Shown here piece by piece: positions 1-64,000 of a stretch of DNA of 64,000 nt. Positions within the stretch are counted from its first letter, which is position 1; every line of letters starts with the position of its first letter. The translations under genes and the position numbers were made by a program. The notes below the pieces were generated by a model, which searched no databases, had not been told where the DNA came from, and worked only from the letters and a program-made list of their open reading frames with translations. This DNA is from Moorella glycerini (GTDB lineage: Bacteria; Bacillota; DSM-521; Neomoorellales; Neomoorellaceae): positions 124,001 through 188,000 of the forward strand of contig NZ_CP046244.1 in assembly GCF_009735625.1 (NCBI RefSeq), given 5' to 3'.

Positions 1-680
1 TTGATTTCCTCCACGAAATCAAATATGGTAACCCGGCGGCCGATATCTTTTAAGTAATGGGCATCAGAAGCGACCGTCAGGGGCCAACCGGCCAGGGTCG
101 GAAATTGCTTTAAGGCCTCATCGGGATATAGCAGGCCCAGCTCCATGGCCGCAAACGGCAGTCCTTCTGGTATCAACCCGAGGTGGCCCAACAGGCCGTA
201 TGATGGCCGGTCCACATGGGCCGGTATACAAACGCCGCCACGCCCGCTTACCTCCCTGACCACCTCTTCCAACCCCATGTCGACACTTGTCAGGAGAAGC
301 CTTTTTTCCCGTCCTATCTCCCTCCCGGCAGCATCCAAAAGCAACTGGCAACCGAAATACTCTTCCCGGTTTTCTTCGGCAGGTAGACGTTGGTATACTA
401 TTGATTGCCATTCCAGGGCCTCTGCCGCACTATTGAAGAGGCAAACCAGATGCACGTCTTCCCTTGTCTGAACTTCCAAACCCGCGAGAACTATAAGCCC
501 CGTCCCCCGGGCGGCTTCCTGGACGGCCGCTATATTCCCGGCGCTGTTGTGATCGGTAACGGCTATAAGCTGCAGTCCCGCCATAATGGCGGCGGCCACA
601 ATCCGGGGCGGCGTCATCTCTTCCCCGGCGCAGGGCGACAGGGCGGTATGGATGTGGAGATCGGCACGGTAGAAGGTCAT
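1..680 (-). CDS. PHP-domain metal-dependent phosphoesterase, C-terminus cut by window edge
   Basis: Translating from the ATG at 680 gives a PHP-family protein of which about 226 residues are visible; the C-terminus runs off the window at base 1. The metal-binding signatures are present in order: DLHIHT near the N-terminus, AVTDHN, GLEVQT, PAHVD and SDAHY. The family hydrolyses phosphate esters, and the substrate here is unknown. The start overlaps the stop of the upstream DRTGG gene (685), so the two are probably translationally coupled; an in-frame ATG at 695 is an alternative start. It is the last visible gene of a module with a hydrogenase-like protein and a HATPase, which suggests a signalling role (inference). 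Confidence 0.85.
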   Translation of the reverse strand, partial: MTFYRADLHIHTALSPCAGEEMTPPRIVAAAIMAGLQLIAVTDHNSAGNIAAVQEAARGTGLIVLAGLEVQTREDVHLVCLFNSAAEALEWQSIVYQRLPAEENREEYFGCQLLLDAAGREIGREKRLLLTSVDMGLEEVVREVSGRGGVCIPAHVDRPSYGLLGHLGLIPEGLPFAAMELGLLYPDEALKQFPTLAGWPLTVASDAHYLKDIGRRVTIFDFVEEI

Positions 681-684
681 ATGC

Positions 685-1026
685 TCACTTCTCATTAAGG
701 AGCTGATAAAGCCGGCCGGCCATTTCAAAAGTAGAATGGGGGGTTTGCAGAAGGGGAAGGCCTTCTGCCTCGGCCTTGCGGCAAACCTCCGGCGGAATGC
801 CCCTGCCGCCGGTGAATACCACCCCCGCTGCTCCGGTCAGAAGGGCAACGGCCACTACGTTCATATGGGTCTGCAGGGTTAGCCAGAGACATCCGGGCGT
901 ACCGTTGGCCATAAAATCGCTGATCAGGTCGGAACAGTAACCGCCGATAACTTCCCTGTCCAGGGCCTTTTCCCCTGCTAATACTTGTAAATGCAGGCGT
1001 TCAACGATTTCCCGAAGGCGCATCTT
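685..1026 (-). CDS. DRTGG-domain protein
   Basis: This is a 113-residue protein made almost entirely of a DRTGG domain. It begins MRLREIVERL, contains LDREVIGGYCSDL and LTLQTHMNVVAVALL, and ends in a short helix. DRTGG domains occur next to CBS domains and in phosphotransacetylase-like proteins, and their ligand is uncertain. The ATG at 1026 is chosen because an AGGGGAG ribosome-binding site lies six bases upstream; the frame stays open further upstream but there it is only a shadow of the hydrogenase-like gene. It overlaps the 3' end of that gene by 26 bases. A second DRTGG paralogue lies at 2798-3172, so the module carries two. Confidence 0.82.
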   Translation of the reverse strand, partial: KMRLREIVERLHLQVLAGEKALDREVIGGYCSDLISDFMANGTPGCLWLTLQTHMNVVAVALLTGAAGVVFTGGRGIPPEVCRKAEAEGLPLLQTPHSTFEMAGRLYQLLNEK

Positions 1027-2320
1027 CATCTCCCCTTTCCGGCCGGGCCATGGACGGCGGCAATTTCCGCGCCAGCTCCACCACCTCTTCCGCCAGGACC
1101 CGTACCCGCTCGCGCAGTACGAAAACGCAGTCCGTATCCTGGGCCTCACCCTGGACGATATCTTCGGCAAGGGCGCGACAGCTGGGCGAGCCGCAGGAAC
1201 CGCAGTCCAGTCCCGGAAGCATGGCCTGTGTGGCTTCCAGGCGCCGCATCTTTTCAATAGCGGTGGCCAAATCGTCGTCCAATTGCAGGGCTGGCCGGGG
1301 ATAAACCGGCTCCGCCCTCAGGTCTTTTTCCGTCACCGGGAGATCCATAGATCTTGACGGTAGGTCGCGGACCAGCTGCCGCAACTCCAGCTTTGCCAGG
1401 TAGGGATTTTGTACCATCAGGGCTCCACCGACACATCCACCCGGACAGGCCTGGGCCTCGATGTATTCAATATCCTGGAAGTCGCCCGCTTCTATACGGG
1501 TCAAGACTTCAATAACGTGATGAATGCCATCGACCTCCAGGAGGCGCCGACCGCCAATGCTGGCGTTTTCGCCGCCGCTGTGCCCCCAGCCGTAACCGGT
1601 TGCCCCGGCGCGGGAGGGATATGGAAGGGCGGAAGAAAGGCCCTTGAGTATGTCGCCATAAACGGTCGCCAGGGGAATAACTCCATCGGGACCTACCCTT
1701 TTTCCCTGGGGCTGGCGCGCCGCCGTAATCTTAGCCGGACAGGGGGAAATAAAGAAGGTGCCGACGGCTTCTAACGGTAGGCCGGTGGCTTTCATCCCCT
1801 CCAGCCGGGCCAAGCGGGCTGCCAAATCAACGGGGGTGACCAGGGGCAAAATCTGCTCCACCAGGGAAGGAAAACGGACTTGTATTAGGCCTACTACTGC
1901 CGGGCAGGCCGGGGAAATAAGCGGCCTTTTCCCGCCGTAATTATCCAGGTAGCGTCTGGTTGCCCTGGCCACCATTTCCGCCGCCAGGGCCACTTCGTAA
2001 ATGGCATCAAATCCTAAAGCCTTTAGGGCTCCCAAAATATGCTCAAGTTTAGCCTGACCGGCAAACTGGGAAACCACGGCCGGGGCGGGCAGGGCAATGC
2101 GATACCTGTAAGCGGCCAGGGCCGTCAAGTCATCGCCTACGGCGATCTTGGCATGGTTGGGACAAATGCGGATACACTCGCCGCAGTCGATGCAGCGTTC
2201 CTGAATAATCCGCGCCTTGCCTTCCCGCACCCTTATGGCTTCTGTCGGGCAGTGCTTTATGCAGTTGGTACAACCCTTACATTTATCCTCTTCCAGGCGA
2301 ACGGAATGGAAATAACCCAC
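1001..2320 (-). CDS. [FeFe]-hydrogenase-like protein with H-cluster domain, probably sensory
   Basis: This 439-residue protein has three parts. The N-terminal ferredoxin domain carries two 4Fe-4S motifs (CKGCTNC...C and CIDCGEC...C, about residues 14-56). The [FeFe]-hydrogenase catalytic-like domain has four cluster cysteines at about 139, 194, 292 and 296. The C-terminal CGSCGSPSC...C domain (about 373-398) should bind another 4Fe-4S cluster. The H-cluster pocket is altered: the first loop reads SPACPAV, with Ala where catalytic enzymes have the proton-transfer Cys; the second reads SPCPAK, lacking the usual Met and Glu; the third reads EAQACPGGC. Such changes are known from putative sensory group C/D enzymes. 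Start is GTG at 2320. Neighbours are DRTGG, HATPase and PHP proteins rather than hydrogenase electron-transfer subunits, which supports H2 or redox sensing (inference). Confidence 0.85.
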   Translation of the reverse strand: MGYFHSVRLEEDKCKGCTNCIKHCPTEAIRVREGKARIIQERCIDCGECIRICPNHAKIAVGDDLTALAAYRYRIALPAPAVVSQFAGQAKLEHILGALKALGFDAIYEVALAAEMVARATRRYLDNYGGKRPLISPACPAVVGLIQVRFPSLVEQILPLVTPVDLAARLARLEGMKATGLPLEAVGTFFISPCPAKITAARQPQGKRVGPDGVIPLATVYGDILKGLSSALPYPSRAGATGYGWGHSGGENASIGGRRLLEVDGIHHVIEVLTRIEAGDFQDIEYIEAQACPGGCVGGALMVQNPYLAKLELRQLVRDLPSRSMDLPVTEKDLRAEPVYPRPALQLDDDLATAIEKMRRLEATQAMLPGLDCGSCGSPSCRALAEDIVQGEAQDTDCVFVLRERVRVLAEEVVELARKLPPSMARPERGDEDAPSGNR

Positions 2321-2333
2321 CGCGCCACCGCCT

Positions 2334-2759
2334 TCAGCGATTATAAATAATTATGTTAACAGTTGTCCCCTGCCCCGCTCCCGACTTTATCTCCAGTTCG
2401 TCGGCACAGCGGCGTATATTGGGAAGGCCCATACCGGCACCGAAGCCCATCTCCTGGATCTCCCGCGGTGCGGTAGAATAGCCCTCCTGCATGGCCAGTT
2501 CGATGTCAGGTATTCCCGGACCGTCATCAACGGCGGTAATGGTAATTGCCCCAGGAGTAATATGGGCCTTTAATTCACCACCGTAGGAGTGGATGATGAT
2601 ATTCATTTCAGCTTCATAGGCTGCAATGGCGGCCCTGCGTATAATCTCCGGAGGAAAACCGACCTGCTGCAGTACCTGCCGGATATGTGCCGCCCCGTTG
2701 CCACCGGCGAGAAAGTCACGCGCCCGCACGGGAAATGACAGCTTGAGGGACGGCATCTT
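2334..2759 (-). CDS. HATPase-domain protein, anti-sigma/RsbW-like kinase fold
   Basis: This 141-residue single-domain GHKL ATPase shows an N-box (YEAEMNIIIHS), a G1 box (VDDGPGIPD) and a G2 glycine-rich box (GFGAGMGLPNI). It has no HisKA domain, so it resembles SpoIIAB/RsbW/RsbT serine kinases or an orphan histidine-kinase catalytic domain rather than a full sensor kinase. The ATG at 2759 has GGAGG five bases upstream; a TTG at 2768 with its own GGAGGA is an alternative start. It lies 13 bases before the hydrogenase-like gene, which suggests that it passes on the signal of that protein (inference). Confidence 0.8.
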   Translation of the reverse strand, partial: KMPSLKLSFPVRARDFLAGGNGAAHIRQVLQQVGFPPEIIRRAAIAAYEAEMNIIIHSYGGELKAHITPGAITITAVDDGPGIPDIELAMQEGYSTAPREIQEMGFGAGMGLPNIRRCADELEIKSGAGQGTTVNIIIYNR

Positions 2760-2797
2760 ATCCTCCAAGGAAATCTCCTCCGGTCGTTCCAGGCATT

Positions 2798-3172
2798 CTA
2801 TCGGTCATCCCCGGAACATCCCTTTAGGCCGGCCTGGAAGAGGCGGCCACAGCTGTCATACATTAAAAACCTGGTCCCCAGAAGGGGCAAACCTACTTCC
2901 CTGGCAGCCTGAATAAGGCTTTTATCCGGCCTTTTGCCACGAACAAAAACGATGGCCGCGGCGTCGATCATGGTAGCCGTATGAATAACATGGGGATTGG
3001 TCAGTCCCGTCAACAACAGTATTCGGCAGCTGGCAAAGGCCAGAACGTCACTCATTAGATCCGAGGCAAAACCGGCCTCCACTTCTAACTCCAGCTTATC
3101 CATACCGGTAAAGACCTCGGCATTCAGGATGGCCTGTACTTCTTTAAGTTTCAGCGGCCCGACCTCCCCCAA
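2798..3172 (-). CDS. DRTGG-domain protein, first gene of the sensory hydrogenase module
   Basis: This protein of up to 124 residues is a DRTGG-domain paralogue of the one at 685-1026 (LKLKEVQAILNAEV..., GFASDLMSDVLAF, GLTNPHVIHTATMID). The track-style start is a TTG at 3172 with no ribosome-binding site. A strong GGGGGAGG lies inside that reading frame, and a CTG codon at 3154 sits about seven bases after it, so translation may really begin at the rare CTG. It is the first gene of the minus-strand module (DRTGG, HATPase, hydrogenase-like, DRTGG, PHP). The ligand is unknown. Confidence 0.75.
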   Translation of the reverse strand: MGEVGPLKLKEVQAILNAEVFTGMDKLELEVEAGFASDLMSDVLAFASCRILLLTGLTNPHVIHTATMIDAAAIVFVRGKRPDKSLIQAAREVGLPLLGTRFLMYDSCGRLFQAGLKGCSGDDR

Positions 3173-3334
3173 TGGTGAATTACTTCACAATAGCTGGCAA
3201 AAGAAACAGGCCTCGCCAGACCTTTGGTAATCGCTTACTTTTCACTTTCACTTTATCTTATGCTTGTGATAGTTCTTATGTGGATTTTATTCGCCATGAA
3301 TTTTGATTTTCCTGCTAGGTCTTATAAAATTCTT

Positions 3335-3390
3335 ATTTGCCGTTCAACATTTTGAACATTATTATCCGTCATTTTGACATCTTGTTTTTT
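3335..3390. repeat. Dispersed about 55-bp AT-rich repeat, copy 1
   Basis: On the minus strand this non-coding stretch reads ATGTCAAAATGACGG, then AATGTTCAAAATGTTGAA, then CGGCAAATAAGAA. A similar series (ATGTCAAGACG, AATGTCTTAAAATGTAAA, GGCAATAAGAA) occurs at about 13230-13290. Both copies lie in gene-free gaps beside mobile or foreign-looking DNA. The TGTCAAAATGACGG start recalls the multi-repeat ends of IS21-type elements, but no transposase is near, so this could be a solo relic end. Identification is tentative. Confidence 0.35.
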
Positions 3391-3403
3391 GAATAATAAC
3401 CAC

Positions 3404-4162
3404 CTATTTGTCCCCCAAGCGCTCTGTAATAGCCTTAAACAAATCCATGGGTACGGGGAAGACAAGGATGTTGCTTTTATCGGAGGCGATCTCCGTTAGG
3501 GTCTGCAAATATCGCAGCTGTAAAGAAGCCGGCTGGGTAGAAATGATCCGTGCCGCCTCGGCCAGCTTTTCAGCGGCCTGGAACTCCCCGTCGGCGTGGA
3601 TAATCTTAGCCCTACGTTCCCTTTCCGCCTCAGCCTGGGCGGCCATAGCCCGCTGCATACTCTGGGGTAACTCTACATCGCGTATTTCTACAAGGCTCAC
3701 CTTAACTCCCCATGGCTCCGTGCCCTCATCAATGATCTGCTGCAGGCGCTGGTTTATCTGCTCCCGGTGGGCCAGGAGCTCGTCCAGGTCTGACTGTCCC
3801 AGAACGCTCCGCAGGGTGGTCTGGGCCAGCTGGGAAGTAGCGCGGACATGGTCCAGGACTTTGATAACGGCGTTAGCCGGCTCAATAACCCGGAAATACA
3901 CCACTGCATTTACCTTTACGGTAACGTTATCCTTGGTTATAGCCTCCTGGGCCGGTACGTCCATGGTCACCGTCCGTAAATCCACCTTCTGCATGCGTTC
4001 AATGAGGGGTATTAAAAAGAAGAGTCCCGGACCCCGCACGCCGACATAGCGGCCCAGGCGAAAAATTACTCCCCTTTCGTATTCTTGAACGATGCGGACA
4101 GAAGAAGAAACTATGCTGGCTACAATAACAAAAAGGGCAATGAGGGAAATAAAATTTTCCAC
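3404..4162 (-). CDS. Slipin/stomatin family SPFH (band 7) membrane protein
   Basis: This 252-residue protein has one N-terminal membrane segment ([19 protein letters not shown]), then an SPFH/band 7 domain ([29 protein letters not shown]) and a coiled-coil [14 protein letters not shown] region. Slipins form membrane microdomain scaffolds and are commonly encoded with NfeD proteases, as here: nfeD ends 18 bases upstream at 4181. Start is GTG at 4162 with a GGAAGGAG site. A second slipin is encoded at 51431-52357 without nfeD. Function beyond NfeD partnership is not deducible. Confidence 0.9.
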
Positions 4163-4180
4163 GGCTACTCCTTCCTTTCC

Positions 4181-7100
4181 TTAGCCTTCATCGGCTTTTT
4201 TTACTTTAACCTTCAAACCTTCTACCTCTAATATAACCACCCTTTGGCCTGCTGTAACGGGTTCCAAGCTTTCTGCGTGCCACCTCTCGCCTTCTGCCAA
4301 AATTATTCCTTCCGGACGGAGATCGGTTAGGGCTTTACCAATAGTCCCCACAAGGCTTTCCCGACCTGTTACCACAGGTCGCCCTCGTGCTTTTATTACG
4401 GCTCCCAGGAGGAAGGCAATAAAGGCCGCCATGCATACGGCCGTCACTGCTATCAGGCCGATATTTAGCCGCAGGTCCGGCGACCCGCCGCCAAAAAGCA
4501 TTAGCGACCCCAGAATAAAAGAAACCATACCGCCTCCCGCCAGCAGTCCATGGCTTACGACAAAAGCTTCCGCAGCCAGCAATCCTAACCCAAGGACGAT
4601 CAGCAATACACCGCCGAACTGAGCGTCAAGGCTGCCCAGGGCGTAAAGACCAAGCAACAAACCTATCCCACCGACAATTCCCGGAAAAACAGCCCCGGGA
4701 TGATATAATTCCATGATTAAACCAAGGCCGCCGGCTGTAAGGAATCGAGTAGGAGGGGGCGGCTAGCCCCCGTCCTCTCACACCACCGGACATGCGGGTC
4801 CGCATCCGGCGGTTCACCAAGCTTGACGAAGATAAGAATAGCGCTCGGTTAAGCTCATCAGGCCCTGGGATTGCCAGTAGGCATTGCCCAGGGCTCTATT
4901 CATTGGCCCATGGGCCATCCGCCACAGCCCTTTGCGGGCATTGGCGAATTCATGCACTACCCATTCCGGCAATCCCAATGCGCGTAGTTCGCGGTACCTG
5001 GTCCGTACTCGCTTCCACTGCTTCCAGAGACACATGCGCAGCCTCCGCCGCGTCCAGCTTTCTAAGTTCTTAAAGATGCTGGGCGTGTCGGCCAGGGCGA
5101 AGTACCCTATCCAGCCGCCCAGGTAGGCGTTCAGGCGCTCTATGCGCTCGGCCATCTTTAAGGGTTTATTCCGGGCGGTTATCTCCCGGATTTTCGTTTT
5201 CACCCGGTCGATGGTCTGCGGCGCCAGGCGGATAAGGATTACTCCTGCCTTGTGTTTGTACATGCTGAACCCCAGAAATTTCAGCTTCCACGGCCGGTCT
5301 ACCGCGCTCTTCTGCTCGTTGATCTTGAGCTTCAACCGCTCCTGCAGGAAGTTGCGGATACTGGCCATGACCCTTTCTCCTGCCCGTTTGCTTTTGACGT
5401 AGATGTTGCAGTCATCGGCGTAACGGACGAACTTGTGGCCCCTCTTTTCCAGTTCTTTGTCCAGGTCGTCCAGGAGTATGTTGGCCAATAACGGGCTTAA
5501 GGGTCCGCCCTGGGGCGTTCCTTCTGCCGTCTCCATGACCACTCCGTTTACCATGACGCCTGCCTGGAGATAGCGGCGGATAAGGGTAAGTACCCTCTTA
5601 TCTGCCACTTTCCGGGCCACCCGGGCCATGAGGATGTCGTGGTTTACCCGGTCGAAGTATTTCTCGATGTCCAGGTCCACGGCCCATTCGTATCCTTCTT
5701 CTACGTATTGCCGCGCCTTCTTTACCGCATCATGGGCTTTCCTTCCGGGACGGAACCCGTAGCTGGCCTCTGAGAACTGCGGTTCGAAGATGGGCGTCAA
5801 TACTTGCAGGAGGGCCTGCTGGATTAGGCGGTCCATTACGGTGGGTATCCCTAACATCCGTTTGCCTCCCCCGGGTTTCGGGATTTCGACCCGGCGCACG
5901 GGCTTCGGTCTGTAGGTTCCCGCGAGCAGTTCTTCCCGGATGCGCGGCCACTCGGCGCGTATTTGGTCCCGCAACCGTTCGGTCGGGATGCCGTCCACAC
6001 CGGGCGCGCCTCCGTTCCGCTCTACCCGTTTCAGCGCGGCCAGCATGTTCTCCCTGGCCACCACCTGCTCCATCAGGCCGCTACCTTGGCCTCCGCGAGG
6101 TGACGTCCCGCTTTGTGCCGGAGAAGAACTCGGCCCTCCCGCGCTCCCCCGTGGCTTCACCACTTCTTCCCGCGGGCAGGCCCCTTGCGGGGTTTTCTGC
6201 TGTCTCTGTCCTTCTCGCGAACGCACCGGTTTCACCTCTGACTTGATGTTCGGGCCTTCCCCTGGAGTTCATGACCCCCAGGGTACTATGCCCTCTGCTG
6301 ACTCCTGCCGGTTCAGCCGTACCTTCCGATACGGTTTACCAGCTCTCCCTGGCTTATCCGGCAGGCCTCCCCGGGTAAGAGCGTTAACCTTCGCCCCGTG
6401 CCCGCCCCATATACTCTACCGTCCCTTGGCAGCCTGGGATTTCGCTGTGTTCCGCCAGCTTATCCGAACGGTCTAGCCTCGTATGGGGTTCTTGTTCATC
6501 GGGCCGTGGCTTTGCCTCCGGCTTCCTTCGGATCCCACCTCGCGATGGACACCCTTGCCTTTGGCTAGCAGACTGGTGCTGCCTCGCCTGCAGTGGACTT
6601 TCACCACTAAGTTAACGCCCATGCCGGGCGCACGGATATATGCGATGTTGGGTTCGCTGATTTTAAAAAGCAGGCGTTGAACCGGGCTCATAACCAGGGA
6701 GTTAAGCGGGGCATCATCTAGCTTTAGCTCCACCTCCTTCCCGTCTATTAACGTAACCGTCCGCCCGTGAAGCTGTTTAAATAGCTCTTCCCTGCTGGCA
6801 GCCACCAGGTCAATCAGGTTAGCCTTTAATGCCTCGCCGTCACTAAAAGACTTGCTCTCCAGTACTGCCATTTCCGCCTGGGAAGGATCGCGACCCCGCA
6901 TCTGGGCAATGCTCCGCACCCAGGCCGCCGCATCCTGGGTTATCTTTTCCTTCTGCACATCGGTCATTTCTCCCTCCCCACCAACGGAAACCGGATGGGC
7001 GGCCCCTATCCTGCTGCCCGGAGCCATGGCCGCCACATGAGCCGAAAGGGTAATGAAGGTCCCCGCCGAACCGGCCCACGCCCCGGCCGGTGAAACATAG

Positions 7101-7393
7101 ACGATAACCGGCACCCGGGAATTCATAATGCATTCTACTATCTCCTGGGTAGTCCCGTACAGGCCTCCGGGAGTGTTTATTTCCAGGAGAACACAACCAG
7201 CTCCAGCCTCTTCGGCCGCCCGGATCCCTTTCCTTACATAATCCGCCACTACCGGCACGATAGCCCCTTCCACCCGCAGCAAGTATACCTCCTGGCCGGT
7301 TGCAGAAAATCCAGCCGGAATCCCGGCAAACAGCACCAAGGAAAATGTCAGGAAAAAAATAATTGTCAATCTCATTTTAACTAACTTGGTCAT
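4181..7393 (-). CDS. nfeD: NfeD membrane serine protease, gene split by a group II intron (exons 7393-6634 and 4743-4181)
   Basis: The gene is in two exons. Exon 1 (760 bases) encodes a signal peptide and a ClpP-like serine protease domain ([34 protein letters not shown]) and ends within NIAYI. Exon 2 (563 bases) continues with the remaining membrane segments and the soluble C-terminal OB-fold domain. Removing 4744-6633 joins ATATATCC to TCCTTACAGCC and reads [19 protein letters not shown] in frame without a stop; total 1323 bases, 440 residues, normal for long NfeD. Unspliced RNA would give a truncated protease reading into the intron. ATG at 7393 follows AGGGGA. The slipin gene follows, as is usual for NfeD. 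Whether splicing is efficient in the cell cannot be judged from sequence. Confidence 0.88.
4782..4813 (-). other. Group II intron domain V
   Basis: The minus strand reads ACCGCCGGATGCGG, a short loop, then CGCATGTCCGGTGGT. The nine outer bases pair (with one G-U), a two-base bulge follows on the 3' side, and an inner TGCG/CGCA stem is capped by a tetraloop. This is the catalytic domain V form. Aligned by eye to the usual GAGCCGGAUGCG, the triad reads CGC, a mark of group IIC introns. Confidence 0.75.
4814..6235 (-). CDS. ltrA: Group II intron reverse transcriptase/maturase
   Basis: This 473-residue protein is encoded inside the intron. It contains an RT domain with the polymerase active site YADD at residues 272-275 ([11 protein letters not shown]), the TPQGGPLSP motif at about 240-247 and [13 protein letters not shown] at about 158-170. 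A maturase (domain X) region follows ([16 protein letters not shown]...) and a basic tail. No HNH endonuclease domain is present. Such proteins promote splicing of their host intron and copy it into DNA. All visible motifs are intact, so the intron could still be mobile. Start is GTG at 6235; a second GTG three codons later is also possible. The stop codon abuts domain V. Confidence 0.92.
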   Translation of the reverse strand: MKPVRSREGQRQQKTPQGACPREEVVKPRGSAGGPSSSPAQSGTSPRGGQGSGLMEQVVARENMLAALKRVERNGGAPGVDGIPTERLRDQIRAEWPRIREELLAGTYRPKPVRRVEIPKPGGGKRMLGIPTVMDRLIQQALLQVLTPIFEPQFSEASYGFRPGRKAHDAVKKARQYVEEGYEWAVDLDIEKYFDRVNHDILMARVARKVADKRVLTLIRRYLQAGVMVNGVVMETAEGTPQGGPLSPLLANILLDDLDKELEKRGHKFVRYADDCNIYVKSKRAGERVMASIRNFLQERLKLKINEQKSAVDRPWKLKFLGFSMYKHKAGVILIRLAPQTIDRVKTKIREITARNKPLKMAERIERLNAYLGGWIGYFALADTPSIFKNLESWTRRRLRMCLWKQWKRVRTRYRELRALGLPEWVVHEFANARKGLWRMAHGPMNRALGNAYWQSQGLMSLTERYSYLRQAW

Positions 7394-7500
7394 GTGGAAT
7401 CATCCCCTGCAGTTATTGTACCATATTTCTTATCTTTAACGTCTTACTATTTCATTAGGTCGATTAAGGCGGCAGCTTTCTGATAGGCCCTGAAAAATAC

Positions 7501-7538
7501 AAAAAACGGGTAATCAGGATTGAAGCCCTGTCTACCCG
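7501..7538 (-). terminator. Rho-independent terminator after the TRAP-like permease operon
   Basis: On the minus strand CGGGTAgaCAGG pairs with CCTGatTACCCG around a short loop and is followed by TTTTTTG. It lies 33 bases after the stop of the small membrane protein gene and before nfeD, so it separates the two transcription units. Confidence 0.85.
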
Positions 7539-7570
7539 GAAAATAGATACTTTTTTAATTTACCTTTGCG

Positions 7571-7852
7571 CTATGCCGCTTTTCCGGTTTCTTTTTTTTC
7601 ATTATTATCCAACGTTAATTCATGACTTCCACCAGTGTAGAAGCTAAATAAACCGAACAGCACGCCGACGGCAGCTATCTTTATGGCGTAATCTAGCAAC
7701 TTTTTCCCCATAATGGCCATCTGGGTGGCCGTCTGGCCGCCGGCGATAAAACTCACCACAAATATGAAAGCCACTACCGCGCCGATGAGGACGGCAATGA
7801 AAACAAAGATGGCAAAAAGGTTGTCAAACAGATATATTAAGGCTTTTTTCAT
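7571..7852 (-). CDS. Small two-helix membrane protein, partner of the TRAP-like permease
   Basis: This 93-residue protein has two hydrophobic segments (about residues 10-37 and 58-73) and a charged tail. I do not recognise its family. ATG at 7852 has a GGAGGTGG site. It lies 22 bases downstream of the large permease gene and before a terminator, so it is the second gene of a two-gene operon. A small membrane subunit beside a large DctM-like permease is the usual TRAP layout, but DctQ proteins are larger (four helices), so the relationship is inference. No DctP-type binding protein is encoded nearby. Confidence 0.6.
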   Translation of the reverse strand: MKKALIYLFDNLFAIFVFIAVLIGAVVAFIFVVSFIAGGQTATQMAIMGKKLLDYAIKIAAVGVLFGLFSFYTGGSHELTLDNNEKKETGKAA

Positions 7853-7874
7853 TTATTCAGCCACCTCCGGAGAG

Positions 7875-9254
7875 TTAATTAATAAATATCGGTAAGATGC
7901 CGATAAGGAGTAAGAAGGTGATTACAAATTGACCAACTACCCAGACATAAGAAAGTTTGGTTGTCTCCCAAAACTTAGATTTTGCAATCCCCATAGCCGT
8001 ATACATGGCCAGGGCCAGGGGCGGGGTCATACCCTCCATTACGCCGGTTATGGCCGGCATAACTACAGCCACTAGGAAAGGATCAACGCCTACGGCTGCA
8101 CCCGTAGAAATAAAGGCTGAACCCAGGATAGCTACCTGCGAAGAACCTGGTAAAACCATGCCTAGGAAGGTGGTAAAGGTAACTATCAATAAGGCCCAGC
8201 CTACTTTACTCAGGCCGAAACTCAAGAACCATGTCTGAATTGCTTCGCTCATTTCTACTTTCTGGAACACCAGGGCAATGGCGTAGGCCAGGTAAATAGT
8301 AGCCGAAACCGGCACTACTCCTTTCAAGCTATCCCGGAACATGGCTAAAACGCTATGCAGGTTAAAGCCACCGGGTATCTCCTTGCGCCCAACGATAATG
8401 GTATAAAACGTACAAAACCCTGCCGCCATCAGCAACACCGAAGCCGAAAAAGCCTTGGCGCCGTCAGGACCATATCGAGCTATAAGGGTATTCTTAAAGA
8501 CGGAATCAATAATAATAGGCCCCAGGATGAAAACCGGAATTAAAAGAGCGCTCCAGCCTTCTTTGATGGCCCTAGCCAGATCTGGCCGCTCCTCTTTAGG
8601 TACAGGCTTAACCTTGTAATATTTGCAAAAAGCCAGCAGGGTGAGCCAACGATGTAGAATGAGCCAACCGAAAACAATATATAGCCCCAGCCAGAAAGTA
8701 GATAGGGAATACTTGTCTGGGTATAAAGTTGATAGTATGGCAAAGGCGACTAAATTTAGACCCGGGCCGACCTGGTTACCCAACATGCTGGCCGCCATTT
8801 CCACTGTTGCTGCCAGGTGGCGGGGAAAGCCGCTCCGGATCATGGCCGGGATGGTAAAAACACCGGTAGCCGCCACGTTGCCTGGCCCGGTACCGGTCAT
8901 GGCAGCCAGGGCGCAGCTGCCAAAAAGCGCCACATAACCGGCGCCACCTGGAACACCACCAATAATTGCTAAAATAATGTTAATTAATTTTTCCACCACC
9001 CTGGTTTGACCTAAAATATGGGCAAAGACCAGAAAGCCTACGATAATATAAAAGAGGCCGCTTGTGGTAGGTCCCAAAAGGCCCGACCAGAAGAGATCGT
9101 AGCGTCCCGTCATGACAATAGTGAAGGCAAAAGCAATGGCCATGGCCTCATAAATAGGTCGTTTAAAAGCTATAAAGACCAGGGCTATAACTATAAGCAG
9201 CTCAATTAACCAGAAGACCTGGATGGGGAAAGGTCCGACCATTTGGACTGGCAT
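7875..9254 (-). CDS. TRAP-type large permease (DctM-like) family transporter
   Basis: This 459-residue protein has about 11-12 hydrophobic segments. Two repeated halves carry motifs such as ALFGSCALAAMTGTGPGNVA with FTIPAMIRSGF, and FLGMVLPGSSQVAI with PAITGVMEGMTPPLALA; these resemble the IT-superfamily TRAP permeases (TIP-MxRxG and G-GxxxPP motifs). It would move an organic acid using an ion gradient; the substrate is unknown. ATG at 9254 follows GGGAGG. It heads a two-gene operon with the 93-residue protein. The lack of a periplasmic binding protein could mean a binding-protein-independent member of the superfamily. The C26 amidotransferase and the DASS permease upstream suggest a shared catabolic locus. 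Confidence 0.65.
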   Translation of the reverse strand: MPVQMVGPFPIQVFWLIELLIVIALVFIAFKRPIYEAMAIAFAFTIVMTGRYDLFWSGLLGPTTSGLFYIIVGFLVFAHILGQTRVVEKLINIILAIIGGVPGGAGYVALFGSCALAAMTGTGPGNVAATGVFTIPAMIRSGFPRHLAATVEMAASMLGNQVGPGLNLVAFAILSTLYPDKYSLSTFWLGLYIVFGWLILHRWLTLLAFCKYYKVKPVPKEERPDLARAIKEGWSALLIPVFILGPIIIDSVFKNTLIARYGPDGAKAFSASVLLMAAGFCTFYTIIVGRKEIPGGFNLHSVLAMFRDSLKGVVPVSATIYLAYAIALVFQKVEMSEAIQTWFLSFGLSKVGWALLIVTFTTFLGMVLPGSSQVAILGSAFISTGAAVGVDPFLVAVVMPAITGVMEGMTPPLALAMYTAMGIAKSKFWETTKLSYVWVVGQFVITFLLLIGILPIFIN

Positions 9255-9309
9255 ATATTAAACCTCCCTATTATAAATTCCATTTCCCCTATTTACCTGT
9301 CTTTCCCGT

Positions 9310-10038
9310 TTACCTGTACCTTGCGCTTGCATTTACCAGCCCTTTAAACAGCTCTAACCAAAACGGCTCCTGCAAAACCTCCGGATGGAATTGCACCCCC
9401 AAAACAAAATCGTGTTTTAGGCTCGCTATCGCTTCGATTATACCATCCGGCGCCCGGGCGACGACTGTAAACCCCGGGGGTGGTTCCTTGACCGCCTGGC
9501 GATGGAAGCTATTTACCATCGCTTCTTTTTTCCCGGTAAGCCTTGCCAGGATACCATCCATTTCTATCCTGTGAATAGTTTCTCCCGGCGGCCTGCTCCC
9601 CTGCTGATGCACAACGCCGCTATTCTCCGGCCGCTGGTGAATATCATCCAGGTACATGGTACCGCCGCAAAGGACACTTAAAACCTGGTGCCCGCGGCAA
9701 ATGCCCAGGATAGGTATATTCCTTTCCAGGGCACCCAGCAGGTAATCCCTTTCATTGGCAAAGCGCAGAGGGTTCTGGCTTTCTAAATCTTTAGCCCGAT
9801 TGCCTTCTAAAACATTGCGTTTAACACTTAGAACCTCGCCCGCGGCAATGAGGGCGTCAATGTTTTCTAAAATCTTCTGGCGAATTTCTGGATCATTGAC
9901 TACCGGTAGCAATAAAGGAATACCACCGGCCCTCTCTACCGCATCTACACAAGCTTTGACTGTGTAGACGAGGGACCAGCCCGGGACAACATTGCCCTGC
10001 TCCCAGCCGGTAGTTATACCAACACGCACGGCACCCAT
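9310..10038 (-). CDS. Class I glutamine amidotransferase-like hydrolase (peptidase C26, PuuD-like)
   Basis: This 242-residue protein has the C26 gamma-glutamyl hydrolase fold. The nucleophile Cys114 lies in ILGICRGHQVL and the catalytic His lies in VLGVQFHPEVL. Family members hydrolyse gamma-glutamyl amides such as gamma-glutamyl-GABA. ATG at 10038; a weak GAGGTG site precedes it. It lies between a DASS permease and a TRAP-like permease on the same strand, so it may process an imported gamma-glutamyl or amide compound (inference). Confidence 0.88.
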   Translation of the reverse strand: MGAVRVGITTGWEQGNVVPGWSLVYTVKACVDAVERAGGIPLLLPVVNDPEIRQKILENIDALIAAGEVLSVKRNVLEGNRAKDLESQNPLRFANERDYLLGALERNIPILGICRGHQVLSVLCGGTMYLDDIHQRPENSGVVHQQGSRPPGETIHRIEMDGILARLTGKKEAMVNSFHRQAVKEPPPGFTVVARAPDGIIEAIASLKHDFVLGVQFHPEVLQEPFWLELFKGLVNASARYR

Positions 10039-10186
10039 TACAGCACCTCATTTCCTATCTCAATAATTTGCTTATAAGAAATTGCCCCGAATGAGTTCTA
10101 CTACTCCCCCGGGGCTCGTCGGCGATTCCAGGCATTTTATCTTAAATAATCATCGCCCTTTCATGTTGCCTTCATGTTTAAATCTA

Positions 10187-11638
10187 TTAAATCCATCCGT
10201 ATAACCAAGTCCAGTACGGAATGCTAACAAACATTAGCGCCAGATACGTGTATGACCAGACGGTTTCGGCTTTCCAGAATTTCTTATGATCGGGGAAATA
10301 TCCGCTCAACATGTATCCTACCCCATGACCAGCACCATATGGAGTCATCGCTCCAAAGCCTTCTTTAGTATGAATTAACATTATCCCAAACAACTGTACC
10401 GGAAATCCTGGGATGCCTTTTGCCACAGCTAACCAAAGAGGCATTAAAGTAGTTACATGAGCTGTTACACTCACATATAAATAGTGTATTAAATAATCAA
10501 TCGTAACTAAAATTATCAATATAAGAATCGGTGAAAGACCCAGTCCCGATACCCAGGCCGTCGAAGCTTTAGCGAGCCAATCTAAGAAACCCACATCTTT
10601 TAACCCATTGGCCAAGGTTATGAGTGTTCCTAGTACTATTAATATATTCCAGGCCGATTTTTCTTCCAGGACCTGTTCCCATTTAATAACACCTGTGACG
10701 ATCATCAATACTACTGCGATTATAGCGACCATTGCCGGCGGTATTATTTCATGGGCAAAAATCCAGGCAATCAATGCACATATAAAAATTATTAATGTGC
10801 TTATTTCTTTAAAAGAAAGTTTTCCCATTTTCTCTAGTTCTCCGCTAGCCCACACAGGTGCTTCGGGAAACTTCTTTATTTCCGGCGGGAAGAATTTATA
10901 AGCAATCAGGGGAGTTATTATTATCAATATTACTGCCTGGGGAATGAAACCATAGAGGTAACTTATCCACGATATAGGGGGCAAACCTGTTGCTTTAGAA
11001 ATATATTCTGTGGCTAGGACACTCATTGCAGCAGCCGTTAGGAACGTAGAACTCGAAATGAACGTCGCTAAAAATGATGTAAACAGAAGAAATGAGCCTA
11101 TCTTAGACGCCGTTTCACCCGGGTGGGACCCCAGAGCTTCAGCTGTAGACCTTGCGATTGGGTACATGGTACCAAAACTACGAGCTGTGTTGGATGGCAT
11201 GAATGGTCCTAAGGCTAAATCGGCCAGGGTTATAGCATAGCCAAGGCCCAGCGAGTTTTTACCTAACTTTTTTATAAGCCATAAAGCTATTCGCCGCCCT
11301 ATTCCTGTGTCTTTAAGCGCCACTGCAAATATCATTGCCGCAAACACAAGCCACACTACGCTGTTCGAAAAACCCGATAGTGCCCACGCTAAAGTATCCT
11401 TGGGAGCCTTGTTAACGAGGTTCAGGCCCCCTATGATGGCTACACCGGTTAATCCTACGGCTCCCATAGGCATGACTTCCAAAGCAACACCAATAATTAC
11501 AGCCACAAACAGAGCAAAATAATACCATGCATAAGGTGCCAGACCCGCAGGTCGAGGGATAAGCGCAATAACTATTCCGACAACAATAGGTATTAGTGCT
11601 TGCAGGATTTTAGATTTTTCTTCTGTTCGTGATGTCAT
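10187..11638 (-). CDS. DASS-family (SLC13/CitT-type) dicarboxylate or anion permease
   Basis: This 483-residue protein has about 12 membrane segments. The paired DASS signature Ser-Asn-Thr type motifs are visible as FMPSNTARSFG in the first half and YVSVTAHVTTLMPLW in the second. Family members import di- and tricarboxylates or sulfate with Na+, or exchange them. ATG at 11638 has an AAGGAGGAAGG site. A 9-bp palindrome lies 22-52 bases upstream of the start. Substrate is undetermined; the AtuA/DUF4387 enzymes beyond the IS remnant are candidate catabolic partners. Confidence 0.87.
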   Translation of the reverse strand: MTSRTEEKSKILQALIPIVVGIVIALIPRPAGLAPYAWYYFALFVAVIIGVALEVMPMGAVGLTGVAIIGGLNLVNKAPKDTLAWALSGFSNSVVWLVFAAMIFAVALKDTGIGRRIALWLIKKLGKNSLGLGYAITLADLALGPFMPSNTARSFGTMYPIARSTAEALGSHPGETASKIGSFLLFTSFLATFISSSTFLTAAAMSVLATEYISKATGLPPISWISYLYGFIPQAVILIIITPLIAYKFFPPEIKKFPEAPVWASGELEKMGKLSFKEISTLIIFICALIAWIFAHEIIPPAMVAIIAVVLMIVTGVIKWEQVLEEKSAWNILIVLGTLITLANGLKDVGFLDWLAKASTAWVSGLGLSPILILIILVTIDYLIHYLYVSVTAHVTTLMPLWLAVAKGIPGFPVQLFGIMLIHTKEGFGAMTPYGAGHGVGYMLSGYFPDHKKFWKAETVWSYTYLALMFVSIPYWTWLYGWI

Positions 11639-11659
11639 GACCCTTCCTCCTTGTATGAT

Positions 11660-11690
11660 ATGACCAACGGTTAAATTTCCAGTTGGTCAT
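11660..11690. promoter_or_regulatory. Palindrome upstream of the DASS permease, candidate operator
   Basis: ATGACCAAC and GTTGGTCAT form perfect 9-bp arms separated by 13 bases, just upstream of the DASS ribosome-binding site. The spacing and TTGGTCA core suit a dimeric regulator such as a GntR-family protein. The regulator is not known; the GntR gene at 13675-14472 is one candidate. Confidence 0.5.
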
Positions 11691-11719
11691 TTATTTTGTC
11701 GTAAAAAATGTTTGACCCT

Positions 11720-11990
11720 TGAGGTATCCTCTGGGACAATCACGGTAGAACCGATGGCGGGGCAGTTCAGTTCCTCCTGCACTTCCTAAAGTGCTTGGTA
11801 AGACTGCTCCCCGGGCCTGGCGGCAACCGCTTACGCGCGGGTCGCACGCCCTTTAGAGGTTCTCCCTTCAGCAAGGAGCTGCGCACCAGTCTCTTAAGGG
11901 TCGGTGCTCATCAGCAAGGTTGCTGTTACGTCAGGTTCCTAGGGATACCCCAATTTTGGTTTGCTAAATCCCCGGGAAAGGAGGTGTTTT
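11720..11990 (+). ncRNA. Candidate bridge-RNA region of the IS110-family element
   Basis: This GC-rich non-coding stretch lies directly upstream of the transposase start. In characterised IS110 elements (IS621) the equivalent 5' region encodes the bridge RNA that pairs with target and donor DNA. Several self-complementary segments are visible, for example CCTAAAGTGCTTGG. The call rests on position and family knowledge only; no bridge-RNA loop could be assigned. Confidence 0.35.
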
Positions 11991-11993
11991 GCT

Positions 11994-13158
11994 ATGGGAA
12001 AAACCCTTTTTGTCGGTATCGATATAGGGTCCGACACCAATGTGGTGCGCATCCTTGATGATACCGGCGAAGATGTCTGCGGTTTTAGCGTTTCTAACGA
12101 CCTCCCCGGGGCTGAAAGGCTTGTGGAAAGGATTGTTGCTGAAGCTGAGTTACTTGATGCTGATAAGATTGAGATTGGCATGGAGGCCACTAACCTCTAT
12201 TGGTGGCACCTTTCCCAGGCCCTGCATGAGGCTCCTGAACTCTCGGCATTTGCTGCGGAAATAGCGGTGATTAACCCCAAGGTGATTGACGGCTTTAAGC
12301 TTATCTACCCGGATATGGCTAAGACCGGCGCCTTGGATGCCCGGGTTATTGCTGATTGCTTGCGGTTTGGACGGGTACGTCCAACACCCCCTCCTGATAT
12401 GACCTATGCTCCTTTGCAACGGCTTACCCGGTTTCGCTATCACCTGGTCAGTAACCTCACTCGTGAGAAGAATAGGGCCCTCAATCTGATATTCCTTAAG
12501 TTTTCTACCTACCAGAAGGAGTGTCCCTTCTCCAATTTGTTCGGGCAGGCCTCCCGGGCTGTCGTTGGCAACCTCACCCCTGATGAAATTGCTAATATGC
12601 CGGTGGAAGAACTGGTCGATATGATGCTTGAGCACGGTAATAACCGCTTGAAGGATGTCCCGGAGATGGCCAGAGTTATTAAACAGGCGGCCCGCAATTC
12701 CTACCGTTTAAACCCTAAAATGCGGGATGCTGTTGATGTTACCCTGGCCATGTCCCTGGAAACCATCCGCTTCTTTGAAACCCAGCAGAAGAAAATCGAC
12801 CAGATCATTGCTAAAGAACTAAAAGCCATTCCCCAAACGTTAGATACTGTTCCTGGTATCGGGCCGGTTTACTCTGCCGGCATAATAGCCGAAATTGGTG
12901 ACATCTCCAGGTTTAAGAACCACAATGCCCTTGCTAAATTCGCGGGCCTGACCTGGCGGCAGCACTAGCAAGTTCACTGCCGAGGATATCCCCTTAACCA
13001 TGTCCGGTAATTATTACTTACGGTACTACCTCATTGAGGCGGCTAATTCCGTCCGGGTGCGGGAGCCGGAATATGCCGCGTTCTACCGCAAGCTTGTGCG
13101 CATGGTCTTCACGCTGCTGAGTGAGGGCCAAATCTACCGCCACAGGAGGTTGGGTTAA
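11994..13158 (+). pseudogene. IS110-family transposase, frameshifted and internally deleted
   Basis: The ATG at 11994 has AAAGGAGGTG upstream. The N-terminal RuvC-like DEDD domain is intact to the eye (FVGIDIGSDTN, IGMEATNLYWWHL, GALDARVIADCLRFG). The C-terminal Transposase_20 domain starts (VPGIGPVYSAGIIAEIG, FKNHNALAKFAGLTWRQH) but meets TAG at 12966. Reading then continues in another frame from 12967 (SKFTAEDIPLTMSGN..., stop 13156-13158), so the frame is shifted near the expected catalytic serine. A second lesion follows: PEYAAFYRK is joined directly to LVRMVFTLL, about 20 or so residues shorter than intact relatives as I remember them. The gene is almost certainly inactive. Confidence 0.85.
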
Positions 13159-13579
13159 ACATTTCTTTAAAGTTTACTTTTAGTGTTTGTGCTGGCAATT
13201 ATTGTCTCGGTTTGCGGCTTGATTTCTTATTGCCTTTTTACATTTTAAGACATTAAAATTTCCAATTCAGCGTCTTGACATTTTACCGCGGGTCTTATTA
13301 TGAGTAATAATCAAGCAACATACAAACCTATCTGTAAACAAATTAAATAGTAAATAAACATAGTAGCCAGTTTTTTATTATTATATACAGTTAATGGTTT
13401 TCTCACTTCCTCTCTTCCACTTCTGTCGGGAAAGTAACACCAATTGCCATAAACGTAAGGAAGCGCGTCAATTTAGCCTTATAACCCCCCCCTGTCGTTG
13501 TAATTACTTGTTATAATATGTTGCTTATTCTATTCTACATGCCCGGCGTTTTTCCTGCCGGCTATAGAATTTTTTTTAT
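13159..13579. other. Gene-free AT-rich interval with second copy of the dispersed repeat
   Basis: No coding region or RNA gene was recognised here. Positions about 13230-13290 hold the second copy of the AT-rich repeat also seen at 3335-3390. The rest is low-complexity AT-rich sequence between the IS110 remnant and the terminator of the GntR gene. Confidence 0.4.
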
Positions 13580-13627
13580 AAAAAAATTAAAGCCCCGGCC
13601 AAAATTCCAGCTTACCAGGGCTTTAAT
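13580..13627 (-). terminator. Rho-independent terminator of the GntR gene
   Basis: On the minus strand ATTAAAGCCC pairs with GGGCTTTAAT and is followed by TTTTTTT. It lies about 50 bases after the GntR stop codon. Confidence 0.8.
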
Positions 13628-13674
13628 TAATTCAGGCTACATTATGCCATTTGCCAGGTATTTGTCATTACTAG

Positions 13675-14472
13675 TTATATTGTTTTTCCCCGGTTAACCG
13701 GCCGGGTTATATAGAAACTGTATTTATCCCCGCGGTAGGCCGCCCGTTTATATTCTACCGGCCGCCCCTCCGCTGTATAGACCAAGGAGGTTACCAGGAG
13801 CAAGGGTTCGCCTGGCTTAATATCCAGGACACGCGCCTGTTCTTTACGCGCAGCAACGGCCTCAAAAGACTGGGTCACCATAGCCGGAGCCGGCAAACCA
13901 GCTTTTTCATAGAGGTCGTACGTGGAAAAAGCTATTTTTTGCCGACATAACTCCCGAGCCAGGGCTGCCAATTGTTGTCCCAGTTCTCCTTCAAAGTAGG
14001 AAATGTAATAGACCATAGGTTCATTATTACCCAGGCCCAGGAGCTCCAACCGGATTACGCTGGTGGCAACGGGAAGAGCCAGTACAGTGGCCAGGTGATA
14101 ATCCGCCGCTACCAGGCTGGCGTCCAGGTACCGAGTGGACGGTTCCAGGCCTTTACTCCGTAAGGTCTCTTCAAAAGGGGTTACCCTTACTAGTTCCTGC
14201 TGGATGCGGGGGCGAGCGACAAAGGTGCCTTTACCATGACTGCGGTAAATTAGACCTTCCCTGGCAAGTTCCCCCAGAGCCTGGCGCACCGTAATCCGGC
14301 TGACATTATACATGGCACAAAGCTCTTTTTCGGACGGCAGGCGCTCACCGGTCTTCAATATACCGTTTTTGATCTGTGCCGCCAGGGCATCTTTCAATTG
14401 TTGATAGAGAGGTATCGATTTTTCTGGTGATATCTCCCCATGCCCGATAATGGGAAGCACTTTTTCTGTCAT
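13675..14472 (-). CDS. GntR-family (HutC-type) transcriptional regulator
   Basis: This 265-residue protein has an N-terminal winged helix-turn-helix (LPSEKELCAMYNVSRITVRQALGEL, about residues 45-70) and a UTRA ligand-binding domain (VTPFEETLRSKG, to LVTSLVYTAEGRPVEYKR). The ATG at 14472 is chosen because GGAGG lies seven bases upstream; a TTG two codons earlier is less likely. It is divergent from the AtuA-family gene at 14680, and the shared 207-base region holds a palindrome, so it probably controls that pair in response to a pathway metabolite (inference). Confidence 0.92.
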   Translation of the reverse strand: MTEKVLPIIGHGEISPEKSIPLYQQLKDALAAQIKNGILKTGERLPSEKELCAMYNVSRITVRQALGELAREGLIYRSHGKGTFVARPRIQQELVRVTPFEETLRSKGLEPSTRYLDASLVAADYHLATVLALPVATSVIRLELLGLGNNEPMVYYISYFEGELGQQLAALARELCRQKIAFSTYDLYEKAGLPAPAMVTQSFEAVAARKEQARVLDIKPGEPLLLVTSLVYTAEGRPVEYKRAAYRGDKYSFYITRPVNRGKTI

Positions 14473-14640
14473 AGCCAATCCTCCACAACCGATAACATTA
14501 TTGTAATAACAAGCTTAACATAACACAAACGGTAAATCAATATTGGGAAAAACTTTAAGCCAGGGATGCCATAAATAATATCCCAATTTTTTTATTCAGC
14601 CAGCAGGAAAAATGCCAGGTATGTAGAATAGAATAACAAA

Positions 14641-14656
14641 CACGTTATAACACGTG
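14641..14656. promoter_or_regulatory. Palindrome in the GntR/AtuA divergent promoter region
   Basis: CACGT and ACGTG form perfect arms around TATAAC, 24 bases before the ATG of the AtuA-family gene. The position suits an operator of the divergent GntR regulator that blocks the promoter or the ribosome-binding region of 14680. Confidence 0.5.
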
Positions 14657-14679
14657 ATTACATCATGGAGGGATGAATT

Positions 14680-16047
14680 ATGACAAAAAAACCTTTGCGC
14701 TTTCTCTGTCCCAACGGCCACCTGGGCTTTGCTCCCATCAAGACCGGTAGCTTTTACCGGGGCGTTGAGACCAAGCCCGATTTTATCCTTGCCGACTCCG
14801 GCAGTGACGACATCGGTCCCGGACCTTTAGGTTCCGACACCTCTACCAGCCCTTTGGAATGGCAGAAACACGACCTGGAACATATGCTGCTGGCCGCCCG
14901 TAAACTGGGTGTCCCCATGATCATCGGTTCCGCCGGCGACACCGGAACCAATAGCCGTGTCGACCTCTACGTCAACATTATTAAGGAACTGGCCGAGAAA
15001 CACGACTTACCTAAATTTAAAATCGGTTACTTCTATTCAGAAGTAAGCAAGGACTACCTGGCCCAAAAAATGAAAAAAGGACAGGTTATCAAAGGCCTGG
15101 ACGGCCGCCCTGACCTAACCCCGGAAGAGCTGGATAAGACCGACCGCATTGTTGCCGTGGCCGGGGTCCATCCCTATATTAAACTTCTGGACATGGGCGC
15201 CGACGTTATTATCGGCGGCCGCTCCAGCGATTGTGTTATTTTTGCTGCCCCGGCCATCCGCGCCGGTTTTCCGGAGGACCTGGCCTACTACCTGGGTAAG
15301 GTTCTGGAGTGCGCATCCTTCTGCGCCGAACCTTATGGTGGAAAGGAGACGGTTATCGGCACCATTACCGAAAAGGAAGTCCTGGTTACGGCCATGCATC
15401 CAGAGCAGCGCTGCACAGTGGCTTCGGTAGCCGGCCATGCCATGTACGAAAGATCCAACCCCTACTACGAGTATGTCCTGGGCGGCATGCTGGATATGAG
15501 CAACTGCCGTTATGAGCAATATGACGAAAAGACCTGCCGTATTACCGGGCCGAAATTTATTCCCTCGGACGAATGGCGGGTGAAACTGGAGGGTTCCGGC
15601 AAGGTAGGCGAGCGCTACATCGGTATTGCCGGCATCCGTGATCCTTACACTATCCAGAACATCGACAAGGTTATCGAGTGGGCGAGGGCCCAGGCCCGGG
15701 AACGTTTCGGCGATACAGGTTATGAGCTCCACTACCATGTTTTTGGCAGGAACGGAGTAATGGGCGACCTGGAACCGGTTAAAGAGATCCGCTCCCATGA
15801 ACTCTGCATCGTCGTCGAGGGTATCGCTCCCACCAAAGCCATGGCTGAAGAGGTCGCCATGATTGGTACCCGCCAGATGTTCTATGCTCGCCTGCCGGAG
15901 GTTAAAGGCACTGCCGGTGGTGCCGCTTTTGTCGTCGACGAAGTGTTGCCGGCTTCACCAGCCTATATATGGACAATGAACCATACAGTTGCCCTGGATG
16001 ATCCTATGGAACTCTTCCCCACCTTTCTGACAGAAGCGGGAAAATAA
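14680..16047 (+). CDS. AtuA/DUF1446-family protein
   Basis: This 455-residue protein resembles the DUF1446 (acyclic terpene utilisation AtuA) family. Recognisable segments are DFILADSGSDDIGPGPLG, IIGSAGDTGTN, GADVIIGGRSSD and VPKR-like regions further on; the fold suggests an acyl-CoA or hydroxy acid related enzyme but the reaction is not firmly known. The ATG at 14680 has a GGAGGG site. The DUF4387 gene follows 13 bases after the stop, a pairing seen repeatedly in bacteria. Together with the divergent GntR regulator it forms a small catabolic unit of unknown substrate. Confidence 0.8.
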   Translation: MTKKPLRFLCPNGHLGFAPIKTGSFYRGVETKPDFILADSGSDDIGPGPLGSDTSTSPLEWQKHDLEHMLLAARKLGVPMIIGSAGDTGTNSRVDLYVNIIKELAEKHDLPKFKIGYFYSEVSKDYLAQKMKKGQVIKGLDGRPDLTPEELDKTDRIVAVAGVHPYIKLLDMGADVIIGGRSSDCVIFAAPAIRAGFPEDLAYYLGKVLECASFCAEPYGGKETVIGTITEKEVLVTAMHPEQRCTVASVAGHAMYERSNPYYEYVLGGMLDMSNCRYEQYDEKTCRITGPKFIPSDEWRVKLEGSGKVGERYIGIAGIRDPYTIQNIDKVIEWARAQARERFGDTGYELHYHVFGRNGVMGDLEPVKEIRSHELCIVVEGIAPTKAMAEEVAMIGTRQMFYARLPEVKGTAGGAAFVVDEVLPASPAYIWTMNHTVALDDPMELFPTFLTEAGK

Positions 16048-16060
16048 GGAGGTAATATCA

Positions 16061-16384
16061 ATGGCTACTGAAAAACTGATCAACCTTGCCAAGACCATCC
16101 GCAGTAAAAATGCCGGTACAGATAAAATTACCTTTGACATTATTTTCCGGGAAAAGGAAAACTACGAGCTGGTTAAAAAAAGCGGCGTCCTGACCCCGGA
16201 AACTATATGCAAGCTTTATGGTATTAGTCAGGAAAGAATTGTCGATTTTGTTGAATTCGATCCTGCTTATGCTATTAAATTTACCATTTACCGGCAGCGC
16301 CCCAGCGGCAGCCCGGGGGAATCCGATGTCTTTGGCTGCCAGCAGTACGCCCCCTTGCTGGATCTCGAAATACCGTTAGAATAA
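16061..16384 (+). CDS. DUF4387-family protein
   Basis: This 107-residue protein matches my recollection of DUF4387, the small protein that usually follows AtuA/DUF1446 genes (LAKTIRSKNAGTDKITFDIIF, FDPAYAIKFTIYRQRPSGS, DVFGCQQYAPLL). ATG at 16061 with AAGGAGGTAATATCA upstream. It ends 19 bases before a strong terminator, closing the two-gene operon. It is probably a subunit or partner of the AtuA-family enzyme (inference from constant adjacency). Confidence 0.8.
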   Translation: MATEKLINLAKTIRSKNAGTDKITFDIIFREKENYELVKKSGVLTPETICKLYGISQERIVDFVEFDPAYAIKFTIYRQRPSGSPGESDVFGCQQYAPLLDLEIPLE

Positions 16385-16402
16385 ACACCCGTGTTCCGAA
16401 CT

Positions 16403-16433
16403 ATCCCGGACATTTAAGGTCCGGGATTTTTTT
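16403..16433 (+). terminator. Rho-independent terminator of the AtuA/DUF4387 operon
   Basis: ATCCCGGAC and GTCCGGGAT form a perfect 9-bp stem with a seven-base loop and are followed by a run of seven T. Confidence 0.92.
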
Positions 16434-16455
16434 CTGGTTAAATTGTAATTCTAAC

Positions 16456-16707
16456 TTAAAAATATAAATCCCTTTCGCCCGCAGCAATGCGCTCCAGGCG
16501 GCGTTCGGTTTCGGCCCGGATAGCCGCATTTGGTATCTGAGCCAGGTGCTCCCTGATGGCCGCTTCCCCTGCCTTCCGGGTGGCCGGCCCGGCGTAGTCC
16601 AACAGGTATTCTTTAAAGGTCAGGATGGCGTTGGGCTGGCACACATGCTGGATCTTGCTGGTTTTGGCCAGGGCCATGAAGCGGTCGCCGATTTCAAACT
16701 GGGGCAC
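16456..16707 (-). pseudogene. Remnant copy of the hydG 3' end, internally deleted
   Basis: This 83-codon open frame copies the last part of hydG (25175-26578) in the same orientation. Over about 245 aligned bases I count roughly ten differences. It joins PQFEIGD directly to RFMALAKT, lacking 32 codons (96 bases, equivalent to 25410-25505 in hydG). The lost stretch is bounded in hydG by two copies of GGTCGCCG and contains two of the three cysteines of the CX2CX22C auxiliary cluster. It cannot make a functional HydG. Together with intact hydG it brackets the kdp block as direct repeats. Confidence 0.9.
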
Positions 16708-16735
16708 TCGCTCAAATATGGTTTGTATCTTTTAC

Positions 16736-17428
16736 TTATTCCCCGCCTACCAGGCGGTAGCCGACTCCGGGTTCGGTGATGATATAGCGGGGCCGGGTGG
16801 GGTCGGTTTCAATTTTACGCCTGAGCTGCCCGATGTAGACGCGCAGGTAATGGGTTTCTTCCTGATACCCCGGTCCCCAGATGGTGCGTAAAAGCTGGCG
16901 GTGAGTCATTACCCGGCCGGCATTAAGGGCCAGGTTTTTCAGGAGTTCGTACTCAGTAGGCGTAAGCTTGATTTCCCGGCCGTCAACCGTAACCAGGCGG
17001 CGGGCCAAATCGACGGTCAAGCCCCCAACGGTAAGTACCGGTTCATCACCGTTCTGGGCCGCATGTCTTAGGGCCGCCCGCATCCGGGCCAGGAGCTCCC
17101 CCATACCAAAGGGCTTGGTGACATAGTCATCGGCACCGGCATCCAGGGCCTTAATTTTATCATCCTCCTGCTCCCGTACGGACAGGATGATGATGGGCAC
17201 CCGGGACCATTCCCGCAGGCGTTTAACTACCTCCAGACCGTCCAGGTCGGGCAAACCCAGATCAAGAATAACCAGATCCGGGTGCAGCAAGGCGGCTTGC
17301 TGCACTCCCTGTAGTCCCGAAACCGCCTCGGCCACTTCGTAACCGTGGGCCTTCAGGGCAACCTTTAACAGGCGGCGGATAGGGGTTTCATCATCAATAA
17401 TAAGGACGCGAGCACCCTTAGCGGTCAC
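16736..17428 (-). CDS. kdpE: KdpE, OmpR-family response regulator of potassium transport
   Basis: This 230-residue protein has a receiver domain (VLIIDDETPIRR, LVILDLGLPDLDG with the phosphoacceptor Asp, YVTKPFGMGEL) and a C-terminal OmpR-type winged helix (LTPTEYELLKNLALNAGRVMTH). It activates kdp transcription when phosphorylated by KdpD under low K+ or osmotic stress. The GTG at 17428 is chosen for its GGGGGAGG site; the frame extends to 17461 but without support. It overlaps the kdpD end by 11 bases. It is the last gene of the kdp operon; only the hydG remnant follows. Confidence 0.93.
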   Translation of the reverse strand: MTAKGARVLIIDDETPIRRLLKVALKAHGYEVAEAVSGLQGVQQAALLHPDLVILDLGLPDLDGLEVVKRLREWSRVPIIILSVREQEDDKIKALDAGADDYVTKPFGMGELLARMRAALRHAAQNGDEPVLTVGGLTVDLARRLVTVDGREIKLTPTEYELLKNLALNAGRVMTHRQLLRTIWGPGYQEETHYLRVYIGQLRRKIETDPTRPRYIITEPGVGYRLVGGE

Positions 17429-20141
17429 CCTGGCCACCTCCCCCTTCTGAAGGAACCGCACCCGGCGGCTGTTCGGCCAGGGGAAGAGAAAAATAAAAGA
17501 CGCTCCCGCCCCCCGGGCGGGCCTCTACCCAAATTTTACCACCGTGGGCCTCAATAATCCCCTTACAGATGGAGAGGCCCAGACCCGTGCCGCTCACATG
17601 CCGGGGTGACTGCAAGCGGTAAAACTTATCGAATACCCTTTCCCGATCGCTTTCCGGAATGCCGGCACCCCGGTCGGCGACGGCCACCTGCAACTCCTTT
17701 CCCTCCCGGCGCACTGCAATGTCAATTTTACTCCCGGGAGGAGAATATTTAACGGCATTCTCCAGCAGGTTGACCAGAACCTGTTCAATAAGGGTGAAAT
17801 CCACCTTGACCAGGGGCAATCCCGGAGAAATGCTAACCTCCAGGGGCCGGTCCTGCAAGGTTTCCCGGAGCTGCCCCAGGGCAACACCGATAATATCTTC
17901 CAAATCGCACCATTCCTGTTTTAACTGCAGCATACCGCTCTCCAGGCGAGCCATGTCCAGCAGGTTGCCAACCAGCCTGTTCAGGCGTCGCGCGCCCTCT
18001 TTTATAGTTTGAAGGAGAGCCTGCCGCGCCTCCGGATGATAGACCTCATCCCCTTCCAGGAGGCCGGTAACCGCGGCCGTAATAGAAGCCAGAGGTGTCC
18101 GCAGCTCATGGGAAATAGAGTTGAATAAAGCAGTACGCAGTTTCTCCGAGGCTGCCAGGCAGCGGGCCTGCTGGGCCTCTGCCGCCAACTGCAGGCGTAA
18201 GATAGCCAGGGCTGCAAGGCTGGCAAAAGCCTCTAGCAACAGGCGCTGCTCCGGCGCTAGGTGGCGCTCCGGATGGGCAAGCTTTACTCCCAGGACACCC
18301 AGGTTACTTTCTTCTGCTTTCAGGGGCAGGTACAACCCATCTGCCCCCGCCAGGGTATCGGTTCCCCTGCCGGCAAGCTGTTCATGGGTAAAAACCCACC
18401 CGGCTACAGCGTATTCATTGCTGTCCAGCCATTTTTCGGGCGATGACGGCGCAGTAGCCCGCACTTCCAGCTTGCCTTGAGCGTCGGGGATGAAAATAAC
18501 GGCCTCGCCATCAATAGTTTCTGCCACAGTTTTAACTATGGTCTTTAATAGCCCATCAATATCAGTCTCCACCGCCATTTTCCTGCTCAGGGCGTAGAGG
18601 GCGGCCGTCCTTGTTTCCCGGCGCCGGGCGTTTTCAGCTTGAGCTTTTAGCCGGGCAGCCATGGTACCGGTGATAACGGCAACTACCAGAAAGACCCCGA
18701 AGCTGAGCAGGTGGCGGAGATCAGAGACGGAAAAGCTTAAGACTGGGGGCACAAAGAAAAAATCAAAGGCCAGCACACCCAGCACGGACGCCAGGATCGA
18801 AGGCCCCCGGCCCCAGCGGGCGGCACAGAACAGCACCGGTAATAAATAAAGTAAAGCAATATTAGTTAAATCAAAGACTGGCTGTAATATTTTATTGAGG
18901 ACGGTAACCAGCATGACGGCCACCAGGACACCGGCATAGGGCCAGGAAGAGGCCCGTACACGGTAGCGCCATCCTGGTGCCCGGTGGCCTTCCCTAGACC
19001 CGATTTTTCCCGGTATGATATGCACGCTGATACCCTGGCTGCCGCGAATAATTCTGTCCACCAGCGAACCCCGCCACAGTTCCTGCCAGCGGGGGTGTAA
19101 AGGTTTACCGATGACAATCTGGGTGACGTTCTTGCGACGGGCCACAGCAAGCAATTCTTCGGCGGCATCGTTGCCCGTTAAAGTAATTACTTCCGCTCCC
19201 AGTTCTTCAGCCAGGTGTAAGTTCCGCGCCAACTGGTCCCGCCTGTTTTCATCGGCAGGAAGGCGTTCTGGCGTTTCCACATAGACGGCCAGCCATTCCG
19301 CCTTAAGCCCGGTAGCCATCCGTTTGGCCGTGCGGATCACCTGGGCGGAAAAGGGGCTGGGGCTTACACAGGCCATAACCCGCTCACCGGCCGGCCAGGG
19401 GCCGGTAATGCCGTGCAGGCGCATATAGTGATCCAATTGCCCTTCTACCCGCCGGGCTGTGTACCGCAACGCCAGTTCCCGCAAAGCGTTGATATTTCCC
19501 GGCCGAAAAAATTTTTGCAGAGCCCGTTCGGCCTGGTGCGGTACGTAGACCTTACCTTCTTTGAGACGCTCGATTAATTCTTCCGGCGGGATGTCGATGA
19601 GCTGGATCTGGTCGGCTTCCTCCAAGAGGCGGTCGGGAACGGTTTCCTGCACCCGGATGCCAGTAATCTGGGCGACAATATCATTGAGGCTCTCCACATG
19701 CTGGATATTTAAAGTTGTATAAACGTTGATGCCCGCAGCCAGAAGTTCCTCGACATCCTGGTAGCGGTAAGTGTGCCGGGAGCCGGGGATATTGGTGTGG
19801 GCCAGTTCGTCTACCAGGGCCAGTTGGGGACGGCGCTGCAAAAGGGCATCCAGGTCCATTTCCCGGAAAACCTTGCCCCGGTAAACCAGCTCCCGGGGCG
19901 GTATGATGGATAATCCCCTGACCAGGGCTTCGGTCTCCGGGCGCCCGTGGGTTTCCACCCAGCCGATGACTACATCAACGCCGTCGGCCTGGCGCTCGTG
20001 GGCTGTTTCCAGCATGGCATAGGTCTTGCCGACACCGGCCGCAGCCCCCAGGAAAATAGTCAGCCGTCCCCGGTTCTCGGCCTCTACCTGGGCCAGCAGG
20101 TCCTCAGGATCAGGCCGCCGGATATCTTCCTCCCTGTCCAT
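17418..20141 (-). CDS. kdpD: KdpD, potassium/osmosensing histidine kinase
   Basis: This 907-residue protein has the full KdpD layout: an N-terminal KdpD domain with Walker A (GAAAGVGKTYAML, near residue 35), a universal stress protein-like domain (about 250-370), four membrane helices (about 400-500), a GAF-like region, HisKA (NSISHELRTPLASI with the phosphoacceptor His) and HATPase (DRGAGIPESDRERVF, GTGLGLSICKGII). ATG at 20141 follows GAGGTGA. It senses K+ limitation and phosphorylates KdpE. It lies about 100 bases downstream of kdpC, in the same operon order as in other bacteria. Confidence 0.95.
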   Translation of the reverse strand: MDREEDIRRPDPEDLLAQVEAENRGRLTIFLGAAAGVGKTYAMLETAHERQADGVDVVIGWVETHGRPETEALVRGLSIIPPRELVYRGKVFREMDLDALLQRRPQLALVDELAHTNIPGSRHTYRYQDVEELLAAGINVYTTLNIQHVESLNDIVAQITGIRVQETVPDRLLEEADQIQLIDIPPEELIERLKEGKVYVPHQAERALQKFFRPGNINALRELALRYTARRVEGQLDHYMRLHGITGPWPAGERVMACVSPSPFSAQVIRTAKRMATGLKAEWLAVYVETPERLPADENRRDQLARNLHLAEELGAEVITLTGNDAAEELLAVARRKNVTQIVIGKPLHPRWQELWRGSLVDRIIRGSQGISVHIIPGKIGSREGHRAPGWRYRVRASSWPYAGVLVAVMLVTVLNKILQPVFDLTNIALLYLLPVLFCAARWGRGPSILASVLGVLAFDFFFVPPVLSFSVSDLRHLLSFGVFLVVAVITGTMAARLKAQAENARRRETRTAALYALSRKMAVETDIDGLLKTIVKTVAETIDGEAVIFIPDAQGKLEVRATAPSSPEKWLDSNEYAVAGWVFTHEQLAGRGTDTLAGADGLYLPLKAEESNLGVLGVKLAHPERHLAPEQRLLLEAFASLAALAILRLQLAAEAQQARCLAASEKLRTALFNSISHELRTPLASITAAVTGLLEGDEVYHPEARQALLQTIKEGARRLNRLVGNLLDMARLESGMLQLKQEWCDLEDIIGVALGQLRETLQDRPLEVSISPGLPLVKVDFTLIEQVLVNLLENAVKYSPPGSKIDIAVRREGKELQVAVADRGAGIPESDRERVFDKFYRLQSPRHVSGTGLGLSICKGIIEAHGGKIWVEARPGGGSVFYFSLPLAEQPPGAVPSEGGGGQGDR

Positions 20142-20241
20142 TCACCTCACCCTTTCCCGTTCATGAAAGGTTCAGGGGATCAGCCCCCCCAAACAGCATG
20201 TGTGCACCAGAATTACATGGGGGGTCCCTTACCCTCTTAAT

Positions 20242-20820
20242 TTATCGTGAAAGTTTATCCAGCTCCAGGTTTAATATTAGCACATTTACCCGTGGCTCAC
20301 CCAGGATGCCCAATTGCCGCCCGGTAATATTTCTGTCGACCAGGGAGCGCACCTTGTCTTCCGGAAGATTCCTGGCCCGCGCCACCCGTGCTACCTGTAA
20401 ATAAGCAGCCTCCGGGCTGATGTCCGGGTCCAGGCCGCTGGCCGAAGCGGTTACCAGGTCGGCCGGCACCGGTGCTCCGGCCGGCAGGCCGTTTACAGTA
20501 CGAACTGCTGCCAGGCGCTTGGCTACAGTCGCCACCAATTCTTTACTGGTCGGCCCCAGGTTGGACCCGGCCGAGGCAGCAGCGTCATAGCCTTCCTTGC
20601 CCGCCGCTGAAGGCCGGCCGTGGAAATAACCCGGGCCGGTGAACTTCTGGCCGATAAGGGCCGAGCCCACCGGCTGCCCGTCACGCTCGATAAGGGAACC
20701 ACCGGCCTGGCGGGGAAAAAATACCTGTGCCAGGCCGGTGACTGCCAGGGGGTAAATGACGCCGAGCAGGACCGTCATTACCACCAGCATCCGGGCGGTT
20801 GTTAGAAGTTTTCTAGTCAA
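20242..20820 (-). CDS. kdpC: KdpC, potassium-transporting ATPase C subunit
   Basis: This 192-residue protein has one N-terminal membrane segment ([20 protein letters not shown]) and a periplasmic/extracytoplasmic KdpC domain ([55 protein letters not shown]). The TTG at 20820 is preferred because GGAAGAGGAG lies just before it; an ATG six codons upstream lacks a site. It is a structural subunit of the KdpFABC K+ pump. Confidence 0.94.
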
Positions 20821-20862
20821 GGCTCCTCTTCCTTTCATTAGCTTGCAACGGCCACAGCCCCT

Positions 20863-22926
20863 TTAGGCCAGCCTCAAAGCCACCAGGAGCATGTCAATGA
20901 GTTTGATGCCGATAAAGGGTGCCACCAGGCCTCCCAGGCCGTAGATGACCAGGTTGCGGCGCAGGATGGCGTTGGCCCCCAGGGGCCGGTAGGCAACCCC
21001 CTTAAGGGCCAGGGGCACCAGGGCGATGATGATCAGGGCGTTGAAGATCACGGCCGCAAGGATGGCGCTCTGGGGTGTAGCCAACCTCATGATATTTAAG
21101 GCTCCCAGTTCCGGGTAAGTGACGGTGAAGAGAGCCGGGATAATGGCAAAGTACTTGGCCACGTCGTTGGCAATGCTGAAGGTTGTCAGGGAACCGCGGG
21201 TCATGAGCAACTGCTTGCCGATCTCCACCACCTCGATGAGCTTGGTGGGGTTGTTGTCCAGGTCAACCATGTTACCTGCTTCTTTAGCCGCATGGGTACC
21301 GCTGTTCATGGCCAAGCCCACATCCGCCTGGGCCAGGGCCGGGGCGTCATTGCTGCCGTCGCCGGTCATGGCCACCAGGTGTCCTTTCGTCTGGTAGTCG
21401 CGGATCAGTTTTAACTTGGTCTCCGGGGTGGCCTCGGCGAGGAAATCGTCCACCCCGGCTTCCGCCGCTATGGCAGCCGCCGTCAAAGGGTTATCCCCGG
21501 TAATCATCACCGTTTTGATTCCCATGCGGCGCAGCTCGGCAAAACGTTCTTTGATACCGCCTTTAATCACGTCCTTCAGGTAAACGACCCCCAGGACCCG
21601 GGCCCCTTCAGCCACCACCAGGGGGGTGCCGCCCTCTTTGGCCACCCTGGCAACTGTATCTCTAACCTCCGCCGGCAGGGAACCACCCTGTTCCCGGACG
21701 AAAGCTTCAATGGCATCAGCGGCACCCTTGCGAATCTGCCGTCCCTCCAGGTCGACGCCGCTCATGCGGGTGTGGGCGCTGAAGGGGACAAAGGAGGCTT
21801 TCAGGCTGCCCAGATCCCGCTCCCGGAGTTGAAATTTATTTTTGGCCAGGACTACGATGCTGCGCCCTTCCGGCGTCTCGTCGGCCAGGGAGGCGAGCTG
21901 GGCGGCATCGGCCAGTTGCTCTTCGGTTATCCCCGGGGCCGGGATAAAGGCCGTGGCCATGCGGTTTCCCAGGGTGATAGTCCCGGTTTTATCCAGGAGG
22001 AGGACATCGACGTCGCCGGCCGCTTCCACGGCCCGGCCGGACATGGCCAGCACGTTACGCTTGAGGAGCCGGTCCATGCCGGCGATGCCGATGGCGCTCA
22101 AAAGACCGCCGATGGTGGTGGGGATCAGGCAGACCAGCAGGGCGATCAGGACAGGTACCGGGGCCGGGGCGCCGGAGTAGAGGGCAAAGGGTTCCAGAGT
22201 GGCCACTGCCAGCAGGAAGACGATGGTCAGGCCTATGAGCAGGATGGTCAAGGCGATCTCGTTGGGCGTCTTCTGCCGCCGCGCCCCTTCCACCAGGTTG
22301 ATCATGCGGTCGAGGAAGGTTTCCCCGGGATTGGCCGTTATCCGTACCTTGATCCAGTCGGACAGGACGCGGGTACCGCCGGTGACGGCGCTGCGATCAC
22401 CCCCCGATTCCCTGATCACCGGCGCCGATTCACCGGTCACCGCGCTCTCATCTACCGAAGCAATGCCTTCGATTACCTCGCCATCGCCGGGGATAATATC
22501 CCCCGCTTCTACCAGGACAATGTCCCCCTTGCGAAGTTGCGATGCCGGTATCTGTTGCACCCTGCCGTCGCAGAGTTTTTTGGCCGTAGTTTCGCTGCGG
22601 GTGCGGCGTAAGGTCTCGGCCTGGGCCTTGCCCCGGCCTTCGGCCAGGGCTTCGGCAAAATTGGCGAAGAGGACGGTTATCCACAGCCAAAGGGCGAGCT
22701 GGATATTTAAAGCAATAATGGCGCGCCCGCCGGCAGCTAAATCCCGCAAAGTAAAAATGGTCGTTAGCAGGGCGCCGATTTCCACGACAAACATTACCGG
22801 GTTGCGCCACTGCACCCGGGGATCGAGCTTAGCAAAAGCGTCTTTAATGGCCGGGACGAGCAGGGCCCGGTTGAAGCTACCCCTGGATCCGGCCAGCCTG
22901 TTGGAAATATTGGCTTCCCGTGGCAT
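20863..22926 (-). CDS. kdpB: KdpB, potassium-transporting P-type ATPase catalytic subunit
   Basis: This 687-residue P-type ATPase carries the phosphorylation motif DKTGTITLG, the actuator motif [10 protein letters not shown], the hinge motif [18 protein letters not shown] and membrane segments at both ends. The length matches the family. ATG at 22926 with a GGGGGAAAG site. It drives K+ uptake through KdpA by ATP hydrolysis. It lies 18 bases downstream of kdpA. Confidence 0.97.
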
Positions 22927-22944
22927 AAAACTTTCCCCCTTGCC

Positions 22945-24657
22945 TTAAAAAGCCTTACCCGCCAGCATCAGCAGCTGTTCCACCACCGGCCCCAGGGCCA
23001 GGGCCGGGAAAAAGGTCAGAGCGCCGACGATGAGTACCACCGCTGCCAGTAAACCGGTGAACAGCAGGCTGGTAGTCTGGAAAGTTCCTGGTCCCGGCGG
23101 CACGGCTTTTTTCGCCGCCATACTGCCGGCGATGGCCAGGACCGGCAGGATGACGCCGAAACGGCCGATAAGCATGGCCAGGCCAAGAGCGATGTTATAA
23201 AAGGGTGTATTGGCGTTTAAACCGGCAAAGGCGCTGCCGTTATTGCCCGCCCCCGAGGCAAAGGCGTAAAGGATTTCATTCAGGCCATGGGGGCCGGGAT
23301 TTAAGATGGAAGCCGTGCCGGCCCTGGTTGCGGCCGCCAGGCCGCTGCCCAGCAATATGGTCGCCGCCGGGATGAGCACTGCCAGGGTGGCCATCTTCAT
23401 CTCCCGTGTTTCGATCTTCTTACCCAGGTATTCCGGCGTCCGGCCCACCATCAGGCCGACGATAAACACCGTGAGGATGACAAAGACCAGCATCCCGTAC
23501 AGGCCGGAGCCAACCCCGCCAAAGACCACTTCCCCCACCATCATCTGCAGCATGGGGATAAGCCCTCCCAGGGGTGTCAGGCTGTCGTGCATGGCGTTGA
23601 CGGCGCCGCAGGAAGCGGCGGTAGTTACAGTTGCAAAAAGAGTAGAGTTGGCGATGCCAAAGCGGACCTCCTTCCCTTCCATGGCCGTGGGGCCGCTCAC
23701 GCCCAGGGCGCGGAGGGTGGGATTACCATAGTGTTCGCTGCCGTAAACTACCCCCAGAGCCAGGACAAAAAGGAGTAGCATGGCGGCCAGGATGGCCAGG
23801 CCCTGGCGGCGGTTACCTACCATGTGGCCGAAGGTCACGGTCAACGCCACCGGGATGACCAGGATGGCCAGTATCTCCAGCAAATTGGTCAAAGGTGTGG
23901 GGTTCTCGAAGGGGTGGGCGGAGTTGGCGTTAAAGAAACCGCCGCCGTTGGTGCCCAATAGTTTAATGGCTTCCTGGGAAGCCACGGGACCCATGGCCAG
24001 GGTCTGGCGGCCCCCTTCCAGGGTGGTTACCGTCAGGTAGGGGCTCAGATTCTGGATAACCCCCTGGGACACCAGGACCAGGGCAAAGAGCAGGGAAAGG
24101 GGTAATAGCACCCAGAGGATGCCCCGGGTGAGATCCACCCAGAAGTTGCCGATGGTCTTAGCCGACCGCCGGGCCAGGCCGCGGGTCAGGGCAACGACAA
24201 CAGCGATGCCGGTGGCGGCGGAAAGGAAGTTCTGCACCGTCAGGGCGGCCATCTGGGTAAAGTAGCTCATGGTCCTCTCGCCGCCGTAGGCCTGCCAGTT
24301 GGTATTGGTCATATAACTGGCGGCAGTATTGAAGGCCAGGTCCGGGGGTACGGCGCTGAAATGCTGGGGGTTGAAGGGCAGTACACCCTGGAGGCGCTGG
24401 ATCAGGTAAACAGCAACTATGCCCAGGAAATTAAACACCAGGAGGGTGGCAGCGTACTCGCGCCAGTTCATCTCGCGGCCGGTATTCACTCCCGCCAGGC
24501 GGTAGATCAGCCCCTCCAGGGGTTTAAATACCGGGTCGAAAAGGGTCCTTTCCCCGCTAAAAACCCGGGCCATGTACCTCCCCAAGGGTACAGCCAGGAG
24601 CAACAACAGCAACAGGTACAGGATTATTTGCAGGATATCCGTATTTATTGCCGCCAT
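22945..24657 (-). CDS. kdpA: KdpA, potassium-binding channel subunit
   Basis: This 570-residue membrane protein has ten or so hydrophobic segments and the KdpA pore motifs ([66 protein letters not shown]), which form the selectivity filter. ATG at 24657 with a GGGGTGA site. It lies 13 bases after the kdpF stop. Confidence 0.97.
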
Positions 24658-24670
24658 CTGTCACCCCACC

Positions 24671-24757
24671 CTAGAGCTCCTCGGCCCGCATCAAGGCATA
24701 GACCAGATATACCAGCAATGCCATGGCAACTAAACCACCGAGAATAAAATCAAACAT
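24671..24757 (-). CDS. kdpF: KdpF, small stabilising subunit
   Basis: A 28-residue ORF directly upstream of kdpA reads MFDFILGGLVAMALLVYLVY followed by ALMRAEEL, a single membrane helix typical of KdpF. The ATG at 24757 has GGGGAGGATGGTTT upstream. KdpF stabilises the KdpABC complex. It is shorter than usual ORF cut-offs and easily missed. Confidence 0.88.
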   Translation of the reverse strand: MFDFILGGLVAMALLVYLVYALMRAEEL

Positions 24758-24867
24758 AAACCATCCTCCCCTGCCGCTTTATTTTACCCCGGGGTGAAAT
24801 TCCCGCTTACATTTTCCCGCTTCTCCTGAACCTTTATCCTTCACTGTTGCTTTTCTCTCCCTCCCCT

Positions 24868-25005
24868 GCCTGCTATCTCCGGACATTCCCAAAACCTGGG
24901 TCGGGAGTGGGTAAAGCAGGCGGCCATTGCCCCAGGCGTTCCAGGTTCACTTTTTCTTAGCCCGGTTTCATGGTGCGCGGTGGTGGCGCCGACCTCCGTG
25001 CAGGC
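24868..25005 (-). promoter_or_regulatory. Candidate structured 5' leader of the kdp operon
   Basis: The 417-base gap upstream of kdpF contains a possible fold. On the minus strand GCCTGC (25005-25000) pairs with GCAGGC (24873-24868), and inside it AACCTGG (24947-24941) pairs with CCAGGTT (24899-24893). I compared it from memory with c-di-AMP (ydaO) and cobalamin riboswitches and found no convincing match. It may be a regulatory leader of an undetermined type or chance pairing in GC-rich DNA. Confidence 0.35.
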
Positions 25006-25085
25006 TTATTTTATCTCCGCTGGTGATCAATTAGGTGTCAAGAAACAATGGCGGGGAGTAAAAAAAATATAAAGACGAAGGCAAA

Positions 25086-25107
25086 AGAAAAAGCCGCTTA
25101 ACGCGGC
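25086..25107 (-). terminator. Second terminator after hydG
   Basis: On the minus strand GCCGC and GCGGC form a short stem around TTAA and are followed by TTTTTCTTTT. It backs up the stronger terminator at 25118-25147. Confidence 0.75.
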
Positions 25108-25117
25108 CTGAAATGAT

Positions 25118-25147
25118 AAAAACCCCCTGCCGTCAGAGGGCAGGGGG
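25118..25147 (-). terminator. Rho-independent terminator of the hydEG operon
   Basis: On the minus strand CCCCCTGCC pairs perfectly with GGCAGGGGG around seven bases, followed by TTTTT. It lies 28 bases after the hydG stop, separating hydG from the downstream kdp leader. The hydG remnant at 16456 has no such terminator. Confidence 0.93.
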
Positions 25148-25174
25148 GTAAAGCGCCGGTTGGGGGTAGCGTTA

Positions 25175-26578
25175 CTAGAAATATAAATCCCTTTCGCCGG
25201 CGGCGATGCGCTCCAGGCGGCGTTCGGTTTCGGCCCGGATAGCCGCATTTGGTATCTGAGCCAGGTGCTCCCTGATGGCCGCTTCCCCTGCTTCCCGGGT
25301 GGCCGGCCCGGCGTAGTCCAGCAGGTATTCTTTAAAGGTCAGGATGGCGTTGGGCTGGCATACATGCTGGATCTCGCCGGTTTTGGCCAGGGCCATGAAG
25401 CGGTCGCCGGTGCGGCCGCGGCGGTAGCAGGCCGTGCAGTAGCTGGGGAGATAGCCCCGCCGGCAGAGGTCACCTATCACCTCATCCGGGTGGCGGTGGT
25501 CGCCGATTTCAAACTGGGGCACATCGTCGCCGTTCTCAGTATAGTGGCGGCCGTAGCCGCCGACGCCGGTGCAGGAACCGGCGCTGAGCTGGGAAATGCC
25601 TAAAGCCAGCAGTTCCGTCCGCAGCTCCGGCGTCTCCCGGGTGGAAATGATCATGCCGGTATAGGGCACGGCCAGGCGAATAATGGCTACTATCTTCTTA
25701 AAGTCCTCATCGTTAACCAGATAAGGGAAATTATCCAGGCTAATACCGTAAGCCGGCCGCAGGCGGGGAACGGAGATGGTATGCGGCCCGACGCCGAAGG
25801 TTTGCTCCAGGTGCCGGGCATGGTAGAGCAGGCCCATAACCTCAAATTTATAATCGTAGAGGCCGAAGAGGACCCCCAGGCCCACGTCGTCAATGCCCCC
25901 CTCCATGGCGCGGTCCATGGCCGTAGTGTGCCAGTCGTAGTCCGCTTTAGGGCCGCCTGGGTGCATGTAGGCGTAAGACGGCCGGTGGTAGGTTTCCTGG
26001 AAAAGGATGTAAGTGCCGATGCCGGCGGCCTTCAACTGGCGATAGGCGTCCACGGTGGTCGCTGCGATATTGATATTGACCCGGCGGATGTTGCCGCTGG
26101 CCTCGGTGATGTGGTAGACGCGGTCGATGACCTCCAGGACGTAATCCAGGGGGCAGTGCACCGGGTCTTCTCCCGCCTCCAGGGCCAGGCGCTTGTGCCC
26201 CAGGGACTCCAGGATGCGTACCTCCCGCTCCAGCTCCGCCGGTTCCAGGCGGCGGCGTTCAAATTTGTTGTCCCGCCGGTAGCCGCAGTAGCGGCAGTTG
26301 TTAACGCAGTAGTCGCTGAAGTAGAGGGGGGCAAAAAGAACCATGCGCCGGCCGTAGATCTTTTCCTTTATTTCCCGGGCGGCGGCAAACATCTGCCGGC
26401 GCACACCTGCATCATCACTCTGGAGCAGAACGGCCACCTCGTAGGGCTCCAGGCCTTGGGCTTCCCGGGCCTTGGCGACAATGCGGGCAGCCTCATCTAT
26501 CGTTGCCCGTTTGGCTTCTTCCAGGTAACCTTCTATCTCTTCATGATCGATAAAGCCGGCATGATAACCGCTTTGCAT
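25175..26578 (-). CDS. hydG: HydG, radical SAM [FeFe]-hydrogenase maturase (tyrosine lyase)
   Basis: This 467-residue protein cleaves tyrosine to supply CO and cyanide ligands for the H-cluster. The radical SAM CX3CX2C motif is at residues 91-98 (DYCVNNCRYCGY). The C-terminal auxiliary cluster motif CX2CX22C is present (CTAC to QHVC). The ATG at 26578 has GGAGGCAATTTCC upstream; an ATG-equivalent five codons earlier lacks a site. hydE is 139 bases upstream. The 3' end is duplicated as a remnant at 16456-16707. Confidence 0.96.
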   Translation of the reverse strand: MQSGYHAGFIDHEEIEGYLEEAKRATIDEAARIVAKAREAQGLEPYEVAVLLQSDDAGVRRQMFAAAREIKEKIYGRRMVLFAPLYFSDYCVNNCRYCGYRRDNKFERRRLEPAELEREVRILESLGHKRLALEAGEDPVHCPLDYVLEVIDRVYHITEASGNIRRVNINIAATTVDAYRQLKAAGIGTYILFQETYHRPSYAYMHPGGPKADYDWHTTAMDRAMEGGIDDVGLGVLFGLYDYKFEVMGLLYHARHLEQTFGVGPHTISVPRLRPAYGISLDNFPYLVNDEDFKKIVAIIRLAVPYTGMIISTRETPELRTELLALGISQLSAGSCTGVGGYGRHYTENGDDVPQFEIGDHRHPDEVIGDLCRRGYLPSYCTACYRRGRTGDRFMALAKTGEIQHVCQPNAILTFKEYLLDYAGPATREAGEAAIREHLAQIPNAAIRAETERRLERIAAGERDLYF

Positions 26579-26716
26579 GGAAATTGCCTCCATCCAGTTT
26601 AATAATACTTAAGCCTATATCCGGGTTCTCCCCGCTTTCTCTCCGCTTTCACTCCGTTTTATGAACTTTTGTTAAATAAAGTGATACTTAAAATTAAGAC
26701 TCCCGGCTGCCGCCGG

Positions 26717-27772
26717 TCACCGGGCCGGCAAGGGCTTCAAGGTGTGTCCCGGTCCCCGCCCCAGCCGCCTCCCTAAGGCGCGCACCATGCCTTCCAGGCA
26801 GTGGCGGCAGTCTTCCGGGCCTTCGTTGACGCAAATCTTATTGGGGTAGATCTGGTAATCAGCCCGGTAGCGGGTCGGGGTCAGGTTAGGCATGATGACG
26901 TTCGCCCCCCGCTGCAGGGCCAGCTGGCGCCCGTTGGGAGCCAGGGTGCCCACCGCGGTGGTAGCCGGCAGGTGGGCATAGGGGATAACTAGCCTGGCAG
27001 TGGCAATCACCCGGTAGGTCAGATCTAGGCTGCCGGCCGGTTCTCCCGCCAGGGGCGTTGCCGGGTGGGGGATAAAAGGACCCAGGCCTGCCATTTCCAC
27101 GTCCAGCCGCCGCAGGAGGATTAAATCATCGGCCAGGTCGGCCAGGGTCTGGCCCGGCAGGCCGATGATGTTCCCCGAGCCTACCTGGTATCCCAGTTCC
27201 CGCAGCCACAGGAGGCACTGGCGGCGTTCCTGCCAGCTCATACCGGGGTGGAGGCAGGCGTAGAGAGCGGCATTGGCCGTCTCATGCTTCAAAAGGTAGC
27301 GGTCGGCCCCGGCCTCCCGCCACAGGGCGTATTCATCCCGCCTCCTCTCCCCGACGCATAAGGTTACGGCTACCCCCAGCTTTTTTATTTCCCTGATTAT
27401 CCCGGCCAGGACCGGGCCTGTATACCAGGGGTCTTCCCCCGACTGGAGGACGATGGTCCCGTAACCCAGTTCCGCCCCGCGCCTGGCGACAGCGACAATA
27501 TCTTCCGGCATTAAGCGGTATCGCTGTAACTTCGCGTTATCAGCGCGGAGGCCGCAGTAACAACAGTGGCGGCGACAGTAATTTGAAAACTCGATGACGC
27601 CGCGCAGGTGGACCTCGTCCCCGGCCACCCGGGCCCGGACGCCGTCCGCCAGCCGGTAGAGGGCCTCTTCTTCGGCGCCGGGGGCCGCGGCCAGCAGGTT
27701 TATAATGTCTTCCCTGGTGAGTTCTTCCCCAGCAGCCGCTCTTTCTAAACTGGCAGTAAATTCCGTTCGCAC
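26717..27772 (-). CDS. hydE: HydE, radical SAM [FeFe]-hydrogenase maturase
   Basis: This 351-residue radical SAM protein has the CX3CX2C motif in FSNYCRRHCCYCGLR and motifs typical of HydE (VLQSGEDPWY, LLKHETANAALYACLHPGM, GSGNIIGLPGQTL). HydE acts with HydG and HydF to build the diiron subcluster. GTG at 27772 with a GGAGAGG site. It is preceded by a TM1266-type gene 58 bases upstream. hydF is not in this window. Confidence 0.95.
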   Translation of the reverse strand: MRTEFTASLERAAAGEELTREDIINLLAAAPGAEEEALYRLADGVRARVAGDEVHLRGVIEFSNYCRRHCCYCGLRADNAKLQRYRLMPEDIVAVARRGAELGYGTIVLQSGEDPWYTGPVLAGIIREIKKLGVAVTLCVGERRRDEYALWREAGADRYLLKHETANAALYACLHPGMSWQERRQCLLWLRELGYQVGSGNIIGLPGQTLADLADDLILLRRLDVEMAGLGPFIPHPATPLAGEPAGSLDLTYRVIATARLVIPYAHLPATTAVGTLAPNGRQLALQRGANVIMPNLTPTRYRADYQIYPNKICVNEGPEDCRHCLEGMVRALGRRLGRGPGHTLKPLPAR

Positions 27773-27830
27773 AGCCTACCTCTCCTCCACCGTCATCGAT
27801 ACGGAACCCATTCTCAAAGCCGCAGGTCCA

Positions 27831-28085
27831 TTACTTCTCTTTCCCCGTCAGGGCCGCCCGTACTTTAACCCCTGGAAGGCTGCCCAGCTTTCCCGTCAGG
27901 GCGCCGATGGTATCGGTGGTCCCGTCCACAATCAAGGCGATGACGGCCACGCCCCGCTCCCGGTAGGGAATGCCCATGCGGCCTACGATGCAGTGGCCGT
28001 AATCGCTAAGGATGGCATTAACCCTGGCGGCAGTATGTTCGCGATCTTCGATTACTATGCCCACAACTCCCAGGCGGTTTTCCAT
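27831..28085 (-). CDS. TM1266-type iron-only hydrogenase system putative regulator
   Basis: This 84-residue ACT-like/NikR C-terminal-like protein (RLGVVGIVIEDREHTAARVNAIL, YGHCIVGRMGIPYRERGV, IVDGTTDTIGALTGKLG) matches the small protein habitually found with hydEFG. A regulatory role for the hydrogenase system is proposed in the family name but not proven. ATG at 28085 follows AAGGAGGG. It heads the hydE-hydG operon. Confidence 0.88.
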   Translation of the reverse strand: MENRLGVVGIVIEDREHTAARVNAILSDYGHCIVGRMGIPYRERGVAVIALIVDGTTDTIGALTGKLGSLPGVKVRAALTGKEK

Positions 28086-28468
28086 CCATACCCTCCTTAC
28101 CAGCCTTACCCATCATCGCCCGGTCGTGCCCTTTGATTCTGATAGCTGCCAGGCGACATTAACCAACCAAAAAACGCCTCCCAGCCTGAATAATCTGCTG
28201 GCAAGCGTTAGAAATAACCCCTCATGATAATCCCTCCTCCCCTGAGGCTCAGGTTGCCCCTTACCGCAGGATTAGTTTTTGCCGCCCTCCCGCACCGGTC
28301 TTTTAAACCCGTACGGTCAGGTTTGTTCTAGATCTATTTTGTACGATCATCAACAAAAATGCAACAAAATCTTTTGCAGGTTTTTTTGGGTCAATGTAGA
28401 AATAGATAATCAATAGGCATGCGATTGGTATGCATAATCATATTCAGATTAATGAAAGGAAGATTATC
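28086..28468. other. Divergent intergenic region between the hyd maturation operon and a coiled-coil gene
   Basis: No gene was recognised in this 383-base gap. On the minus strand a strong GGGGAGGAGGG ribosome-binding-like site precedes an ATG at about 28226, but that frame stops after five codons. A palindrome CCTGAGGCTCAGG lies next to it. This may be the leader of the TM1266-hydE-hydG operon. Confidence 0.35.
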
Positions 28469-28900
28469 ATGGAAGAAATGCTAAAACAAATCCTCGCCGG
28501 CCAGCAAGAGATTCTTGCCACTTTACAGCAGCACAGTGAAATTTTAAACCAGCACAGTGAAATTTTAAACCAGCACAGTGAAATTTTAAACCAGCACAGT
28601 GAAATTTTAAACCAGCACAGTGAAATTTTAAACCAGCACAGTGAAATTTTGCATCAACATAGCCAGCAACTGGAGGACTTGCAAAAAAGGCAGTTAAAAA
28701 TCGAAAACCGCCTTGATAACGAGATCGTACCAAAAATTAATGCCCTTTTTGATGCTTTTGAACTTAGAGGAGACCAGATCGAGAAGCTCCAAAAACATTT
28801 CGATGAACGCCTTGATGTTATTACCATGGATGTGAATTTTTTAATGGGTAAGACCGCCCGCATGGATACGGCCCTTGTGGAAATGAGGCGGGCAAAATAG
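28469..28900 (+). CDS. Coiled-coil protein with exact heptad repeats
   Basis: This 143-residue protein of unknown function begins MEEMLKQILAGQQEILATLQ. Then the heptad HSEILNQ is repeated five times and once as HSEILHQ, encoded by near-perfect 21-bp tandem repeats. A second coiled-coil part follows (LEDLQKRQLKIENRLDNEIV to the end). The ATG at 28469 is chosen for AAAGGAAG seven bases upstream; the frame opens at 28430. No membrane segment is seen. The DNA-level identity of the repeats suggests recent expansion and possible copy-number variation. A related-looking coiled-coil gene with a membrane tail is at 57037-57435. Confidence 0.8.
   Translation: MEEMLKQILAGQQEILATLQQHSEILNQHSEILNQHSEILNQHSEILNQHSEILNQHSEILHQHSQQLEDLQKRQLKIENRLDNEIVPKINALFDAFELRGDQIEKLQKHFDERLDVITMDVNFLMGKTARMDTALVEMRRAK
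28529..28654 (+). repeat. Tandem 21-bp coding repeat (six units)
   Basis: The 21-bp unit beginning CAGCACAGTGAAATTTTAAA and ending in C occurs five times without a mismatch from 28529 to 28633. A sixth copy (28634-28654) diverges in its last bases. Each unit encodes one heptad, so repeat gain or loss keeps the reading frame. Confidence 0.95.
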
Positions 28901-28988
28901 GAGTGCCCCCACACCCGGCGCGCAGAAGCCCTTTTAAATCTCCTTTTTAAGCCCTTTCTAGGGCGGCGGGGTCTGGACCATTAGGTTA

Positions 28989-30071
28989 TCATTCTCCGAA
29001 GCTGATCCCTATCGCCCGCGCCGTGGTCAGGAGCTGGTGGTCCAGAGGGATGGTCCGGGGCTTGCCGACGGCTTCCTCTAGGGATACGTGGGTGATGGCG
29101 TTGCCCTGCAGGCAGACCATAACGCCGTGGAAGCCCTGGACGGCCAGCTCTGCTGCCGCCACGCCGAAGCGGGTGGCCAAGACCCGGTCGTAGGACGATG
29201 GCGAGCCGCCCCGCTGGATATGGCCCAGGACGGTCACCCGGGTTTCAATGCCGCTCTTTTCTTCGATTAGCTTCCCTACCAGCTGGCCGATGCCGCCCAG
29301 GCGCACCCTCTCCACGCTTCCTTCCACCTGGCGCTGGACCACCAGTTCGCCTTCCGGCGATTTAGCCCCCTCGGCGACAACGACGATGCTGAAAGGTTTA
29401 CCTTCCGCCCGGCGGGCTTCTATTTTTTTCAGCACCCCTTCAATCCGCCAGGGGATTTCCGGTATCAGGATCACATCGGCCCCGCCGGCCAGGCCGCTGT
29501 AGAGGGCAATCCAGCCGGTATAGCGGCCCATGAGTTCCAGGACCATGACCCGGTGATGGGATTCGGCTGTGGTATGTAGCTTATCCAGGGCCTCGGTGGC
29601 CGTCCTCACCGCCGTGTCGAAGCCGAAGGTCTGGTCGGTGGCCGCCAGGTCGTTGTCGATGGTTTTGGGGATACCGATTACCCGCGCCCCCTTAGCCTTG
29701 AAATCCCTGGCCCCGGCCAGGGTACCGTCGCCGCCCACTACCAGCAGCACTTCGATGCCCATTTGCTCCAGGCGCGCCACGGCCTTATCCGACATATCAC
29801 GGTAAGTAACCTCACCGTTTTCTTTAATGGGAAAATAAAAGGGATTGCTGCGGTTGTTGGTCCCCAGGATGGTGCCGCCCCGGTGCAGGAGGCCGGAGAT
29901 GGCCGGCGGGTCCAGTTTGATATAACGCCCTTCCACCACCCCGGTATAACCGTCGAGAAAACCGATCATTTCGTAACCATGGCTATTGGCCGTTTTTGTT
30001 GCCGCCCGGATGACGGCATTGAGGCCGGGGCAGTCACCGCCGCCGGTAAGGATACCCAAGCGTTTGGGCAA
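28989..30071 (-). CDS. pfkA: 6-phosphofructokinase, probably ATP-dependent
   Basis: This 360-residue phosphofructokinase has GGDGT at 113-117 and PKTIDND at 135-141, plus LTGGGDCPGLNAVIR at the N-terminus and MGRYTGWIALYSGLAGGAD. Gly in GGDGT marks ATP use, whereas PPi enzymes have GGDD; Lys in PKTIDND differs from the Gly of E. coli PfkA and is seen in so-called group III enzymes. It phosphorylates fructose 6-phosphate in glycolysis. Start is TTG at 30071 with AAAGGAG upstream. It seems to be a single-gene unit. Confidence 0.93.
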   Translation of the reverse strand: MPKRLGILTGGGDCPGLNAVIRAATKTANSHGYEMIGFLDGYTGVVEGRYIKLDPPAISGLLHRGGTILGTNNRSNPFYFPIKENGEVTYRDMSDKAVARLEQMGIEVLLVVGGDGTLAGARDFKAKGARVIGIPKTIDNDLAATDQTFGFDTAVRTATEALDKLHTTAESHHRVMVLELMGRYTGWIALYSGLAGGADVILIPEIPWRIEGVLKKIEARRAEGKPFSIVVVAEGAKSPEGELVVQRQVEGSVERVRLGGIGQLVGKLIEEKSGIETRVTVLGHIQRGGSPSSYDRVLATRFGVAAAELAVQGFHGVMVCLQGNAITHVSLEEAVGKPRTIPLDHQLLTTARAIGISFGE

Positions 30072-30191
30072 GGTTATTGCTCCTTTCGTTTTTTATCATG
30101 TTAGCAATTTGACAGCCTGGATGCAAGGGGTTAGTAAATTCATGTCATGCCTGCCGGCAAAACATTCCCCCGTTTATGATCTGAAGTTTGT

Positions 30192-30611
30192 TTACCTGCT
30201 CTGCCAACTGGCCAGGATGACCTCGATTTGTACCGGTGTCAACCGGGCATAACGGCTGTTGTCCACGCTCGTATCCCTATTTTCCACAATAAGCATCTTT
30301 GTTACCCGCTCGGTAAGCACCCAGTGCCAGACGCCCTGCCTGACATTATATACCTTGCCCGGCTCCATCCAGGTACAGTAAACTTTCCCCGGCGCATCAT
30401 CACCATCGGCCACGATAAGTAACCCTTTCCCGCCCACGAGCACAAAGACTTCATCGGTAAGCAGGTGTTTCTCGATCTTCCCCAACGCCTCCGGGCGAAA
30501 CTCCGGCGCGTCGTTGAGCAAGGCCACCCGCCAGGCGCCGAAATATATTACCGGCCTATAACCTTCGCCTGCATGGCTTGCTACCTGGAGCATTTCTTCC
30601 AGTACAGTCAC
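30192..30611 (-). CDS. Cupin-fold small protein
   Basis: This 139-residue protein has the beta-rich pattern of a single cupin domain (EKHLLTDEVFVLVGGKGLLIVA, WMEPGKVYNVRQGVWHWVLT). Some metal-binding histidines of classical cupins are not obvious. Start is GTG at 30611 with GGGGGAAC. It follows the URO-D-type methyltransferase gene by 49 bases and is the last gene of the ABC importer operon. It may be an isomerase or sensor for the imported compound (inference). Confidence 0.7.
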   Translation of the reverse strand: MTVLEEMLQVASHAGEGYRPVIYFGAWRVALLNDAPEFRPEALGKIEKHLLTDEVFVLVGGKGLLIVADGDDAPGKVYCTWMEPGKVYNVRQGVWHWVLTERVTKMLIVENRDTSVDNSRYARLTPVQIEVILASWQSR

Positions 30612-30660
30612 GTTATGTTCCCCCCTATGCGCTTTACCTTTCTGCTGTCTATCTTTCCGG

Positions 30661-31686
30661 TTAGCTGGCTATAATTTGCTCCCGCGTTATTTCTTTCGGT
30701 ACCCGGCATAAGGCCAGCAAATTCTCAGGCGGGGTGGCCGCAGGCACTTCGCAGCCCGGGCTGAGGATAAAGGGATGGCCGGCGTCCTGGATACACTGGT
30801 AGGCGGCCCGGCGAATTTCTTCCGGCCTGCCCTGGAGCAGGACCGCCACCGGGTCCACGTTGCCGCAGATGCAGATCTTATCGCCAAAATGTTCCCGGGC
30901 CAATTTTAGATCTACCATCCAGTCCAGGTCAATAATGTCGGCACCGGTTTGTGCCATAAATGGCAATAGGTTGGTGGTATTGCCGCAAATATGAAGCTTT
31001 ACTTTCGCCCCGGCGGCGTGAATGCCCTCAATTAGACGCTGTTCATAGGGTAAAACTACTTCCTCGTACATGAGGGGAGAAACCAGAGAAGCGGCCGCAT
31101 CGCCGATACCGATCAGGTCGGCTCCCGCTCTGACCTGCTCGCGGGCAAAATTGAGGCCCGCCCTTAAGGTTATCTCCAGCAACTCCTTAACCATTTCCGG
31201 GGCATCCATAAGATCCAGCATTAATTCCTGGACACCCCGCAGGTCGGCCGCCTCGGCGAAGGGCCCTTCCACCCAGCCGACAATCGGCACCTCGCTGCCT
31301 ATTTCCCGGCGGAAATACTCTATAGCTTGCAGGCGGTCCCGCATTCGCCGGGCCGTGCGCGGGTCGGGCTCTTTTAGATTGACCATTTCCTCCAATTTTT
31401 TTAACAGGTGCTCCCTCATTACCGGGACACCCTCTTCCGGGTATTCAAATTGAGTACCAAAGCCCTCCGTTTCCCGGAATGGATCGGAAATGACCATAAC
31501 CATATCAAAGTCAAAATCTCGCCAGCTACGCAGATAACTTTCCACCAGCACCCGGTAATCAAGGTAATAATCGCGATAAGTTTTTCCATAGTAATGGGCC
31601 GCGAAGGCCATCAAGATTGGCGCTACCGGTAACCGGTCAATCTCTTTACCGTCCAGTAAACCCATGACTCTTTGATAGGCGTTCAA
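30661..31686 (-). CDS. Uroporphyrinogen decarboxylase (URO-D)/MtaA-like methyltransferase
   Basis: This 341-residue protein belongs to the URO-D superfamily. It resembles cobalamin-dependent methyltransferases of the MtaA/MtbA kind: a His-X-Cys pair (KLHICGNTTNLLP) and a later Cys (SPGCEVPAATPPENL) form the zinc site of that branch, and a haem-pathway enzyme would normally lie in a hem cluster. It probably moves a methyl group to or from a corrinoid protein. Start is TTG at 31686 with GGAGGGGAC upstream. It lies 24 bases after the ABC permease gene, in an importer operon, which is unusual. Confidence 0.82.
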   Translation of the reverse strand: MNAYQRVMGLLDGKEIDRLPVAPILMAFAAHYYGKTYRDYYLDYRVLVESYLRSWRDFDFDMVMVISDPFRETEGFGTQFEYPEEGVPVMREHLLKKLEEMVNLKEPDPRTARRMRDRLQAIEYFRREIGSEVPIVGWVEGPFAEAADLRGVQELMLDLMDAPEMVKELLEITLRAGLNFAREQVRAGADLIGIGDAAASLVSPLMYEEVVLPYEQRLIEGIHAAGAKVKLHICGNTTNLLPFMAQTGADIIDLDWMVDLKLAREHFGDKICICGNVDPVAVLLQGRPEEIRRAAYQCIQDAGHPFILSPGCEVPAATPPENLLALCRVPKEITREQIIAS

Positions 31687-31710
31687 CTAAAAGTCCCCTC
31701 CACTTTTTTA

Positions 31711-32874
31711 TCAGCTGGTAATGCTTTTCTGTTTGGTACTTGTATCAAGCCATACTGCCAGGATAAGAATTAACCCCTTTAACATTTGCTGATAAAATAC
31801 CTCTACGTTCATAAGACTCATACCGTTGTCCAGGCTGGCCATAACCAGAGCACCGACAATGGCCCGCGGGACGGAACCAATTCCACCGGAAAGGCTGGTA
31901 CCGCCTATAACTGCAGCCGCGACGGCGTCTAATTCGGCCCCCAGCCCCGCCGAGGTAGTAGCTGCGTTCAACCGTGCCGTAAGGATAATGCTTGCTATAG
32001 AAGCAAAAAGTCCGGATACAACAAAAAGGATAAAGGTAATTTTTTCAGTATTAATACCTGACAACCTGGCAGCCTCCTGGTTGCCACCCATAGCGTAAAC
32101 ATAACGACCAAACTGGGTTTTGGTGGTGATAAATGTTAGTAGAATGGCCAAACCCAATACAACCAGCACCGGGATGGGCACACCCTCATACTGGTTCATG
32201 ATTAGGACAAAGGTGAATATCAGGCCGCAATAGAGTATCAATTTTAAGAGAAATGCCGGTGGTGTCTCAACCTTAAAACCGTAGCGTATTCTCTGGCGGC
32301 GACCATTAACTAACAAAAAGATAACAGCAATTATACATATAACCGCCAGGGTGAGACTTATAGAAGGGGACAGGTACCCCTGGCCTATTACCTTAAATTC
32401 TTTACTTAAAGGAGCAATAGTGTTGCCGTGGGTTATACCTAACAAAGCACCACGAAAGATCATCATACCGCCCAAGGTAACAATAAATGCCGGTACTTTC
32501 TTGATAGCTACCCAGAAACCCTGCCAGACACCAATGATAATTCCGGTGGCCAGGGCAACTACAATTGACGCCAGCGGGTCCCAGCCAAAATTTACATGGA
32601 GAATGGCTGCTATGGCCCCTGTAAAGCCCATTACTGAACCGACTGAGAGATCTAAATGTCCACCGATGATCAACATCAGGACACCCATAGTTAAAATTGA
32701 AACCACCGCCATCTGCCTGAATAATAATGCAAGATTTCGCGGTGTTAAGTAAGTCCCCTCCGTTAGCAAATAAAAGATAACCCAGATGGCCACCAGGGCC
32801 GCAATCATGGTATAGGCCTGAATGTCAATGAGCCGGCTCTCTCCGATGCCTGTTCGCTTTAAAATTTTCGCCAT
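31711..32874 (-). CDS. Sugar-type ABC transporter permease (XylH-like)
   Basis: This 387-residue permease of the ribose/xylose type has about ten membrane segments and the family loops (GGHLDLSVGSVMGFTGAIAA, GTSLSGGIGSVPRAIVGAL). The ATG at 32874 overlaps the stop of the ATPase gene (TAATG), with TGGAGG upstream, so translation is coupled. It forms the membrane channel of the importer encoded by the next two upstream genes. Confidence 0.92.
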   Translation of the reverse strand: MAKILKRTGIGESRLIDIQAYTMIAALVAIWVIFYLLTEGTYLTPRNLALLFRQMAVVSILTMGVLMLIIGGHLDLSVGSVMGFTGAIAAILHVNFGWDPLASIVVALATGIIIGVWQGFWVAIKKVPAFIVTLGGMMIFRGALLGITHGNTIAPLSKEFKVIGQGYLSPSISLTLAVICIIAVIFLLVNGRRQRIRYGFKVETPPAFLLKLILYCGLIFTFVLIMNQYEGVPIPVLVVLGLAILLTFITTKTQFGRYVYAMGGNQEAARLSGINTEKITFILFVVSGLFASIASIILTARLNAATTSAGLGAELDAVAAAVIGGTSLSGGIGSVPRAIVGALVMASLDNGMSLMNVEVFYQQMLKGLILILAVWLDTSTKQKSITS

Positions 32875-34391
32875 TACCAATAACCTCCAGTGGCGCAAGC
32901 CATTATCTTTTCTTGAGTCGCTTCATCCCTCATAAATTCACCCACAAGGCGCCCCTTTTGCATGACCAGGATCCTATCGCACATGCCCATTATCTCCGGA
33001 AGTTCCGAAGATACCATGACGATGCCTACACCCTTACGCACCAGTTCATTCATAATATTGTATATCTCGTACTTAGCACCAACATCGATACCGCGGGTAG
33101 GTTCGTCTAAAAATAGCACTCTGGGATTGGTTAGTAACCAGCGCGCGAGAATAATTTTTTGCTGATTGCCGCCGCTGAGATTATTCACGCGGGTTTCCAG
33201 GGAAGGCGTTTTTATTCTCAATTCACGTACTTTTTCATTGCAAGCCTTAAACTCTTCATTAGAATTTATAATCCCATATCTGGCTATCCTGTTCAATCCG
33301 GCCAAGCTTATATTTTTCTGTACGCTTTGCTGCAATATCAGACCAAAACGTTTACGATCCTCAGAGACCAGCCCCAGGCCTAGCCTAATAGCATCGGCCG
33401 GAGAATTTATTCTGACCCTGCGCCCTTCCAGGTAAATCTCACCATGTTTGGTGCCCTTGATGGCCCCGAAGATACTCATAATAAGCTCTGTCCTGCCGGC
33501 GCCCATGAGACCAGCGATCCCCAAGATTTCGCCCCGGCGCACCCGAAAACTAACATTATCGACAACCGGCTTGTTTTTTTCCCAATCAAACACCGAGAGG
33601 TTTTTAACTTCAAAAACTGTTTCCCCGGTGTTAAATTTCTCTTTAGGGAAACGCTCAGTTAACTCTCTGCCAACCATCATTTTGATAATCTTATCCTCGG
33701 TTAAATCCTTTGTATCTTGGGTGGCGATGGTCTTACCATCCCGCAAAACCGTTATTCTATCGGTTATTCTCTTTACCTCAGACAGTTTATGGGAGATATA
33801 AATACAGGATACACCTTTTTGTTTCAGATTCCGCAGGATAGTCATTAGTTGCTCTATCTCTTTCTCTGTTAGCGCGGCAGTGGGCTCATCAAGAATAAGG
33901 ATCCTGGCATTTTTTAAAAGGGCTTTGGCGATTTCGACTAACTGTTGCTGGGCTATGCCCAGGTCTTTAATTTTACTGTGAACATTGAGGTCAACGTGAA
34001 ATTCGGCCAATAACTTCTGGGCACGGTGGTAGAGCTCATTATAGTTAATAACCCCTTTTTTATTCGGTTCGCCGCCTAAAAAGATATTCTCGCCAACATC
34101 CATTTCTTTGATTAATGTTAGTTCCTGATAGATGATGGCTATGCCGGCCTTCTCCGAATCTTTGACGCTGTGGAATTGTTGTACCTCTCCTTCAATAAGG
34201 ATTTCTCCTTCGTAGCTCCCGTAGGGATAGACACCACTCAATATTTTCATTAACGTAGATTTACCTGCTCCGTTTTCCCCACATAGGCCGTGGATCTCGC
34301 CCCGCTTTACCAGCAAGTTAACGTCCTGGAGAGCCCTCACGCCTGGGAAACTCTTACTGATATTACGCATTTCGATTATATATTCTCCCAT
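32874..34391 (-). CDS. Sugar-type ABC transporter ATPase (XylG-like, tandem domains)
   Basis: This 505-residue protein has two ATPase domains in tandem. The first has Walker A GENGAGKSTLMKIL and Walker B ILILDEPTAALT; the second has a degenerate Walker A region (GIAGLMGAGRTELIMSIFG) and LSGGNQQKIILARWL with VLFLDEPTRGIDVG. The ATG at 34391 is chosen because GGAGGGGGAAAG precedes it; the open frame extends about 49 codons upstream over the binding-protein gene. It powers import. Confidence 0.93.
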   Translation of the reverse strand: MGEYIIEMRNISKSFPGVRALQDVNLLVKRGEIHGLCGENGAGKSTLMKILSGVYPYGSYEGEILIEGEVQQFHSVKDSEKAGIAIIYQELTLIKEMDVGENIFLGGEPNKKGVINYNELYHRAQKLLAEFHVDLNVHSKIKDLGIAQQQLVEIAKALLKNARILILDEPTAALTEKEIEQLMTILRNLKQKGVSCIYISHKLSEVKRITDRITVLRDGKTIATQDTKDLTEDKIIKMMVGRELTERFPKEKFNTGETVFEVKNLSVFDWEKNKPVVDNVSFRVRRGEILGIAGLMGAGRTELIMSIFGAIKGTKHGEIYLEGRRVRINSPADAIRLGLGLVSEDRKRFGLILQQSVQKNISLAGLNRIARYGIINSNEEFKACNEKVRELRIKTPSLETRVNNLSGGNQQKIILARWLLTNPRVLFLDEPTRGIDVGAKYEIYNIMNELVRKGVGIVMVSSELPEIMGMCDRILVMQKGRLVGEFMRDEATQEKIMACATGGYW

Positions 34392-34426
34392 CTTTCCCCC
34401 TCCGGCTGTAGCATAATGGGAGCAGC

Positions 34427-34454
34427 GGCCGGCATCCATATGCAGATACCGGCC
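34427..34454 (-). promoter_or_regulatory. Intercistronic hairpin between binding protein and ATPase genes
   Basis: GGCCGGCATC can pair with GATACCGGCC with one mismatch. It has no T-run, so it probably protects the upstream binding-protein mRNA or lowers downstream expression, as is common between binding-protein and ATPase genes (inference). Confidence 0.5.
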
Positions 34455-34473
34455 GTCGGCCCAGGCAACGCCT

Positions 34474-35574
34474 TTATTCTTTCGGCCACTGATCCTTGGG
34501 AACGTTTTTATAGACCTCATCCAGTTTATGGTAACCATCTTTAATTACCGTCTGGACCATATTCTCCTTGGTAACCTTAATGGGGTCAAGTAACAGGGAT
34601 GGAACATCAATCTTACCGTTGTTGACTTTACTATTGGTCTGGATTGGCTCGCCTTTGGCTAAAGCTACCGCTAGCTCGGCCGCCTTTGTCGCTATATTTT
34701 TTATAGGCTTATATACAGTAACTGTCTGCTTTCCTTCAACTATCCGCTGGCAGCCGTCCAGGTCGGCATCCTGGCCTGATACCGCTACTTTGCCATCGAG
34801 CTTTTGTTCGCTTAAGGCCTGGATAGCGGCTCCGGCCAAGCTGTCGTTAGAAGCTACTACTCCTTGAATGTTATTATTGTTCTTAGTTAAAGCATCTTCC
34901 ATAATTTTAAGTGCATTCTCGGGTTTCCAGTCAATGGCCCATTGATCGGCTACTACCTTAATATCCCCCTTGTCGATAAGGGGTTTGAGAACCTTCATCT
35001 GTCCCTCTCTAAACAACTTGGCGTTGTTATCCGTAGGGGCTCCGCCGATTAAAACATAATTTCCTTTTGGTGCTTTGGCAACTACACCCTCGGCTTGCAT
35101 CTCACCAACTCTAACATTATCGAAAGAAATATAAAGATCGACGTCAGCATTTTTAATAAGCCGGTCATAGGATAGAACCTTTATTCCCGCCTTATGAGCC
35201 ATCTCCACGGCTGTAGCCGCGGATTCGGCGTTGTAGGGCACAATTACCAGGACATCTATGCCCTGAGTAAGCATGTTTTCTACCTGGCTGTTCTGGACAG
35301 CAGCATCGCTATTCGCAGTTTGCACAATGACATCTGCGCCTAATTCTTTAGCCTTTTGGACAAATAGATCCCGGTCTTTTTGCCAGCGCTCCACCATAAG
35401 GGTATCCATAGAGAGGCCTATTCTTATTTTTTTACCGCTCTTGGCCTGCTGGTTGGTAGTACTAGCGGCACCAGATTTATTGTCTCCGGTAGATTGCTTA
35501 GAAGAACAACCAGCCACAAGAGATACAATTATAAGCAAGATCAGTGAAATACCTAAAAATTTTAGTCGCTTCAT
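34474..35574 (-). CDS. ABC transporter substrate-binding lipoprotein (XylF-like)
   Basis: This 366-residue lipoprotein has a signal peptide with lipobox LVAGC, a Ser/Gly-rich linker, and a periplasmic-binding fold of the xylose/ribose type (IRIGLSMDTLMVERWQKDRD, LIGGAPTDNNAKLFREGQM, VVASNDSLAGAAIQALSEQ, VSGQDADLDGCQRIVEGKQT). These segments closely recall XylF. The ATG at 35574 follows AAAGGAGGTTCATT; an ATG-like start six codons upstream is rejected. It delivers ligand to the permease. The ligand could be xylose or a derivative. Confidence 0.9.
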   Translation of the reverse strand: MKRLKFLGISLILLIIVSLVAGCSSKQSTGDNKSGAASTTNQQAKSGKKIRIGLSMDTLMVERWQKDRDLFVQKAKELGADVIVQTANSDAAVQNSQVENMLTQGIDVLVIVPYNAESAATAVEMAHKAGIKVLSYDRLIKNADVDLYISFDNVRVGEMQAEGVVAKAPKGNYVLIGGAPTDNNAKLFREGQMKVLKPLIDKGDIKVVADQWAIDWKPENALKIMEDALTKNNNNIQGVVASNDSLAGAAIQALSEQKLDGKVAVSGQDADLDGCQRIVEGKQTVTVYKPIKNIATKAAELAVALAKGEPIQTNSKVNNGKIDVPSLLLDPIKVTKENMVQTVIKDGYHKLDEVYKNVPKDQWPKE

Positions 35575-35713
35575 AATGAACCTCCTTTTCACTCTTATTC
35601 CCTTCTAGCAGTTACTCCTTTTTTGCTTGCAGTCCTGCATCAATCTTCTCTTCTAACCACCTCCCTGTCTTCGCCCACGGTAACAATAATAATCACCCCC
35701 TCGCCAGCTAAAG

Positions 35714-36772
35714 TCATCTCAATTTGGTAATAGCCAATCCTTCTTCGAGCATCTCGGCAAGAATTACTTCCGGTCGGGTAAAGATAGAGCCAAATTCTGG
35801 CTGCAAACCATTAACCACATAATCAAAAATGAGGCGTACCGGTTCATAACCTTGTTGAAATGTATTCTGACAAATGCAAGCGGAAACAACGCCCTTTTTC
35901 AAGAGGGCAGCTATTTCTTCGGTAACGTCAAATCCTATCAACTTAACATCTCCGGCCCTACCTTCGTCAATAATGGCCGTACCTATGCCGGCTGCGCAGG
36001 CATTGGTTACAAAAATGCCCTGCAAGTCCGGAAAATCTCTAATTATTTGCCTGGTGAGCTGGTAGGCACGCCGATCATCATCCATATTTTCCCATGTACC
36101 GATAATAGTTATTTTATTTTCTCCTTTTTCGGTTACTACCTCCAGGAACCCCTGTCTCCTTACCTCTGTGTCCTGGGTAGTTAAAAAACCGGTAAGTATA
36201 GCTATTTCTCCCTGGCCGTTAAGAAACTTGCGCATCAATTCCCCCGCTACCCGGCCGGCGCGGTAGCTGTCCAGCCCGACATAACAAAGACGCTGGCTAT
36301 CGGGAATATCGGTATTAAAGGTGACAACAGGAACACCTTTTTCGCAGGCCTGATTGATTATCTCCCGAATCAGAAGGGGATCGGTAGGGGTCAAGGCTAT
36401 CCCGTTAACACCATCAGATAAAGCTTGCTCTAATAGTGCTCGTTCACGAAAAGGGTCGCGCATACCCACTGTATAAAACGTTACTTTTACACCAAAGTCG
36501 GCTACTTCTCTGGCCGCCGCTTCTGCCCCCTCCCGTACCTGGCGCCAGAAGCTGTCAGGGATAGTAGGTATAATAAAACCTATGGTGTAAGAGACTTGTT
36601 TGACCAGTGCCCTGGCAATCTTATTGGGTTGATAATTCATTTCCCGCACCTTGGCCCATACCAGGGCTTCCGTTTCTGGATTGACGCCTCCCCGGCCGTG
36701 TAAAACCCGATCAACTGTGCCCCGGGAAATATTAAGTGCTTCAGCAATATCCTTAATTGTTACCCGTTTCAT
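35714..36772 (-). CDS. LacI-family transcriptional regulator
   Basis: This 352-residue protein has a LacI helix-turn-helix (VTIKDIAEALNISRGTVDRVLHGRGG, residues 4-29) and a periplasmic-binding-like sensor domain. ATG at 36772 with AGGAGAAG upstream. It lies 139 bases upstream of the binding-protein gene, same strand, so it probably controls the importer-methyltransferase-cupin operon and may be part of it. A palindrome upstream of its start suggests autoregulation. Confidence 0.92.
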   Translation of the reverse strand: MKRVTIKDIAEALNISRGTVDRVLHGRGGVNPETEALVWAKVREMNYQPNKIARALVKQVSYTIGFIIPTIPDSFWRQVREGAEAAAREVADFGVKVTFYTVGMRDPFRERALLEQALSDGVNGIALTPTDPLLIREIINQACEKGVPVVTFNTDIPDSQRLCYVGLDSYRAGRVAGELMRKFLNGQGEIAILTGFLTTQDTEVRRQGFLEVVTEKGENKITIIGTWENMDDDRRAYQLTRQIIRDFPDLQGIFVTNACAAGIGTAIIDEGRAGDVKLIGFDVTEEIAALLKKGVVSACICQNTFQQGYEPVRLIFDYVVNGLQPEFGSIFTRPEVILAEMLEEGLAITKLR

Positions 36773-36790
36773 GACTTCTCCTATTGTGCT

Positions 36791-36798
36791 CGTGCACG
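36791..36798. promoter_or_regulatory. Palindrome CGTGCACG upstream of the LacI gene, candidate operator
   Basis: CGTGCACG is an 8-bp perfect palindrome 19 bases before the ATG. LacI-family operators commonly have a central CG palindrome. The flanking arms are weak, so the call is tentative. Confidence 0.4.
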
Positions 36799-36871
36799 TT
36801 ATTAGTAATTATATATTCGCTATGCAGTATAAAAATCCTGCCGTCGTTTAAAAAAATTTTCTTTATTACAT

Positions 36872-38746
36872 TCATTGTTTTATGCAGTTGCCCCGGTTCC
36901 GCTTCAGCCTGGCCAGCAACCGTTCCAGTTCCCAGGTGTTGACCACATTCTCCGGTTCCAGCCAGCCGCGCCGGGCGGTAAGCACGCCGTATTCCATGTC
37001 GGCCAGGCGGTTAGGGTCATGGGCGTCGGTATTTATAGCTATGGGCACACCGTATTCTTTAGCCAGGCGGGCCGCCGTATCATTTAAATCCAGCCGGTCG
37101 GGGCTGGCATTGATCTCCAGGATGGTACCCGTCTCCGCTGCCAGCTTAATAATCCTGGTTACATCTACTGCGTAGGGCCGGCGCCGGCCCAGCATGCGGC
37201 CGGTAGGGTGCCCCAGGATATCCACATAAGGATGGCGCAGGGCCGCCTCCAGCCGGGTCATCACCTGCTCCTCTTCCTGGCGGAAGCCGGAATGGATCGA
37301 GGCGATGACCAGGTCGAATTCCTTTAAAACGTCGTCTTCATAATCCAGGCGGCCGTCGGCCAGGATGTCGACTTCAATGCCGGCCAGGATGGTAATACCT
37401 GCCAGTTCTTCCTTCAGCCGGACAATCTCCTCGCGCTGGGCCTTTAACTGCTCGACGCTCAGGCCCCTGGCCACCACCAGGGAGCGGGAGTGATCGGTAA
37501 TGGCGATATACTGGTACCCCCTGGCCTGCGCCGCCGCAGCCATGGCGGCAATGGTTGCCACCCCGTCGCTGTAGCGGCTGTGCATATGGAGGTCGCCGCG
37601 GATATCCGCCAGGGTAATTAAGCGGGGTAGCTCACCCCTCAGGGCGGCTTCTATTTCCCCGCGGTCCTCGCGCAACTCCGGCACAATGTAAGGCAAACCC
37701 AGGCGCTGGTAAAAAAAGGGTTCTGCAGGCTGGTCCTCCCTGGCAGGCCGGCCCACCATGGCAGGAGGAGCTTCCTGCCCGACCGCGCCTATTTGCAGCC
37801 CCCCCGTCTCTCCCGCAGCATCTTCCCCCTCTCCGGCAGTACCCTCCTGGCCTGCGGCCAGGACAGCCTTCTCTTCGGCCAGCCAGCGCGGGGTAGCAAG
37901 GCCCAGATCAGCCACACCCAGGCCGCGGCTGGCGGCCAGGCTTATTAGCCGCCGGCGGTGGGCCTTTGAACCCGTGGCATAAAACAGGGTAGCCGCAAAG
38001 TCCTCCGGTGGAACCAGGATGATTTCAATCTTCACGCCCAGGGTTGTCCGCAAGGAAAGGCGGTCCGGCTCGCTGGCCAGCACTTCCTTCACCTGGGGGT
38101 ACCGGGGCATGACGTCTGCTACCTGGTTACCGGGCTGCACGGCTACCACCAGGTCAACATCGCCCACCATCTCGCAACCGCGCCGGACGCTGCCGGCTAT
38201 GGCCACCCTCTCAACCCCTGGTATAGCCAGGATCTGGTCCCGCAAGAGCAAAGCCAGGGGCCGGGCTACCCCCACGGGCACCTGCTCCCTTACTTCCTTT
38301 AACATTTCCACGCCCCGTAGGATGGCCAGTTCCGTCTTGCTGCCCATGCCGGGCAGGGTCCTGATGCGCTTCTCCTGGGCCGCCGTCTCCAGCTCTTCCA
38401 GGGTCGTAATGCCCAGGCCCTGGTAAATCTGGCGTATGGAACGACTGCCCAGGCCGGGGATGGCCAGCATTTCCCTCAAGCCCGGCGGTACTTCCCGGCG
38501 TAAATTCTCAAGGAAGGCAGACCGGCCCGTAGTTAACAGCTCGGCGATTTTTTTGGCCAGGTTCTTGCCCACCCCGGGAATCTCTTCCAGGGCATCCCGG
38601 GCATAAAGGGCGGCCGCCTCTTCTTCCAGGTTTTCCAGGGCCCGGGCGGCGCGGTGATAGGCGCGCACTTTAAAGGGTTCTTCCCCCTTTAATTCCAGCA
38701 AGTCGCCCATTTCCGTCAAGGCCCAGGCAAGCTCCAGGTTGGTCAA
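36872..38746 (-). CDS. polX: DNA polymerase X with PHP 3'-5' exonuclease domain
   Basis: This 624-residue bacterial PolX has N-terminal helix-hairpin-helix domains (EEIPGVGKNLAKKIAELL, IPGLGSRSIRQIY), a nucleotidyltransferase domain (AGSVRRGCEMVGDVDLVV, residues 184-201) and a C-terminal PHP domain (DLHMHSRYSDG at 385, ITDHS, HPTGR, INTDAHDP). It acts in DNA repair. Between the two catalytic parts, residues about 295-343 form a Gly/Ala/Glu-rich linker absent from the usual 570-580-residue enzyme. Start is TTG at 38746, overlapping the zapA stop as TTGA. Confidence 0.94.
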   Translation of the reverse strand: MTNLELAWALTEMGDLLELKGEEPFKVRAYHRAARALENLEEEAAALYARDALEEIPGVGKNLAKKIAELLTTGRSAFLENLRREVPPGLREMLAIPGLGSRSIRQIYQGLGITTLEELETAAQEKRIRTLPGMGSKTELAILRGVEMLKEVREQVPVGVARPLALLLRDQILAIPGVERVAIAGSVRRGCEMVGDVDLVVAVQPGNQVADVMPRYPQVKEVLASEPDRLSLRTTLGVKIEIILVPPEDFAATLFYATGSKAHRRRLISLAASRGLGVADLGLATPRWLAEEKAVLAAGQEGTAGEGEDAAGETGGLQIGAVGQEAPPAMVGRPAREDQPAEPFFYQRLGLPYIVPELREDRGEIEAALRGELPRLITLADIRGDLHMHSRYSDGVATIAAMAAAAQARGYQYIAITDHSRSLVVARGLSVEQLKAQREEIVRLKEELAGITILAGIEVDILADGRLDYEDDVLKEFDLVIASIHSGFRQEEEQVMTRLEAALRHPYVDILGHPTGRMLGRRRPYAVDVTRIIKLAAETGTILEINASPDRLDLNDTAARLAKEYGVPIAINTDAHDPNRLADMEYGVLTARRGWLEPENVVNTWELERLLARLKRNRGNCIKQ

Positions 38747-39018
38747 CCCCGTTTTTCCTCCTGTATCAATTTTACCAGGGTATCGTAATCCTGCTGGACT
38801 TTATAGAGTTCATCGGCAATATTCAGGGCCGCGAGCACGGCCACCTTTACCGGGGGATAATGGGGGAACTTCTGGCTGACCTGGCGCATCTTTTTGTCTA
38901 CATAGGATGCCAGCATCTGGATATATTCCGGCGCTTCCCCCTTGACAATATAATCCTGCCCATTGATGTTGACAGTGGTCCGGTCCTGTACCGGGATCTG
39001 CCGCTCGGCCTGGGGCAA
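38743..39018 (-). CDS. zapA: Cell division protein ZapA
   Basis: This 91-residue protein has the ZapA fold: beta strands (TTVNINGQDYIVKG), then EYIQMLASYVDKKMRQVS and a coiled coil (VLAALNIADELYKVQQDYDTL). It stabilises FtsZ filaments. The TTG at 39018 is chosen because GGGAGG lies eight bases upstream; the frame stays open further upstream without homology. It overlaps polX by 4 bases. Confidence 0.88.
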   Translation of the reverse strand: MPQAERQIPVQDRTTVNINGQDYIVKGEAPEYIQMLASYVDKKMRQVSQKFPHYPPVKVAVLAALNIADELYKVQQDYDTLVKLIQEEKRG

Positions 39019-39131
39019 GATAAATCCCTCCCTTTTAGCGTAGTAGACCCTTATGCCATGCTTATGACACCAGCAGAAGATGAAAACAGCTGCGCCTGTA
39101 ACGGGACTCAGCCCGGCATAAGCAGAAGGGT

Positions 39132-39157
39132 GAAAATGGTATCTTTTTACCATTTTC
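39132..39157. repeat. Perfect hairpin between pheT and zapA
   Basis: GAAAATGGTA and TACCATTTTC form a perfect 10-bp stem with a six-base loop. On the minus strand it lies about 110 bases upstream of zapA. It has only A/T-rich flanks and no clear T-run, so it is more likely a regulatory hairpin or repeat than a terminator. Confidence 0.6.
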
Positions 39158-39353
39158 GCTTCCGGGAGGGTAAAATCCTTCTGGCAACCACAAACAATAC
39201 CGCGGAATTTTTCCGGCACCCCGGCAGTAGGGCACCACAGGGGGAGGGTACCACACCTGCAATCCCTATATGCTGGATCGCCCACGCACACGGTGGGATG
39301 TAGGGATATACATTCCAATCACTTGTGTTACCGTAGCGGAGAAGGAAAATGGT

Positions 39354-39416
39354 AGTCGGACAGGCTTTCATCCGGAACTGGCTTAGCCAGTTCCTACAAG
39401 TCTCCAACATCCGACT
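39354..39416. repeat. Nested inverted repeats just downstream of pheT
   Basis: AGTCGGA (39354-39360) pairs with TCCGACT (39410-39416), and inside it GGAACTGGC (39374-39382) pairs perfectly with GCCAGTTCC (39386-39394) around TTA. A third T-rich hairpin lies at 39132. The whole 39019-39432 gap has no recognised gene. It might be a terminator-like or structured RNA element of undetermined type. Confidence 0.6.
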
Positions 39417-39432
39417 TCCTGCCTCCGACCTC

Positions 39433-41844
39433 TTATGCTCGCAGGGTGGCGCCCAGGCGTTCCTCCAGGGCTTTTTGTATCCTTCCCTGGGCGGCATTGA
39501 CCTCAGCATCCGTCAGGGTCCGGTCCGGCAGCTGGTAAACCAGGGTATAGGCCAGGCTTTTGTAACCTTCAGGGATGGGAGCCCCCTGGTAGACATCAAA
39601 GAGGGTACAGCTTTTGAGCAGGTCGCCGCCTGCCTCCTTGATAACTTCTTCTACCGCTGCCGCCGGGAGATTATCCCCTACCACCACCGCCAGGTCCCTT
39701 TCCACGGCCGGGAAACGGGGTAAAGGCTCGTAACCTAATTGCCTCTGGTTCAGGGTACCTGCCTGGTCCCAGTCCAGCTCGAAGACACAGGCCCTTGATG
39801 GTAAATCAAAAGCCGCCAGGACGTCCGGGTGCAGTTCGCCTAAGAATCCCAGGCTTAACTCCCCGGCCTTGATAGTTGCCGCCCGGCCGGGATGGAGGAA
39901 GGGATAAGCAGTTGCAGCTTCCCAGGTGATGCCTTTGATTTTTACCCTGGCCAGGATATTTTCCACTATGCCTTTAAGATAAAAGAAATCCATCTCCACC
40001 GCCGGCCAGTTCCAGCCGTGGTCGATAGTCCCCATGACCAGCCCGCCCAGGCGTAAGGGCTCGGCCGGTAACTGCCGGCCCGCGGGAATAAATACCCGGC
40101 CCAGTTCATAAATGGCCACCGGCAGCACCCGGCGGCTGGCATTACGCCCGGCCACCTCCAGCAAACCGGGTAGGAGGGAAGGCCGCATGATACCCTGCTC
40201 ATCCCTCAGGGGATTCTGGATTTTTACCGCCTGCCGCCAGGGGTGACCGGGGGGTAGCAGCAGCTGGTCCAGGACGCGGGGACCGATAAAGCTGTAGGTA
40301 ACGACTTCCGCCAGGCCGGCCGTTGCCGCCGCCTCCCGGCCGGCTTCCTCCCAGCGCTGGGCCGGGGTCTGCTTTTCCCGGGCGGTGATATTCCCCGGCA
40401 GGGTCACCGGGATGTTATCATAGCCGTACAGCCGGGCAATTTCTTCCACCAGGTCGATTTCCCGGGTCAGGTCGCCCCGGTAGGCCGGGACAGTTACCTG
40501 GAAAGGCCCTTCCCCGCTGACTTCCAGGTGGAGGCGCTCCAGGAGTTCCTTCATGGCCGCCGGCGTAAGGGTAGTCCCCAGGAGGTAGTTTACCCGTTGC
40601 GGTCTTAAAAGTATTGTTACCGGCCGGCGCTTCCTTACATAGCAGTCCAGCCGGCCCCGGGCCACGCTGCCGCCGGCCAGTTCTGCCATGAGCCGGGCCG
40701 CCCGGTCGGCGGCTGCGGCTGCCCCTTCCAGGTTGACACCCCGCTCAAAACGGGTCGAGGCTTCCGAGCGCAGGCCCAGCTTGCGGGAGGTGCGGCGAAT
40801 GGAAGCGCCGTCAAAATGGGCGGATTCGATCAGGATGTTGGCCGTCTCCGGGGTAACCTCCGTCTCCAGCCCGCCCATGACACCGGCCACGGCCACCGGC
40901 CGGGCAGCGTCGGCAATGACCAGCATTTCCGGGTCCAGTTCCCGCTCCACATCATCCAGGGTCTTTATTTTCTCCTCTGCTGCGGCCCGGCGGACGATAA
41001 TGCGGTGCTGCTGCAGGAGGTCGTAATCAAAGGCATGTAAAGGCTGGCCCATTTCCAGCATGACAAAGTTGGTTATATCCACCACGTTATTAATCGGCCG
41101 CATGCCGGCGGCGCGCAAGCAGGCCTGGAGCCACCCGGGAGAGGGGCCGATGCGCACCCCGCTCACCAGGCGGGCCACATAACGGGCGCACAGGTCGGGA
41201 GCTTCGATTTCCACGGCCGCGAGATCCTCGATGCGCCGCTCGTCTTCCCGGACGGCAATTTCCGGCAGGCGTAAAGGTACACCGGTAAGGGCCGCCACTT
41301 CCCGCGCGACGCCCAAAATGCTCAGGCAGTCGGCCCTGTTGGGAGTAAGTTCCAGCACCAGGACGACATCATTAAGCCCCAGGACCTCAGCTGCATCAGC
41401 ACCCGGGGGAGCATCCGGCGGCAGGGTAAGGATCCCTTCCCGGTCGGCCGGGGAGATGAGGCTGGCATCCAGCCCCAGTTCCTGGGCCGAGCAGAGCATG
41501 CCTTCGGAGGCCACGCCGCGGAAGGTAGCCCGGCGTATCTCCTTCCCTGCCGGTAACCGCGCTCCCTCCAGGGCTACGGCCACCGTCTGGCCGGCGTACA
41601 CATTGGGCGCCCCTGTTACCAGCTGGAGTTCCCGGCCTGTATCAACCCGGCAGATGACCAGGTGTTCGGCATTGGGATGAGGGGTGATAGCTTCGATTCT
41701 CCCAGCAACCACTCCTTGAAAATCCGGGGCCAGGTTTTCTATGTTTTCCACCGCCAGGCCGGCCATGGTCAGTTTTTCCGCCAGCTCTTCCGGCGGCAAG
41801 TCGACGGCGACGTATTGTTGCAGCCATTTATAGGGAACACGCAA
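39433..41844 (-). CDS. pheT: Phenylalanyl-tRNA synthetase beta subunit
   Basis: This 803-residue protein has the PheT domains in order: an N-terminal tRNA-binding OB fold ([21 protein letters not shown]), B3/B4 editing region, B5 domain ([13 protein letters not shown]), and a C-terminal anticodon-binding ferredoxin-like fold. It charges tRNA-Phe with PheS. Start is TTG at 41844 with AAAGGAG upstream. It lies 14 bases after pheS. Confidence 0.97.
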
Positions 41845-41858
41845 TTGGAGTCACTCCT

Positions 41859-43132
<1,274 letters not shown>

Positions 43133-43305
43133 ATTCATAGCATTTGAACGACAATCATTTTTTTACCTACTGGGTAACCAGCCTGCGGTAAATGATGTAG
43201 GCAGCGATAGAACCAGTTTTTTCGAAAAGCCTCCAAAAGAACTCCGCCGACAGGACCAACCTATCACGACCTTTCCTGGAGCTTTTGGGGGTAACCTCAG
43301 ACTTA

Positions 43306-43335
43306 ATTATAGCATAGCCCCCCCGGCCGTGACAA
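43306..43335 (-). promoter_or_regulatory. Sigma-A type promoter of pheST
   Basis: On the minus strand TTGTCA (43335-43330) and TATAAT (43311-43306) are 18 bases apart, placing the transcript start near 43299, about 170 bases before stem I of the T-box. Confidence 0.75.
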
Positions 43336-43343
43336 GGCGTAGT

Positions 43344-44501
43344 TTAACCCCGCGCCCGGCGCCTGGCAAGAAGCCTGGCTTTGAGGGCGGCCAGAAGATC
43401 CAGCTGGGTCTCCAGGGAGTGGACATTTACCGCCAGGATTTCCCCGATTTTTTGTAAGCGGTAGCGGAGAGTGTTGGGATGGAGGTAAAAGTGGCGGGCA
43501 ATAGCCTGGAAGTCACCGTTAAACTGAAAGTATTTCTCCAGAACTTCCAGGTAGTTCGTCCCGTTCTCCTGGTCAAAGGCCTCCAGCCGGCCCAAGGTTT
43601 GCTGGTAGTAATCTTCCAGCTGGTATGGTGTTAACTGGTAAAGGAGCTTTTCTACTCCCAGTTCGGCAAAAAAGACTAGCCCCGTCTCCCGGCGCAGTTT
43701 GCCTATCTCCAGGGCTATTTTAGCCTCCTGGAAACTTAAATACAGGTCGGTAGTGGAAGGGTAAAAAAGGCCTACCCCGCCGCCCAGGTGCATGCCGGGG
43801 GCGTAACGGGACAGTTTTTGCTGCAGGGTGCTGAAAATTTTCTTTAACCTTTGGCCGGTGGCTCCCTTATCCTCCAGGGCGGGGATAATGATTACCAGTT
43901 GCCGTTCCCGGGGCAGCAGGATGGCTTCCGGGTAATCCTCCCGGACTATGACGCCTGCCAGTTCTTGAAACTGTTCCTCCGGGCCGGCCAGGAGCTCCAC
44001 GACCATTAAGGCATGGGGCCGGGTTAAATCCCAGCCCCACAACTGCCCCCTGGCTACCAGGACTTCCTTGGATTCAAAGTTATTGTACAGGAGATCATAA
44101 ACGAAATCGGCGCGGTGGCACCTTTCGGCAGCAATGACCGCCTGATCCCTGGCCAGTGCCAGCAGGAGCAACCTGCTGGCCTGGTCGATATTGGCCACTA
44201 CCGGTTGGGGAAGACCCTTTTCCCCCAGGGCCAGAAGGTAACCGTAATTAGTGGCACCGCTTTTTAAAGCCACGGCCAGATAGGTCCACCGGCCAAAGGC
44301 GGCTTCTTCCCGGCCAGGAGATAAACTGAAGGGCAGGTAACTGCCGGCAGGGAACTCCACCGCATCGCTGGTTGCTAAAACCTTCCCCCAGGGATTGCTG
44401 ATGATAAAGACGGTCCTGAACTGCCGCCCCAGGTAGTGAACGAGGCTTTCCAGGGTACTACCTTTAATAATAAGATCTATCAAACCTGTTAAAATATCCA
44501 T
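43344..44501 (-). CDS. PucR/CdaR-family transcriptional regulator
   Basis: This 385-residue protein has an N-terminal sensor-like domain and a C-terminal PucR helix-turn-helix (FYLHPNTLRYRLQKIGEILA, about residues 345-365), with a GGDEF-like core region typical of the family. PucR regulators respond to purines, sugar acids or other metabolites. The ATG at 44501 follows GGGAGAGAG. It lies just downstream of the soluble molybdopterin oxidoreductase operon and might regulate it (inference). Confidence 0.82.
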   Translation of the reverse strand: MDILTGLIDLIIKGSTLESLVHYLGRQFRTVFIISNPWGKVLATSDAVEFPAGSYLPFSLSPGREEAAFGRWTYLAVALKSGATNYGYLLALGEKGLPQPVVANIDQASRLLLLALARDQAVIAAERCHRADFVYDLLYNNFESKEVLVARGQLWGWDLTRPHALMVVELLAGPEEQFQELAGVIVREDYPEAILLPRERQLVIIIPALEDKGATGQRLKKIFSTLQQKLSRYAPGMHLGGGVGLFYPSTTDLYLSFQEAKIALEIGKLRRETGLVFFAELGVEKLLYQLTPYQLEDYYQQTLGRLEAFDQENGTNYLEVLEKYFQFNGDFQAIARHFYLHPNTLRYRLQKIGEILAVNVHSLETQLDLLAALKARLLARRRARG

Positions 44502-44607
44502 TTGCACTCTCTCCCGCTGTTTTTGCGCCCCATTTCCTGCCTGCCACTCCCTGGCCGCCTTTATTCTTTAAACTTTTTTGTATTATTTTCAAATTATTGG
44601 CCGCTAT

Positions 44608-44624
44608 TTTGTAATAATTACAAA
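44608..44624. promoter_or_regulatory. Perfect palindrome upstream of the PucR gene
   Basis: TTTGTAATAATTACAAA is a 17-bp perfect palindrome in the 127-base gap between the ferredoxin gene and the PucR start. It is a candidate operator, possibly for autoregulation. Confidence 0.45.
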
Positions 44625-44628
44625 CACC

Positions 44629-45186
44629 CTACCGCTGGACCTGCTGCCAGAAATGCCGGCCTTCTCCAGAGCGGTTTATTTGCAGGGAAGGCAGGGTTAA
44701 GGCCGGGTCAGGCAAAAAAGCTAGCCACTGGGAATAGGGGGCCGCGCCGGGGTCGCCTTCCCAGGTTATCATATTCAGGGCGCCGGTGGGGCAGGCGGCC
44801 ACGCAGGCCGGCAGCAACCCCTGGTCCAGGCGGGCCAGGCAGAAATTACATTTTTCTGCCTTGCGCGTTTCCGGGTTATAGCGGGGTGCTTGGTAGGGAC
44901 AGGCCTGGACGCAAGCCTGGCAACCCTGGCAGCGGCGGGGCAGGTGCAGGACCAGGCCGTCGCGGCGCTTCCAGTAGGCCTTTTCCGGGCAAACCCGGAG
45001 GCACTCCGGGTTGCGGCAATGGTTGCAGGCCAGGGAAACATAGTAACGGCGGCCGTCCTCTTCTCCTTCCCTCACCTGGCGCCAATTGATGGGGCCGGCT
45101 GTCTGGTGCTCGTTCTTGCAGGCTAGCTGGCAGTTACGGCAGCCCACACAGCGCTCCAGGCGCAGGACAAAGGCTCTTTGCTTCAC
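44629..45186 (-). CDS. Four-cluster ferredoxin subunit (DmsB/PhsB-like) of a molybdopterin oxidoreductase
   Basis: This 185-residue protein has four cysteine clusters typical of DmsB-type electron-transfer subunits (CVGCRNCQLACKNEH, CNHCRNPECLRVCP, CQGCQACVQACPYQ, CNFCLARLDQG with CVAACP). It passes electrons between 4Fe-4S clusters. The GTG at 45186 overlaps the catalytic-subunit stop (GTGA), with GGAGGTC upstream. No membrane anchor gene follows in this operon. Confidence 0.9.
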   Translation of the reverse strand: MKQRAFVLRLERCVGCRNCQLACKNEHQTAGPINWRQVREGEEDGRRYYVSLACNHCRNPECLRVCPEKAYWKRRDGLVLHLPRRCQGCQACVQACPYQAPRYNPETRKAEKCNFCLARLDQGLLPACVAACPTGALNMITWEGDPGAAPYSQWLAFLPDPALTLPSLQINRSGEGRHFWQQVQR

Positions 45187-47228
45187 AAGCGGCAGACCTC
45201 CACAAAGCAGTCGTAAAAGGCACAACCTGGAAAGCCGGTGGTAAGAATACCCATATCGGTTGCCAGGGGAGACGTTAAAAAATTGACATTATAATCCCCC
45301 GGCGCAAATAACCTTTTCCCCTGATATTTATCTTTCCCGTACCAGCCTTCATAGGCCACCACTACTGCCTCCGGTACACCCGGTTCTATCTTCGCCCTGG
45401 CAATTATTTCTCCCTGCCCGTTAAAAACCCGCACCAGGTCCCCCTCCGCCAGGGAACGTTCCCGGGCCACGACGGGGTTAAGGAGTACCGCTGGTTCAGG
45501 ATTAATTGCCTGCAGCCAATCCAGGTTTTGAAACTGGGAGTTGAGCCCGTACTGCTGGTGGGGGGTCAAGAGCTGCAGGGGGTATTCCGGCGGCGGCGAG
45601 GGCGGGGGTATATAGACGGGCAGGTTGGGTAGGCCCAGTTCCCCGGCCCTGGCCGCATCCAGTTCTATCCTCTCCGGCAGATCAGGCGGCCGGGCCTTAC
45701 GCGGCCCGCCCAAAAGTTCCCGCCAGGAACTAATGCCAAAGAGTTCCTGCATGCGCCGGTCAAAGAGTTCATCCAGCCAGTCGATTGCTTTTTTATGGCT
45801 GGGAAAGGTACTGCTGCCGGGGGATAATTCGTTCAGCTTGGCCGCCAGGGCGGCAACTATCTCCAGGTCACTCCGGCTTTCATACCAGGGTGCCAGGGCG
45901 GGCTCGTTAACGGCCACCCAGCGGTGCCAGTAGCTGGAAACAAGATCCCAGGTTTCAAACAAAGAAGCCGCGGGCAGGACGATATCGGCCAGCCGGGCCG
46001 TGGGTGTCAGAAAGTGATCGACGACCACGATCATTTCTAAAGTATTTAAGGCCTGATGGAGCCGCCGGGCACCGGCCTCCTGGGTGAGGGGATTGCGGCC
46101 GGCCACCCATAAAAATTTAACAGGAGGTTCCTGGCAGTGCAAAAGTTCGGCGGCAAAATTGTTCATATTCAGGTAACGGTTGCCAGCCTGTCCTCCTGCC
46201 CCTGGCCCGTTACCAACCAGCGGCCACGTATCCAGGTGGGCATAATATACTCCCCCGCCCCTGGTTCCCAGGTGACCGGTCAGGGCCGCCAGGGCATTGA
46301 TGGCCCGGACGTTCTGGCCGCCGTTGGTGTGGCGCTGCAGGCCGTAACCGATCCAGATGGCCGCCGGCTGGCTGGCAGCATACATTTCAGCCAGGGCGGT
46401 AATAGCTGCAGCCTCCAGGCCGGTTTCCCGGGCGGCCCAGTCCACGGATAGCCCGGCCAGGTAGCTGCGCAAGGCCGGCCATCCTGCCGCATAGTGGCTC
46501 AGGGCATCTTCATCAAGACGCCCTTGCTGCCAGAGGTAGGCCACGACACCCAGGGCCAGGGCTCCGTCAGTACCAGGTTTAATTTGCAAATAGTAATCAG
46601 CCCACCTTGCTGTCGCTGTAAAGACGGGGTCGATGACCACCACCTTGCCCCCCTGGTCCCGGGCCTGTTGCAGGAAGGGCAGGGAATGAACCGCCGTCCA
46701 GGCAGGATTGGTCCCCCAGAGGAGAATACATTTACTCCTGGCCAGGTCCACGGGGTCTGGGCTGGCCACCCTGCCGAAGTCAAGGTAAAAAGCGTCAAGG
46801 CCGGCTGACCAGCAGGGTGAACCCCCGGCCCGGGTGGTGGGGCCCAGGCTATCAAAAAATACTTCTATCGTATTCTGCAGCCAGCCAAAATTTCCCGAGT
46901 ATTTATTTAAAGCAACGGGAAGGGTACTGCCATACCTGGCTTTAAGATCCAGGATGCTGGTGGCAATAAGCTCCAGCGCTTCCTCCCAGGAAAGGCGCTG
47001 CCAGTTGCCGGAACCGCGGGGATACTGGCGCAATGGGTGGCGCAGCCGCTCCGGGCTATGCACCCGGCGGCTGTAGGCGTAACCCTTGGCGCAGAGGCGA
47101 CCCCGGGTATAGCCGTGCCGGGGGTCGCCTTCCACTTTAACTACCCGGCCGTCTTCCACATAGGTCAGCATGGCGCAGGCGTCGTAGCAGTTACAGGGAC
47201 AGGCAGAACGGTAAACAGGCACACCCAT
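45183..47228 (-). CDS. Molybdopterin oxidoreductase catalytic subunit without Tat signal
   Basis: This 681-residue DMSO-reductase-family protein has the N-terminal 4Fe-4S motif (SACPCNCYDACAML, GRLCAKG), the Mo-bis-MGD domain (LLWGTNPAWTAVHSLPFL, GYGLQRHTNGGQNVRAINAL) and the C-terminal molydopterin-binding fold (NSQFQNLDWLQAINPEP). GSPCWSAG may hold the Cys ligand of Mo. It lacks a twin-arginine signal and a membrane subunit, unlike its close paralogue at 48777-50999, so it is probably cytoplasmic. Of several possible starts the ATG at 47228 is chosen; upstream in-frame starts reach 47258. Confidence 0.9.
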   Translation of the reverse strand: MGVPVYRSACPCNCYDACAMLTYVEDGRVVKVEGDPRHGYTRGRLCAKGYAYSRRVHSPERLRHPLRQYPRGSGNWQRLSWEEALELIATSILDLKARYGSTLPVALNKYSGNFGWLQNTIEVFFDSLGPTTRAGGSPCWSAGLDAFYLDFGRVASPDPVDLARSKCILLWGTNPAWTAVHSLPFLQQARDQGGKVVVIDPVFTATARWADYYLQIKPGTDGALALGVVAYLWQQGRLDEDALSHYAAGWPALRSYLAGLSVDWAARETGLEAAAITALAEMYAASQPAAIWIGYGLQRHTNGGQNVRAINALAALTGHLGTRGGGVYYAHLDTWPLVGNGPGAGGQAGNRYLNMNNFAAELLHCQEPPVKFLWVAGRNPLTQEAGARRLHQALNTLEMIVVVDHFLTPTARLADIVLPAASLFETWDLVSSYWHRWVAVNEPALAPWYESRSDLEIVAALAAKLNELSPGSSTFPSHKKAIDWLDELFDRRMQELFGISSWRELLGGPRKARPPDLPERIELDAARAGELGLPNLPVYIPPPSPPPEYPLQLLTPHQQYGLNSQFQNLDWLQAINPEPAVLLNPVVARERSLAEGDLVRVFNGQGEIIARAKIEPGVPEAVVVAYEGWYGKDKYQGKRLFAPGDYNVNFLTSPLATDMGILTTGFPGCAFYDCFVEVCRL

Positions 47229-47306
47229 CACCCCCTCTCCCATCCCTCTCTCCAGCACTATTTTACTTTATTTTAATTGCTTCTGTCCACAGGTACCTGA
47301 TTATTT

Positions 47307-47350
47307 AAAAAACCCCTCGCAGGGGAGGGGGTTACCGGCAACCGCCGGTA
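47307..47350 (-). terminator. Terminator between the two molybdopterin oxidoreductase operons
   Basis: On the minus strand TACCGGC pairs with GCCGGTA (47350-47332), and CCCCT/AGGGG (47325-47313) is followed by TTTTTT. It ends the exported dms-like operon before the soluble one. Confidence 0.75.
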
Positions 47351-47382
47351 AGGAATAGAGGCTTCCGTTAACCGTTTACGAA

Positions 47383-48204
47383 CTAACCAATGGCCAGGGG
47401 TACTGCCGTACCGTAGAAAAGGGCCCGGCCGATCAATTCTCCCACCAGGAGAAGGACCAGGAGGGCCAGGGAGAGGGATAGAGAGCCCCCTTCCTGCCGG
47501 CGTAACTGATAACTGACGGCCAAAGGTGCCAGCCACCCGGCCAGGACCCGCAACCACCACCAGGGGCTGGCCAGGAGAGTAGTAAGGGTCAGGCGGGCTT
47601 CCGGCCCGGCGGCGGCCAGGAAGGTAAGGTAAGATAGCGAGCTAATGATACTCAGGAGCAAAAGCAGGGCCAGGGCCCGGCCGGCGACGCGGCCTTCCTG
47701 CCACGGCGTGAGGCCGGGGAGCACCTGCTCAAAGCACATCCCCAGGGCCGGGCCCAGTAAAAAGGCGGTCAGGAAAAAGGCCAGGACGGTATGAAAGTTA
47801 TACCAGGCCGGGCGGGCCGGCAGGACATAGATGAGGGCGCTGGCCAGCACCCCCAGGAGACCGCTGGCCAGGGCCAGGACGGCGGCCAGCCGCTCCTGGG
47901 CCTGATTTCCTCCCTTTGCGGCCAGGAAAGCTACCAGGAGCAGGAGAAAACACAGGCTGAAAAGCAGGACTTCCCGGCTCAGCCAGGAGGAAGCCAGGTG
48001 GGTCAAGGCCCGGTAGGCGTTTTCCGGGTGACCGAGATGGCCCAGGGAGATAACCATAGCTGTCGCCAAAAGCCCGGCCGGCAGGAGATAGGTCCATTTG
48101 GGATTAGCTTTACCGGCTGCACCTGGAACCACCATGACCAGGTAGCCGACGGCCATCTGCGCGAGGATGGTGAAAAATACCAGGGGCCATTCCCAGTTGG
48201 TCAT
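47383..48204 (-). CDS. DmsC-like membrane anchor subunit
   Basis: This 273-residue protein has eight hydrophobic segments and DmsC features (MTNWEWPLVFFTILAQMAVGY, ISLGHLGHPENAYRALTHLASSWLSREVL). It anchors the exported oxidoreductase and exchanges electrons with menaquinone. ATG at 48204 directly follows the ferredoxin stop. Confidence 0.9.
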   Translation of the reverse strand: MTNWEWPLVFFTILAQMAVGYLVMVVPGAAGKANPKWTYLLPAGLLATAMVISLGHLGHPENAYRALTHLASSWLSREVLLFSLCFLLLLVAFLAAKGGNQAQERLAAVLALASGLLGVLASALIYVLPARPAWYNFHTVLAFFLTAFLLGPALGMCFEQVLPGLTPWQEGRVAGRALALLLLLSIISSLSYLTFLAAAGPEARLTLTTLLASPWWWLRVLAGWLAPLAVSYQLRRQEGGSLSLSLALLVLLLVGELIGRALFYGTAVPLAIG

Positions 48205-48780
48205 TCAAACATCCCTCCTCATCTGGACTCCGGCTCGCGGGGGTACGAAGCGGATGGATGGCCGGGTGATGGTTATATCGGGAAATCCCGGCAGTTCTTT
48301 TACAGTGCTCGGCTCGGGGAAGGAATTGAGATCCCTGATGAGCTGCAGCGCCCCTACCGGGCAGGCGGCCACGCAGGCCGGCTCCTCATTGCGGTCTATC
48401 TTCTGGTAGCAGAGGTTGCACTTTTCCACCCGGCGTTCTTTTTCGTTGTACTGGGGGGCCCCATAGGGGCAGGCCATGGTGCACAAGCGGCAGCCGATGC
48501 AGCGGGCATGGTCATGGAGGACGATGCCGTCCTCGCGCTTGCTGTAGGCCCCCACCGGGCAGACCTTAAGGCAGGCCGGGTCGGCGCAGTGGTGGCAGGC
48601 CAGGGATATAAAGTTGCGCTCCGGATAAGGGAGACTGGCCTCCCGCAGCTGGTAGACCCGCCGCCAGCGGGGCTTGACCTCCGTCTGGTATTCGTTCTTA
48701 CAGGCCATCTCACAGCTAAAGCAGCCTATGCATTTTTCCGTATCCACCAGAAAACCTAGTTGCTTGGCCACGGCCCTCAC
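48205..48780 (-). CDS. DmsB-like four-cluster ferredoxin subunit
   Basis: This 191-residue protein has four cysteine clusters (CIGCFSCEMACKNE, CHHCADPACLKVCP, CIGCRLCTMACPYG, CNLCYQKIDRNEEPACVAACP). It is the electron-transfer subunit between the DmsC-like anchor and the catalytic subunit. The GTG at 48780 overlaps the catalytic-subunit stop (GTGA). Confidence 0.93.
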   Translation of the reverse strand: MRAVAKQLGFLVDTEKCIGCFSCEMACKNEYQTEVKPRWRRVYQLREASLPYPERNFISLACHHCADPACLKVCPVGAYSKREDGIVLHDHARCIGCRLCTMACPYGAPQYNEKERRVEKCNLCYQKIDRNEEPACVAACPVGALQLIRDLNSFPEPSTVKELPGFPDITITRPSIRFVPPRAGVQMRRDV

Positions 48781-50999
48781 CTCACTTTCTCGATATTAAC
48801 GAAGTTATCGTGGAAAGCCAGGCCGCGGTTGCCGGTCGCCTTTTTGCCCATATCGCTGGGTACCGCTTTAACGGTGTAATTGAGGTTGTAATTGAGATCT
48901 TTATACCAGGCCTCGTAGGCCACCAGGATTTCCGGTGCCGTGGTGGCGGTAATCCTGGCCTTCAGGGTGACGTAACCGATTTCGTTATACACTTTAACCC
49001 AGTCCCCGTCCTTGATCCCCTTGGCGGCCGCCGTAGCCGGGTGGATTTCCACATAGGGTTCGGGGTTGACATTCTGCATCCAGTCAATATTCTGGAACTG
49101 GGAATGGATGCCGTAGGGCGAGTGAGGAGTTAAGAAACGATATGGGTATTCCGGCGACGCCTGCTTTTCCGGGACATAGACCGGCAGGGCCGGCAGCCCG
49201 TATTTGGGGGCCTCGGATGACTTAATTTCGATTTTCCCGGAAGGCGTGCGGAATTTACCGTCCGACCAGGCCGCCGTCAGAAGCTTCGCCTTGCGCGGCC
49301 CCTTTTTCAGCTCGCTGTAATCGCTGATACCCAGGAGATCAAGTATCTTGGGGTTGAACTCCTTGCCCACCCATTCTTCCAGGTTGCCGCTGGTGGGATA
49401 AGTGCAGGAGCCGGGCTCCAGGGCGTTAAGTTTGGCCGCAAGCAACATGGCGATCTGCACGTCGTTTTTAGCTTCAAAATAGGGTTCAATGGCCTGCTCG
49501 TTAATCCCTATCCAGTAGTGCCAGTAGCTGGCGTTCACGCCGTGCTCTTCAAATTGGGTGGTGGCCGGCAGGACGATATCCGACCAGGCGGCGGTGCGGG
49601 TTAAGAAGTGGTCCACCGTCACCACCAGGTCCATGTTTTCAAAGGCTTTCTGGACCACCTGGGGCTCCGGGTCCTGGGATAAAGGATTGCGGCAGGCGAT
49701 CCAGAGCATCTTAATAGGTGGGTCGGTAGTGTTGAGCAGGTCAGCGCCAAAATTGTTGATGTTGATATAGCGGTCGCTCATGGTGCCGTCGGGTTTCTTT
49801 ACCCCGACCGCTCCGGGCGGTTTGGGCATGGTCATGGCCGCGTAATTAAAACCCCAGGTTTCCAGGTGGCCGTAGAGAGCGCCGCCCCCGCTCTTACCCA
49901 CGTTGCCGGTAATAGCCGCCAGGGCGTCGATGGCCCGGACGTTCTGGCCGCCGTTGGTGTGGCGCTGCATACCGTAACCAATCCAGATGGCCGCCGGTTT
50001 GGTGGTGGCGTACTCCCGGGCCAGGTCAGCAATCACCCGGGCCGGGATGCCGGTGATCCGGCTCGCCCAGTCCAGGGTCACTTCCCGGCGCAGGTAGGCA
50101 AAGAATTCCTCCCAACCGACGGCATTGGCCTTGAGGTATTCCCCATCCACCCACCCGTTGTCCAGGATGTGGCGAGCCATGCCCAGCGCCAGGGCACCGT
50201 CGGTGCTCGGTTTAATCTGCAAATAGAGGTCCGCCTTGGAGGCCGTCGCGGTGACAATGGGATCGATGACGACGATCTTCGCCCCCTGCTCCCGGGCGGC
50301 GTAAATAAAGCGCATGGAATGGATAGAAGTCCAGGCCGGATTTACTCCCCAGAGGATAATGTATCGAGAATTGACCAGGTCTTCCGGATCGTTATTCCAG
50401 AGGGTGCCGAAATCGTAGGTCTGGGCGTCGATACCAGCCGGCCAGCAAGGCGTTCCCAGGGCCCTGGTAGTATAACCGATACTGCTCATCATGCCTTCAA
50501 TGCCGTAATGAAGAATATCAAAGTTGCCGGAATACTTATTCAGGCAGATGGGCAGGGTACTACCGTACTCTTTTTTGATAGCCAGGATCTTCCGGGCGAT
50601 TATTTCAAGGGCTTCATCCCAGGAAATGCGCTGCCACTTGCCTGAACCCCGTGGTTCCTGCTTCATGGGGTACTTGAGCCGGTCCGGGCTGTAGACCCGG
50701 CGGGTATAGGTATATCCCTTGACGCACAGGCGGCCGTTGGTAAAGGTATTGACCGGATCGCCGCTAACTTTGCGTAAGACGCCGTCCTTGACGTAACTCA
50801 GCATGCTGCAGGTATCATAACAGTTGCGGGGGCAAACATTGCGGAAGACTTTCGCCCCGGCTCCTGCTTCCGGGTAACCGGCCTCCACCGCGGCGGCGGG
50901 AGTGGCCATTTTCAGGCCGCCATAAGCGGTCAGGGCCGAAAGGGCACTCCCGGCGGCCAGGCCCTTCAAGAAAGACCGGCGGGTAAGCTGGTAGGGCAT
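48777..50999 (-). CDS. Exported molybdopterin oxidoreductase catalytic subunit (DmsA/PhsA-like)
   Basis: This 740-residue protein has a Tat signal (LTRRSFLKGLAAGSALSAL), the 4Fe-4S motif (NVCPRNCYDTCSML, GRLCVKG) and the molybdopterin domains (LGTPCWPAGIDA, LWGVNPAWTSIHSMRF, GYGMQRHTNGGQN). It probably reduces a sulfur, oxyanion or N/S-oxide substrate outside the membrane; the substrate cannot be read from sequence. The ATG at 50999 has CGGAGGTGAAAGC upstream. It is a close paralogue of the soluble enzyme at 45183-47228. Confidence 0.93.
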   Translation of the reverse strand: MPYQLTRRSFLKGLAAGSALSALTAYGGLKMATPAAAVEAGYPEAGAGAKVFRNVCPRNCYDTCSMLSYVKDGVLRKVSGDPVNTFTNGRLCVKGYTYTRRVYSPDRLKYPMKQEPRGSGKWQRISWDEALEIIARKILAIKKEYGSTLPICLNKYSGNFDILHYGIEGMMSSIGYTTRALGTPCWPAGIDAQTYDFGTLWNNDPEDLVNSRYIILWGVNPAWTSIHSMRFIYAAREQGAKIVVIDPIVTATASKADLYLQIKPSTDGALALGMARHILDNGWVDGEYLKANAVGWEEFFAYLRREVTLDWASRITGIPARVIADLAREYATTKPAAIWIGYGMQRHTNGGQNVRAIDALAAITGNVGKSGGGALYGHLETWGFNYAAMTMPKPPGAVGVKKPDGTMSDRYININNFGADLLNTTDPPIKMLWIACRNPLSQDPEPQVVQKAFENMDLVVTVDHFLTRTAAWSDIVLPATTQFEEHGVNASYWHYWIGINEQAIEPYFEAKNDVQIAMLLAAKLNALEPGSCTYPTSGNLEEWVGKEFNPKILDLLGISDYSELKKGPRKAKLLTAAWSDGKFRTPSGKIEIKSSEAPKYGLPALPVYVPEKQASPEYPYRFLTPHSPYGIHSQFQNIDWMQNVNPEPYVEIHPATAAAKGIKDGDWVKVYNEIGYVTLKARITATTAPEILVAYEAWYKDLNYNLNYTVKAVPSDMGKKATGNRGLAFHDNFVNIEKVR

Positions 51000-51082
51000 G
51001 CTTTCACCTCCGGGAAAATGTAAATTGTGCTCGGTGAGCAAAGCAGCTAAAGGTTAGCTGTGCCCGGGCTATTTTGTCGTGT

Positions 51083-51265
51083 TTAGATGTTTGGTTTGCC
51101 ACTCTCCGGCCCCTGCAGGCCTTCCTGGTAGATTACGCCCCGGTAATTAGGGTCCGTAGGGCCGCTCTGCACCGAAATAGTTTTTTTGCTGCCGCAGCCG
51201 GCCAGGACGGCCAGGAAAAGGCTGAAGGCCAGCAGGATAAGCAAGTATTTTAATCCCTTTTTCAC
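51083..51265 (-). CDS. Small lipoprotein
   Basis: This 60-residue protein has a signal peptide with lipobox LAGC (LLILLAFSLFLAVLAGCGSK) and a short polar tail. I recognise no family. GTG at 51265 with GGAGGTAAAG. It lies 83 bases upstream of the exported oxidoreductase and may be part of the same operon. Confidence 0.7.
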   Translation of the reverse strand: MKKGLKYLLILLAFSLFLAVLAGCGSKKTISVQSGPTDPNYRGVIYQEGLQGPESGKPNI

Positions 51266-51320
51266 CTTTACCTCCCTCCCTACTTGTTCTTGCTGTTACG
51301 TGAACATATTCGGGAAAATA

Positions 51321-51367
51321 AAAAATCCCCCTTTAGAAGAAATCTAAACTTTCTAGAGGGGGATTTG
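51321..51367 (-). terminator. Terminator of the GntR-slipin operon
   Basis: On the minus strand AATCCCCCT and AGGGGGATT form the stem, followed by TTTTATTTT. It lies about 65 bases after the slipin stop. Confidence 0.85.
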
Positions 51368-51430
51368 CAATTTATCCAAAGGCTAGGGCGCTACTTGAAG
51401 GTTCAAAAAACAACCTGGCCTCGTATATTA

Positions 51431-52357
51431 CTAATTGATTTTTTCCTCCGGCGGTTCCCCTTCCTCAGCTTTCTTTTGCGCCGTCATGCTCCCTTGAGCC
51501 AGGGCGCTGGCACAATCAACCAGCGAGGTGGGCATCAAGATTAAAGAACCTTTTTCCTTGACGCTCTCGTAAATCAGGTTCATAGCCCGCAGTTGTATGG
51601 CCAGGGGGTCACCCTTGTAAGTTTGGGCCGCCTGGAGAAACAAATCAGAAATCTCCTTTTCCGCCCCGCTTAAAATAATGCGGGCGCGCCGCTCCCTTTC
51701 CGCCTGGGCTTCCCGGGACATGGCATCCTGGAGTTCCTGGGGGATAATCACATCCCGGATTTCCACTGAAACTACCGATACCCCCCAGGGTTCGGTCTTG
51801 CGGTCGATTATTCCCCGGAGATCTTCATCCAGCTTTTCCCTCTCGGCCAGCATGGTTGCCAGGGTAGTCCTGCCAATGACGTCCCGCAGGGCCGTCTGGG
51901 CGGCCCAGGATACAGCCTCAGCATAATTCTCTACTTCCATGGCTGCTTTGCGGGGGTCCCAGACCATCCAGAAAAGGACGGCATCAACATTGACCGGCAC
52001 GGCGTCCATGGTTAAAGTCTGCTCCGCCATAAAGGGCGTGGCCATCATCCGCTGGTCAATGCGGACGGCCAGGGAATCGATTATGGGTATGGTAAAGCAC
52101 AAACCCGGCCCGGCAACACGATGGAACTTCCCCCACCGCAGGATTACCGCCCTCTCCCATTCTAAAACTACATGCACCGATGAGGTGACAAGCCAGGCAA
52201 CGACCAAGCCTGCAGCCAGCTGGCCCAGGGAAGGGTGGGGATAAGTCAGGAGAATAGTTATAAGCATAACTGCAACAAAGAACAATGCCGGAATAATCAG
52301 CGTAGCACTGCGGGAAGGCTCGGGTTGCCATGGCTCCTGGTTCTGGATAGCAGCCAC
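51431..52357 (-). CDS. Second slipin/SPFH membrane protein
   Basis: This 308-residue protein has two N-terminal membrane segments (LIIPALFFVAVMLITILLTY and LGQLAAGLVVAWLVTSSVHV), then an SPFH domain (WERAVILRWGKFHRVAGPGLC) and AQAERERRARII. It is a divergent relative of the nfeD-linked slipin at 3404-4162. GTG at 52357 with AGAGGG upstream. The GntR regulator gene upstream ends 13 bases before this start, so they are co-transcribed. Confidence 0.85.
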   Translation of the reverse strand: MAAIQNQEPWQPEPSRSATLIIPALFFVAVMLITILLTYPHPSLGQLAAGLVVAWLVTSSVHVVLEWERAVILRWGKFHRVAGPGLCFTIPIIDSLAVRIDQRMMATPFMAEQTLTMDAVPVNVDAVLFWMVWDPRKAAMEVENYAEAVSWAAQTALRDVIGRTTLATMLAEREKLDEDLRGIIDRKTEPWGVSVVSVEIRDVIIPQELQDAMSREAQAERERRARIILSGAEKEISDLFLQAAQTYKGDPLAIQLRAMNLIYESVKEKGSLILMPTSLVDCASALAQGSMTAQKKAEEGEPPEEKIN

Positions 52358-52370
52358 ACCTATCACCCTC

Positions 52371-52754
52371 TTAAATTTTGGTTTTTATTTTCTTCAGACG
52401 CTTCTGCAACAGGTCGATAATGGCATCCGGGCTTACACCGGCGGCAATTATTTTTTCCAGGAAGGCATCGATAATTTCCTCGACAATATTCAACTCCGTT
52501 TGTTTGTTGACCGTACCCAGTTCGGCGACAAAAGTACCCTTGCCCTTCCGGCTGACTATGAAGCCTTCTCGTTCCAGCTCCATGTAGGCCCGGTTGACAG
52601 TATTATAGTTAATGGATAGCTCTACCGCCAGTTGCCTTACTGTAGGCAACTGGTCGCCGGGTTTGTAGACACCGGCCAGAATTTGCCGCAACAAACCCTG
52701 TTTGACCTGTAACCACAGGGGGATACCGCTATCCCAATCAATTGCGATGGCCAT
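52371..52754 (-). CDS. GntR-family regulator (YtrA-type)
   Basis: This 127-residue protein has a winged helix-turn-helix (LPTVRQLAVELSINYNTVNRAYMELEREG, about residues 36-64) and a short tail, the YtrA subfamily layout without a ligand-binding domain. ATG at 52754 follows GGAG. It heads a two-gene operon with the slipin and probably autoregulates. Confidence 0.9.
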   Translation of the reverse strand: MAIAIDWDSGIPLWLQVKQGLLRQILAGVYKPGDQLPTVRQLAVELSINYNTVNRAYMELEREGFIVSRKGKGTFVAELGTVNKQTELNIVEEIIDAFLEKIIAAGVSPDAIIDLLQKRLKKIKTKI

Positions 52755-52788
52755 TATTGCAATATCTCCTGCTGATTTGCCTGGTCCA

Positions 52789-52818
52789 ATTGTATCTTTT
52801 GTTAAACGTAAACGTCAA
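52789..52818 (-). promoter_or_regulatory. Promoter of the GntR-slipin operon with possible operator
   Basis: On the minus strand TTGACG (52818-52813) and TACAAT (52794-52789) are 18 bases apart. The spacer holds GTTTACGTTTAAC, which could be the binding site for the YtrA-type regulator. Confidence 0.6.
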
Positions 52819-52923
52819 TAGGCCCACTACCTTTTTCTGCCCGGGAGCAGGAGGTGTGGGCCTGTGTTTATGCGGGCGCCGCCGTGCGGCATGGATGTCT
52901 AAGCTGCATCAGTGACTAAAGTA

Positions 52924-53601
52924 CTATACCCCCGGACGCTGGTACCATTTTGCGTGGTGGCTGGCAGCAAAACCGGCCGATACTTTACCGGTCAGCATAC
53001 CTTTAATACTTTCCCTGGAATGAGGGTGGAGCAGGCCGAGGTAAGCGTGGCCCAAAATCACCCCGCCCAGGACCAGGGCGCCACCGGAATGGAGGGCGTG
53101 AGCCCAGGCCAGGGTAGCCAGGGTAAATCTATCCGGTAAGAGCATCATCCAGCCGGTGACGATCATTAGAAGGCTACCGGCAATGCACAGGAGGGAGTTG
53201 ACTTTCTGGCCGGCGTTATACTTGCCCTGTGGCGGCAGTTTTACCGGCAGGAGGAAAAACTCCCGCGGGAAGGCCTGGATAAAGGCAAAATCCTCCCGGC
53301 TCCAGCGCAAACATTCCTTTAACCACTGGATTACCGGCCCCGGTGCGCCGGCAATCAAAATCAAGACCGTTAGAAAGGTGAAGGGGTAAGCCATGATATG
53401 ATGAATGGTACGGAATAAACGCAGTCCTTCGGGTCCCAGCAAACGGGAAAAGCTGTAAAAGGCCAGGCCGGAACCGGTGAACAAAAGCAGGACAAAGGAT
53501 ACGGCATGACTCCAGTGACCCAGGCGCTCGGCCAGGGTAAAACGTGCAATTAAAGAGCCATTCACTGGGGCATGCTGATTATCACCTTTACCTATGCTCA
53601 T
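52924..53601 (-). CDS. Cytochrome b membrane subunit (FdnI/FDH-gamma-like)
   Basis: This 225-residue protein has four membrane segments and the haem-binding histidines of the formate dehydrogenase gamma family (ERLGHWSHAVSFVLL, IHHIMAYPFTFL, AWAHALHSGGALVLGG, LGHAYLGLLHPHS). It links the third molybdopterin oxidoreductase to quinone. ATG at 53601 overlaps the ferredoxin gene end. Confidence 0.9.
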   Translation of the reverse strand: MSIGKGDNQHAPVNGSLIARFTLAERLGHWSHAVSFVLLLFTGSGLAFYSFSRLLGPEGLRLFRTIHHIMAYPFTFLTVLILIAGAPGPVIQWLKECLRWSREDFAFIQAFPREFFLLPVKLPPQGKYNAGQKVNSLLCIAGSLLMIVTGWMMLLPDRFTLATLAWAHALHSGGALVLGGVILGHAYLGLLHPHSRESIKGMLTGKVSAGFAASHHAKWYQRPGV

Positions 53602-54298
53602 TATCTTTTCCCCCTTCCTTTTTTATTGCGCCCATAGCCAGACTGGCGGCCACCGCTGCCGCTGCCGCTCCGAAGACGATTTTACCTCCCGGACGGATAA
53701 TGTTCAGCCACCAGTGCATGGCCGCCGGTTCCTGGAATTCCCCCGGTAATAATTCTCCGGCTCTACCATCAGGGGGAATATAGAATAGGGATGTCCCCGG
53801 CACTGGCATCGCGCCACTCTTTTTAATACGCTGGGAAATGTTGCTGTTGGGATCGTTGATATCACCGAAATCCAGGGCATCATACATACATATACGCACA
53901 CAGGCCGGCTCCAGCCCCTGTTGCAAACGTTCCAGACAGGCCCGGCATTTACCCACCCGGCCCGTCTCTTCATTAAATTGGGGAGCACCGTATGGGCAGG
54001 CCATGACACAGTACCGGCAGCCAATACATTTTTCAGCATCGTGTATAACCAGGCCGTCCGGTCGTTTGGTGTACGCTCCGGCAGGACAAACCCGCATACA
54101 GGCAGGATCCTCGCAATGGTTACAGGATATGGAGGCGTTAACCACCTTTAAATCAGGAAACTTACCTGTCTCCCTGGAACGTAACCTGCGCCAGCGCGGC
54201 CCCATAGGGAGTTTATTCTCATTCTTGCAGGCAATTTCGCAGGCCCGGCAACCGGTACAGCGTGAGGAATCCACTAAAAAGGCATATTTAACAGCCAT
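53588..54298 (-). CDS. Four-cluster ferredoxin subunit with C-terminal membrane helix
   Basis: This 236-residue protein has four cysteine clusters (CTGCRACEIACKNE, CNHCEDPACMRVCP, CIGCRYCVMACPYG, CRACLERLQQG with CVRICMYD) and a C-terminal hydrophobic helix (GGKIVFGAAAAAVAASLAMG), like FdnH/FdoH. ATG at 54298 follows GGGGGTGAAAG. It sits between catalytic and cytochrome genes. Confidence 0.92.
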   Translation of the reverse strand: MAVKYAFLVDSSRCTGCRACEIACKNENKLPMGPRWRRLRSRETGKFPDLKVVNASISCNHCEDPACMRVCPAGAYTKRPDGLVIHDAEKCIGCRYCVMACPYGAPQFNEETGRVGKCRACLERLQQGLEPACVRICMYDALDFGDINDPNSNISQRIKKSGAMPVPGTSLFYIPPDGRAGELLPGEFQEPAAMHWWLNIIRPGGKIVFGAAAAAVAASLAMGAIKKEGGKDNEHR

Positions 54299-54321
54299 AT
54301 CTTTCACCCCCGTTTCTAAGG

Positions 54322-56724
54322 CTAAGCTTTATAAACCTTGCAGAGAAAACCGGCGTACATAGACTGGCCGCTTACATCAATAAATCTGGAGGGGGTTCCG
54401 TAAGGCCCAACAGTATTATAGCCAGCTCCTTCAAAGAGGGACCACCTGGGCGGCGTGATGACGTTCTGGATGTTGCCCCAGTGATAAGGGGTTACGACCA
54501 GCTCGGGCGGAATGCGTTCACTGAAGATTACCCTGGCTTTGATCTTCCCATAACGTGATTCTACCCACGCCAGGTCACCTTCTTTAAGGCCCAGTTCCCT
54601 GGCTTTGGCAGGATTGAGTTCAAGCGTTGGTTCCTTGGCGGTAGGGAAAGCCTCACGAATAAAGGGCGAAGCATAACCCCCATCAGAAATCAAGTTGTAT
54701 TGCAGAAAACCCCAATGGCGGTGGACCCGACTGTGACCGATTAATGGGTACTCTTTGAAAACATCGGGGGTACTAAACGGACTTTCAAAGGGCTCCTCAT
54801 GTACAGGCAGGGCCGGTAAACCCCATTTATCCTCCAGTTGCTGGGCCTTGAGTTCGATTTTACCGGAAGGAGTCGGGAATACCAGAGGCTTATTGGGATC
54901 ACCGTCCTGGCGGAACCATACATAACCCTCCTGGTTATACGGCCTGGCCCCGCGGATGCCTTCGGGATGCTTGATGACGTACTGGTAATTAAGAGCCGGA
55001 TAGCCGCCCATGGGTAGGTCTTTGGAGGCCAGCAGGGCATTGATGAGATCCTCGTCTTTCCTCCAGGGGAAATATGTTTCCGGCGGCTGGGATATTCTAA
55101 GTTTTTGACATAATTTATCGCTTAACTCGGCGTAGATAAGGAACGAGGGTTTAGATTCAAACATGGGCTTAATGGCCGGCGGGGTACACACCAGGTGTGA
55201 GTATTCGGCATACAATATAGCCTGTTCCACCCAGGTGGAAGTAGGTAAGAGAATGTCGGCAATATTACCGGTAGTATTGATGAACCTGTCCTCCACCACG
55301 ATAAAGGGAATTTGCATCATGGCCTCTTTAAGAACGTTAGTCGCCGGGGATTTGGCCAGGATATTGGTGCCAAATACCAGAAGCACCTCGTAACCATAAG
55401 GCTTGCGGTAATACAGGCGTTCAATGGCCCGCGCAGCGCTGCCGGCAGCGTATTTGACACCTTTGGTGCGGGGGACAAGTGTAGGCGCACCTTTAGTTAA
55501 GGAAGCAAAGGGGAAATCGATGAAACCCGAATTTGATGGTGTGGTCAGGGAGGCTTCCACGCTGTAACCGGCCCCCCTTACTCCTACCTGTCCAGTAAGA
55601 CCAATAAGACAAGTTATCCCCCGGGGACCCAGCCAGCCGGAATTATCGGCAGTATAATTAACCCCTCGGCCTACCTCCAGCACCGCGGGTTTAATAGTGG
55701 CATACATTCGCGCCAGTTCCCGAATTTTATCAGCCGGTGCCCAGGTAATCTTTTCTACCTCTTCTGGTGGATATTTCTGGGCCAGTTCTTTATATTCTTC
55801 AAAGCCTACCGTATACTTTTCCACAAACTCGCGGTCATACAGACCTTCATTAATAATAACGTTAGCCAAACCCAAAGCCAGGGCAGCATCCGTACCCGGG
55901 CGGATGGGAATATACATATCCGCCTTTTCTGCCGTTTCGGTAAAGCGGGGATCAATTACTACAATTTTGGCGCCAAATTCCTGTTTAGCCCGGTACATCC
56001 CGTCCCGCCATTCGGTAGGCATAGCTATAGCAGGATTATGCCCCCAGATGACAATCAATTTTGAGTAATGAAAGTCCTCCTCTTTCAAATGGTTATAATC
56101 ACCCAGGGTAGCCCAGGCGCCAAAACGCAAGTTATTCCAGCAGGGATGCGGCCCCTCGAAGGAATCAAAACCATATATGGCGGCGAGCCTGGCCCGGACT
56201 GCCCCGGTGGTGCTGGTCATGTTATGCCCCTGGCATACAGCTACGGTGTGGGGGCCGGGTCCTTTAATGGCTGCCACAATCTTGTCGCTTATAATATCAA
56301 GGGCTTCTTCCCAGGATATACGCTCCCATTTGCCTGATCCCCGTTCACCTACTCGCTTCATAGGATATTTCAAGCGGTCAGGCGAATAGATTATTTGCAG
56401 GCCCGAGGCCCCGCGAGGACAGAGGCCTCCTTTGTTCCATCCTTCCTTAGCCCCTCCATACCAGACAATTTGCTGGTCTTTAACATACACATCTGCAATA
56501 TGATGGACACCACACACATCCCCGCAACCGCAGCGGCACTTGACAATCCTGTCCGCCCCATAAGGGAGGGTTCCCGTGGCAACCTGCTCTTTAGTTTCCG
56601 TTACCCCGGCCAACGCGCTGGTGGGAATAGTTAGCTTTTCCAACCCCGAGGTTACGCCCAAGGTAGCACCCAGAGTGGTGCTCCATTTGAGAAACGTCCT
56701 TCTAGATAAGCGGTAATTTCCCAT
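54322..56724 (-). CDS. Exported molybdopterin oxidoreductase catalytic subunit, third type
   Basis: This 800-residue protein has a Tat signal (LSRRTFLKWSTTLGATLG), an N-terminal cluster motif (VKCRCGCGDVCGV, GLCPRGASG), and molybdopterin domains (VIWGHNPAIAMPTEW, SKPSFLIYAELSD, MDTP-type C-terminal region). GPHPCWNNLR may carry the Mo ligand. It differs from the two dms-like paralogues and pairs with a cytochrome b subunit, so it may couple to the quinone pool from the other direction. Substrate unknown. ATG at 56724 with GGAGGGAGAG upstream. Confidence 0.92.
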   Translation of the reverse strand: MGNYRLSRRTFLKWSTTLGATLGVTSGLEKLTIPTSALAGVTETKEQVATGTLPYGADRIVKCRCGCGDVCGVHHIADVYVKDQQIVWYGGAKEGWNKGGLCPRGASGLQIIYSPDRLKYPMKRVGERGSGKWERISWEEALDIISDKIVAAIKGPGPHTVAVCQGHNMTSTTGAVRARLAAIYGFDSFEGPHPCWNNLRFGAWATLGDYNHLKEEDFHYSKLIVIWGHNPAIAMPTEWRDGMYRAKQEFGAKIVVIDPRFTETAEKADMYIPIRPGTDAALALGLANVIINEGLYDREFVEKYTVGFEEYKELAQKYPPEEVEKITWAPADKIRELARMYATIKPAVLEVGRGVNYTADNSGWLGPRGITCLIGLTGQVGVRGAGYSVEASLTTPSNSGFIDFPFASLTKGAPTLVPRTKGVKYAAGSAARAIERLYYRKPYGYEVLLVFGTNILAKSPATNVLKEAMMQIPFIVVEDRFINTTGNIADILLPTSTWVEQAILYAEYSHLVCTPPAIKPMFESKPSFLIYAELSDKLCQKLRISQPPETYFPWRKDEDLINALLASKDLPMGGYPALNYQYVIKHPEGIRGARPYNQEGYVWFRQDGDPNKPLVFPTPSGKIELKAQQLEDKWGLPALPVHEEPFESPFSTPDVFKEYPLIGHSRVHRHWGFLQYNLISDGGYASPFIREAFPTAKEPTLELNPAKARELGLKEGDLAWVESRYGKIKARVIFSERIPPELVVTPYHWGNIQNVITPPRWSLFEGAGYNTVGPYGTPSRFIDVSGQSMYAGFLCKVYKA

Positions 56725-56804
56725 CTGCTCTCCCTCCTCCGGGTAATACTGATAACTATAGAAATTTTTCCATAAAGTTTTATTGCCTGCTTTTTACCTC
56801 CTTT

Positions 56805-56820
56805 CGTGATTTTAATCACG
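56805..56820. promoter_or_regulatory. CRP/FNR-type palindrome upstream of the third oxidoreductase operon
   Basis: CGTGATTTTAATCACG is a perfect palindrome that fits the GTGA-N6-TCAC core of CRP/FNR-family sites. It lies between the promoter and the start codon of the 800-residue oxidoreductase, so a repressing role is possible. Confidence 0.55.
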
Positions 56821-56854
56821 TTCTCTAACATAATTATCATAATGTCTTATGATT

Positions 56855-56883
56855 ATAGTAGCACCTTGTTACTTTGCTGTCAA
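56855..56883 (-). promoter_or_regulatory. Promoter of the third oxidoreductase operon
   Basis: On the minus strand TTGACA (56883-56878) and TACTAT (56860-56855) are 17 bases apart, about 120 bases upstream of the ATG at 56724. Confidence 0.7.
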
Positions 56884-56978
56884 TATCCATACCATAAAAA
56901 GACATATAGTTAAAGTGGAAGTTTGCACTATTATTATATCGAATGATAACGGGAATTCGGATAGCATAGCTATAAAAT

Positions 56979-57002
56979 AAAAAAGGGACGAACTATCGTC
57001 CC
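56979..57002 (-). terminator. Terminator of the 57037-57435 gene
   Basis: On the minus strand GGGACG and CGTCCC form a 6-bp stem and are followed by TTTTTTATTTT. Confidence 0.85.
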
Positions 57003-57036
57003 CGTTAAAAGCCCAGATATTGTTTTAGTAAAAATT

Positions 57037-57435
57037 TTACTTATACAGCAAAGACGCTATCGTCCCGATAAACCCGAGGGCAATGGTAATGACGGCGCTG
57101 ATGGCCCAGAATCTGAGGTTACCAAGCTTATCATCCAATTTATCAATACGATTGTTTAATTTATCGTCGATAGCATCGATGCGCTGGCTCAGCTTTTGCT
57201 CTACTGCTTCAATGCGCTGGTTCAGCTTCTGTTCCACAGCGTCGATGCGCCGGGTCAGTCTCTGCTCCACCGCATTAATGCGTTCTTCAGACTTTTGGTC
57301 CCCATCCCGGATTTCTTTCGTCAATTTTTCGTCGAGCCGGTCTATACGCTGTAAAAGAAAGAAAAACTCCGGTGAAGCCAGGGTACGTGGCGGCTCATTA
57401 GCTGCTGCTATTTCCCGCAAGCTCTCTTCCGGCAT
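57037..57435 (-). CDS. Coiled-coil protein with 11-residue repeats and C-terminal membrane helix
   Basis: This 132-residue protein of unknown family has a series of 11-residue repeats (RIDAVEQKLNQ, RIEAVEQKLSQ, RIDAIDDKLNN, RIDKLDDKLGN, with earlier weaker units), predicting a coiled coil, and ends with a membrane helix (FWAISAVITIALGFIGTIASLL). The ATG at 57435 has CAGGTG upstream; GTG at 57444 is an alternative. It may form a membrane-tethered rod. It shares repeat style, not sequence, with the coiled-coil gene at 28469. Confidence 0.75.
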   Translation of the reverse strand: MPEESLREIAAANEPPRTLASPEFFFLLQRIDRLDEKLTKEIRDGDQKSEERINAVEQRLTRRIDAVEQKLNQRIEAVEQKLSQRIDAIDDKLNNRIDKLDDKLGNLRFWAISAVITIALGFIGTIASLLYK

Positions 57436-57483
57436 GGCGCTCACCTGCCTTCATCTCCATTCTAACCCAAAGTTTTCCTTAGA

Positions 57484-58305
57484 TCAACGGCAAAAATTCT
57501 GCCGCTGGCGCAGGGCTTCGTAGAGGAGGAGGGCCGCCGCTACCGCGGCGTTCAAGGACTCCACCGCTCCCACCAGGGGGATGCCCACGCGGGCGGTAGC
57601 TGCCGCACGCAGTTCCGGCCCCGGCCCCTGGTTCTCGCTGCCCACAGCCAGGGCCAGGGGGCCGCGCAGATCCGCCTGCCAGAAAACTAACGGGGCGCCG
57701 ACGTCGGCCACCACCAGCTTTAACCCGGCCGCCCTGAGCTCCCGGGCCAGAACGGCCGGCTCCACGCCGCTAACCACCGGCAGCTTAAAAGTAGCGCCCA
57801 TGGCCGCCCGGACTACCTTGGGGTTAAAGGGGTCAACGCTGCCACGGGTTAATATCAGTCCCGTGGCCCCGGCTCCCAGGGCCGTGCGCCAGATGGTACC
57901 CAGGTTGCCCGGGTCCTGGATGGCGGCGGCAATTATAAGCAAGGGAGGGGGGGAAGGCGGTGCCGCCGCCAGGAGGGCGGCCAGGGGTTGCTCCCGGATA
58001 GGGGCGACGGCCACAATCCCCGGCGGCGTGACGGTGGTGCTGATAGCCGTCATCAAATCTTCCGCCACCGCCAGGCAGCGGTAGCCCGCCCCCTGCAGGC
58101 CGGCTACCAGGCGCTCCCCCCGGGGGGTGACAAAAATCCGGGGGCTGTATAAAACTGCTTCCAGGGGTATCCCGGCCTGCCGGGCTTCCTCCAGCAGGTG
58201 GATGCCCTCGATAAGATAAAGGCCCTTTTTCTCCCGCCAGGAACGCTCCTTTAAGGAGCGGGCCAGCTTCACATAGCGGTTGGCTGCCGAAGTGATTAAT
58301 TCCAC
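57484..58305 (-). CDS. TrmH/SpoU-family RNA 2'-O-methyltransferase
   Basis: This 273-residue SPOUT methyltransferase has a substrate-binding N-domain (SAANRYVKLARSL, KGLYLIEGIHLLEEA) and the knot motifs (AIQDPGNLGTIWRTA, ILTRGSVDPFNPKVVRAAMGA, AVGSENQGPGPEL, PLVGAVESLNAAVAAAL). It methylates a ribose of rRNA or tRNA. GTG at 58305. It follows the KtrA gene by one base. Confidence 0.92.
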   Translation of the reverse strand: MELITSAANRYVKLARSLKERSWREKKGLYLIEGIHLLEEARQAGIPLEAVLYSPRIFVTPRGERLVAGLQGAGYRCLAVAEDLMTAISTTVTPPGIVAVAPIREQPLAALLAAAPPSPPPLLIIAAAIQDPGNLGTIWRTALGAGATGLILTRGSVDPFNPKVVRAAMGATFKLPVVSGVEPAVLARELRAAGLKLVVADVGAPLVFWQADLRGPLALAVGSENQGPGPELRAAATARVGIPLVGAVESLNAAVAAALLLYEALRQRQNFCR

Positions 58306-58306
58306 C

Positions 58307-58954
58307 TTAGCTTTCCTGCAACCTTTCCAGGGCCTTGTTCCGGCCTACCAGTACCATGATGTCACCTTCTTCCACCACATCGTCGGCACCAGGTGCGGCC
58401 AGGATTTTATCGTTGCGTTTGATGGCCATAACGCTGACACCGTGCTGCGCACGTAAATTCAGCTGCCCCAGGGTCTTACCCGCCACCCTGGTCGGGGCCA
58501 CAATCTCCACGATGCTGTACTCCGGCGAGAGGTCGATGTGCTCCAGCACGTTGCCGGAAGCAAGGGTGTGGGCCACCCTGACCCCCATATCCCGCTCCGG
58601 GAAAACGACTTTGTCGGCACCGATTTTCGCCAGGACTTTCCCGTGCAGGTCGTTCAGGGCTTTGGCTACCACGCACTTGATGCCCATTTCCTTGACGATT
58701 AAAGTGACCAGGATGTTGGCCTCGACATTTTCCCCGATGGCGACAATGGCCACGTCTACATTGCGAATGCCCGCCGCCTTCAGTGCTTCCTCATCGCGGG
58801 CATCGGCCTGGATAGCTGTAGTGACCTCGTTCATGAGGGCTTCCACCTTGGCCTCATCACTATCAATGGCGATTACCTGGTGGCCCAGGCGGGCCAGGGT
58901 GCGGGCGACGCTGGAGCCGAAACGGCCCAGGCCAATAACGGCAAACTGTTTCAC
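58307..58954 (-). CDS. ktrA: KtrA/TrkA-type potassium uptake regulatory protein
   Basis: This 215-residue protein has an RCK-N Rossmann domain (FAVIGLGRFGSSVARTLARLG, DARDEEALKAAGI) and an RCK-C domain (VGRNKALERLQ). It gates the KtrB channel with nucleotide or c-di-AMP. The GTG at 58954 has GGAGGCAGG upstream; it overlaps the end of ktrB. Confidence 0.93.
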   Translation of the reverse strand: MKQFAVIGLGRFGSSVARTLARLGHQVIAIDSDEAKVEALMNEVTTAIQADARDEEALKAAGIRNVDVAIVAIGENVEANILVTLIVKEMGIKCVVAKALNDLHGKVLAKIGADKVVFPERDMGVRVAHTLASGNVLEHIDLSPEYSIVEIVAPTRVAGKTLGQLNLRAQHGVSVMAIKRNDKILAAPGADDVVEEGDIMVLVGRNKALERLQES

Positions 58955-58967
58955 AGCCCTGCCTCCT

Positions 58968-60242
58968 TTAGCCAATAATGACACCTTCTTCGGGATAATG
59001 TTTTATGCCCTGGCGGCCCAGGCGCTGGGCGATGGCAAAAGCCAGGGTAAGGGGCCCTACGCGGCCGGAATACATAGTAGCGGTGATCAGCAGCTTGCCA
59101 GCTACCGTTAGCTGGGGCGTCAGGCCCGCCGACAGGCCTACCGTGCCAAAGGCGGAAACTACCTCGAAAAGTATTATTTCCATTTCCTCCTGTTCGGTGA
59201 CCAGCATAATACCGGTCACGGTGACTACCAGCAGCAGGGATACCGACGCCACGGCCAGGGCCTTGAGGACCGTGCCCCGGGGCAGGCGCCGGCCAAAGAT
59301 TTCAATATCGCACTTGCCCTGGATGATCGACCACACCGCCACGGCAATGGTCGTGAAAGTAGAAGTTTTGATGCCGCCGCCGGTGGACCCGGGTGAAGCG
59401 CCGATAAACATGAGAATAATGATCAAGAGCAGGGTCACCGGTCGCAGGTCGCCGATATTCAAGGTATTAAACCCGGCCGTACGGGGCGTGACGGCCTGGA
59501 AATAAGAGGCCAGGACCTTTTCTCCCAGGGGTAACGGTGCCAGGCTCTTGCTGTTGGTATACTCCAGGGCCAGAAACATTAGCGTACCGATGATAATCAG
59601 CCACATGGTGGTGCGGATGACAATTTTGCTGTGCAGGGAGAGCCGCTGCCAGGAACGTTTGGTGTAAACATCGGCGACAACGCTGAAGCCCAGGCCGCCC
59701 AGTATAATAAGGGCGGTAATGACCAGGTTGACCAGCAGGTCGCCCCGGTAATCCATCAGGTTGGCGGAAAACAGGGAGAACCCGGCGTTGCAAAAAGCGG
59801 ATACGGCATGGAAGACGCCGAAATAAAAGGCCTGCCCCGGGGGCATGTCCCTGCTGAAGCGCAGGCCCAGGAGAAGCGCCCCCAGGCCTTCGGTAAGAAA
59901 AGTAAAGAACAGGACGTACCTGCTCAGGCGCACGACCCCTTCTACCGTCAACTGGTTCAGGGCTTCCTGCATGACCAGCCTTTCCTTGAGGGTGATGCGT
60001 TTCCCTAGCAGCAGGGCCACCAGGGTGGAGAGGGTCATAAATCCCAGGCCACCTGTTTGAATTAAGGCCATAATCACAATTTCACCAAACAAAGAGTAGG
60101 TAGTTGGTGTGTCCACAGTGATAAGGCCGGTAACGCAGGTAGCTGACGTGGCCGTAAACAGGGCATCCACTATCTTTACCGGTTGTCCTGTCTCGCTGGC
60201 AACGGGCAATGCCAGGAGCAAGGTGCCGGTAGCAATGACCAT
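58968..60242 (-). CDS. ktrB: KtrB/TrkH-family potassium channel subunit
   Basis: This protein of at least 424 residues has repeated membrane-pore-membrane units with filter motifs (TSATCVTGL, AVSAFCNAGFSLF, AVTPRTAGFNT, AFGTVGLSAGLT). The first in-frame ATG is at 60242, but residues upstream of it in the same frame (WPFRLRPPQILALGF, codons 60302-60243) match the normal N-terminus of the family. No ATG, GTG or TTG lies upstream before an in-frame TGA. A rare start such as ATC at 60302, or a frameshift, may explain this. Confidence 0.9.
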   Translation of the reverse strand: MVIATGTLLLALPVASETGQPVKIVDALFTATSATCVTGLITVDTPTTYSLFGEIVIMALIQTGGLGFMTLSTLVALLLGKRITLKERLVMQEALNQLTVEGVVRLSRYVLFFTFLTEGLGALLLGLRFSRDMPPGQAFYFGVFHAVSAFCNAGFSLFSANLMDYRGDLLVNLVITALIILGGLGFSVVADVYTKRSWQRLSLHSKIVIRTTMWLIIIGTLMFLALEYTNSKSLAPLPLGEKVLASYFQAVTPRTAGFNTLNIGDLRPVTLLLIIILMFIGASPGSTGGGIKTSTFTTIAVAVWSIIQGKCDIEIFGRRLPRGTVLKALAVASVSLLLVVTVTGIMLVTEQEEMEIILFEVVSAFGTVGLSAGLTPQLTVAGKLLITATMYSGRVGPLTLAFAIAQRLGRQGIKHYPEEGVIIG

Positions 60243-60398
60243 GGCAAAACCCAGGGCCAGGATCTGCGGCGGCCGCAGGCGAAAGGGCCATTCCCGAACG
60301 ATACTCGTACTCTTTCACCTTCCAGAATTAGTTATGGAGAAATGCATCTTCCCCTATTATTAGGGTCGGCCCGGCCCCTGTCAAGCAGGATATAAGTG

Positions 60399-60432
60399 AA
60401 AAAGGCCGGCCAGTTTTGCCAACTGGCTGGCC
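60399..60432 (-). terminator. Terminator of the infC-rpmI-rplT operon
   Basis: On the minus strand GGCCAGCCAGTT pairs with AACTGGCCGGCC with one mismatch, followed by TTTTT, about 15 bases after the rplT stop. Confidence 0.92.
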
Positions 60433-60447
60433 TACCACCCTGTTTCT

Positions 60448-60813
60448 TCAGGCGCCGAGGCCTAGCTTTTCTTTCGCCATATTTACCAGGCGGCTGAAAC
60501 CTGCCACGTCGTTCACCGCCATGTCGGCCAGCATCTTGCGGTTAACTTCCACACCGGCCTTTTTCAAGCCGTTAATCAAGCGGCTGTAAGTAAGGCCCTG
60601 CATCCTGGCTGCGGCATTAATGCGAGCAATCCAGAGCTTCCTGAAGTCGCCTTTGCGCTGCCGCCGGTGGGCGTAAGCATAGGCCAGGGATTTCAACACC
60701 TGTTCGTTGGCCGGGCGGAATAATTTGGACTTGGCGCCAAAGTAGCCCTTGGCCAGCTTCAAGACCTTTTTATGGCGCTGGTGCTTGGTCACACCACGTT
60801 TCACACGGGCCAT
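60448..60813 (-). CDS. rplT: Ribosomal protein L20
   Basis: This 121-residue basic protein is a full-length L20 ([48 protein letters not shown]). ATG at 60813 with AGGGAGGTAGG. In Firmicutes L20 also represses its own operon through the infC leader. Confidence 0.98.
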
Positions 60814-60828
60814 TTTCCCTACCTCCCT

Positions 60829-61029
60829 CTAAGCCTGATAAGGCAAAAGCCGGGCAATACGCCTGCGATCGGTTTTATCAATTAAGGCAGGCTGGCGCAA
60901 ACGCCTCTTGCGCTTGGGGGCTTTTCCCGCCAGCAGGTGGCTTTTATAAGCCCTGGCTCGTTTTACTTTTCCCGAGGCTGTGACGCGGAACCTCTTGGCC
61001 GCGCCGCGGTGGGTTTTCATTTTGGGCAT
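60829..61029 (-). CDS. rpmI: Ribosomal protein L35
   Basis: This 66-residue basic protein is L35 ([40 protein letters not shown]). ATG at 61029 with GAGGTGATACT. It lies between infC and rplT. Confidence 0.98.
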
Positions 61030-61054
61030 AGTATCACCTCAAATAATTTTTCCC

Positions 61055-61567
61055 TTAAGCTTTGGGGGCCAGAATCATCACCATATTGCGCCCCTCAACT
61101 TTGGGCGGTTTTTCAATGGAGGCAAGGTCTGCCACCTGGTCGGCCAGGCGCTGGCACAGTTTCAAGCCGAGGTCGGTATGGGCAATCTCCCGGCCGCGGA
61201 ACATAATGGTCACCTTGACCTTATCGCCATCCCCCAGAAAGCGGATGGCATTGCGCGCTTTGACCTGGAAGTCATGCTCTTCTATGTTGGGCCGCAGCTT
61301 CACCTCTTTAATGTTTATTATGCGCTGCTTTTTCCTGGCCTCGCGCTCCCGCTTGCTCTGCTCATATTTATATTTGCCGAAATCCATAATGCGGCAAACC
61401 GGCGGGCGCGCAGTTGGGGCCACTTCTACCAGGTCCAGGCCCTGTTCCTGCGCAATGCGCAGGGCATCGCGAGTCGGCATAATCCCCAGTTGCTGCCCAT
61501 CAACGCCAACCAGGCGCACTTCCCGGGTCCGGATTTCTCCATTGACCCTCAAATCCTTGCTGATAAT
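61055..61567 (-). CDS. infC: Translation initiation factor IF-3 (AUU start)
   Basis: This 170-residue IF-3 starts at ATT (61567), reading ATT ATC AGC AAG GAT TTG AGG GTC. A perfect GGAGGTGAAGC ribosome-binding site precedes the ATT; the next possible start (TTG, 61552) has none. infC of E. coli and Bacillus also use AUU, which lets IF-3 limit its own translation. The family motifs follow (LRVNGEIRTREVRL, VCRIMDFGKYKYEQSKRERE, RNMVMILAPK). Confidence 0.96.
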   Translation of the reverse strand: MISKDLRVNGEIRTREVRLVGVDGQQLGIMPTRDALRIAQEQGLDLVEVAPTARPPVCRIMDFGKYKYEQSKREREARKKQRIINIKEVKLRPNIEEHDFQVKARNAIRFLGDGDKVKVTIMFRGREIAHTDLGLKLCQRLADQVADLASIEKPPKVEGRNMVMILAPKA

Positions 61568-61611
61568 GCTTCACCTCCAAATATATTTACCGCCCAGTCA
61601 AAGACCTCCTT

Positions 61612-61640
61612 AAAAAATAAAGCGGGTGGAATCCACCCGC
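61612..61640 (-). terminator. Attenuator in the infC leader (L20 leader type)
   Basis: On the minus strand GCGGGTGG pairs with CCACCCGC and is followed by TTTATTTTTT. It lies in the leader before infC, not at the end of a gene. In B. subtilis the infC leader is ended early by L20; the same control is likely here. A second hairpin, ACCTTAC/GTAAGGT with GGCC/GGCC, lies at about 61667-61692. Confidence 0.8.
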
Positions 61641-61721
61641 CAAAAACAGAGCTTTTCCTGGGCAAACCTTACTGGCCCCGGGCCGTAAGGTGAGAAGCGG
61701 ATGGCTTCTACTTCCTGGGAA

Positions 61722-61750
61722 AGTATAACACAGAGGTGTGCCGGCGTCAA
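61722..61750 (-). promoter_or_regulatory. Promoter of infC-rpmI-rplT
   Basis: On the minus strand TTGACG (61750-61745) and TATACT (61727-61722) are 17 bases apart. The transcript would start near 61714, giving a leader of about 150 bases that includes the attenuator. Confidence 0.8.
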
Positions 61751-61866
61751 TAAGCCCATAGAGATTCTGTCACCGGGATGTAATAATACCCTCCGTCTAG
61801 CTTCCTTTAAAAATGTACTCCAGGTGACACAGGAGCCCTGTTATAAAGATCAGGTTCCCGGTGCGT

Positions 61867-62655
61867 TCAGGTCAAGGCAACCACCTTGTTCTTGCCCTGG
61901 CGTTTTGCCAGGTACATAGCCCTGTCAGCCTTTGCTATTAAATCGTTTAAATCGGCAGGCCCGCTCTCTGGATACTCTACCGCACCGATACTAATAGTTA
62001 CAACCACTTCATCCTGGCCTGGTACCATTTGCTGGCTGGCGATCTGGGTTCTTATGCGCTCCAGGGCTATCAGAGCTTTTTCCAGGTTTGTACCGGGAAG
62101 TATGACTAAAAACTCCTCCCCGCCGTACCGTATTACTTTATCTGCCGCGCGGAGCGCTTTCTTAATGATAAAAGCTGCGGCGCGTAAAACCTCATCCCCT
62201 GCGTGATGGCCGAACTGGTCATTTACTGCCTTAAAATCATCCAGGTCCAGCATGGCGACGACCAGCGGTATTCCTTTTTCCTGCGCTTCTTTGAGCAAGT
62301 GGTTGAGGATGGGATACATGGCGATCCTGTTGTATAATCCTGTCAGGGGGTCATGTTCAATGCGGTCTTTTAGCTGGAGAAGAAAAGTGTCGATAACTAC
62401 CAGGATTTGCGCCAGGAATTCAGTAGCCCGGTCAATATATATCCACTGGACGGCATCGCTATCCCGCCTGATGCCCATCACTTCCCTCAGGGCACGGGTG
62501 TGGATATCGAGGATGTTGGCTGCCTGCACATAATAATCATCCAGGTTGGCGGTCAAATCCTGGTAGGCCTCCAGCAGAACACCCTCTGCTCCACCCTCAC
62601 ACACGTATCGTTCTAAATAGTTCCTGTAGGTATCGTAAAACGCTTCTGCAAGCAA
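61867..62655 (-). CDS. Diguanylate cyclase (GGDEF) linked to the stressosome module
   Basis: This 262-residue protein has an N-terminal helical domain (FYDTYRNYLERYV, EAYQDLTANLDDYYV) and a C-terminal GGDEF domain (LTGLYNRIAMYPIL, LDLDDFKAVNDQFGHHAGDEVL, RYGGEEFLVILPGT). GGEEF is an active-type motif. RAAD five residues before it fits an inhibitory I-site. It should make c-di-GMP. The TTG at 62655 follows AGGAGGTGG at the end of rsbX, so the two overlap by a few bases. In M. thermoacetica the stressosome has been described as controlling such a cyclase. Confidence 0.92.
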   Translation of the reverse strand: MLAEAFYDTYRNYLERYVCEGGAEGVLLEAYQDLTANLDDYYVQAANILDIHTRALREVMGIRRDSDAVQWIYIDRATEFLAQILVVIDTFLLQLKDRIEHDPLTGLYNRIAMYPILNHLLKEAQEKGIPLVVAMLDLDDFKAVNDQFGHHAGDEVLRAAAFIIKKALRAADKVIRYGGEEFLVILPGTNLEKALIALERIRTQIASQQMVPGQDEVVVTISIGAVEYPESGPADLNDLIAKADRAMYLAKRQGKNKVVALT

Positions 62656-62656
62656 G

Positions 62657-63268
62657 TTACGGCCACCTCCTGCCCACAAGAACGCTGGCATCGTCTTCCG
62701 CAATGCTGAACTCCTCAAGTATTGAGCATGTTAAACCAAAACCGTCATCTCGCCATAATTGCCGGGGCGAGTGACCCGGCAGGAAACTGCGCTTGATCCC
62801 ATCTGAACAGACCAGCAGCATAGATTTATCATTTAATTGTATGCTCCGCATGGCAGGAAGGATTTTACGGCCCCCGACAATCCCGGCTTGCCCCGGGAGG
62901 ATCTCGATCCTCGCCGGGTTAATTACCCAGCCACGTATATTGCCCACCAGGATGTAATCAAGAAAACACTCCCCCAGCATGCCCAGAAAAAGCGCGCAGC
63001 CTCGCGAGCGAAAGGCAGTTTGCTCTATGCGCCCGAATATCTCTAAGAGATTTTCTCCACCCGCTTCCAATTCCCGGCGGATTCCCTCTAAAGAACGGTG
63101 GGCCTCTTCCCCGTGTCCCAACACATCAACACAGGCCGCGAGAAGACCGCTCCTGCCCCCTTCGGCATAACAAAAATCCCCTCCGGCGATATATCCCCGG
63201 CGGGGCCGCCAGCAGGCCCAGATTTGCCAGCCGTTTCCTCCTGCCGTGCACCGGGATAACAGGGTCAA
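62657..63268 (-). CDS. rsbX: RsbX-type serine/threonine phosphatase (SpoIIE/PP2C family)
   Basis: This 203-residue PP2C-like protein (GGDFCYAEGGRSGLLAACVDVLGHGEEA, CALFLGMLGE, MLLVCSDGIKRSFLPG, SILEEFSIAEDDASVLVGRR) resembles RsbX, which dephosphorylates RsbR/RsbS in stressosomes. Start is TTG at 63268, overlapping the rsbT stop (TTTGA), with AGGAGG eight bases upstream. Confidence 0.88.
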   Translation of the reverse strand: MTLLSRCTAGGNGWQIWACWRPRRGYIAGGDFCYAEGGRSGLLAACVDVLGHGEEAHRSLEGIRRELEAGGENLLEIFGRIEQTAFRSRGCALFLGMLGECFLDYILVGNIRGWVINPARIEILPGQAGIVGGRKILPAMRSIQLNDKSMLLVCSDGIKRSFLPGHSPRQLWRDDGFGLTCSILEEFSIAEDDASVLVGRRWP

Positions 63269-63738
63269 AATTTACGCCTCCTCTTGCCGGCAATGACTAC
63301 CGTCCCCTTGCCCACTTCTGAATATATGGCAAAAGAATCCATGAGGCGTTTTACCCCCGAAAGGCCTATACCCAGGCTGCGTTCATATGTAGTGTAGCCT
63401 TTAGTCATGACCAGCTCAATTTCTGCAATACCCGGTCCACGGTCGGAGGCTATTACTTCTAAATACGGTCCCTCCCTTTCATTCAGCAGTTTTTTGATCA
63501 TAATCCGGCCCTGCCCGGCATAGCGGTAGATATTGCGCGCCAGTTCGGAAACGGCCGTGGCTATCTTTGTAATATCGGCCAGGGAAAACCCGGCCTCCTG
63601 GGCCAGCTGTTTGGCCATTTGCCGGGCTACGGCAATATCTTCCTCCCTGGCGATACGGATAAACACGTCATACTCTTCCGCCGGGCTGTTAAAGACCCTG
63701 TCGATATCAACATTTTCATGCTCATTTTTGTAAAGCAC
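63265..63738 (-). CDS. rsbT: RsbT-type serine kinase of the stressosome
   Basis: This 157-residue GHKL kinase (AVSELARNIYRYAGQGRI, ASDRGPGIAEIELVMTKGYTTYERSLGIGLSGVKRLMD) resembles RsbT, the kinase that phosphorylates RsbS and RsbR and then leaves the complex to activate a partner. Start is GTG at 63738. Its usual partner RsbU is absent; the GGDEF protein seems to take that role, as reported for M. thermoacetica. Confidence 0.9.
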   Translation of the reverse strand: MLYKNEHENVDIDRVFNSPAEEYDVFIRIAREEDIAVARQMAKQLAQEAGFSLADITKIATAVSELARNIYRYAGQGRIMIKKLLNEREGPYLEVIASDRGPGIAEIELVMTKGYTTYERSLGIGLSGVKRLMDSFAIYSEVGKGTVVIAGKRRRKF

Positions 63739-63741
63739 TGC

Positions 63742-64000
63742 TTACCCAACTCCTGACTGGCTGCCCGCTACAAGCAGGGCGTGCTCCAGGTCCCGGGCAA
63801 CGATAATATCCTGTAACATTACCCCCATCTGGGCCAGGGTTAAAGCCACTGGAGGTTGAATACCGCATAGTACCGTGCGGCATCCCATTAAACGCGCCAT
63901 GGCCGCCGTCTCGGAAATTGTGTATGAAATGTAGCTATCTATCACATCAACCATGCGTACATCTATAATAACTGCCTGGGCCCTGGTGTTTTCTAATTCT
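63742..64000 (-). CDS. rsbS: RsbS-type STAS-domain stressosome protein, N-terminus cut by window edge
   Basis: The last 85 residues of a STAS-domain protein are visible (AVIIDVRMVDVIDSYISYTI, MARLMGCRTVLCGIQPPVAL, VARDLEHALLVA). The IDSYISYTISE segment should carry the serine phosphorylated by RsbT. It lies three bases before rsbT. The N-terminus and probably rsbR lie beyond the window edge. Confidence 0.9.
   Translation of the reverse strand, partial: ELENTRAQAVIIDVRMVDVIDSYISYTISETAAMARLMGCRTVLCGIQPPVALTLAQMGVMLQDIIVARDLEHALLVAGSQSGVG

Follow-up and report, generated by a model that had tools for sequence, protein, structure and literature searches.

HydS, an [FeFe]-hydrogenase-like protein of Moorella glycerini, is probably the sensory input subunit of a conserved signaling cassette, D1-H1-HydS-D2-PHP-H2, in which it is accompanied by two DRTGG-domain proteins (D1, D2), two ATPases (H1, H2) and a PHP phosphoesterase. 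This reading draws on gene content, natural fusions, co-occurrence, active-site conservation, protein folds, the HydS clade and an operator-like site. A redox or H2 sensor feeding a phospho-signaling chain had already been proposed in a first-pass annotation of this DNA; this is still the best reading and the sensory-type class is supported, but the idea is not new: a sensory role for group D proteins whose genes adjoin those of a kinase-like ATPase and a bifurcating hydrogenase was put forward between 2012 and 2020 (PMC3561251, PMC8163306). Newly reported here are the H1/HydS co-occurrence, the fusions, a cassette lacking HydS, a family lacking the maturases and the Moorella palindrome.

Gene cluster and class of HydS

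The window, that is the whole 64 kb stretch of DNA analyzed, holds the following features:

1-680, minus strand: PHP, PHP-domain phosphoesterase, first part (Pfam PF02811, 37.4 bits)
685-1023, minus strand: D2, stand-alone DRTGG-domain protein, 112 aa (PF07085, 38 bits, over the cut-off)
1001-2320, minus strand: HydS, group D (M2e) putative sensory [FeFe]-hydrogenase, 439 aa (PF02906, 95.3 bits; PF04060, 51.7 bits)
2334-2768, minus strand: H1, SpoIIAB/RsbW-like GHKL ATPase, candidate serine protein kinase, 144 aa (PF13581, 46.3 bits)
2798-3154, minus strand: D1, divergent DRTGG-domain protein, 118 aa (profile and predicted fold)
3173-3190, no strand assigned: Rex-box-like palindrome, TTGTGAAGTAATTCACCA on the minus strand, 18 bp upstream of the D1 start
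25175-26593, minus strand: HydG, H-cluster maturase, 472 aa (TIGR03955, 635 bits, over the cut-off), about 22 kb away
26717-27772, minus strand: probable HydE, H-cluster maturase, radical SAM, 351 aa (ORF adjoining hydG)

The five cassette genes first annotated are all present and lie on the minus strand, closely packed: the D2 gene overlaps the end of the HydS gene, and the PHP gene, 251 codons at full length, runs 76 bp past the window edge. By homology, D1 probably starts at a CTG at 3154, shortly after GGGGGAGG, with a TTG at 3172 as an alternative upstream start. The name HydE is a probable one, given from gene order and sequence character; the HydG model yields a weak cross-match at G000:C1:151242-151754. 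Just outside the window, PHP is followed on the same strand by NuoE, the second ATPase H2, HydC, HydB and a catalytic group A HydA. The earlier statement that the module is not encoded with electron-transfer subunits was thus mistaken, because the window edge had cut the gene cluster.

HydS comprises an N-terminal part with two [4Fe-4S] clusters, an H-domain and a C-terminal Cx2Cx4Cx16C [4Fe-4S] motif; a Pfam search gave no match to a PAS domain. Its active site had been described accurately: the four H-cluster cysteines are kept (Cys139, 194, 292 and 296), alanine (Ala138, in SPACPAV) occupies the position of the proton-transfer Cys299 of CpI, and the conserved Met and Glu of the second loop (FISPCPAKITA) are gone, with Ser192 in place of Met353 and Ala in place of Glu361. 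The four H-cluster cysteines are found in 97/97 relatives, each of the 16 Fe-S and H-cluster cysteines in 96-97/97 and the diiron-site lysine (Lys197 in Moorella) in 89/97, while the proton-path cysteine is replaced in all 97. In a tree of 23 group D rows and 48 others, which left out any named TamHydS sequence, HydS falls with group D in a separate clade (SH-aLRT 100), to which groups A, B and C-like do not belong, and therefore lies outside group A; a position inside group A is what the first-pass annotation had held incompatible with a sensor. Both a group A and a group C (M2f) identity were rejected on motifs and tree, HydS lacking TSC[CS]PGW and MPCTAKK in the one case and a fused PAS in the other. 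The sequence and gene-order traits of group D are found: no proton-transfer Cys, a hydroxyl residue for Met353, no PAS, and a gene that precedes a trimeric bifurcating hydrogenase of group A. Motifs and tree position thus assign HydS to the TamHydS class, the [FeFe]-hydrogenase-like proteins of group D (M2e), and it is best read as a sensor and not as a bulk catalyst.

The partner proteins

H1 had been annotated as an orphan GHKL ATPase. It carries an ExxxN N-box and glycine-rich ATP-binding boxes, and the notion of an orphan histidine kinase domain gave way to a SpoIIAB-like one, since among solved structures it comes closest to the anti-sigma F serine kinase SpoIIAB (1TID, E=2.7e-7). H1 aligns to SpoIIAB; its catalytic-type Glu, N-box Asn and G2 glycines are invariant (94/94), and the ATP-binding sites are intact in both H1 and H2. 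In NCBIfam, H1 matches anti-sigma F and RsbW most closely, with 52.5 bits against the SpoIIAB equivalog TIGR01925, below its cut-off of 135. In the inspected cassettes, where part of the neighbors were scanned with STAS and sigma models, we noticed neither a STAS protein nor a PP2C phosphatase nor a sigma factor, and the SpoIIAB analogy therefore comes without its usual partners.

As for the two DRTGG partners claimed, D2 exceeds the Pfam cut-off, while D1 falls below it (18.6 versus 25.2 bits for PF07085) and is assigned by its predicted fold. All 11 of 11 D1 homologs match PF07085 at E<=0.01, the D1 and D2 profiles match each other at E=3e-26, and the AlphaFold model of D1 (pLDDT 90.6) finds AF1212 (2IOJ) as its best fold (TM 0.82, E=5e-6); the D2 model (pLDDT 96.7) finds 3L2B and 2IOJ, both models being of single chains. 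The serine of a DLxS motif is invariant in D1 (84/84), as are its Asp and Ser in D2 (93/93). Conservation makes these serines candidate phospho-sites, and the Asp-Ser pair could also be structural or ligand-binding. PHP has complete metal-ligand motifs, the positions checked being kept in 83-85/85 homologs, and all its NCBIfam scores for the named families RNase RNM, HisJ, TrlF and CehA lie below the cut-offs. That the roles of DRTGG and PHP partners are undescribed agrees with the open-access literature, in which we found no paper linking DRTGG, PHP and a hydrogenase.

Conservation of the cassette

H1 occurs in 154/156 HydS-bearing genomes versus 20/242 genomes without HydS, and the order D1-H1-HydS-D2-PHP-(E)-H2-C-B-A is kept over about 70 loci from many families. 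Natural fusions, verified by a Pfam domain check, appear to join these genes, the second ATPase included, into one assembly: D1-H1 in six genomes, H1-HydS in G388 and G233 (H1 joined to the HydS N-terminus), HydS-D2 in G111 and G033 (D2 on the HydS C-terminus) and PHP-H2 in five genomes of one family, with the latter three fusions each restricted to one family. From these we infer that a complex may also form in Moorella. The cassette core also exists without HydS, either with a CBS-H1 fusion (L222, L223, L226) or as D1-H1-D2-H2 (L219, L228), often beside Rex. Elsewhere the cassette lies upstream of Rnf (L104/L108), lacks HydABC nearby (L096, L119), or takes a chemotaxis arrangement, CheW-H1-HydS-hydrogenase-MCP (L111/L080). 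A Candidatus Sumerlaeota locus (L039) was set aside as evidence of wider spread: its gene order and the length of its contig are the same as those of L079 (genome G024), and it looks like a mislabeled MAG.

The palindrome TTGTGAAGTAATTCACCA has one mismatch to TTGTGAANNNNTTCACAA and is the sole site in 64 kb at <=2 mismatches (0.09 expected). It is kept at -17/-18 upstream of D1 in the Moorella loci examined, and the genome has two Rex genes. It is a candidate Rex-type operator, and its sequence would suit a CRP/FNR-type site too. A looser Rex pattern gave 16 matches at <=2 mismatches against 15.9 expected, and therefore only the strict consensus and the conservation count. No convincing Rex-type site was found in most of the other lineages examined.

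HydG is present in most tested HydS genomes, Moorella included. The five genomes of family f29, from three genera, encode no PF02906 protein other than HydS, score under the cut-offs for HydF and HydG, and have Gln in place of the diiron-site lysine; all 16 cysteines are kept, and the stand-alone D1-H1-HydS-D2-PHP-H2 set is intact in both loci that were read completely (L096, L119). Judging from these features, the f29 HydS is probably an Fe-S redox sensor. The f29 genomes also carry [NiFe]-hydrogenases. Genome G052 has no group A enzyme, no HydF/HydG, and Arg for the lysine. The lysine is retained in many HydG-negative genomes, so the correlation between HydG absence and lysine loss is carried by two lineages; HydG absence was dropped as general proof of a HydS without H-cluster, and that reading is kept for f29 and G052 only. 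HydG-negative genomes with the lysine may be explained by gaps in the assembly, divergent maturases or salvage.

Proposed mechanism and alternatives

We infer a direction of signaling, a serine phosphorylation, a role for PHP and an output as follows. H2 acting through the H-cluster, or reduced ferredoxin, would set the redox state of the N-terminal [4Fe-4S] clusters of HydS. H1 would sit against this N-terminal side, as the fusions in two genomes suggest, and the redox state would switch its kinase activity. The DRTGG proteins may act as adaptors, D2 on the C-terminal Fe-S domain of HydS and D1 on H1, and, being homologs, could pair and so bridge H1 with HydS. H1 would then phosphorylate the DLxS serine of D1/D2, the most likely acceptor, while PHP, coupled to H2, would oppose or read the signal. 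As output, the expression or activity of the downstream bifurcating HydABC (sometimes Rnf) would be adjusted, under a Rex-type operator. That the Moorella cassette has no DNA-binding protein counts against this scheme. More tentatively, D1-H1-D2-PHP-H2 may constitute a phospho-switch of a kind not described before, whose SpoIIAB-type kinase acts on a DRTGG serine rather than on STAS. Its inputs would be exchangeable: H2 or ferredoxin through group D HydS, adenylates through CBS pairs and, in some lineages, plain redox state through a HydS that lacks the H-cluster and serves as an Fe-S sensor.

It is possible, if rather doubtful, that the system senses redox and energy state as such, through ferredoxin potential and adenylate, with H2 as one electron source, HydS interchangeable and the H-cluster dispensable. 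The maturase-less f29 and G052, with their Gln and Arg substitutions, and f29 with its cysteines and cassette kept, would fit such a sensor, as would the CBS-H1 cassettes without HydS and the association with Rex and Rnf. However, the lysine is retained by most HydS proteins and HydG by most tested genomes, the tie between their losses comes from two lineages, and the [NiFe]-hydrogenases of f29 indicate that H2 matters there as well. It seems improbable that H1 is instead an anti-sigma factor that binds an alternative sigma directly, with HydS redox state controlling its release: its closest structures and NCBIfam matches do point that way, but H1 stays below the equivalog cut-off, sigma and STAS genes were not noticed in the inspected cassettes, and a dedicated substrate is suggested by the strong conservation of kinase-type residues and by the pairing with DRTGG proteins.

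A catalytic role for HydS is conceivable, given the measurable but low H2 turnover of TamHydS (PMC8163306). HydS would then be a low-activity, high-affinity hydrogenase, with H1, H2, D1, D2 and PHP as accessories (in assembly or ATP-driven electron activation) to the bifurcating enzyme that is co-located in most loci; the intact ATP-binding sites of both ATPases would suit such a function. We consider this quite unlikely, as the proton-path cysteine is replaced in all 97 relatives, and cassettes occur without HydABC nearby (L096, L119), without HydS (L222, L223) or with a chemotaxis-linked H1-HydS (L111).

Returning to HydS as a sensory subunit, the sensor label for group D proteins dates back to 2012 or earlier, with no partner known, and a 2026 study of TamHydS regards finding interaction partners as critical for the signaling mechanism (PMC13104023). 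The fusions name such candidates, H1 at the N-terminal side of HydS, D2 at its C-terminus and D1 on H1, and therefore define protein sets to co-express and assay, making the old signaling guess directly testable. Through cassettes without HydS or maturases, H2 sensing can be told apart from redox sensing in general, and they illustrate how a hydrogenase can be reused as a sensory subunit.

Comparison with known systems

The nearest relative in kind is TamHydS from Thermoanaerobacter mathranii, a putative sensory [FeFe]-hydrogenase that belongs to group D (M2e) as well (PMC8163306, PMC10407848, PMC13104023). In TamHydS, electrons pass mainly by way of the N-terminal clusters, and H2 does not reduce the C-terminal cluster (PMC13104023). 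Both proteins have two N-terminal [4Fe-4S] clusters, a four-Cys H-domain and the C-terminal Cx2Cx4Cx16C motif, lack Cys299 and PAS, carry Ser for Met353, and are encoded ahead of a trimeric bifurcating hydrogenase of group A with an adjoining HK-like ATPase; they differ at the Met497 position, which is Leu in TamHydS and Gln in Moorella. The flanking non-ATPase genes encode DRTGG proteins in nearly all HydS-homologous loci of the present analysis. TmHydS, of the sensory group C (M2f), is likewise a putative sensor with an altered proton path and a C-terminal Fe-S domain, but carries a PAS, whereas HydS has none and its clade lies apart from the C-like rows.

H1 shares GHKL fold, ExxxN catalytic motif and size with SpoIIAB/RsbW; unlike them, it is tied to DRTGG proteins and HydS and sometimes bears an N-terminal CBS pair. 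The DRTGG domains of AF1212, CBS-pyrophosphatase and the HPr kinase N-terminus have the fold of D1 and D2 (TM 0.64-0.82) and, as in the present cassettes, known DRTGG domains are used alongside CBS pairs. D1 and D2 differ in that they stand alone, occur as a pair and share an invariant DLxS motif; the signature Asp-Arg is missing in both, and TGG is present in D2 only. In regulatory [NiFe]-hydrogenases (HoxBC) with HoxJ, a hydrogenase-like protein controls a kinase in response to H2. There, however, the metal site is unrelated and the kinase is a PAS-histidine kinase, whereas the candidate kinase here is SpoIIAB-like and without PAS.

Gene order and conservation of the HydS cassette

On contig 1 of the 3.56 Mb genome (window, bases 124001-188000), five genes that overlap or almost abut one another are read in the following transcription order:

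2798-3154, minus: D1, a divergent DRTGG-domain protein (first)
2334-2768, minus: H1, a SpoIIAB-like GHKL ATPase (second)
1001-2320, minus: HydS, an [FeFe]-hydrogenase-like protein (third)
685-1023, minus: D2, a DRTGG-domain protein (fourth)
680 down past the window edge, minus: PHP, a PHP-domain phosphoesterase (fifth)

The first-pass annotation described this module as one not encoded with electron-transfer subunits. That contrast is an edge effect, since the gene set runs on along the same strand just outside the window with NuoE, a second GHKL ATPase (H2), HydC, HydB (1011 aa, a NuoF joined to a GltD-like portion) and HydA of group A. The order D1-H1-HydS-D2-PHP-(NuoE)-H2-HydC-HydB-HydA is found again at about 70 loci in many families, and two loci (L096, L119) hold the six cassette genes by themselves, without hydABC. 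Among 82 large loci, H1 is present in 80, HydS, D1, D2 and H2 in 75 each and PHP in 67, counts that are depressed by locus edges and include ten loci picked for H1. Across 398 genomes of the phylum, H1 occurs in 154/156 HydS-bearing versus 20/242 HydS-less genomes (Fisher p about 1e-84, the genomes not being independent). One locus labelled Candidatus Sumerlaeota (L039; SLNR01000060.1, 72539 bp) matches a contig of genome G024 of the phylum (L079) in size and gene order and is probably a misbinned or mislabelled MAG.

Elsewhere in the window, a minus-strand group II intron with Rfam matches (4744-6549; reverse transcriptase ORF 4814-6235) apparently splits an NfeD/ClpP-like gene into pieces at about 6550-7393 and 4181-4714, adjoining a slipin-like gene (3404-4162). 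An ORF at 11961-12968 was assigned to an IS110-type transposase from its sequence character.

HydS is a group D protein

HydS has two N-terminal [4Fe-4S] motifs, an H-domain and a C-terminal Cx2Cx4Cx16C, the full group D (M2e) set; a domain search found no PAS domain in it. Among 97 distinct relatives, the four H-cluster and four C-terminal cysteines are kept in all, and the eight N-terminal cysteines are complete save for one missing in a single relative. The proton-transfer position is never Cys in the 97: it is Ala in 64, Ser in 26, Thr in 5, Gly in 1 and His in 1. At the Met353 position they carry Ser, Thr or Ala. In an H-domain tree whose group labels are our own, from motifs and domains, 23 group D rows lie on one side of a branch (SH-aLRT 100), with groups A, B and C-like apart. 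The first-pass reading of HydS as sensory is consistent with this separation from group A. HydS at this locus is a group D putative sensor, of a class already regarded as such (PMC3561251, PMC3608648, PMC8163306).

Which clusters HydS carries may differ between families. The five genomes of family f29 have no PF02906 protein besides HydS, and neither HydF nor HydG scores over the cut-off there. Their HydS has Gln in place of the lysine (residue 197 in HydS here; CpI Lys358) that is known in the family to hold the diiron site. Judged from sequence, f29 HydS most likely carries only [4Fe-4S] clusters. Against this reading, the lysine is retained in many other HydG-negative genomes, and [NiFe]-hydrogenases are present in f29 genomes.

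About one third of the HydS-bearing genomes tested have no HydG match over the cut-off, several of them having a group A hydrogenase, and HydF is likewise absent in five (G186, G131, G275, G062, G240). The diiron-site lysine is Gln in Eubacterium oxidoreducens (L045) and Glu in L179, from G368, where HydG is present and a TAG stop lies inside the HydS frame. In the window, a minus-strand fragment (16459-16692) within a 91-aa open frame aligns to the HydG model over its final 78 positions only and is possibly a HydG remnant. The window also has an intact hydG (25175-26593), and the genome a second HydG-like gene (G000:C1:1851192-1852484). A protein of 748 aa (L005:3647-5893, minus; G000:C1:108647-110893), encoded about 15 kb away from HydS, combines Fe-S motifs, a hydrogenase H-domain, sigma-54 AAA+ and a Fis HTH. 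Its loop 3 has CxxC in place of CxxxC, as do related rows from other families, and it is possibly a second hydrogenase-derived redox regulator without a normal diiron site.

Fusions and variants of the cassette

Natural fusions join D1 to H1 (six genomes), H1 to the N-terminal side of HydS (two) and HydS to D2 (two), and because they form a chain, they link D1, H1, HydS and D2 as one assembly. PHP-H2 fusions (five genomes) instead pair the second ATPase with PHP and not with the hydrogenase; Pfam domains were checked in one H1-HydS and one PHP-H2 fusion. H1 and HydS are the tightest pair, since L080 and L111 keep them near a hydrogenase-domain protein without D1, D2 or PHP. At L111, CheW and an MCP signalling domain also lie beside H1-HydS, and L113 has CheW-D1-H1-HydS followed by a PAS-GGDEF-type protein. 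The hydrogenase-like domain at L080 and L111 (L111:6857-8767, domains checked in L111) is itself fused to the MCP signalling domain, near CheW, H1 and HydS, and hydrogen or redox chemotaxis is a possible role.

The core also occurs without HydS: three loci (L222, L223, L226) have an N-terminal CBS pair on H1 and no HydS between H1 and D2, and L219/L228 are reduced to D1-H1-D2-H2. CBS-H1 coexists with HydS at three others (L081, L108, L115). Rex adjoins D1-H1 at L220/L227 and lies inside the searched span at 17 loci, and an rnf operon, assigned by subunit order and sequence, follows the cassette in L104 and L108. Here, a Rex-box-like palindrome, TTGTGAAGTAATTCACCA, sits 18 bp before the D1 start. 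It is the only one of its kind in the window, where 0.09 would be expected, and its position is preserved at the Moorella loci examined. The genome has two Rex genes, and the published Rex consensus is TTGTGAANNNNTTCACAA, with a Rex site reported at the Caldicellulosiruptor hyd operon (PMC6391272); the palindrome may instead be a CRP/FNR-type site.

A possible phosphorylation step

No description of the cassette was found in the open literature searched, nor of the fusions, the versions lacking HydS or the maturase-less family. The variants and fusions convert the partner question of group D sensors into direct tests. H2 retains its ATP-site Asn and glycines in 82/82 and PHP its metal ligands in 83-85 of 85. 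D1 is homologous to D2 (hhalign E 3e-26), and predicted models of both match solved DRTGG domains; the Ser of a DLxS motif, at a predicted helix start, is invariant in each (D1 84/84, D2 93/93). The closest PDB match of H1 is SpoIIAB (E 2.7e-7), and 94/94 sequences keep the SpoIIAB-type Glu and Asn as well as the G2 glycines. By analogy, we propose that H1 may phosphorylate the DLxS Ser of D1 and D2, as SpoIIAB does with SpoIIAA.

Follow-up and report, generated by a model that had tools for sequence, protein, structure and literature searches.

An AtuA/DUF4387 gene pair with a divergent regulator gene in Moorella glycerini belongs to a separate branch of the citramalate lyase family

The AtuA/DUF4387 gene pair of Moorella glycerini forms part of a separate branch, here called clade W, of the recently solved citramalate lyase (CmlAB) family. 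Because the members of this branch often have their own switch, importer and amide-cutting enzyme, the pair probably breaks down an organic acid. The joint explanation that we favor, and that we consider on balance the probable one, is that a carbon-carbon lyase of the CmlAB fold from a sister subfamily is the central catabolic enzyme of an uptake module that is induced by its substrate. Its substrate is most likely an acid related to the C5 dicarboxylates.

The window, by which we mean the whole stretch of 64,000 nucleotides that was analysed (contig NZ_CP046244.1, positions 124,001 to 188,000), contains the following features, numbered from its first letter.

7571–7852, minus strand: 93-aa membrane protein without a Pfam match, companion of the DctM-like permease
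7875–9254, minus strand: DctM-like permease of the TRAP large-subunit family (Pfam, 1.2e-47)
9310–10038, minus strand: PuuD-like amide hydrolase with a class-I amidotransferase fold (Peptidase C26; Pfam, 3.1e-49)
10187–11638, minus strand: DASS sodium-dicarboxylate type symporter (NCBIfam dass, 355 bits)
11961–13158, plus strand: IS110 transposase region, frame broken after 12968
13500–13517: second operator candidate, stranded (11 of 12 fixed positions)
13664–13681: third, weaker operator-like site (10 of 12 positions), over the 3' end of the GntR gene
13675–14478, minus strand: HutC-type GntR regulator with a GntR helix-turn-helix and a UTRA ligand domain (Pfam GntR 1.2e-22, UTRA 4.2e-29)
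14503–14510: lone octamer GTAATAAC in the GntR-proximal part of the intergenic region
14641–14656: CACGT-N6-ACGTG palindrome, overlapping the tandem operator candidate
14644–14661: candidate operator, tandem octamers GTTATAAC-N2-GTGATTAC in a 10-bp register, located 36 bp upstream of the ATG of AtuA
14680–16047, plus strand: large subunit of the AtuA family, belonging to clade W within the CmlA family (PF07287, 73 bits)
16061–16384, plus strand: DUF4387 small subunit, CmlB-like (PF14330, 133 bits)

A sequence-only reading had described the pair as a clean two-gene operon with a divergent HutC-type regulator, and both descriptions hold: the two genes share a strand, are separated by 13 bases and have the expected Pfam matches, and the regulator carries both domains and is oriented away from them. 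A terminator-like stem lies past DUF4387 at 16403–16427, where such stems occur at chance level (3 sites versus 2.8 in shuffles). The same reading held that the pair has no firmly known reaction, a view overtaken by PDB entries 9erq and 9evf, which name AtuA plus DUF4387 as the citramalate lyase CmlA/CmlB. No paper on CmlAB was among the results listed in a literature search, which were in good part unrelated and covered some of the hits, so that one could have been missed; the citramalate lyase assignment is therefore taken from the title and entry names in the PDB. The window AtuA matches 9erq_A with E=2.6e-74 and its partner matches 9erq_B with E=8.7e-24. In predicted structure the likeness spans the whole length of both proteins: the AtuA model (pLDDT 93) superposes on chain A of 9evf, a citramalate lyase-ADP-pyruvate complex, with TM 0.92, Z 49.8 and an rmsd of 2.3 over 448 residues, and the DUF4387 model on 9evf_B with TM 0.92 and an rmsd of 1.3. 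The remaining structural matches of the AtuA model, mainly to one stretch (~309–429) with Z < 9, were set aside.

Despite this common fold, the two-subunit composition and the shared gene order, the window pair stands apart from CmlAB. In a quick tree built from 54 of 107 clade W, 21 of 61 CmlA-clade and all 34 other AtuA sequences, clade W is split from the rest by a branch with an SH-aLRT of 100, 9erq falls among the CmlA-clade rows, and the window AtuA is placed outside that clade. AtuA proteins of clade W are 30–37% identical to CmlA. Although 43 AtuA residues are fixed (> 97%) in both clades, 28 positions that are each > 90% conserved within their clade differ between the two. Among these, CmlA R62, R239 and R404, three basic residues present in 61/61 CmlA-clade sequences, are lost and replaced in clade W by H64, Q243 and V408, and R404 and D87 (window numbering) are gained and present in 107/107 clade W sequences. 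With so many clade-specific differences, the reaction of clade W could itself differ from that of CmlA. The setting differs as well: genes for glutamate mutase (GlmE) or methylaspartate ammonia-lyase (MAL) lie near none of the 107 clade W loci, whereas among the 95 other loci GlmE is found near 44 and MAL near 47, and clade W has its own regulator, importer and amidase partners.

These comparisons come from 202 distinct AtuA loci, namely 216 minus one without an AtuA anchor > 300 aa (L191) and 13 duplicates, which divide into 107 of clade W (window included) and 95 others (61 CmlA-clade, 34 other). The named loci, the best 80 of 95 found by a search with the window protein, favor clade W; full-length clade W hits (some of them duplicates, which were dropped) and 22 hand-picked lower-identity hits were added, and hits in G075, G113, G273 and G158 and a fragment in G370 lie outside the sample. 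Neighbors within 9 kb were labeled by BLAST clustering of our own ORF calls, with Pfam and NCBIfam applied to cluster representatives rather than to every gene.

A neighborhood survey had been named beforehand as a possible refutation of any link between the pair and the transporters and regulator near it, and it came out the opposite way, with clade W keeping the regulator, the importers and often an amide hydrolase. DUF4387 follows AtuA by <100 bp in 93/107 clade W loci. A homolog of the window GntR is present in 64/107 of them versus 12/95 other AtuA loci, and any importer in 89/107 versus 11/95. The importers vary in kind: the DctM-like permease is found in 45/107 clade W loci, although its enrichment is no longer significant at p 0.05 after collapse to 80% clusters (9/39 versus 7/70, p 0.09), homologs of the 93-aa membrane protein in 34/107 and DASS in 5/107. 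That the amidotransferase nearby is a genuine partner is likewise supported, with PuuD-family genes in 37/107 clade W loci versus 0/95 elsewhere and any of four amide hydrolases (PuuD, AAT, Amidohydro_3, M20) in 54/107 versus 1/95. These unrelated hydrolases seem to replace each other: two kinds occur together in 1 of 61 fully flanked clade W loci versus 6.1 in shuffles that ignore relatedness, and in 0 versus 2.5 (fraction 0.025) on 29 representatives of 80% clusters, where relatedness is taken into account. None of the four is present in 23 of the 61 fully flanked loci, which we count against our explanation.

The regulator also appears to have a recognizable target. As judged from sequence, a candidate binding site is conserved near the GntR gene and its putative target, and its presence is tied to that of GntR. 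An exact GTNATNAC tandem lies upstream of AtuA in 17 of 64 clade W loci with GntR and 0 of 43 without, and any octamer in 46/64 versus 2/43, for a motif that was defined after viewing the window and its relatives, the same relatives being included in the later GntR-less comparison. Conversely, 47 of the 64 loci with GntR are without the exact tandem and 18 without any octamer there, which again speaks against our explanation. An operator at the AtuA promoter had been proposed before, and a candidate site does lie there, but CACGT-N6-ACGTG was dropped as the operator proper, since in relatives the CACGT arms are not conserved and the GTNATNAC octamer pair is. The palindrome itself has one match in the window and 0 in 100 shuffles. 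In the 201-bp intergenic region, inverted repeats of any kind with 5-bp arms are not rarer than chance would have it (2 seen versus 2.4 in shuffles), but a G+C-rich repeat with a 6-bp spacer is (1 seen versus 0.01 in shuffles). The single octamer GTAATAAC appears as GTCATAAC in five aligned relatives (L129–L132 and L051). The window regulator shares its domain composition with the HutC-subfamily repressors and is unlike them in its conserved site, where two octamers stand in tandem in a 10-bp register. Of its NCBIfam matches, the 25 that were listed all fall short of their cut-offs.

In the scheme that we favor, an importer (the DctM-like permease with its small protein, DASS, SSF or an Opp ABC system) would bring in an organic acid or its amide or peptide conjugate, the amide would be opened by PuuD, or by an unrelated amidase in other species, and the hydroxy acid thus released would then be cleaved to a 2-oxo acid plus a shorter acid by AtuA (large subunit) and DUF4387 (small subunit), together a carbon-carbon lyase that works without CoA and lies outside the methylaspartate pathway. 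Until its ligand is present, the HutC-type GntR would use tandem GTNATNAC sites to keep both the AtuA operon and that of PuuD and the transporter repressed. We infer the reaction, its CoA independence, the order of steps, the repression and the ligand from the gene content, fold, separate clade and conserved partners and operator-like sites that are observed. The PuuD-like protein belongs, like the gamma-glutamyl-GABA hydrolase PuuD, to Peptidase C26, and PuuD entry 6vtv is its second PDB match, but it scores well below the PuuD equivalog (90.5 bits versus a cut-off of 266), and no putrescine-pathway genes were seen among the annotated neighbors.

In the window itself the module may be partly uncoupled, because the DASS gene and a broken IS110 copy now part PuuD and the permease from the regulator. 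The DASS gene is a lineage-specific addition, missing at the corresponding place in relatives L131 and L133. The IS110 region sits between the DASS-PuuD-DctM genes and the site at 13500, which is cut off from PuuD by both insertions; its counterpart in L131 matches all 12 fixed positions and lies 30 bp before PuuD. The site at 13664 also has a counterpart there, at 6717, with 11 of 12 positions. In close relatives, DUF4387 is followed by an SSF transporter gene, of which the window genome carries no near copy (27% for the best match). A single SBP5-type binding protein is encoded in that genome, at a distance from the module. AtuA was found in 4 of 10 same-genus genomes, 2 of the 10 being incomplete, which is a further point against our explanation.

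These same genes, split in the window by the IS110 element and the DASS gene, could be chance neighbors of a two-gene enzyme operon, but we regard this as very improbable and dropped it given the strong enrichment of partners at 107 clade W versus 95 other AtuA loci and the operator-like site common to the AtuA and PuuD upstream regions of L131.

A more specific joint reading is tentative, and we would not bet on it at even odds: clade W would be an undescribed lyase whose substrate is not citramalate, possibly nucleotide-dependent given that 9evf holds ADP, at the core of a widespread pathway that imports an acid conjugated as an amide, hydrolyses it with one of several interchangeable amidases and then cleaves it, so that glutarate or a similar C5 dicarboxylate passes to central metabolism. 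The part concerning the product, that the module yields glutarate or another C5 dicarboxylate freed from an amide conjugate and degraded by the host's own glutarate route, is possible but rather unlikely. GlaH and LhgO, which make up one route of glutarate degradation beside a glutaryl-CoA route (PMC5974017), are encoded 3' of the pair on the same strand in five clade W loci (L079, L106, L107, L108 and L228), and one GlaH and one LhgO that were profile-scanned lie above their cut-offs. GlaH-LhgO, or genes akin to those of the glutaryl-CoA route, flank some clade W modules in Bacillus-type hosts, and in the order of L106, GlaH occurs in 5 of the 7 genomes that have clade W versus 36 of the 341 that do not (Fisher p=3e-4, in a test that ignores phylogeny), the order or class of some genomes being read from the named loci in them. 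This count takes matches with E < 1e-90 (41 genomes); 45 exceed the family cut-off, the extra four being weak and none in a clade W genome. The two GlaH-less clade W genomes of that order (L104, L225) encode, next to PuuD, a CoA-transferase of family III and an acyl-CoA dehydrogenase; for L104, where the pair was scanned, the matches that carry a name are of the SUGCT and glutaryl-CoA dehydrogenase types. Both L104 proteins are, however, below the NCBIfam cut-offs, the first PDB match of the dehydrogenase is an acyl-CoA dehydrogenase for which no substrate is named, and the two enzymes could act on methylsuccinate or itaconate. Moreover, the link is confined to one order plus L079, GlaH is on a different contig from AtuA in 2 of the 5 GlaH genomes, 7 of 10 clade W genomes searched have no GlaH, and near the window locus no glutarate-degrading genes were seen. 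Glutaryl- or gamma-glutamyl-amides were considered as examples of conjugates that might link PuuD to glutarate.

Alternatively, the pair may simply carry out the CmlAB reaction, in which citramalate gives acetate and pyruvate, with import of citramalate or mesaconate taking the place of synthesis from glutamate, an alternative that we judge rather unlikely. The window proteins are ~32% (AtuA) and ~48% (DUF4387) identical over nearly their full length to the E. coli O157 proteins ECs_0760 and ECs_0759, which as CmlAB orthologs are 92% and 84% identical to 9erq, and the shared fixed residues point the same way. Class I fumarase genes lie downstream in one locus of clade W, L101, and such fumarases convert mesaconate to citramalate (PMC4682846). 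Another, L083, has a CoA-transferase, an acyl-CoA dehydrogenase, a MaoC-type hydratase and a RipC-like lyase upstream, a set resembling an itaconate/methylsuccinate cluster (PMC12290011). The RipC-like and CoA-transferase matches of L083 lie below the NCBIfam cut-offs. We dropped L083 as a proven itaconate cluster, since its CoA-transferase matches 4-hydroxybutyrate CoA-transferases better than 3qli, which we take to be Yersinia RipA. Against plain citramalate cleavage also stand the clade-specific substitutions, including the three lost basic residues and the gained R404 and D87, the lack of MAL or GlmE and the single FumA in 107 loci, and the amide hydrolases, which would be without a role.

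Finally, the Pfam AtuA domain (PF07287) is common to the window protein and to the AtuA tentatively assigned to the acyclic terpene pathway in PMC4847356, but identity with the latter is extremely improbable and was dropped, given the specific CmlAB match, the separate DUF4387 partner, the length (455 aa in the window versus 615 aa in a table of that paper), and the lack of a biotin-dependent carboxylase among the recurrent neighbor families annotated. The annotated neighbor representatives, which cover part of the neighboring genes, include no atu genes (geranyl-CoA carboxylase and others).

The distinction drawn here tells apart two enzymes under one shared annotation and gives a pair so far known by a "domain of unknown function" a lyase role that can be tested. 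It also offers handles for a substrate search: an operator candidate usable in reporter screens, a candidate regulon with defined members, partner enzymes that seem interchangeable, and a lead to the product in the form of glutarate. Annotations could be corrected as well, the CmlAB orthologs of E. coli O157 Sakai being recorded as 3-methylaspartate ammonia-lyase and acyl-CoA synthetase.

Strong domain assignments confirm the two-gene AtuA-DUF4387 operon that the sequence-only reading had placed opposite a HutC-type GntR regulator, and a search of the window's genome returned a single AtuA and a single DUF4387 match. The features of interest are as follows.

11961-13158: IS110 element; transposase frame broken off early, at 12968, and its C-terminal part in another frame
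13675-14478, minus strand: HutC-type GntR regulator (strong domain match), divergent to AtuA-DUF4387
14503: single octamer in the GntR-AtuA intergenic region
14644-14661: exact tandem octamers (candidate site), 36 bp before the AtuA ATG
14680-16047: AtuA (strong domain match), first gene of the operon
16061-16384: DUF4387 (strong domain match), second gene of the operon

The family had been described as having no firmly known reaction, a statement that no longer holds because PDB entries 9erq and 9evf name citramalate lyase. By sequence, the sole PDB match below E 0.001 is 9erq chain A, citramalate lyase subunit A (CmlA; E=2.6e-74), for the window AtuA and chain B, CmlB (E=8.7e-24), for DUF4387. 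Structure models of the two proteins (pLDDT 93 and 95, respectively) match 9evf from end to end (TM 0.92 for both; AtuA Z 49.8). From the title of that entry, 'Citramalate lyase - ADP - pyruvate complex', we infer a role for a nucleotide in the lyase reaction. In E. coli O157, the orthologs ECs_0760 and ECs_0759 are 92% and 84% identical to the PDB chains, and their genes stand in one run with those for glutamate mutase and methylaspartate ammonia-lyase and with ECs_0757, which a 2015 paper calls FumD (PMC4682846); that paper notes that a DUF1446 gene, its function unknown, lies downstream of mal in E. coli O157, and leaves the fate of citramalate open. In O157:H7 Sakai, these CmlB and CmlA orthologs (L265:8934-10618) are annotated as an acyl-CoA synthetase (ECs_0759) and a 3-methylaspartate ammonia-lyase (ECs_0760), and both labels are apparently wrong. 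Among the matches listed, a literature text search found no paper on CmlAB and no study of the subfamily described below.

A survey of 216 loci, 202 of them distinct by AtuA, places the window pair outside the CmlA branch of the family, as judged from sequence relationships. Identities to the window AtuA are bimodally distributed, none of the first 176 loci lying at 45-50%, and we define clade W as the 107 loci at least 50% identical to it; the listed AtuA proteins of named Moorella species are 94-95% identical. The 95 non-W loci divide into 61 with 50% identity or more to CmlA (the CmlA clade) and 34 more distant ones. W proteins share 30-37% identity with CmlA (101 of the 107 compared). In a quick tree of 110 rows, including 54 of the 107 W loci, a branch with SH-aLRT 100 separates W from the rest, and 9erq is placed with the CmlA-clade rows. 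Among the 95 others, 44 have glutamate mutase E and 47 have methylaspartate ammonia-lyase within 9 kb, but none of the 107 in W has either. The two clades are differently conserved at 28 AtuA positions, which argues for a change of substrate: W lacks CmlA R62, R239 and R404, and has gained D87 and R404 (window numbering), present in 107/107 sequences.

The partner genes of clade W are also distinctive. The survey upheld the proposed association with a regulator and transporters, GntR homologs being kept at 64/107 W loci vs 12/95 others and importers of any kind at 89/107 vs 11/95. These include a DctM-like permease (45/107 vs 7/95), an SSF symporter (30/107 vs 3/95) and an oligopeptide-type binding protein (31/107 vs 2/95), and a PuuD-like amide hydrolase is found at 37/107 vs 0/95. 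After clustering at 80%, enrichment stays for PuuD (11/39 W vs 0/70 others), SBP5 (20/39 vs 2/70), AAT (7/39 vs 0/70) and GntR (16/39 vs 11/70, p 0.005); that of DctM falls short of p 0.05. An AAT-family amidase takes PuuD's place, beside Opp genes, at several Rhizobiales and other loci of that class, and still other loci have an Amidohydro_3 protein there instead; its top NCBIfam hit is a model for a general subfamily of amidohydrolases. The hydrolases are unrelated and tend to be mutually exclusive: two kinds occur together in 1/61 fully flanked W loci vs 6.1 by shuffling (fraction 0.0006), and in 0 vs 2.5 expected among 29 representatives after 80% clustering (fraction 0.025). None of them was found at 23 of the 61. 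The DctM-like permease is accompanied by a 93-aa membrane protein without a Pfam match (window 7571-9254), and because no DctP-type binding protein was seen among those recurrent neighbours that were annotated, the two may form an unusual two-part carrier.

The candidate operator survives in altered form. The CACGT arms of the proposed CACGT-N6-ACGTG palindrome vary in aligned relatives, and it was rejected as the conserved element; in the GntR-AtuA intergenic alignment, GTNATNAC-like octamers instead recur in a 10-bp register, and tandem octamers do stand at the AtuA promoter. Upstream of AtuA, an exact tandem occurs at 17/64 W loci with GntR vs 0/43 without, and at least one octamer at 46/64 vs 2/43, against a background of roughly 0.15 and 0.08 per 310 bp. 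Relative L131 has a further exact tandem 30 bp before PuuD, which suggests that PuuD, the permease and the small protein probably belong to the same regulon there. In the genome of L225, two AtuA genes of clade W lie less than 9 kb apart (G515:C1:3732398 and 3740905), with an exact tandem candidate operator 10 bp before one AtuA-type ORF.

The window itself is rearranged. Its 7507-10026 (PuuD, DctM and small protein) and 13662-14699 (GntR to AtuA start) align with L131 at 85% and 74%, and between these blocks lie a DASS gene and the IS110 element, both absent from L131 and L133; a second IS110 copy elsewhere in the genome matches the element at 98% identity along most of its extent. A PuuD-type candidate operator at 13500 keeps 11/12 positions and is now cut off from PuuD. 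Relatives L129-L133 have an SSF symporter after DUF4387, where the window carries, before a kdpE-like gene, a recombination scar: 16457-16690 is a 234-bp, 95.7% identical copy of 25176-25409, the 3' end of a downstream radical-SAM gene that reads as HydG/ThiH-like. No close SSF homolog was found in the window genome (best 27%), L097, L212 and L213 have a DASS gene after the pair, and DASS probably replaced SSF in this lineage. Separately, a reverse-transcriptase/maturase-like ORF at 4814-6235, which reads as a probable group II intron protein, splits an nfeD-type gene (4181-4714 and 6473-7393).

Leads on the substrate of clade W disagree. One links the module to glutarate, for which PMC5974017 names two degradation routes, via L-2-hydroxyglutarate and via glutaryl-CoA dehydrogenation. 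Genes for LhgO (L-2-hydroxyglutarate oxidase) and GlaH (glutarate dioxygenase) follow DUF4387 on the same strand in L079, L106, L107, L108 and L228, with LhgO of L106 and GlaH of L079 above NCBIfam cut-offs. Within the order of L106, GlaH is present in 5/7 W genomes vs 36/341 others (p=3e-4, phylogeny ignored), beside the pair in three of the five and on another contig in two. The module copy is the sole GlaH match in the L106, L108 and L079 genomes, but GlaH is absent from the other seven of the 10 W genomes searched. The two GlaH-less W genomes of that order, L104 and L225, encode a CoA-transferase of family III together with an acyl-CoA dehydrogenase beside PuuD, assigned in L225 by clustering only; in L104, SUGCT (succinate-hydroxymethylglutarate CoA-transferase) and a glutaryl-CoA dehydrogenase come out as the closest named PDB matches, although both proteins fall below NCBIfam cut-offs. 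The other lead, citramalate itself, draws on class I fumarase genes at L101 and an itaconate-like gene set at L083, and has against it the differently conserved positions, lost CmlA arginines included.

The 34 loci in neither clade (e.g. L245, L246, L248-L264) have DUF4387 downstream in 32 cases. Because they sit outside both clades with mostly different neighbours, the AtuA family probably holds further functions. Clade W is a real and conserved subfamily within a lyase family that is already known, and its candidate regulon is well defined.
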